From: a virus
Length of the DNA: 21,370 bases
Strand: one strand, 5' to 3'
IMG/VR virus record: IMGVR_UViG_3300031280_000163
Span: 1-21,370 of that record
In this document: in pieces, positions 1 through 21,370 of the stretch
Layout: every line of letters starts with the position of its first letter
Numbering within the stretch: position 1 is the first letter of the stretch
The notes under the pieces: generated by a model
The model's input: the letters and a program-made list of their open reading frames with translations, nothing else
Told to the model about the DNA's origin: nothing
Databases searched by the model: none
Translations under genes and position numbers: made by a program

Positions 1-799
1 TGACAAGATACTTTAATCCATTTGGCGTAGTCTCATCCAACAACTGTGCCATGAGCATGGTACAGTGAAACCGACCTTTGAATTGCTTAATACCTAGTTT
101 GACAGCACAATGCATGTCGAACTTTACATAATGACCAATTTTAATGATGTCCGGGTTACCGAACACTTTTTCGTCAAGGGCCATGGCTACATGCCGAATA
201 TCATCGGCAGACATATCTTCCAAATCTAAGAAAATGGCTGATCCTATTTGATATGTTAACGCCAGGCCCCTGAGCCGAAAATTTGGATCGAAGGTACCCA
301 TATCTGTAAGGGTTGTTGTCTCAAAGTCAAATGATACAACAGATGCATTGCTCAGGTATGGTAGGTACGGGAGCAATTCCTGAAAGGTATGGATTATTTC
401 GAACTCGTTTTCCGGTTCTTTAATTTCTTCTCCGCCAGCAACCATATATGCCCGTTGAATCGATTCGGCATAAGGTGCGAGCTCTGATGGATGGCTGGAT
501 ATGTAACCCGGGGAAAGAAGAGGAACAATCATTCTACCATTCCACTCCTTTATCTGTCCGGACATTCTTTTAATACCCTTAACTCGTAATGTGTGATTCA
601 GGGCTTCCTCACCACATACGAACACAATGTCTGGATTATAGCTATCAATCTTATTAACAGCCCCATCATTCCCGGGCCAATACTCAAAAGACAGTTCATC
701 CTCTGGTATACCAATCACGCTCACCATCAGTGTTTTGAGTGTATCTCTGTAGAGTTCCTGAGAGGAACCTTTATCTATGAAAGTCAATATTTTAGGCAT
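1..799 (-). CDS. DNA polymerase, N-terminal part: UDG-like domain plus 3'-5' exonuclease (partial)
   Basis: The frame is open from an ATG at 797-799 to base 1 without a stop, so the gene is cut by the window edge and about 266 residues are visible. Residues 1-130 resemble the uracil-DNA-glycosylase superfamily (VCGEEAL near the middle, then a PLLSPGYISSHP segment). They lack the cysteines of Fe-S family 4 enzymes. Residues about 150-266 are a DnaQ-like 3'-5' exonuclease: SFDFETTTL (D158, E160) is ExoI and GHYVKFDM (D228) is ExoII. This arrangement is known in phage family-A DNA polymerases, so the missing part should hold ExoIII and the polymerase domain, but that is inference. The protein would proofread and copy the phage genome. 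Its start overlaps the upstream gene by 8 nt (ATGCCTAA). It could also be a stand-alone exonuclease. Confidence 0.8.
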   Translation of the reverse strand, partial: MPKILTFIDKGSSQELYRDTLKTLMVSVIGIPEDELSFEYWPGNDGAVNKIDSYNPDIVFVCGEEALNHTLRVKGIKRMSGQIKEWNGRMIVPLLSPGYISSHPSELAPYAESIQRAYMVAGGEEIKEPENEFEIIHTFQELLPYLPYLSNASVVSFDFETTTLTDMGTFDPNFRLRGLALTYQIGSAIFLDLEDMSADDIRHVAMALDEKVFGNPDIIKIGHYVKFDMHCAVKLGIKQFKGRFHCTMLMAQLLDETTPNGLKYLV

Positions 800-1229
800 T
801 TATCAGAATCTCCCCGTGTTCAGAACACTTTAAATTATTCATTTTTAATGATCTTTCAATAAATAGCTTGACCATAAAATCATCTTTGGTGTTAGCTAGA
901 TCCTTAACATATCGCATCAGTTCCTCATACGACATAGGTTCCCCCTCATTCTCATACTTGGACACCAGCTTAGACACTTTATCCCAATCCACTTTTTTAA
1001 AATCTAAGAGGTCCAGGGGCAGCGATTCGTCAAATTTTTTAATTTTCGGAATCACTACCGTTTCCTGGTATACAACACCACAAATATCAATGTCTGCACA
1101 TACACTGCAGAGAGGGTGTTGGGGGTCCCACGCTTTGCCAAAGCAATCATCTGATTGAGACAAATCCTCAATGTTGAGTGGTTTCAATCTACTAATCTCT
1201 GTTTTTTTTGATCTCTTTTGTCTTACCAT
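792..1229 (-). CDS. Hypothetical Cys-rich small protein co-transcribed with the polymerase
   Basis: This 145-residue protein belongs to no family I can name with certainty. The N-terminus is basic (KRSKK). A cluster follows with C29, C41, C44 and C50, built around CFGKAWDP and CSVC, and there is an isolated C135/H138 near the C-terminus. The spacing suggests a metal site (zinc or Fe-S). CFGKxWDP-CxxC patterns recur in small phage replication-region proteins, but I recall this only as a pattern. The rest is charged and probably helical. The gene is the first after a promoter-like site and overlaps the polymerase start by 8 nt, so the two are probably made together. A DNA-binding or polymerase-accessory role is inference. 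An A8 run lies in codons 7-10. Confidence 0.75.
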   Translation of the reverse strand: MVRQKRSKKTEISRLKPLNIEDLSQSDDCFGKAWDPQHPLCSVCADIDICGVVYQETVVIPKIKKFDESLPLDLLDFKKVDWDKVSKLVSKYENEGEPMSYEELMRYVKDLANTKDDFMVKLFIERSLKMNNLKCSEHGEILINA

Positions 1230-1236
1230 TGAAATA

Positions 1237-1268
1237 CAAAATTACGGTAAATATTTTAATTATGCAAG
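1237..1268 (-). promoter_or_regulatory. Bacteroidota-type promoter candidate P2, upstream of the polymerase pair
   Basis: On the minus strand, CTTG (complement of 1265-1268) is followed after exactly 20 nt by TAATTTTG (complement of 1237-1244). This matches the -7 consensus TAnnTTTG fully and the -33 TTTG in its last three bases. It sits in the widest gap of the replication module (1230-1255), with the -33 box inside the end of the helicase gene. Only 7 nt separate the -7 box from the ATG at 1229, so the transcript would have a very short leader or none. Confidence 0.5.
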
Positions 1269-2740
1269 GGTTCGCGAGTAATTTTTTGAATTTCTTTTCG
1301 ATTATAATGCTCAGTGACATCCAGTTGTTCTCTTTTATACACCGCCCGGCGGGACCTGGAGTGGTTTTCAACATATGGTCCAATGTCAAAAAAATCATGC
1401 ATAATAAAATCCTTAGTATCCTTATACAAACGTTCCAGTCGTCCCATCCACTGCTTCAAATCCACTTTAGCCTTCCCACCCGCGGCGTAGATTAGTTTAG
1501 ATATTATGGGTATATTCACACCCTCCTTAAGGATAGTGGTACTCACCAATGTCTTGATCTCACCATTTTTAAATTGCTCTATCTTTTCTTCCCTCTTCGG
1601 ATCATCACCATAAACAAAAGTTATCGAGTTAATACCCAATAACTGCAAACTGGCAGCTAATAATCGTCCATGCTCGATATAATTCACCGCGATTAAAGTA
1701 GATCCTTCATAATCCTTCAGAATATCATACATAATTGCAACACGCTTTGCTGATTTAAAAATCCTGGAATACCTAACCGAATCATAACTACTGTCATCAG
1801 CATGCATTTCATGACATAAATGCATGTGAATCTTAGCCTCCAGACTAATTCCCTTATCCATTAGTTCTCTCTTGCTGATATTAAAGAGTTCTGGACCGGA
1901 GAGGCCTATGGATACCATTTTATTTACAATCGCATTAGAATCGAAAGGAGTACCCGATACGAAAAGACGGATCGGGGCCGGTACATTCTTGAGTACGCCC
2001 TGATAAGTTTTGGACCCGGCCAGATGACATTCATCTACAGCTACTACATTGAAAGCAGCCATATCCTTCTTGACGTTCACACTACTTTTTATCCTATTGT
2101 AAAGAGTCTTAATCATTCCAACTGTAACGATATTAGGTTTATAGGTACTCGCGTTGATAATTCCTACATCCCCATTGAACACATCTTCAAAAGCCTCTAC
2201 CAGCTGAGTAAATATAGTCTTATTATGGATCAATACCAGCATTCGGTTATTACCTTCCAGATTGAGGAGCAATCCGGCGATTACAGCCGTTTTCCCCGCA
2301 TTTGTTGCAGCATTTACAATCCCTCTGGGAAAGGCAATTTGCGATTCGCGAATCGTGATCCACTTATCCATTGAGGCAATGGCATGTTTTTGATGCTCAT
2401 AATCCCCTTCAGCTATCATAGATCCAATGTGAGTTATTAGCTCACTTTTGAATGGCGGAATCTCCCCACGTTCATCAACTACCTCAATCGGCAAATCCGG
2501 ATAATCTCTTTCCAGTACCGTTGCAAGTAATGGAAGGAATCCGGTCGCCATCTTACCAGTTGGAGTGATAAAGTACCGCTTACCATCCCATTGCCGTTTT
2601 TTATACGCTGAGGCAAAATAAGCTCCAGGTACATTCACGGACATATAATCCCGAAGAACTGTCTTGATCCCGGGATATGCCATCTCATCATGCCCGCTTA
2701 TGACGAGATTGGTTTGAATATTACCTACAATAATCTTCAA
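1256..2740 (-). CDS. SF2 DNA helicase, UvsW-like
   Basis: This 494-residue protein carries the full superfamily-2 motif set: a Q-motif region EHQKHAI (115-121), motif I ATNAGKT (145-151), motif II DECH (236-239), motif III SGT (262-264), motif V TTILKEGVNIP (401-411) and motif VI QWMGRLER (430-437). The N-terminal 100 residues, with a QWDGKRYF segment, resemble the N-terminal domain of T4 UvsW-type helicases. Such enzymes use ATP to remodel branched DNA, R-loops and recombination intermediates during phage replication. The start is TTG at 2738-2740: a TAA lies three codons upstream and the first internal ATG would remove 19 residues of the N-terminal domain. The gene overlaps the end of the dNMP kinase gene by 20 nt. 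Helicase assignment is firm; the UvsW label is by resemblance. Confidence 0.9.
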   Translation of the reverse strand: MKIIVGNIQTNLVISGHDEMAYPGIKTVLRDYMSVNVPGAYFASAYKKRQWDGKRYFITPTGKMATGFLPLLATVLERDYPDLPIEVVDERGEIPPFKSELITHIGSMIAEGDYEHQKHAIASMDKWITIRESQIAFPRGIVNAATNAGKTAVIAGLLLNLEGNNRMLVLIHNKTIFTQLVEAFEDVFNGDVGIINASTYKPNIVTVGMIKTLYNRIKSSVNVKKDMAAFNVVAVDECHLAGSKTYQGVLKNVPAPIRLFVSGTPFDSNAIVNKMVSIGLSGPELFNISKRELMDKGISLEAKIHMHLCHEMHADDSSYDSVRYSRIFKSAKRVAIMYDILKDYEGSTLIAVNYIEHGRLLAASLQLLGINSITFVYGDDPKREEKIEQFKNGEIKTLVSTTILKEGVNIPIISKLIYAAGGKAKVDLKQWMGRLERLYKDTKDFIMHDFFDIGPYVENHSRSRRAVYKREQLDVTEHYNRKEIQKITREPLHN

Positions 2741-3287
2741 CGAATTGCATTAAAGGCTCTGTGAAGTTTTCTCCAAATATATCCCCGTTATTATCTACGA
2801 CGAGATCAAAATCATAACCATCTAACGCTGTCTCAGACACATGATCATCGCCATCCATCACAGGCATGGTCCTTTCAACCCGGATCACATACCCACCCTG
2901 GTCTTTGATAGCCTCATATTCGTTCGGAAATCTGGTATCCGGAATAATAATAAATTTTTCCTTCCTAGCCAGGATATCTCTCATAACCTGAAACACCCAA
3001 AAATTCGGGTGGAATAGAGCCCTGAAGCAATCAGTGCCTAACAGCTGAAGGATTTGTCGCCCAGTCATAAATATAGCGGCAGCTATTTCATATTTCTTAT
3101 CCTTGTTGGCATCTGTAAAAAAGTGGTAGGGAGGCAGTCCTAGCATCTCTGCTGCTGCGATCTTCAACTTAGTGGCCCAATACATCGTCTTAGTGTTCGA
3201 ACCTCCCAGAAGGCTGCTAAGGTACATTGCTGCGGTGTCTTTTCCGCGTCTCTTCTTTCCTGAAATTCCAATAATTAATTTGCTCAT
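2721..3287 (-). CDS. Deoxynucleoside monophosphate kinase (T4 gp1-like)
   Basis: This 188-residue P-loop kinase probably converts dNMPs to dNDPs to feed phage DNA synthesis. GISGKKRRGKDT (7-18) is the Walker A loop with the GKDT ending typical of this family. TGRQILQLLGTD (75-86) and IIPDTRFPNE (114-123) are further hallmark segments, followed by HVSE (149-152) and FDLVVDNNG near the C-terminus. Length and order of motifs fit phage dNMP kinases of the T4 gene 1 type. The start codon shares ATGA with the upstream stop, and the 3' end runs 20 nt into the helicase gene, so all three are probably translated as a coupled set. In some phages this enzyme also phosphorylates modified nucleotides; no modification gene is visible here. 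Confidence 0.9.
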   Translation of the reverse strand: MSKLIIGISGKKRRGKDTAAMYLSSLLGGSNTKTMYWATKLKIAAAEMLGLPPYHFFTDANKDKKYEIAAAIFMTGRQILQLLGTDCFRALFHPNFWVFQVMRDILARKEKFIIIPDTRFPNEYEAIKDQGGYVIRVERTMPVMDGDDHVSETALDGYDFDLVVDNNGDIFGENFTEPLMQFVEDYCR

Positions 3288-3484
3288 GATCCTGTTTTTA
3301 TGTACTCGTTTTTATATTTCTCGATTAATTCTGTACGTTTATCAGATACCACTTTAAGTGATCCCTTAACTATGGTACGCTTGCCTCCAGTATTCGCCTG
3401 ATACCAGAAGTAATGATTTCCTTGGGTAGGATTCTTATGAATCTTACTAATAAATACTCTAATCTTCTTCTTCAATTTCGTCAT
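3284..3484 (-). CDS. Hypothetical small basic protein
   Basis: This 66-residue protein is strongly basic, with lysines throughout (TKLKKKIRVF at the N-terminus, KRTIVKG and KYKNEYIK later). I do not recognise the family. The pattern HYFWYQANTGGKRTIVKG, with alternating hydrophobic and polar residues, suggests a small beta sheet followed by a C-terminal helix. The basic charge would suit nucleic-acid binding, which is inference. The gene is supported by its position: it begins 26 nt inside the upstream HNH gene and ends with an ATGA overlap on the dNMP kinase start. Confidence 0.65.
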   Translation of the reverse strand: MTKLKKKIRVFISKIHKNPTQGNHYFWYQANTGGKRTIVKGSLKVVSDKRTELIEKYKNEYIKTGS

Positions 3485-3899
3485 AATAATCTATATTTAT
3501 TTGCGGGTCGGATTCTATGATAGCGGTCACAAATTTATTGTATTCCTCCGGGGCGTTCTCAAACCGATAAGCCATGATTTCATCGAAATCCTCAAACGTG
3601 ACAATCTCATGGATTTCCATGTTATCCAGTTTTTCGTGACAACCGTGATGCTCCCCCCAATCCTGGCACCTGGGAGATATGTTCTTCTTATCTGTCTCAA
3701 GATGTTTAAATCGACTTTTAGGTAGGTTATGTGAATGGCCCCATGAGATGCCACTAAGATTTCTGTGGCAACTAGTACAGACCATACAGCCCAACTCATC
3801 AATCATTTCTTCATCAATTTCTTTGCACACTCTCGCGTACTCGGCCTTAATTTTAGCCTCTTTGGCGCTTCTCGCCTTTAATGGGGATTTTCTTTTCAT
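3459..3899 (-). CDS. HNH endonuclease-like zinc protein
   Basis: This 146-residue protein has an HNH/treble-clef pattern: C38, C41 and C44 in GCMVCTSC, then GHSHNLPKS (H55, H57), N73, C78 in SPRCQDW and EHHGCH (H84, H85, H88). The cysteines and last histidines could bind structural zinc, while the central His and Asn are the expected catalytic core. The N-terminus MKRKSPLKARS is basic, like that of phage NinG-type and other recombination-linked HNH proteins. The C-terminal quarter is very acidic and ends EEIEEED. Unlike the HNH gene at 17403-17921 it has no NUMOD-type DNA-binding modules, so a role in phage replication or recombination is more likely than homing. It overlaps the upstream gene by 47 nt and the downstream gene by 26 nt. 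Confidence 0.75.
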   Translation of the reverse strand: MKRKSPLKARSAKEAKIKAEYARVCKEIDEEMIDELGCMVCTSCHRNLSGISWGHSHNLPKSRFKHLETDKKNISPRCQDWGEHHGCHEKLDNMEIHEIVTFEDFDEIMAYRFENAPEEYNKFVTAIIESDPQINIDYYDEIEEED

Positions 3900-4704
3900 T
3901 TTTTACGGTTTCAAAATGTTGACGCTCAGCGTCATTAGTGTATTCTTGACCTTTACTGGCCATATATTTCGTGTATGCAAGTTTGGCATTATCACCATAT
4001 AACTGAGAGAATTCCGGCATAGAGTTCATGAAAGTCCACTTATCGAACTGGGCATCCATCCAATCATTTATATCAGCACTAGATTTTTTAGCGTCATGCG
4101 AAGCCTGAGCTATATCAGCTAGTTGATCCTGATTCACCTCCATGCTCAAATTATGGAAGTTTTTGAGCGAACGATCCCAGGCAGCGTGGGCTATCTGTGT
4201 CTGTAACGGATCTACTAGTTTCAATATTTCCATGTTCTCATACCGGTCCCGGATCTTATAATCAGCACCCTTCATCCGGTATATGGTAATCTTGCCCGCA
4301 CCGATAATCGTTATGCCGAGTCCCACATAAATTTTGAACGCCTCAGTCGTGGATTTTATTTTGTAATCCTTCGCAAAATTGTGTGCAGCTGTGGCCACCT
4401 CTTTTAAAGCCAAATATTGTTTAGTACCTTTATGGATCGGCGTAGGCCTCCTATCATGATTCCGAAGAGCGCCCATATACACACTATTAAATTGCGCTAC
4501 TATATTATCAGAGGTAGCTGCTGTCCTGGCAATTTTAGATGCTGTTTTAGCCTTGACAGTAACAATCACTCTATTGTTTAATTTAATTTTTGAAGATTTC
4601 AACATTAAGGCTGATACAAAATCCTCAGGAAAAGTTATCCCTTCTTCCTTGCATATTCGTAACAGGTCTGATCGTTTCACATGTATTGCCGGATCTCTAT
4701 CCAT
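3853..4704 (-). CDS. Hypothetical protein in the replication operon
   Basis: I do not recognise this 283-residue protein. No Walker, HNH or zinc motif is visible. The first 45 residues, with SDLLRICKEEGITFP followed by a helical stretch, could be a small DNA-binding or adaptor domain. The middle (about residues 110-160) has a hydrophobic GLGITIIGAG segment and basic patches, and the C-terminal third is helical and charged, with a MDAQFDKWTF segment and several tyrosines. It starts 8 nt inside the primase gene (ATGGATAG) and its 3' end overlaps the HNH gene. That position suggests a replication accessory role, such as helicase loading or DNA binding, but this rests on context alone. Confidence 0.7.
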   Translation of the reverse strand: MDRDPAIHVKRSDLLRICKEEGITFPEDFVSALMLKSSKIKLNNRVIVTVKAKTASKIARTAATSDNIVAQFNSVYMGALRNHDRRPTPIHKGTKQYLALKEVATAAHNFAKDYKIKSTTEAFKIYVGLGITIIGAGKITIYRMKGADYKIRDRYENMEILKLVDPLQTQIAHAAWDRSLKNFHNLSMEVNQDQLADIAQASHDAKKSSADINDWMDAQFDKWTFMNSMPEFSQLYGDNAKLAYTKYMASKGQEYTNDAERQHFETVKNEKKIPIKGEKRQRG

Positions 4705-5662
4705 CTTTTAATCCTTTATAAAGCCCGGCCCAGGTCAAATAATCAGTCTTATCGACCAATCTTTCCACGGGAAGCTTTCCTATACCGTTAACATCCTTAC
4801 CGGTTGTATTTAATTGTGAAAGGTCTATTACTTTTACTTTTTTATGCTTATACAACTTCTGGGCCTGCTTCAGCCCTTCTTTATATGCTCCAATATCCGG
4901 AATGACAACCACTTCCATCACGGGGGATTCGATGATCGCTGTGCTCTGATAAACACTCAAATCCAGGCCCTGGTATGAAATTCCATTAGGTCCCAAGGTC
5001 GCCGCGTCTGCCCAGCCCTCAGTTAAATAGACACTATCATAAAGATGCAGGGCCTCCTCATTGAATAAAAACTGTGATTTCCCTACTCCGAACAACTCCT
5101 TTGGAGGATTCTTGTACCTGGGGAAGTTTCCCATAAAATCCCGGGCCAGATAGTACACCAGCTTGCCATTCTTTTTAAGTGGGATAATGATGTACCCGAA
5201 AAAATTCTTTTTGTTATCCTCATGCTGGTCAATACAGTAGCCTACTCCCAAGTTGTCCAAATGCTCCAGGTCAAAGCCACGACCTGATAAATAAGTCCTA
5301 GCTCTATCTCCAATGACACCCTCCCCGCGTAACAGGCCTTGATATCCGGCGGGAAGGGTGACATCAGAAACTTCAACCTGACCATGTTCCCTGTAAGTAT
5401 ACTCCAATGGTAGAGCTTCATACGATTCAAGTATTTCATACGCCTCAAACCTTCGAACACCCTCTATATTCTGTATAAAATCAATAATAAATTGTCGGTC
5501 AAAACACCCTTTCCAACACTTAACCAGATTATATTCGAAGGTAACCGCCAACTTCATCTCACCACATAAAGGGCATATCCCATCATACCAACCATTAGTT
5601 GATGGCCTGAGTGGCCCATGTACTGCATCAAAATACGCGAACGCCTGTCCTTCATTAATCAT
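4697..5662 (-). CDS. DNA primase, DnaG-like (zinc finger and TOPRIM)
   Basis: This 321-residue protein should make RNA primers for phage replication. The N-terminal zinc finger is C30-x2-C33 (CPLC) and C49-x3-C53 (CWKGC). A DnaG-like core follows, with YLSGRGFDLEHLDNLGVGY at about 124-142 leading into the catalytic part. In the TOPRIM domain VYLTEGWADAATL (211-223) supplies the motif-I glutamate E215. The second motif reads VVIPDIGAYKEG (252-263), so the usual DxD appears as D256-I-G. GKDVNG (288-293) matches the conserved KDaN segment. It is shorter than bacterial DnaG and has no helicase-binding C-terminal domain. It lies directly after the helicase gene with an 8-nt overlap (ATGATTAA), so the two may work as a pair. 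Confidence 0.88.
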   Translation of the reverse strand: MINEGQAFAYFDAVHGPLRPSTNGWYDGICPLCGEMKLAVTFEYNLVKCWKGCFDRQFIIDFIQNIEGVRRFEAYEILESYEALPLEYTYREHGQVEVSDVTLPAGYQGLLRGEGVIGDRARTYLSGRGFDLEHLDNLGVGYCIDQHEDNKKNFFGYIIIPLKKNGKLVYYLARDFMGNFPRYKNPPKELFGVGKSQFLFNEEALHLYDSVYLTEGWADAATLGPNGISYQGLDLSVYQSTAIIESPVMEVVVIPDIGAYKEGLKQAQKLYKHKKVKVIDLSQLNTTGKDVNGIGKLPVERLVDKTDYLTWAGLYKGLKDG

Positions 5663-6980
5663 CCTCTAGATTTTTATAGTACGCCTCTTTGTCAACTTCC
5701 TGTACCTTACCCACAGCTTCATCAACATGGATCACACATTGATTCTGGCCATCATATTTCTCCCCCTCTCTCTGCACCACTGAAACAATCCGCCTAATCT
5801 TTGCCTGGAGTTCTTCCTTAGTGGCGCAGATGGCAAATACAGCATGCGCATTCATGACCTTACCAAAGTCCTCATTCAGGTCCTTCATGTCAAATACTTT
5901 CTTATCAATGGCCGCTTTGTTCACTTGGGAGGGCGCTATAGCGAATGTGGAGAGTTCTGTATTAAGGGCTATTACTTCGTGATATACTTTCTGGATCTGG
6001 ATTCTGGTATCCCTTCTCCGATCATCAGGATTAGTCGGTAGGAAATGATCGATGGAATCCCATATGATTATATCCGGACTCCAATTCCTTGTTTCTTTTA
6101 TGTAAGCAAGTCTGTTTTTTACATCGCCGACAGTAGCTGTATTAGCTGGCCAGTAGTCTATGAACAGATCTCCACCGTCAGGACTAAACAATGTACTGTA
6201 TTTCTTAAAATTATGTAGTGTGATATCTGATTCACCACTCATTCGAAGGTCATAAGCAGTGCATTCCATGATGGACATCTTTGCTCTGCGTCGAATAGAT
6301 CTCTTACCATTCTCGCCATCAGCATAATAGACCTTGTATCCATCTCTGGCATACTCTACAGCTAATTTGATTATAAATCCGGTTTTGAAATGTTTTGGAC
6401 CCGATGCAAAAACAACCAACTGTGGAGAGTAGAATCCCCCCGCTGCGGTCATACTATTGAGGTCGTATAGGAATGTCGGGGCTCCGTCTTCCAGGTCGTC
6501 ACTATGAAACCGACGGTCCTCAATAAGTAGCCCATCAGTGTCCGCTGCAGCATTTTGACCAATCAAGTTCAATTGCCCCAACTTTGAGGTAAGCTGTTCC
6601 AGGGAAAGCTTCTCATCCCCGTAACTCATGATATGTTTATCCGCCTGTTTATTCTGGATCTCGCTGACAATGAAATTATCTATATATGCTCGATCTCTGG
6701 CGTTAAGTGGATCTTTGAAACTTGCGAATATTTTAATTAATTCTCCGCTTATTGTCTCGGGTAAATCTTTGGTACTGCTCAGATCCTCCTGTAGCAATTG
6801 CTCGGCAACTAGTGGCGTAGGCGTATCACCGTATTGTTTAAAATACTTATAAAGTGTGTCAAACGCAATCCTGTGTGTTACAAGATCAAATACGGAACTG
6901 TCTAAATGCTGAAAATATTGACCACTATTGGGGGTCTGTAACAGGTACTTTAGAATGTTCGTCTGAAATTCTATCGTCAT
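5655..6980 (-). CDS. Replicative DNA helicase, DnaB-like RecA-fold ATPase
   Basis: This 441-residue protein has a helical N-terminal domain (1-110) like that of DnaB and a RecA-fold ATPase domain from about 165. Walker A is GPKHFKT (194-200), Walker B is DIIIWD (303-308), the likely catalytic glutamate is E223 in YADGENG, and APSQVNK (349-355) matches DnaB motif H3. The C-terminus is acidic (NLEDD). It would unwind the fork ahead of the polymerase. Walker A is unusual because the glycine before the lysine is replaced by phenylalanine. An alternative label is a RepA- or RadA-like RecA-fold ATPase, but the N-terminal domain and the adjacent primase favour DnaB. The first 56 nt overlap the upstream membrane-protein gene. 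Confidence 0.85.
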   Translation of the reverse strand: MTIEFQTNILKYLLQTPNSGQYFQHLDSSVFDLVTHRIAFDTLYKYFKQYGDTPTPLVAEQLLQEDLSSTKDLPETISGELIKIFASFKDPLNARDRAYIDNFIVSEIQNKQADKHIMSYGDEKLSLEQLTSKLGQLNLIGQNAAADTDGLLIEDRRFHSDDLEDGAPTFLYDLNSMTAAGGFYSPQLVVFASGPKHFKTGFIIKLAVEYARDGYKVYYADGENGKRSIRRRAKMSIMECTAYDLRMSGESDITLHNFKKYSTLFSPDGGDLFIDYWPANTATVGDVKNRLAYIKETRNWSPDIIIWDSIDHFLPTNPDDRRRDTRIQIQKVYHEVIALNTELSTFAIAPSQVNKAAIDKKVFDMKDLNEDFGKVMNAHAVFAICATKEELQAKIRRIVSVVQREGEKYDGQNQCVIHVDEAVGKVQEVDKEAYYKNLEDD

Positions 6981-7200
6981 TCGTCAGCCTGTTTATTATT
7001 TTAGCCGGAATGGCCCTCTTCACTACATTGGCTGCTTGTCTCCATCCTAATAGACCAGCAGATATGGTAGTAGTCTTGAGGAATACTTCCACGGCTAAGT
7101 CCTTATTAGTTTTTATTATGATAAAGGAGATAATGGAGCCAACAATAAGTATCACGGTTGCCACCAATTTCGACCAAGTTAAAGTTATTGCCCATTTCAT
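6925..7200 (-). CDS. Small membrane protein, lysis (holin-like) candidate
   Basis: This 91-residue protein has a clear transmembrane segment at about 10-29 (LVATVILIVGSIISFIII). A weaker hydrophobic stretch at 40-62 (around TTTISAGLLGW) may be a second one. The C-terminal 30 residues are soluble and charged, typical of holins, but the family is not recognised. Its ATG shares TAATG with the stop of the upstream gene, which also encodes a membrane protein, so the two are probably made together. The gene runs 56 nt into the helicase gene. A holin, antiholin or superinfection-exclusion role is inference from size, topology and position at the edge of the virion module. Confidence 0.6.
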   Translation of the reverse strand: MKWAITLTWSKLVATVILIVGSIISFIIIKTNKDLAVEVFLKTTTISAGLLGWRQAANVVKRAIPAKIINRLTNDDRISDEHSKVPVTDPQ

Positions 7201-7460
7201 TAAAATAGGACTTTAAAAATAAGTATACCAACACTCACTGCACCACCGGCTGTCCATAAAAAACGCTCTATACGAACTATACGTCTATGATCTTTTACTC
7301 TTTGCCTTACCAAACCGTTAGGATGATATTCATCGCCTTGAAGAGCCCTGTCAATACGATCAACAGTTATTTTAAGGGATTGAATATCCTCTGCAGTCTG
7401 ATCTATTACATCCGATTTGCTGCATTCATACGGGCAGCTGTTGGTACTTTCTGAAGTCAT
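7200..7460 (-). CDS. Small tail-anchored membrane protein, XhlA-like lysis candidate
   Basis: This 86-residue protein has a soluble N-terminal region, a charged helical part likely to form a coiled coil (about 20-65, including LKITVDRIDRAL and RQRVKDHRRIVRIERF) and one C-terminal transmembrane segment (about 67-86, WTAGGAVSVGILIFKVLF). The layout resembles XhlA-type haemolysin/lysis accessory proteins and small phage proteins encoded beside holins. C9 and C13 near the N-terminus are of unknown use. It ends in a TAATG overlap with the next membrane protein and starts 6 nt after the gene before it. The assignment to lysis is inference; no endolysin is encoded in the window. Confidence 0.6.
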   Translation of the reverse strand: MTSESTNSCPYECSKSDVIDQTAEDIQSLKITVDRIDRALQGDEYHPNGLVRQRVKDHRRIVRIERFLWTAGGAVSVGILIFKVLF

Positions 7461-7466
7461 TTTTCT

Positions 7467-7784
7467 TTATTTTGTCAATGCGGCTTTTGAAGCTTTTCCT
7501 TCCAGGAGATCCCAGGCTTGACCAACCACAATAGGATACATATATTTTCCAATTACTTCTTTAATTGTGGAAATTTCTTCAGATTTCAAAGTAACCTCAC
7601 CACCATTTGCTACTTTCGTAGCTAAACAATAACGTTCATATTTCTGTTCTCCGGTCTGCTTCTCATCCAAAGCCAATAAGGCCTGCTTAGCCGCGCCAGC
7701 TAATGTCAAATCCTCTTGCTTATCGTCTTTCAAAGGGTCCCCTTCAAGCTTAGTTAATACTAGACTAAAATTAATTTTTGCCAT
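7467..7784 (-). CDS. Conserved-looking phage protein of unknown function, first gene after promoter P1
   Basis: This 105-residue soluble protein ends in a helical part with RYCLATKVANGGEVTLKSEE, KEVIGKY and VVGQAWDLLEG. From memory, similar segments occur in small proteins of many phages next to tail or lysis genes, but I know of no established function. The N-terminus MAKINFSLVLTKLEG may form a beta strand followed by a charged loop. It is the first gene after the promoter at 7819-7850, with an A/T-rich leader and no Shine-Dalgarno sequence. The next gene starts 6 nt after its stop. Confidence 0.75.
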   Translation of the reverse strand: MAKINFSLVLTKLEGDPLKDDKQEDLTLAGAAKQALLALDEKQTGEQKYERYCLATKVANGGEVTLKSEEISTIKEVIGKYMYPIVVGQAWDLLEGKASKAALTK

Positions 7785-7801
7785 CTTAATTAAATTTATG
7801 A

Positions 7802-7814
7802 AATGTTAAACATT
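7802..7814. promoter_or_regulatory. 13-bp palindrome at the predicted start of transcription of P1 (possible operator)
   Basis: The sequence aatgtt-a-aacatt is a perfect inverted repeat with 6-bp arms and a 1-nt centre. It begins 4 nt downstream of the -7 box of P1, where transcription should start, so a bound protein could block the promoter. It is A/T rich and short, and chance cannot be excluded. Confidence 0.3.
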
Positions 7815-7818
7815 AATA

Positions 7819-7850
7819 CAAAAGTAGTCTTTTTTATTGTAACTTCCAAA
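7819..7850 (-). promoter_or_regulatory. Bacteroidota-type promoter P1, between the virion and lysis/replication modules
   Basis: The minus strand reads TTTG (complement of 7847-7850), a 20-nt spacer and TACTTTTG (complement of 7819-7826). This matches both boxes of the Bacteroidota primary-sigma consensus (TTTG, about 20 nt, TAnnTTTG). It lies in the only sizeable intergenic gap of the window (7785-7860). Transcription would start near 7810-7815 and read the gene at 7467-7784 and onward into the lysis and replication genes. Confidence 0.7.
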
Positions 7851-7860
7851 CCATTACCAT

Positions 7861-9198
7861 TTAATCATAATCTATTCCGTAAGTTCGAATTCCATCGTAT
7901 CCATCACTGGCTATTAAAATATTTGGAGCCCCACTCCATATAAATAATCGTTCAACTATACCTAAAGCCTGTGACCCAATGTAATCAAGGTCATCATTAA
8001 CATTGCGTTTATATCTAAGAACATTTGAACCGTCAATATAATAAAGATAATTTGCAGCAGAATGATAAGCTGGATGTTTCCGAACCCCCGACCCCTGACG
8101 ATATTCTTGAGTAAGAGTTCCTGAGCTATGAGAATAGACTATTGCTCCATCTGCGTCCGAACCCACAAATAACAAACCACTATTACTATCATAAATAATA
8201 CTGTTTCCAACAAATGTTCCTGTGTTATCGTTATCAACTCTAGTAAGAACTCCAGTAGTTATATTTCTTGTAAAAGAAGTGATGCCATTACTACCCACGA
8301 CAAAAAGATACCCATCTACATAAACACCTTTATAATAAAATGCAAGATCAGCATTATATACATCTTTGAATGTTAAATTACCATTAATATCATATGTAAA
8401 ACTATGTATTCCATATGTACTAAGGCCAAACGGCTGTGTAACAAATATAAGATTACTTCCATCACCAAAAATATGATGCGCACCAGTCTCAGTGCTAGCC
8501 TGTATAACGTCTGCCGCCACCATTACTCCTGTTACTGTATTATAAGTATATGACCTCAAATAATTAACATCAGCAACACTATCTTGAGAAGTTAAAAATA
8601 ATTTACTACTTTGAGTCCAAACATCAATAAAACCCTCATTCCCAGGTGCGCCCGCAGTATTTTTTAACGTTAACATTCCTAAAGTAGATACATCATAACA
8701 ACGAACCCCAAATTCCATACAAGCAATAAAAACCCAATGCTGATTCCCATGAAGCCCCCAATGATAACCGGCCTGATCATCATGATCTCCGGCTGTAAGT
8801 ACACCTGTGCCTGGGGTACCATAATTTCTGAAATTACTTAAACGATCTTTTGCTACGCTATATCGCCAATCAAATTTATTATCTACAGCTGCTGTAAACA
8901 TATCCCCAAGACTGTAAAGTTCAAGATCCCACTTACCAAGATCAGTATCAATGTAATTAGCATCAATAGTAATAGTAGTATCTGTACGGGCCGTAACAGT
9001 ATGTGTACCGTTATAATATGTTGAATCTGTTATAGTTATACGACTACCAATTACAACATCACTATTAAGTGCGCCATGTAACATTGCTTTACCCACCGAA
9101 TCAGTAACCCAATCAAATAGCCCATTCTCACTATCCTCAGAAAGAACTACATCAACATCAGACAGTGCAAATGTATCTGTATCTGGAACTTTAGCCAT
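7861..9198 (-). CDS. Tail-associated beta-propeller protein (putative adhesin)
   Basis: This 445-residue protein starts MAKVPDTDTFALSDV, an N-terminus of a kind seen on Bacteroidota phage tail proteins. Residues 45-92 form a small beta module around TYYNGTHTV. From about 160 to the end, seven units recur every 41-50 residues, each with an aromatic-rich strand and a turn: GVRCYDVSTLG (164), LRSYTYNTVTG (214), GIHSFTYDING (263), GITSFTRNITTG (305), IVYSHSSG (353), VLRYKRNVND (393) and GIRTYGIDYD (436). This is the pattern of a beta-propeller of about seven blades, like lactonase/YVTN-type propellers. No catalytic residues can be assigned. Its place beside the S74 fibre, with an 8-nt overlap (ATGGCTAA), suggests a distal receptor-binding or structural role, which is inference. 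Confidence 0.75.
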   Translation of the reverse strand: MAKVPDTDTFALSDVDVVLSEDSENGLFDWVTDSVGKAMLHGALNSDVVIGSRITITDSTYYNGTHTVTARTDTTITIDANYIDTDLGKWDLELYSLGDMFTAAVDNKFDWRYSVAKDRLSNFRNYGTPGTGVLTAGDHDDQAGYHWGLHGNQHWVFIACMEFGVRCYDVSTLGMLTLKNTAGAPGNEGFIDVWTQSSKLFLTSQDSVADVNYLRSYTYNTVTGVMVAADVIQASTETGAHHIFGDGSNLIFVTQPFGLSTYGIHSFTYDINGNLTFKDVYNADLAFYYKGVYVDGYLFVVGSNGITSFTRNITTGVLTRVDNDNTGTFVGNSIIYDSNSGLLFVGSDADGAIVYSHSSGTLTQEYRQGSGVRKHPAYHSAANYLYYIDGSNVLRYKRNVNDDLDYIGSQALGIVERLFIWSGAPNILIASDGYDGIRTYGIDYD

Positions 9199-12100
9199 TT
9201 TCTTCTAATTCTTTAACTCTTAATTTTAAACCCACAATCTCTTTTCGAAGTTTATCTTCAATAGTATCAACTTTACAATTTAATCCTTGTACACCGGCTA
9301 TAGCTAATGCAGACATCCTACCATACGAAAGCGATAAAAAACCGTCACTATCGTCTTTAACAAGCTCAGGAAAGAGTTTTTGTACTTCCTGGGCGATAAA
9401 TCCCGTATGAATATAATCATCACTTTTATCTTTCCATCTGTAAGTAACAGGATTTAATTTCAATACTGATTCAAGTCCATCAGGTACAGTTTGATAAACA
9501 TCTTTTAATCTTTTATCAGAACTCTGAACAAAATCATGTGCCCACCAATCGCCGTCTGAACGAAGCTCGGCAATCTTTATAGCACTTCTGTACCCTCTGA
9601 ATAATGTATAACTTGTTCCGGATGCTGCATCAATATCTACTCTAATACCATGCCCAGTTGGGTTATCTTGATCAAAATAGGCTACATATTGAGTCCCTAT
9701 ATCATGATACACGTATAGTTTCGCAGTAGCATTTATGGCGCCTATATCGATATCCCCACTAGCATATACTGATCCACCGACATATAAATCATAAGTAGCA
9801 GAAGGAGTCGCAGTTATTCCTACATGACCAGTAATTCCATTAATTTCTAACCCTTGTGTTGATATATTGCTACCAAATCTCATATTTTTAAAAGCAGGCC
9901 CCGTTTCGTCATAATTATATATTGAAATCCAATCTGCTACATTCATAGCCCATGTACATCGTTGACTAGTATCAGTAGTATTATAGAAAACTGGACTTCC
10001 AACAGTAGTTTTTAATGACCCGGCTATATGTAAAGTGGTATCATCCCATGTAAGATTAACTGATCCACCAAATGCGCCACTATCATTAAACTGAATATGA
10101 GTATCCGATCCAGCAGGATTAGCTGCCCCACCAGCAGGAACTGTCCAGTTTCCTACACCATTCATATATTGTGTAGCTATATTTGAAAGTTTTTTTAGAA
10201 ATCCATGTTTAACAATGGTAGCATTCAGCGTAGTGGTATCACTACTAGTATGGTAAGTAGCTGAATCCATCGCATGAGCAGTAGGAGTTCTAGCATTAGA
10301 TAAACGCGCATCATTACCCACACAAAATGTATAAACAGCTGTTCCAAATGTTCCGGTAGTTATTAATCCTGCGGTGCCTGTAATAAGAGGAAGATTAGCT
10401 GCAGCTCCAATATGACCTGTATTACTTATCCCTCCATGTGAATGGGCAGTAGGCGCATCCCCAACATACATAAAAGTACCATTACTACAAGCAGCATTAA
10501 AATTAGTTTTAGTATCTGATATTCTTCCCCCTAAAACTGAAGGAGTAGTACCAAGATTCCCAAAATTAAATACTCCCCAAGATAAATCTGTACCATCTGT
10601 TCTAAGTAAATGAGTAGCAGTTGCAGATATATTTAAAACATTCCATTGTGTAGAGTTATCCCCGTATATTATATCACCTCTTGTAACGGCTACATTTGCT
10701 GTATCAGTATGTGTCGCACTTAGTAAAGCATGGTTAGTTCCGCCTGTAGGAATTGGAGTATTTATCCAAGCAGATCCACTCCACTTCATTATATCATCTG
10801 TAGCTAATGAAGTAATAGTAATTATCTGACCATTAAAATAATCATCAACATACCCTTTATCTGGAATCCAACGATCACCAAGAGACATTCCATCAGTTTT
10901 ATAATCAGCAGCATACTGAAATCCTATTGAACTAATAGCATCAGTAATTGTCATAGCAGATGCCGTAATAGCTATAACTTTCTGATTAGAAGTATCATCT
11001 AATGTTAAATTTACCAAAGCATCATCAACATATAATGATCCATATCCCCCAGTATAATCAGCTCCAGACCATGAAACAGTATTAAATGATTTCCCGCTAT
11101 CACTAATTTCAGCATAAACAGATCCTGTAGCGGCATGTACCGATTCCACCCTCCATCTATAAGTGTTATTACCAGTAATAGTCCAGTTTCCGGTAAGTGT
11201 ACCGCTAAAATTGTTAATAGCATATCCAGAAGGATCAATAAATTCTACTGCATCAGGAGTTGAATTAACCATTACTAACCATCCTCCCACACCGCCTGTC
11301 CAGTCCGCAGGAGTATCGGTATCTCCAATGAATGTTGCAGATCCTACAGAACTTGTAAGATCATATGTTGTTGCACTATTTTTAAAATACAACTTATCAT
11401 CAGCGGAATCCATATAAATAAATCCCTGCGTCGCAGCAGGCGCTGGCAATCCTGTAAGAGCGCGTTCACTGATTAATAATTGACCGCCACCATATACGGT
11501 AAATACTTCCGTACTATTATTTTTAAATATTGCTACTTTTGATCCTTCAGTCGAAAGAGTATTTTCAGTATCAAAACTATAACCATAGGCCCCCGCCCCA
11601 TCACTTACATAAGGCTGGAATATCATCTGATCGGCACCGCCTGTGTAAATAAGAACTTGTCCACCAGATGTAATTGTTACATGATCAGTTGCATTCGCTG
11701 CATATATATTATAGGCATAGAATTCACCGTCAAAATTTAATCTATTAACAGCACTAATAGGATTGGTTGCACTTGAATCAAAAGCCCCTGTAGTCTGAGC
11801 AGAGTACGGAGCATAGGCTGTTCCGTCCCAGTCAAGAATATTATCCGTCGGAACTGTACCTGGGGGAATTGACCACCCACCATCCGCATTAAGATAATTA
11901 TCTGTTCCACCACCGGATTGAGGGAAAGTCATTGTTGGGGTAGTACCGGCTGTGAATGTAATGAAATTAGTATATGCAGTACCATCAGTATCATATGCAG
12001 CCAAACTATAAGTATTATCAACACTGGTTTGAGTTCCGATAACTTTAGTAGAAGTAATAACTGTATCACCCTGAAGATTTATTAATCCTGTCCCTGTATA

Positions 12101-13012
12101 AAATGAAATATTAGAATTGTTTCTACCTATTAAGCTTATTCCTTCTGCATTTACAGTAACAGCTCCAAGATAATTAGAACTCGTTCCGATATTAAGTGCA
12201 TATGTTCCTGCTACAGCATTAGTTAAGTCAGTTGTTCCTGTTAATGGTCCGCCCAGTTTAACAACACCCGCAGACTCAGCTAATCCATTAGTAAATGTAT
12301 ACGAAACACTACTTACAGCAGCATCAACATACCCTTTATCTGGTATCCATCTAGCACCAATAGCTGCGCCATTAATCGAATAATCAGCAGCATACTGCAT
12401 TCCTTTAGTATCTTGAGCATCTAATATCTGTATAAGTGACCCACTTATTGTTATAGACTTATCAACAGAACTGGCATCGGAAGCTTTTAATAATATAGAA
12501 TTTTTACCTATTGATATTTGGGTCTGCGCCCCGGTCCAATTATCATTAGCGTAAACTTTTAAATCAACAGAAGCATCTGAATGAAAAGCAAGTTTAGCAG
12601 AATCAGTTCCTGTCCAAATACTTCCTAGCGTTAATTTGTTGGTAGGATCTCCATATACATTAGTAGCTTGAGTTAATGTACCTCCCAATTTAACAGCGCC
12701 GGCAGTTTCTGTTAACCCGTTCGAAAATGAATAAGTCGGTAAAGCGCCAATAGCAGCATAAACAGCAGCAGAAGTGGGCATATGTGTGGCATCATTGGTT
12801 AGAGTCCCCTCAACTGTATTCACAGCTGAGCTGCCGGTCATGATTGCGTAGACGCCTGGAGTTGCCCCGCGTAAGCATATTCCTTGTGATGAAAAGTCTC
12901 CGTCGATCACAACGTCCCCAGCTGCTTCAAAAGCAGTATCACCAGCATTCCTTCTGACGAAGTTTCCTGCCGGTATGTCTAATTGTGTCGGTATTGATCC
13001 AAATCTAGCCAT
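9191..13012 (-). CDS. Long tail fibre with C-terminal peptidase S74 intramolecular chaperone
   Basis: This 1273-residue protein is rich in Thr, Ser, Gly and Ala, as beta-structured phage fibres are. An N-terminal part leads to two copies of an NGLxExAGxVKLGG unit (about 98-111 and 242-255) and two copies of a module ending RWIPDKGYVD (221-230 and 714-723). A stretch with LLSATHTDT and GNDARLSNARTPTAH follows, both common in phage fibres. Residues from 1165 match the S74 autoprotease/chaperone: SDKRLK (Ser1165 and Lys1170, the spacing of the catalytic dyad), NPVTYRWK, GFIAQEVQKLFPE and a C-terminal coiled coil. The chaperone would trimerise the fibre and then cut itself off just before Ser1165. 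The fibre is probably host-recognising. It starts 9 nt after the previous gene. Confidence 0.9.
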   Translation of the reverse strand: MARFGSIPTQLDIPAGNFVRRNAGDTAFEAAGDVVIDGDFSSQGICLRGATPGVYAIMTGSSAVNTVEGTLTNDATHMPTSAAVYAAIGALPTYSFSNGLTETAGAVKLGGTLTQATNVYGDPTNKLTLGSIWTGTDSAKLAFHSDASVDLKVYANDNWTGAQTQISIGKNSILLKASDASSVDKSITISGSLIQILDAQDTKGMQYAADYSINGAAIGARWIPDKGYVDAAVSSVSYTFTNGLAESAGVVKLGGPLTGTTDLTNAVAGTYALNIGTSSNYLGAVTVNAEGISLIGRNNSNISFYTGTGLINLQGDTVITSTKVIGTQTSVDNTYSLAAYDTDGTAYTNFITFTAGTTPTMTFPQSGGGTDNYLNADGGWSIPPGTVPTDNILDWDGTAYAPYSAQTTGAFDSSATNPISAVNRLNFDGEFYAYNIYAANATDHVTITSGGQVLIYTGGADQMIFQPYVSDGAGAYGYSFDTENTLSTEGSKVAIFKNNSTEVFTVYGGGQLLISERALTGLPAPAATQGFIYMDSADDKLYFKNSATTYDLTSSVGSATFIGDTDTPADWTGGVGGWLVMVNSTPDAVEFIDPSGYAINNFSGTLTGNWTITGNNTYRWRVESVHAATGSVYAEISDSGKSFNTVSWSGADYTGGYGSLYVDDALVNLTLDDTSNQKVIAITASAMTITDAISSIGFQYAADYKTDGMSLGDRWIPDKGYVDDYFNGQIITITSLATDDIMKWSGSAWINTPIPTGGTNHALLSATHTDTANVAVTRGDIIYGDNSTQWNVLNISATATHLLRTDGTDLSWGVFNFGNLGTTPSVLGGRISDTKTNFNAACSNGTFMYVGDAPTAHSHGGISNTGHIGAAANLPLITGTAGLITTGTFGTAVYTFCVGNDARLSNARTPTAHAMDSATYHTSSDTTTLNATIVKHGFLKKLSNIATQYMNGVGNWTVPAGGAANPAGSDTHIQFNDSGAFGGSVNLTWDDTTLHIAGSLKTTVGSPVFYNTTDTSQRCTWAMNVADWISIYNYDETGPAFKNMRFGSNISTQGLEINGITGHVGITATPSATYDLYVGGSVYASGDIDIGAINATAKLYVYHDIGTQYVAYFDQDNPTGHGIRVDIDAASGTSYTLFRGYRSAIKIAELRSDGDWWAHDFVQSSDKRLKDVYQTVPDGLESVLKLNPVTYRWKDKSDDYIHTGFIAQEVQKLFPELVKDDSDGFLSLSYGRMSALAIAGVQGLNCKVDTIEDKLRKEIVGLKLRVKELEENG
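10843..10918 (-). repeat. Direct repeat copy 1 inside the fibre gene
   Basis: This stretch is similar to 12322-12397 at a constant offset of 1479 nt (493 codons) without indels. The first 22 and the last 18 bases are identical, and the middle is diverged. It encodes the module that ends in RWIPDKGYVD. Confidence 0.7.
12322..12397 (-). repeat. Direct repeat copy 2 inside the fibre gene
   Basis: This is the partner of 10843-10918, in the same frame and orientation. Both copies encode a QYAADY segment followed by RWIPDKGYVD, so this is an internal duplication of a fibre module. Confidence 0.7.
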
Positions 13013-13021
13013 TATTTTATT

Positions 13022-14788
13022 TTAATAAATTGTTGTACCATATAATTCCGCGCCATAAATTATTGTTTCAGGCAAAGGCGGTATTAATTCCTGTAAAGCA
13101 ATAGTTTGATTATATGCATTCATTATTGTAATATCTTCCTGTGTATATGTCGCAAAATCTGATTTCTCAATAGTTAATACAAACGGATTTAAATCAACTG
13201 TTGTTCCTTTTGCAGCACTTTCCGGGGGACCCACAGGTAAAGGCTCATTTCTGTATCCAACCACATAAAGAGATATTTTACCATTAACATCAGTTGTATC
13301 AGAATATTCCGTATCCTCTGTATCTGTAACTTTTACAGTAGCGCCAACCACTGCAGCACCATCTGAATCAACCACCTTCAAATCAAAACTAAACCAGAAT
13401 TTAAAAAGCGGCCTGTCTATAAGAGATGCAGGAGACCTAAATGGAGTTACATATTCATCAAGACTAGTTAAATTAAGAAAATCCACTACATCATCAGGGT
13501 CAGTATAACTCGGATGAATAGCATAATAAAGATTACCGTATCTTCCAGTAGTTGCATCTATATACACATTCTGGAGTTCTGCTAATTCAGGGTCATTCAA
13601 ATTTGCGTAATTCCAAGGAAATTGTAAACTAATGCGACCAACATTAGCATTCTTAACCCAATTCCCTACTACGCTTTGGTAAAAAGTTATAGTATATCCA
13701 CCAAGATGTGCATCCGTATCCTCCCAACTTTTAAACATCCAATAAAGAGAGGAACCATCTCTTGTTAAAAGACACTTGGAAAAACTATTAAGTTCGTTTA
13801 ATTTAAGACCTGTAACGATATGACAATCTGTGAGGTTGCCTCTTATTGTACTATAAGTCGCAGGAACCTGATCCCATCTTATTTGACAACGCTCATAAGT
13901 CAATCCCGCTAAATCACCAATACCATAGTGTGCCCCATAATAAATTATGGTTAAACCTTGAAACGGAATGGTCACTGCGTCATCCCAACTTATATACGCA
14001 TTAAGGATAAATATACCAGCACCATACTCAAAATAATCTTCAAAATAATCAGTAAGCCTAAGGTCGTCAACAAACTCACTAACAGTTTTATCATAAGTCG
14101 TATCATCGAATTCTATATAAAGACGACCTATTTCTATACCTTCCATCGAATCAATATATTCTCCAAGAATTTGAGGATGATAATACATCATCTCCCTATA
14201 ACCAAGTTGAGTATATGGAGTAGTAACTATAAAATCCTGTGTTTGATATCCCCATGAACTAGCACCATGACTCCATTTTGGACCGCTTGTACTAAAAACT
14301 ATCGGTACAGTGTCCATAGTCATCATCAATCCACCATTAGTATACCCTAAACTTGGTTTACCGCCTGTAGTTTCCCAATCACCAGAGTCATCAGCAATAA
14401 ATGCAGTATTGATAACAAAACTATCATAGTCTAGAACTTCCTCTACTGTCCAGCTACCATTGTAATTTGTACTGCCAGATATATCAATATCATCAGTCCA
14501 GAGGCAATGATCCGCTGAGATAACCTTAATCTTATTTCCGCTATCATAACTTTCAACACTGGTAAAACTTCCGATAATTTTATGATGAATCTTTATTGAC
14601 CTATTTGTTGAATCTGTAGTAATATTTACCTCATCTGCAATAGGACCAAAAGCACCACCGCTTCGAGTTACGGCTGCTCTTGTATAATATCCGGTAAAAT
14701 AATATGTCGTATCAGCAGCAAGACTTCCCCCTGCCTCAAGAGACAACGATAATATAGGTTTCTTTGTTTTCCAGACTCGAAATGCCAT
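13022..14788 (-). CDS. Tail structural protein with Ig/transthyretin-like C-terminal domain
   Basis: In this 588-residue protein, residues about 85-140 hold a small beta module around STNYNGSWTV and DDSGDW that also occurs in the propeller protein at 7861-9198. The middle (about 200-450) is rich in aromatic and beta-forming residues, with short repeated strands such as CQIRWDQV, DCHIVTGL and KCLLTRDG, and may form a parallel beta-helix; this is a visual impression. Near residues 475-515 the segment VVDSDGAAVVGATVKV then TTDVNGKISLYV matches the carboxypeptidase-regulatory or transthyretin-like fold common in surface and tail proteins. Its start shares TAATG with the upstream stop. The role is probably as a tail or fibre component; the receptor is unknown. 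Confidence 0.75.
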   Translation of the reverse strand: MAFRVWKTKKPILSLSLEAGGSLAADTTYYFTGYYTRAAVTRSGGAFGPIADEVNITTDSTNRSIKIHHKIIGSFTSVESYDSGNKIKVISADHCLWTDDIDISGSTNYNGSWTVEEVLDYDSFVINTAFIADDSGDWETTGGKPSLGYTNGGLMMTMDTVPIVFSTSGPKWSHGASSWGYQTQDFIVTTPYTQLGYREMMYYHPQILGEYIDSMEGIEIGRLYIEFDDTTYDKTVSEFVDDLRLTDYFEDYFEYGAGIFILNAYISWDDAVTIPFQGLTIIYYGAHYGIGDLAGLTYERCQIRWDQVPATYSTIRGNLTDCHIVTGLKLNELNSFSKCLLTRDGSSLYWMFKSWEDTDAHLGGYTITFYQSVVGNWVKNANVGRISLQFPWNYANLNDPELAELQNVYIDATTGRYGNLYYAIHPSYTDPDDVVDFLNLTSLDEYVTPFRSPASLIDRPLFKFWFSFDLKVVDSDGAAVVGATVKVTDTEDTEYSDTTDVNGKISLYVVGYRNEPLPVGPPESAAKGTTVDLNPFVLTIEKSDFATYTQEDITIMNAYNQTIALQELIPPLPETIIYGAELYGTTIY

Positions 14789-15099
14789 TACAATTTATTT
14801 ATATATTGTTCCAACTGAGCATATTTACTATCATATTTTGATGGTAAAAGTCCTGCATCTTTGATTGGTTTTATTCGATTATAAAGATCAACTATTCGAC
14901 TATTAGTATTCTCAATTACTCCATCAACCCATTGATTATAAATTTCCAAAGTTTCATCATCGGGTATATCTTTTCGTGAAGGCAACTCCTGTAACTCAGC
15001 CTTTAAATTTTGATATCTTTGAATAAGAGTTGATAGATCAATTTCCTTTGAGCTTATATTCAATATAATATCTTCATTTGTTGTTGGTGTATAACTCAT
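14788..15099 (-). CDS. Small helical protein between fibre genes
   Basis: This 103-residue soluble protein is predicted to be mostly helical, with heptad-like stretches around LIQRYQNLKAELQEL (about 24-38) and VIENTNSRIVDLYNRIKPI (about 61-79) that could form a coiled coil. I do not recognise the family. Its position between two fibre genes suggests a fibre-assembly chaperone or connector, but nothing in the sequence proves this. It is the only gene in the window with a full AGGAGG 7 nt before its ATG. The stop overlaps the next start as TAATG. Confidence 0.7.
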   Translation of the reverse strand: MSYTPTTNEDIILNISSKEIDLSTLIQRYQNLKAELQELPSRKDIPDDETLEIYNQWVDGVIENTNSRIVDLYNRIKPIKDAGLLPSKYDSKYAQLEQYINKL

Positions 15100-15102
15100 A
15101 AT

Positions 15103-16722
15103 TTATCCTCCTAATATTCCTTTAGTTTTCAATTCAGTTATTAACTCTCCCAGCACATCACATATCTCATCTACCGTAGTAACGTCAGCATCAAGAACTT
15201 TATCCAAAACATGATTAGTAATAGTCCAACCAGTAGATTGAACGGTAGGAGTCTCTCCAAAAAATCCAACTTTCCCTAAAGCGTTACTCATCATTAGCAT
15301 AGAATTTTCACTTGCATCAACCGAAATTGCATTATAAGTTGCAGCTTTAACAAGAAAATCGGCTATTACCAAATCAGATCCATTATAATTAACTATCAAT
15401 CCGTAGCCAATACGAGACTGGCCTGCAGTCGCATCAGAGAATCTACCGGCCCCAGCCACATCCAAATCATAGGCGGGGGATGGTACATTTATACCTACTT
15501 GAGAATTAAGTTGATCTATTGTTACACACTGGCCTAATAATATTCCATTATCAGTAATATATTCATCAATAGTATCTACAAATATTGTAGCATCAATTTT
15601 TATATCATCCCCAGTAACGGCAGGATATAAAAATGGATCTCCAACAACATCTCGTAACCAATGCCCTGATGTTACAGCTGATAATGGAAGCCAAGTAATA
15701 CCTCCCCCATCTCGTACCATTACGTCATCTTGCGTAGCAGTAGTGTAATCCGGAATACGATCCAACGTAGATTTATTACTATGGCTATGAAGCTCACTAA
15801 GATCCGGAAGATCTACCAAACTATTATAACTATGCTCAGTAAGATCGGCTAAATTATGATTGTGTGTATTAAGAGATCTAGTCTCAATGTTTGCCAGGAG
15901 TGCAGCATCCAATGCATCTACCTCTATAGACGTATAATATGGAGATGGATCAAATACCAAGGCGCCATCATACCAAAGTGACCCCGCTGGAGCTGTAAGA
16001 AGATCCAACACCGCTTTATTAGAATGTGTGTGAAGTTCTGTCAAAACCCTTTGCTCTACAAGACCTGTGGAAGCATTTCGTGCCAAGACTGGTACTGTTT
16101 CATCTGCAGCAGTAACTGGAACTGTTGGAATATTTAAATAACCAATGGATGTAAGTATAAGTGCAGGACTCCCATCAACCGTGAATCCTAAAGTATTGGC
16201 AGTTGGGCGATACATTCCTGTATTCTGGTCCGTATAGAAAGTATATGCAGGAGTAGTTGCTGAAGTAGTGGCATCCAAAGTATTAATCATAGGAGCATTA
16301 TCCTGAGCTCCCCGTAAATGACCGCGTCGTATAAATACACTATTGCGATCCTGCACATAAATACCCATGGTAGTGCTATCAGATGCATAAATAAGTTGAG
16401 TCCCGGGACCCATCATATAACCAGCAGTCGAATAAATCTTACCAAGCACCCCAAACTCTTCATCATATGATTGGGCAGTCTTGCCTACCATTACTTTATC
16501 TGATAAAACTTTTGGATATAAGGTACCTATATTGGCGTCACGATCCCAATATCCTTCGAGAGATGGTGTAGGTGTACCAGGCTTCTTGGGAGTCCCACAT
16601 CCTAGATCCATATCATCTATAATAATAGTATTCGGATCAAGATTATCCTGAACACGTATACTACCGTCCCAATCAGGTTCGTTAGCTATTGATATATCAG
16701 TTGGTACACATTTTCTGGCCAT
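15103..16722 (-). CDS. Tail fibre-like protein with HxH motifs
   Basis: I place the start at the ATG at 16720-16722 (MARKCVPTDIS), giving 539 residues. A longer reading would need a TTG at 16740 that overlaps the previous stop, while the ATG leaves a 5-nt gap and fits the M-A starts of the neighbouring genes. Repeated HxH motifs lie at about 231/233 (LHTHSNK), 287/289 (THNHN) and 312/314 (LHSHSNK). In T4 fibre tips and other trimeric fibres such histidines bind metal along the trimer axis. Fibre-type segments include MYRPTANTLGFTVDG and GINVPSPAYDLDVAG. The C-terminus ends in a helical part (VDEICDVLGELITELK). It is probably a trimeric tail fibre or baseplate-linked fibre. Confidence 0.8.
   Translation of the reverse strand: MARKCVPTDISIANEPDWDGSIRVQDNLDPNTIIIDDMDLGCGTPKKPGTPTPSLEGYWDRDANIGTLYPKVLSDKVMVGKTAQSYDEEFGVLGKIYSTAGYMMGPGTQLIYASDSTTMGIYVQDRNSVFIRRGHLRGAQDNAPMINTLDATTSATTPAYTFYTDQNTGMYRPTANTLGFTVDGSPALILTSIGYLNIPTVPVTAADETVPVLARNASTGLVEQRVLTELHTHSNKAVLDLLTAPAGSLWYDGALVFDPSPYYTSIEVDALDAALLANIETRSLNTHNHNLADLTEHSYNSLVDLPDLSELHSHSNKSTLDRIPDYTTATQDDVMVRDGGGITWLPLSAVTSGHWLRDVVGDPFLYPAVTGDDIKIDATIFVDTIDEYITDNGILLGQCVTIDQLNSQVGINVPSPAYDLDVAGAGRFSDATAGQSRIGYGLIVNYNGSDLVIADFLVKAATYNAISVDASENSMLMMSNALGKVGFFGETPTVQSTGWTITNHVLDKVLDADVTTVDEICDVLGELITELKTKGILGG
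15107..15112 (-). promoter_or_regulatory. Consensus Shine-Dalgarno site AGGAGG for the gene at 14788-15099
   Basis: AGGAGG on the minus strand ends 7 nt before the ATG at 15097-15099, an ideal spacing. It lies inside the last Leu-Gly-Gly codons of the upstream fibre gene. Other starts in the window have A/T-rich DNA instead, so this may be functional or a by-product of the Gly-Gly codons. Confidence 0.45.
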
Positions 16723-16727
16723 TATTT

Positions 16728-17183
16728 CTATATTATGCAATTTAACATGCCAAGCTCTGTATTAATTGATCCGACCTTTTCCTGGGTAGTTGAATCCTCT
16801 ACAACATCACGATCTGTAATACCGGCTTCGTCTTCTGTAACCCCATCATCCGAAATTTTCGTATCAACAGTTCCCTGAACTTCATTCAAAATATCCTGGT
16901 CAGTAACCGCCTTAGCAACGCTCCCAGGAGATCCTTCTACTACTGGAGTATCACCCACACCTTTGGAGATCGTCCCTCCTGAGGCTTCTATTGGCTTATC
17001 CCCAGCGATAATGGTAGAAATAGTAGCGTCTTCCCCTTCTGTAACGCCCTCTGCTCCAATTTCTGTTTGCACTATGCCATCTTCAGCATCATCGACCACA
17101 ACGCCAGTATCATTAAGAGGGACAATATTCTCAGTAATGTCCCCCTTAGTAAATGGTTGTTCTGGTCCATATATGTCAGGCAT
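16728..17183 (-). CDS. Acidic low-complexity protein in the virion module
   Basis: I place the start at the ATG at 17181-17183 (MPDIYGPEQPF), which shares TAATG with the upstream stop. A longer reading would start at a TTG at 17240 inside the previous gene. The 151-residue product is strongly acidic (about 18 Asp and 15 Glu against 6 Lys and 1 Arg) and dominated by Gly, Val, Thr, Ile and Asp. Its only aromatic residues are Y5 and F11, and there is one cysteine near the end. A loosely repeated GVTE-x-E-D unit occurs around residues 46-51 and again around 115-121. It looks disordered or made of short beta repeats. I do not recognise a family; a structural or decoration role is suggested only by its neighbours. 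Confidence 0.7.
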   Translation of the reverse strand: MPDIYGPEQPFTKGDITENIVPLNDTGVVVDDAEDGIVQTEIGAEGVTEGEDATISTIIAGDKPIEASGGTISKGVGDTPVVEGSPGSVAKAVTDQDILNEVQGTVDTKISDDGVTEDEAGITDRDVVEDSTTQEKVGSINTELGMLNCII

Positions 17184-17410
17184 TATGATTTGATTATAAG
17201 CTTCCCTTCCAGTCTGGCTTTTTCGTCGGCTGTGAACCAAGCATCCACATTGGCATTAGCCAGGATATCCAGAATCATCTTCCGGTTCCACAATTCCATC
17301 CAACTTAAGTTACCGCTCAAAGATCCTTGCTGGTGAATCCCGAACGTATCGTGATTGGCCTGCTTGGTAACATCGCGAGCATATCGTTCTTCTGCTGTTT
17401 GATTAGCCAT
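17183..17410 (-). CDS. Small hypothetical protein in the virion module
   Basis: This 75-residue protein is of unknown family. The N-terminal half is polar and charged (MANQTAEERYARDV). The middle has SGNLSWMELWNRKMILDILAN, likely a helix, and the rest (DAWFTADEKARLEGKL) is also helical. It starts with the M-A pair seen in most neighbouring virion genes, overlaps the end of the homing endonuclease gene by 8 nt (ATGGCTAA) and overlaps the next start by 1 nt. A virion or assembly role is inference from context. Confidence 0.65.
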   Translation of the reverse strand: MANQTAEERYARDVTKQANHDTFGIHQQGSLSGNLSWMELWNRKMILDILANANVDAWFTADEKARLEGKLIIKS

Positions 17411-17921
17411 TTGTTTTTATTTTTTTAAAAGTTAATCCTTTTGCGTGATTACATTCTCCAGTTAAAACACGGTGAATAGCCGCTCTATGAACACCACAGA
17501 TCCTAGCCGCCTCCGTCATAGATGAATGAAAAGATTTAAACTCGCCTGTTTTGTAATCGTATACATCAATTAATACCGGTTTCATCCCGGCGTTTGGTGA
17601 TTTGTGTTTTAATCCTATACGAAATGCATGTAATATATTTTCAGATCGTGTAGACCACTCCAAATTAGATTTATCATTATTAGCTTTATTACCGTCCTTA
17701 TGATTGACTTCATGCTTATTTTCGGGGTTAGGAATGAAAGCTGCAGCAACTAATCTAGCAATATATTTCTGATGTCGTTTTCCATATTTCTGTAAAACTA
17801 CCCTATGATAACCTAAATAGTGTATAAGCGGCTTCAAATATAGTTTTCTTCTTAAACTATATACCCTCCCATCAGATATAACTTCATAGTCCTCAAATCC
17901 TTCTATTACTTTTTTCTCCAT
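17403..17921 (-). CDS. HNH homing endonuclease (free-standing, NUMOD4-HNH-NUMOD1)
   Basis: This 172-residue protein has the architecture of phage homing endonucleases. A NUMOD4-type segment (about 7-22, GFEDYEVISDGRVYSL) comes first. The HNH core is at about 50-90, with ARLVAAAF, then HEVNHKDGNKANND (H70, H74, D76, N78) and NLEWST (86-91). A C-terminal NUMOD1/helix-turn-helix DNA-binding module (about 116-168) holds TEAARICGVHRAAIHRVL. Such enzymes cut the cognate site in phages lacking the gene and so spread it by repair. It sits between two virion genes, 11 nt after the upstream stop and 8 nt into the next start. Unlike its virion neighbours it does not start with M-A, which fits a later insertion. 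Confidence 0.92.
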   Translation of the reverse strand: MEKKVIEGFEDYEVISDGRVYSLRRKLYLKPLIHYLGYHRVVLQKYGKRHQKYIARLVAAAFIPNPENKHEVNHKDGNKANNDKSNLEWSTRSENILHAFRIGLKHKSPNAGMKPVLIDVYDYKTGEFKSFHSSMTEAARICGVHRAAIHRVLTGECNHAKGLTFKKIKTNG

Positions 17922-17932
17922 AATTTTAAATT

Positions 17933-18673
17933 CTAATAACCATATTTTATGGCGATTTCCTTGGACATATTGATATTGGCGTTAACCTCATCCCAGGCAT
18001 CCACATTCATAAGAACCGGGATAGCATTCATAGCCTGGCAAAGTCTTACAGCATCGATCCAATAAGGATCTCTAAACAATTGTTCCCATGCACATCCAAT
18101 ATCATTGTTCACACAATTCGCAATGTACTCCAGACGGGCCCATAATTCAGCCATATCACTGGTAATGGTTACATTCTTTGTCAATTGATACTTGGCCGGT
18201 AAATCATCCATACTGGTTACAACTTCCCAATAGGTTGGGGAAGATGCCGGGATATTTGAAGCAGAATTTTGTAAACATTTATATATTATTCCCAAATGAA
18301 CTACATATGGAGTAGTAGCTACCAGATATGAATAACCTGTGCCCCATGTGGGAAGGGCAAATAATTCTATGATATACCTGCCGTCTCCAGTGGTATATGA
18401 ATATGCGGTTGACATTGGCAAAACAGATCCATTCGGGACCGGTAAAGTAACATCACCATCAGTAGGATACTCTGACGAAAATAAATACACAGTACCGGTA
18501 GGGAGGGTAATCCTCATTTTCCGGAATGCATCAAAATCCGTCTGACTGTGACCGGCTTCCGGAGAACCTTCATCATAATTTGAATGATCAACGATAGTCA
18601 TTACATCATTCGAATCTGTAATATCAGCCTGCTCGGTAGTCGGATTTGTTATTGAAATCTGGAAATTCGCCAT
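17933..18673 (-). CDS. Virion structural protein with CBM-like motif
   Basis: In this 246-residue protein, the first 120 residues are beta-rich and resemble a small adhesin or baseplate domain. Residues about 125-150 contain HLGIIYKCLQNSASNIP followed by SPTYWEVV, a pattern like carbohydrate-binding modules of the CBM5/12 (chitin-binding) type, where a Y-x-C turn precedes a conserved tryptophan. The C-terminal 80 residues are helical, with AELWARLEYIANCVNND and CAWEQLFRDPYWIDAVRL. I do not recognise a named family. It starts 36 nt after the upstream gene. A weak -7-like TATCTTTA at 18694-18701 has no matching -33 box. Position and composition suggest a tail or fibre component that may touch cell-surface glycans. 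Confidence 0.75.
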   Translation of the reverse strand: MANFQISITNPTTEQADITDSNDVMTIVDHSNYDEGSPEAGHSQTDFDAFRKMRITLPTGTVYLFSSEYPTDGDVTLPVPNGSVLPMSTAYSYTTGDGRYIIELFALPTWGTGYSYLVATTPYVVHLGIIYKCLQNSASNIPASSPTYWEVVTSMDDLPAKYQLTKNVTITSDMAELWARLEYIANCVNNDIGCAWEQLFRDPYWIDAVRLCQAMNAIPVLMNVDAWDEVNANINMSKEIAIKYGY

Positions 18674-18709
18674 AATTAATTAATTTTATTGTGTAAAGAT
18701 ACTACATTT

Positions 18710-21370
18710 CTACTTATTTTCCTGACGAAACTTTTTGACCTGACCGCCTGTGAGACCCTGCCTCTTACCTTTTTCTACGGCAGCTTTATCCTGACGGGCT
18801 TTTTCCCATGCGTCAGCGTCAAACATTTCGTGTATTTCAACCCCCGAATCATAATCCGGATCATATATACCCATACCCCGACGTACCGGCTTATCGGTCT
18901 CTCCGGCTGCTATGGCTTTGATATCATCAACGATATCAAATATCTGCTTAGCTTGGACCCCACATATCTGCCCCACGTGCTTACCAAGCTTCACGAGTTC
19001 ATCATTTCTTTTATCAATATCGCCCTCTTTATGATAGGCGGATGCGTTAACTAACTCATTAGCTATATTCTTTATCATCCCAACTATCGGTGACATAGTT
19101 TGCTTGTCGGCCCAAGGCTCCTTTCTAACAATAGATCCTATTACATCAGCCACTCTACCAAAATATGCTAAACCGCGAGTGTTACCAAGAGCAGCTGCCC
19201 ATACCAATTCATTCTTACCGGCCTTCTCTTCCGGATCTAGCATTAAACCATTTTCAGCCAGATTATACATAACCCCCATCAACACATGAGATAACATGAA
19301 ATTCTTAAAGTGTATCCCAGCGGCAGCCATATTACCTTGCTTAGCTGCTCGATATGTCAAATCAAGAGATTGAGTAGCTACCCTGTGAATCTGCCCAGCA
19401 CCTGAAGTAAACATGGCCATGGACCGGTTCAATGGATGACCGGTTCTCCATTTAGATATGTTGGAGATCCTGGTTGACTGCTGCGTAGCTTCACTCATTA
19501 ATGTCCATGTCTCAATGAACGGCTGCATAATTTTATCAAGCTCAGTCTCTTTAGTGGTATCATTTTCCTTAGCTAACCTTTCGGCTTCTTTATTTGCTTT
19601 GCTCCAGGATGTACCGGCTTTCCTCATCTTATCCATTACATACGCACCGCCGGCATTAACAATTGGAAACCGGTCACCGTACTTAATATTAGAAGATGCT
19701 ATCCGATCAATCTTATCTGCCGGTATAATATTAAACATTCGCTGAAGATTAATTCGTGCCCTCTGGCCAGCCTTTTTAAATAGGTTATCAGTATACTTAT
19801 AACTATCCCGCCTCCGAACAAAGTTCTGATCAGCATCCAGGGGAGCATGTCCCCTATCCGCTACAAACGGTTGCTTCTTCAGATACTGCTTAAGATCATA
19901 CCCTCCCGTGGTCATTAACATCTTTGCTATCCCAGTTCCCCAGTGGTAAGGGTCCATGTCAAGTAAATACATTGCAGAAGAAATAGTCTGCTTCAATCCA
20001 ACAGCCCTATTCAAATATAATATACCCTTACTCATCCGACGGATCATCCCATCCAATGGTTGCCATGTATCATTAAGTGTCTTCCCGGCCATTCTGTCAA
20101 TGAACCAATCGGCTGTTTCAACATAATTAGTACCGTGATGTTGGGCTATCATAGCCCGTACCTTAGGATCTTTGAATGTCTCATCAAGTCTCCTAACTGT
20201 CTCAGCCCAATTAGCATAATGCATTTGATCCTGCATATATTTATCATATACTTGCATCATATCCATATATACAAACGGATCTGTACTTCTACTACGCTCA
20301 ATATGATGATCACTGGTTACTCGGGTATGATATGATTGCTTATCCATTATGTCGCTGGAAGCTTTACTGAACTCGCCGGCCTCACGAATGAATGGCCAGT
20401 AATACTCCACCTCTCCCAAACTTACACCATTCTCAGCACGGTATACCGGTTGTACTTTAACATCATTATACTTATTCATATTGTCTCTCAGTTTTACTGC
20501 AAGCTTTTTAGTCCCGGGCTCTAGGAAACTTTCAAGTTGTTCAAATGATTTATCTGTCCAACCCATTCCATGTTCCTGAAATGGCTTACGAAATGTAACC
20601 TCTGCACCTTCCTGCTGTAAGGTTAACCATAGATGGCCAGCCTCATATTGACTAAGTGGTAATTCTTTCATTTTACCTTCTCCCAGGTCAATACTTAACA
20701 CATCCGGCTTTTGTATACGATTCTCTAAGCCTAAATCTTTTCTCCCCTTTTCTTTGTAACCAGTTAATTCATAAGCATCATTCATCATAGCTTTCTTAGT
20801 CTCAACAAATTCAGCCTTATCTCTGGCATGGGTTTCTTCTGACCTACTGACCCCGGGAATAAATTCCCTATTAAGTGGATCATTAAATACAATAGCCCTA
20901 TCGCCGGTCAGATCTCGAACAGAGGCCAGAGTACTTAAATAAGATTTGAAACTCATATCACCGGTTACCTTAAGTGGATGTCTGGTCTTTGGTTTCTTCT
21001 TCTCGGACCCGATCTGCATCTCTTCTCCAACCCTAGTAGCGTGTTCAAACATTAGATCCTTCCTGCGGTCTTTATCTTTTTTCCATGCTTCTCTCAATCT
21101 CTCAGAAGCCATACGATCTGTCTTCTTAAATTCTTTGATATTATCAAGCATAAACTTCAATTCCCCTGGTCCCTTAAGTCCAATAGTAGCATAATCTAGT
21201 TGCTCTTTCAATACTGCATCATCCAAAGTATAACCATTGGCATCAACATCCATGGGAATTTCTTCACCACGTTCTCTATCCTTAGTGTACCGCTCGGCCC
21301 GATCTTCAATCTTTCTTATTTCCTCCCAAGCTTTGGCACGAAATTCCGGATTAGTTAATCCCTCTTCTAC
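18710..21370 (-). CDS. Large virion or polyvalent-type protein, C-terminal part (partial)
   Basis: The frame is open to the right edge: no stop occurs between base 21370 and the stop at 18710, so an ATG at 21253 is probably internal and at least 886 residues belong to a longer protein. It is highly charged, with many Lys, Glu, Asp and Arg, and mostly helical. Around 19380-19500 a conserved-looking segment, WTLMSEATQQSTR then HPLNRSMAMF, resembles a motif found near the C-terminus of large polyvalent phage proteins. A hydrophobic stretch, MLSHVLMGVMYNLAENGLM (about 19245-19301), could be membrane-active. It could be an internal virion or ejection protein, or a polyvalent effector carried in the virion; I cannot tell which. 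Confidence 0.75.
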   Translation of the reverse strand, partial: VEEGLTNPEFRAKAWEEIRKIEDRAERYTKDRERGEEIPMDVDANGYTLDDAVLKEQLDYATIGLKGPGELKFMLDNIKEFKKTDRMASERLREAWKKDKDRRKDLMFEHATRVGEEMQIGSEKKKPKTRHPLKVTGDMSFKSYLSTLASVRDLTGDRAIVFNDPLNREFIPGVSRSEETHARDKAEFVETKKAMMNDAYELTGYKEKGRKDLGLENRIQKPDVLSIDLGEGKMKELPLSQYEAGHLWLTLQQEGAEVTFRKPFQEHGMGWTDKSFEQLESFLEPGTKKLAVKLRDNMNKYNDVKVQPVYRAENGVSLGEVEYYWPFIREAGEFSKASSDIMDKQSYHTRVTSDHHIERSRSTDPFVYMDMMQVYDKYMQDQMHYANWAETVRRLDETFKDPKVRAMIAQHHGTNYVETADWFIDRMAGKTLNDTWQPLDGMIRRMSKGILYLNRAVGLKQTISSAMYLLDMDPYHWGTGIAKMLMTTGGYDLKQYLKKQPFVADRGHAPLDADQNFVRRRDSYKYTDNLFKKAGQRARINLQRMFNIIPADKIDRIASSNIKYGDRFPIVNAGGAYVMDKMRKAGTSWSKANKEAERLAKENDTTKETELDKIMQPFIETWTLMSEATQQSTRISNISKWRTGHPLNRSMAMFTSGAGQIHRVATQSLDLTYRAAKQGNMAAAGIHFKNFMLSHVLMGVMYNLAENGLMLDPEEKAGKNELVWAAALGNTRGLAYFGRVADVIGSIVRKEPWADKQTMSPIVGMIKNIANELVNASAYHKEGDIDKRNDELVKLGKHVGQICGVQAKQIFDIVDDIKAIAAGETDKPVRRGMGIYDPDYDSGVEIHEMFDADAWEKARQDKAAVEKGKRQGLTGGQVKKFRQENK

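Follow-up and report, generated by a model that had tools for sequence, protein, structure and literature searches.

We propose that a 445-residue phage protein is probably an adhesin of the fibre tip, comparable to gp38, in which a conserved N-terminus that would dock on the fibre carries a head that is swapped between phages. It is encoded by an ATG-initiated open reading frame (ORF), confirmed as real, on the minus strand (9198-7861) of a tailed-phage fragment of 21,370 bases from a virus record; this whole stretch is referred to as the window. The gene is paired with a tail fibre gene, its N-terminal module is conserved, and the head is replaced across phages. The first-pass annotation had taken the protein for a tail adhesin, and the genomic context backs this view: the gene overlaps a Peptidase_S74 fibre gene by 8 nt, the S74 domain recurs in 35 of 38 genes upstream of module genes, and the head is variable. 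What is unusual, and was absent from that annotation, is that one plug-in N-terminus is common to proteins whose heads are unrelated; the propeller itself is ordinary.

The genes around the ORF comprise tail genes, replication genes (a helicase, a dNMP kinase, a primase and a DnaB-like helicase) and an HNH endonuclease. The same virus is present in a 13.6-kb contig from another sample, with 11,411 of 11,411 compared bases identical. Among viral contigs, the sole close relative of the propeller lies on a contig (L001/L003) that represents this virus itself, at 100% identity. No propeller relative was found in genome contigs, and no cultured phage close to the window virus was found. The HNH endonuclease gene (window 17403-17921) sits between structural genes, and a similar ORF occupies the same place in the relative L005. 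An 847-residue ORF (window 18710-21253) has no PHROG match; its counterpart in L005 (6191-12541) is an ORF of 2116 residues, of which it matches the C-terminal part. It may encode a virion protein that is internal or ejected. The coordinates of the features discussed below are collected in Table 1.

Table 1. Features of the 445-residue protein and of its presumed fibre partner, in window coordinates.
Feature	Position	Strand	Basis
Putative docking module, first half, residues 1-20, MAKVPDTDTFALSDVDVVLS	9139..9198	-	P5, F10 and V15 invariant in 37 module proteins; also in the alignment of 41 module rows
Insertion of ~75 residues with YYNGTHTV, residues 21-95	8914..9138	-	mostly gaps in the displayed alignment rows of relatives
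Putative docking module, second half, residues 96-127, end NFRNYG	8818..8913	-	phrog_21885 match
Head, likely seven-bladed beta-propeller, residues 128-445	7864..8817	-	internal repeats; low-confidence model, four-stranded units
Unit 1, residues 143-187	8638..8772	-	blade HMM; leave-one-out 49/500 shuffles as high
Unit 2, residues 188-239	8482..8637	-	leave-one-out 8/500
Unit 3, residues 240-287	8338..8481	-	leave-one-out 1/500
Unit 4, residues 288-329	8212..8337	-	leave-one-out 10/500
Unit 5, residues 330-373	8080..8211	-	leave-one-out 69/500
Unit 6, residues 374-414	7957..8079	-	leave-one-out 164/500, alone not significant; inside VIA-aligned stretch 373-445
Unit 7, residues 415-445, short	7864..7956	-	leave-one-out 24/500; inside VIA-aligned stretch, Z about 6
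8-nt overlap ATGGCTAA, end of fibre gene and start of propeller gene	9191..9198	-	sequence
Tail fibre, 1273 residues, presumed partner	9191..13012	-	Peptidase_S74 and tail-fibre families
S74 chaperone of endosialidase (intramolecular chaperone), fibre residues 1165-1219	9356..9520	-	PF13884, E 5.4e-16

The N-terminal module belongs to phrog_21885, a PHROG without name or function. This profile matches residues 96-128 of the window protein (E 1.6e-7) and all 37 module proteins scanned, the window protein and 36 others, at E 0.001. The usual module has 55 residues, starts with M.VP[DN]T.TF and has its NFRNYG near residue 55. In the window protein it is split by the insertion, which was not seen in the other modules compared, so that the NFRNYG-end motif lies at residue 116, versus 43-50 in most relatives. 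A PDTDTF-type N-terminus followed by a YNG beta module had been described here; both stretches are present, but they are not consecutive, as the YNG stretch sits inside the N-terminal module. A start of the PDTDTF pattern was found only in the window virus and in L045. By eye, a stretch of the 588-residue neighbour (window 13022-14788), STNYNGSWTV...DW, looks like the YNG insert. A YNG stretch common to both proteins was dropped as an idea, the best blastp match having an E of 2.9 and lying outside that stretch. A phmmer search for it elsewhere gave nothing convincing beyond the 445-residue protein itself.

A DNA pattern for KxxLxNFRNYG retrieved 71 viral stretches. Seventy of these are module ORFs, 68 by a scripted test and two truncated ones by eye; the last (L047) was rejected as a chance match. 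They yielded 44 distinct module proteins. The alignment used to define invariant columns, together with its Pfam and phrog_21885 scans, covers 37 of these, with seven left out; P5, F10, V15, L97 and D110 are invariant, as are K, L and NFRNYG, which were fixed in advance by the pattern used for the search. When applied to cellular genomes, this pattern also retrieved 71 stretches, only one of which, from a Spirochaetaceae MAG (L093), is a module ORF by the scripted test; many of the others resemble RecF N-termini. L093 has a FISUMP-like head by eye and is possibly a phage contig. In all 23 records of cultured phages that carry the module, a count with GenBank/RefSeq duplicates, the host is Cellulophaga or Maribacter. 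Among the matches listed in our literature search we found no description of the module or of the fibre/module pair, and none naming PHROG 21885.

An upstream partner, defined as a same-strand ORF within 300 nt, is present for 38 of the 44 distinct module proteins and absent for six. Peptidase_S74 is found in 35 of these 38 ORFs, the exceptions being L007, L030 and L039. The two genes lie at a spacing of -1 in 29 cases, every one of them a TAATG junction, and at -8 in two; spacings of 0, 1, 2, -29, 145, 237 and 259 occur once each. The S74-less L007 and L039 are among the 29 TAATG junctions.

The fibres of the cultured phages phi18:1, phi17:1 and phi12:1 likewise have no S74 match. They stop at ...NATDFKLGL, which aligns just before the S74 start (...ATNFILSSD), and here too a module gene comes next. 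In endosialidases, S74 is cut off at a Ser-Asp of this kind, so that maturation would leave both types of fibre, S74-bearing and S74-less, with the same kind of end. By eye, the ends of the fibres of L007 (...NATDFKLGL) and L039 (...EASDFKLKE) resemble the ...ATNFILSSD found at the S74 start elsewhere. The S74-less genes (L007, L039, L085, L160, L161) look as if they encoded an already trimmed fibre.

This arrangement suggests how the tip might be built. The upstream gene would produce a trimeric fibre that is folded by its S74 domain, as judged from the S74 family, and then loses this domain by cleavage. The conserved 55-residue module would dock on the tip exposed by S74 removal and present the likely seven-bladed propeller to the host, where it may bind a surface molecule, probably a glycan. 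The gene overlap could couple synthesis of the adhesin to that of the fibre. Across phages, the module is kept while the head is exchanged for unrelated folds.

The exchange itself is evident from comparison of the module proteins. We compared heads and modules in 39 of the 44, all of which start with M..VP[DN] (the other five were left out; the 41 module rows of Table 1 passed the same filter). The modules share a mean pairwise identity of 58% (minimum 37%). The 39 heads fall into 17 unrelated clusters (blastp, 1e-3): one of 22, one pair and fifteen singles. Pfam assigned 11 families across the 37 proteins scanned, with Fib_succ_major, DUF5122, fn3, BACON, Lactonase and LRR_4 in one protein each. 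Heads of propeller type by Pfam are the lactonase-type one (L083) and the DUF5122 one. Such retention of the module with replacement of the heads fits what is expected of host-range evolution.

The commonest heads (a cluster of 22 of 39; L007, L009, L023 and others) mostly consist of a domain of ~90 residues that contains two cysteines and has a YHNG...P.xGDxVY-like pattern. These heads have no Pfam family in common at E 0.01, and the domain is probably an unnamed small binding domain. In L037:3-1895, a beta-rich part is followed by the cysteine-containing head and then by DUF5122-type repeats, as seen by eye.

Closely related phages show the exchange in place. Between the Cellulophaga phages phi18:1 (L085) and phi17:1 (L160), the first 150 residues of the fibre are 95% identical, its last 60 residues 97%, the module 91% and the next two genes 99%, versus only 31% for the head. 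The heads of phi18:1 and phi12:1, in turn, are 99% identical and the last 60 residues of their fibres 72%. As these two phages have different isolation strains, the head alone does not track the strain of isolation. The nearest relative found for the window phage (L004/L005, an 83-kb record) is 85% identical in the 847-residue protein and 68% in the DnaB-like helicase. At the corresponding place its fibre has a different end, with no S74, and the gene there, of 248 residues, is unrelated; the gene after that (about 105 residues) is again 90% identical.

A gene behind a fibre could instead encode an assembly factor like T4 gp38 or the Tfa chaperone, which would fold or trimerise the fibre and then leave, with heads that vary along with the fibre tips. 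Chaperones, too, are encoded directly after fibres, according to the sections available of one account (PMC7289586). The GenBank notes of two cultured phages also speak against a place at the virion tip: in phi18:1, gp59-gp61 carry MS/MS evidence for presence in the virion and the module protein gp62 does not, and in phi40:1 the next gene, gp087, has an MS/MS note and gp086 none. A chaperone or a non-virion protein would be expected to give this result. A methylation study from 2026 found phi18:1 gp61 methylated in infected cells and gp59 in virions; its main text, as far as available, does not mention gp62, and its tables list methylated proteins (PMC13288928). The missing MS/MS note of gp62 could reflect small size and low copy number, or absence of the protein from the particle. 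We nevertheless regard an assembly factor as unlikely. The fibres in 35 of 38 cases already contain a chaperone of their own, S74, and the heads with a Pfam assignment have folds of a binding type (BACON, fn3, LRR, propeller). Moreover, the head differs between phi18:1 and phi17:1, whose fibre ends are nearly the same, and is nearly the same in phi18:1 and phi12:1, whose fibre ends differ more; a chaperone matched to the tip would be expected to show the opposite.

The head of the window protein is certainly repetitive. Residues 129-445 align to themselves with a Smith-Waterman score of 93, versus 36.1±6.2 in shuffled sequences, none of which reached 93 (0 of 60). The best self-alignment ends at a lag of 85 residues, equal to two units of ~42. 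Seven aromatic-rich units had been taken to make up a propeller. With borders set by hand and a leave-one-out HMM test against 500 shuffles per unit, four of the seven pass 5% alone and three fail, so that seven is the likely, not the proven, count as judged from the repeats. The short unit 7 may receive its outer strand from the segment that precedes unit 1. At least four repeats of about 40-50 residues, as in beta-propellers, are present, and we consider the head likely to be a seven-bladed propeller.

Structure prediction and a search against propellers, which the first-pass annotation had suggested as a check, pointed in this direction and did not demonstrate the fold. AlphaFold2 on the single sequence was useless (pLDDT 33). 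The alignment-based run had 43 rows, 41 over the N-terminal module only and two over the head; its low-confidence model (mean pLDDT 52.6) shows strands mostly in fours in residues 241-441, but no closed ring. VIA gave Z values of 5.5-6.4 among its best 50 matches, which fall almost exclusively on the last two units, and the matches listed are mostly propeller proteins, judged by title. Foldseek against the PDB reached TMq values of 0.09-0.16 among the best 50 matches; with a best E of 5.5e-3 and TMq of at most 0.16 among the matches listed, these were not trusted. Two matches below 1e-3 in the viral Foldseek library were also rejected (TMq 0.12, rmsd 30-49). A structure other than a propeller, which would have overturned the proposal, did not emerge. 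Nor could a metal or glycan site in the centre, a further check that the annotation had suggested, be placed on this model.

Sequence searches found no significant match of the head to a Pfam family (E 1), a PDB sequence (E 10), a GenBank phage (E 0.01) or a plasmid (E 0.1). At E 10, 12 GenBank phage records appear, eight matching the module (E 0.4-3) and four matching head residues (E 3-8); the latter, which include an annotated Roseobacter phage tail fibre, are too weak to be used. NCBIfam gave a single match, at E 0.09, far under its cut-off.

A second phage shows the same arrangement. L083, which is part of an 80.5-kb phage record, encodes an S74-ending fibre followed by a 391-residue module protein, with the same 8-nt overlap at the junction, ATGGATAG. 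Its head matches the family Lactonase, 7-bladed beta-propeller (PF10282; E 1.4e-5), and the only close relative we found of this propeller is its own contig. Over roughly the final 117 residues, the fibres of the window and L083 are 43% identical. The modules are 36-44% identical, in a match that extends to residue 187, and the rest of the heads is uncovered at E 1e-3. By eye, the replication genes of the 80.5-kb record differ from those of the window, and the 847-residue protein has no match there, in a search that lacked a positive control and so shows little. Two apparently unrelated phages thus share this arrangement, with heads of propeller type.

L083 also raises the question whether the head is a propeller enzyme, a lactonase or hydrolase acting on the surface polysaccharide of the host as a fibre depolymerase. 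Three of four lactonases are the best non-self matches of an HMM built from the window blades (E 0.006, 0.04 and 0.14), above 40 shuffles; the fourth has an E of 53. The lactonase locus L167 was left out, having no ORF of the chosen size. Among the VIA matches are two Bacteroides proteins resembling 6-phosphogluconolactonase, 3scy (Z 5.8) and 3fgb (Z 5.6). By the blade HMM, the head leans weakly toward the lactonase group. We judge an enzyme improbable, however. The unit size is similar to that of PF10282, but the L083 protein matches this family and the window head does not, as it matches no Pfam family at E 1, and the hhalign score against the four lactonases, 22.2, is on a par with those of the controls (20.3 for a fibre piece and 20.0 for the highest-scoring of six shuffles). 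Catalytic residues could not be assigned. The suggestion of a cell-surface enzyme found no footing in Pfam or NCBIfam, where no enzyme family matched the 445-residue protein.

It is more improbable still that the protein is a second, independent short fibre or a decoration protein on the baseplate or capsid, whose gene simply happens to lie next to that of the S74 fibre. Domains of the BACON, fn3 and Ig-like kinds do occur on capsid decoration proteins, but the overlap with the fibre gene is found in sipho-, podo- and myovirus types, which is difficult to account for with any partner other than the fibre. These morphologies are those given in the accessible sections of PMC11946311 and PMC8776804.

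The favoured reading, a tip adhesin, has a precedent in gp38 of T2-type phages and Salmonella phage S16. According to the parts available of two accounts (PMC12892980, PMC7289586), this is a separate small adhesin at the distal tip of the fibre, with an N-terminus that docks on the fibre and a variable receptor-binding part, and the S16 fibre loses a C-terminal intramolecular chaperone by autoproteolysis. The docking of the module protein would be analogous. Its 55-residue module differs in sequence from gp38, however, and its heads are whole unrelated folds, in contrast to the variable loops on one polyglycine scaffold in gp38. At E 1, the 445-residue protein matched neither the T2/S16 gp38 adhesin family nor the Tfa and T4 gp38 chaperone families in Pfam, which presumably holds gp38 and Tfa models. 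The module matches phrog_21885; the gene partner and the replacement of the head are described by the present analysis.

Endosialidase tailspikes are also propellers, with six blades. The receptor-binding protein Gp45 of phage phi11 contains a five-bladed one, in the portion of its description available (PMC4901313), which weakens the earlier remark that propellers are uncommon as receptor-binding heads of phages. In these proteins, as proposed for the window protein, a propeller serves as the receptor-binding head, but there it lies within the trimeric chain itself, whereas the window propeller would sit on a separate docking module. Both propellers as phage receptor heads and tip adhesins encoded after fibres are already known.

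Taken together, the module may be a general snap-on connector, used by many tailed-phage lineages to place almost any fold on a self-trimmed fibre tip, coupled through TAATG and freely swapped; we consider this wider proposal evenly balanced. The folds concerned are the propeller, LRR, Fn3, BACON, FISUMP and the common cysteine-containing domain of 90 residues, and the cultured phages infect flavobacteria. Little is known about receptor-binding proteins in Bacteroidota phages. Should the proposal hold, a short motif would suffice to locate the protein for host recognition in many phages not yet cultured, nature would have supplied a library of heads on a single connector, and a gene that helps decide host range would be predicted in the cultured Cellulophaga and Maribacter phages. 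The module may thus act as an interchangeable tip with which these phages grip their host cells.
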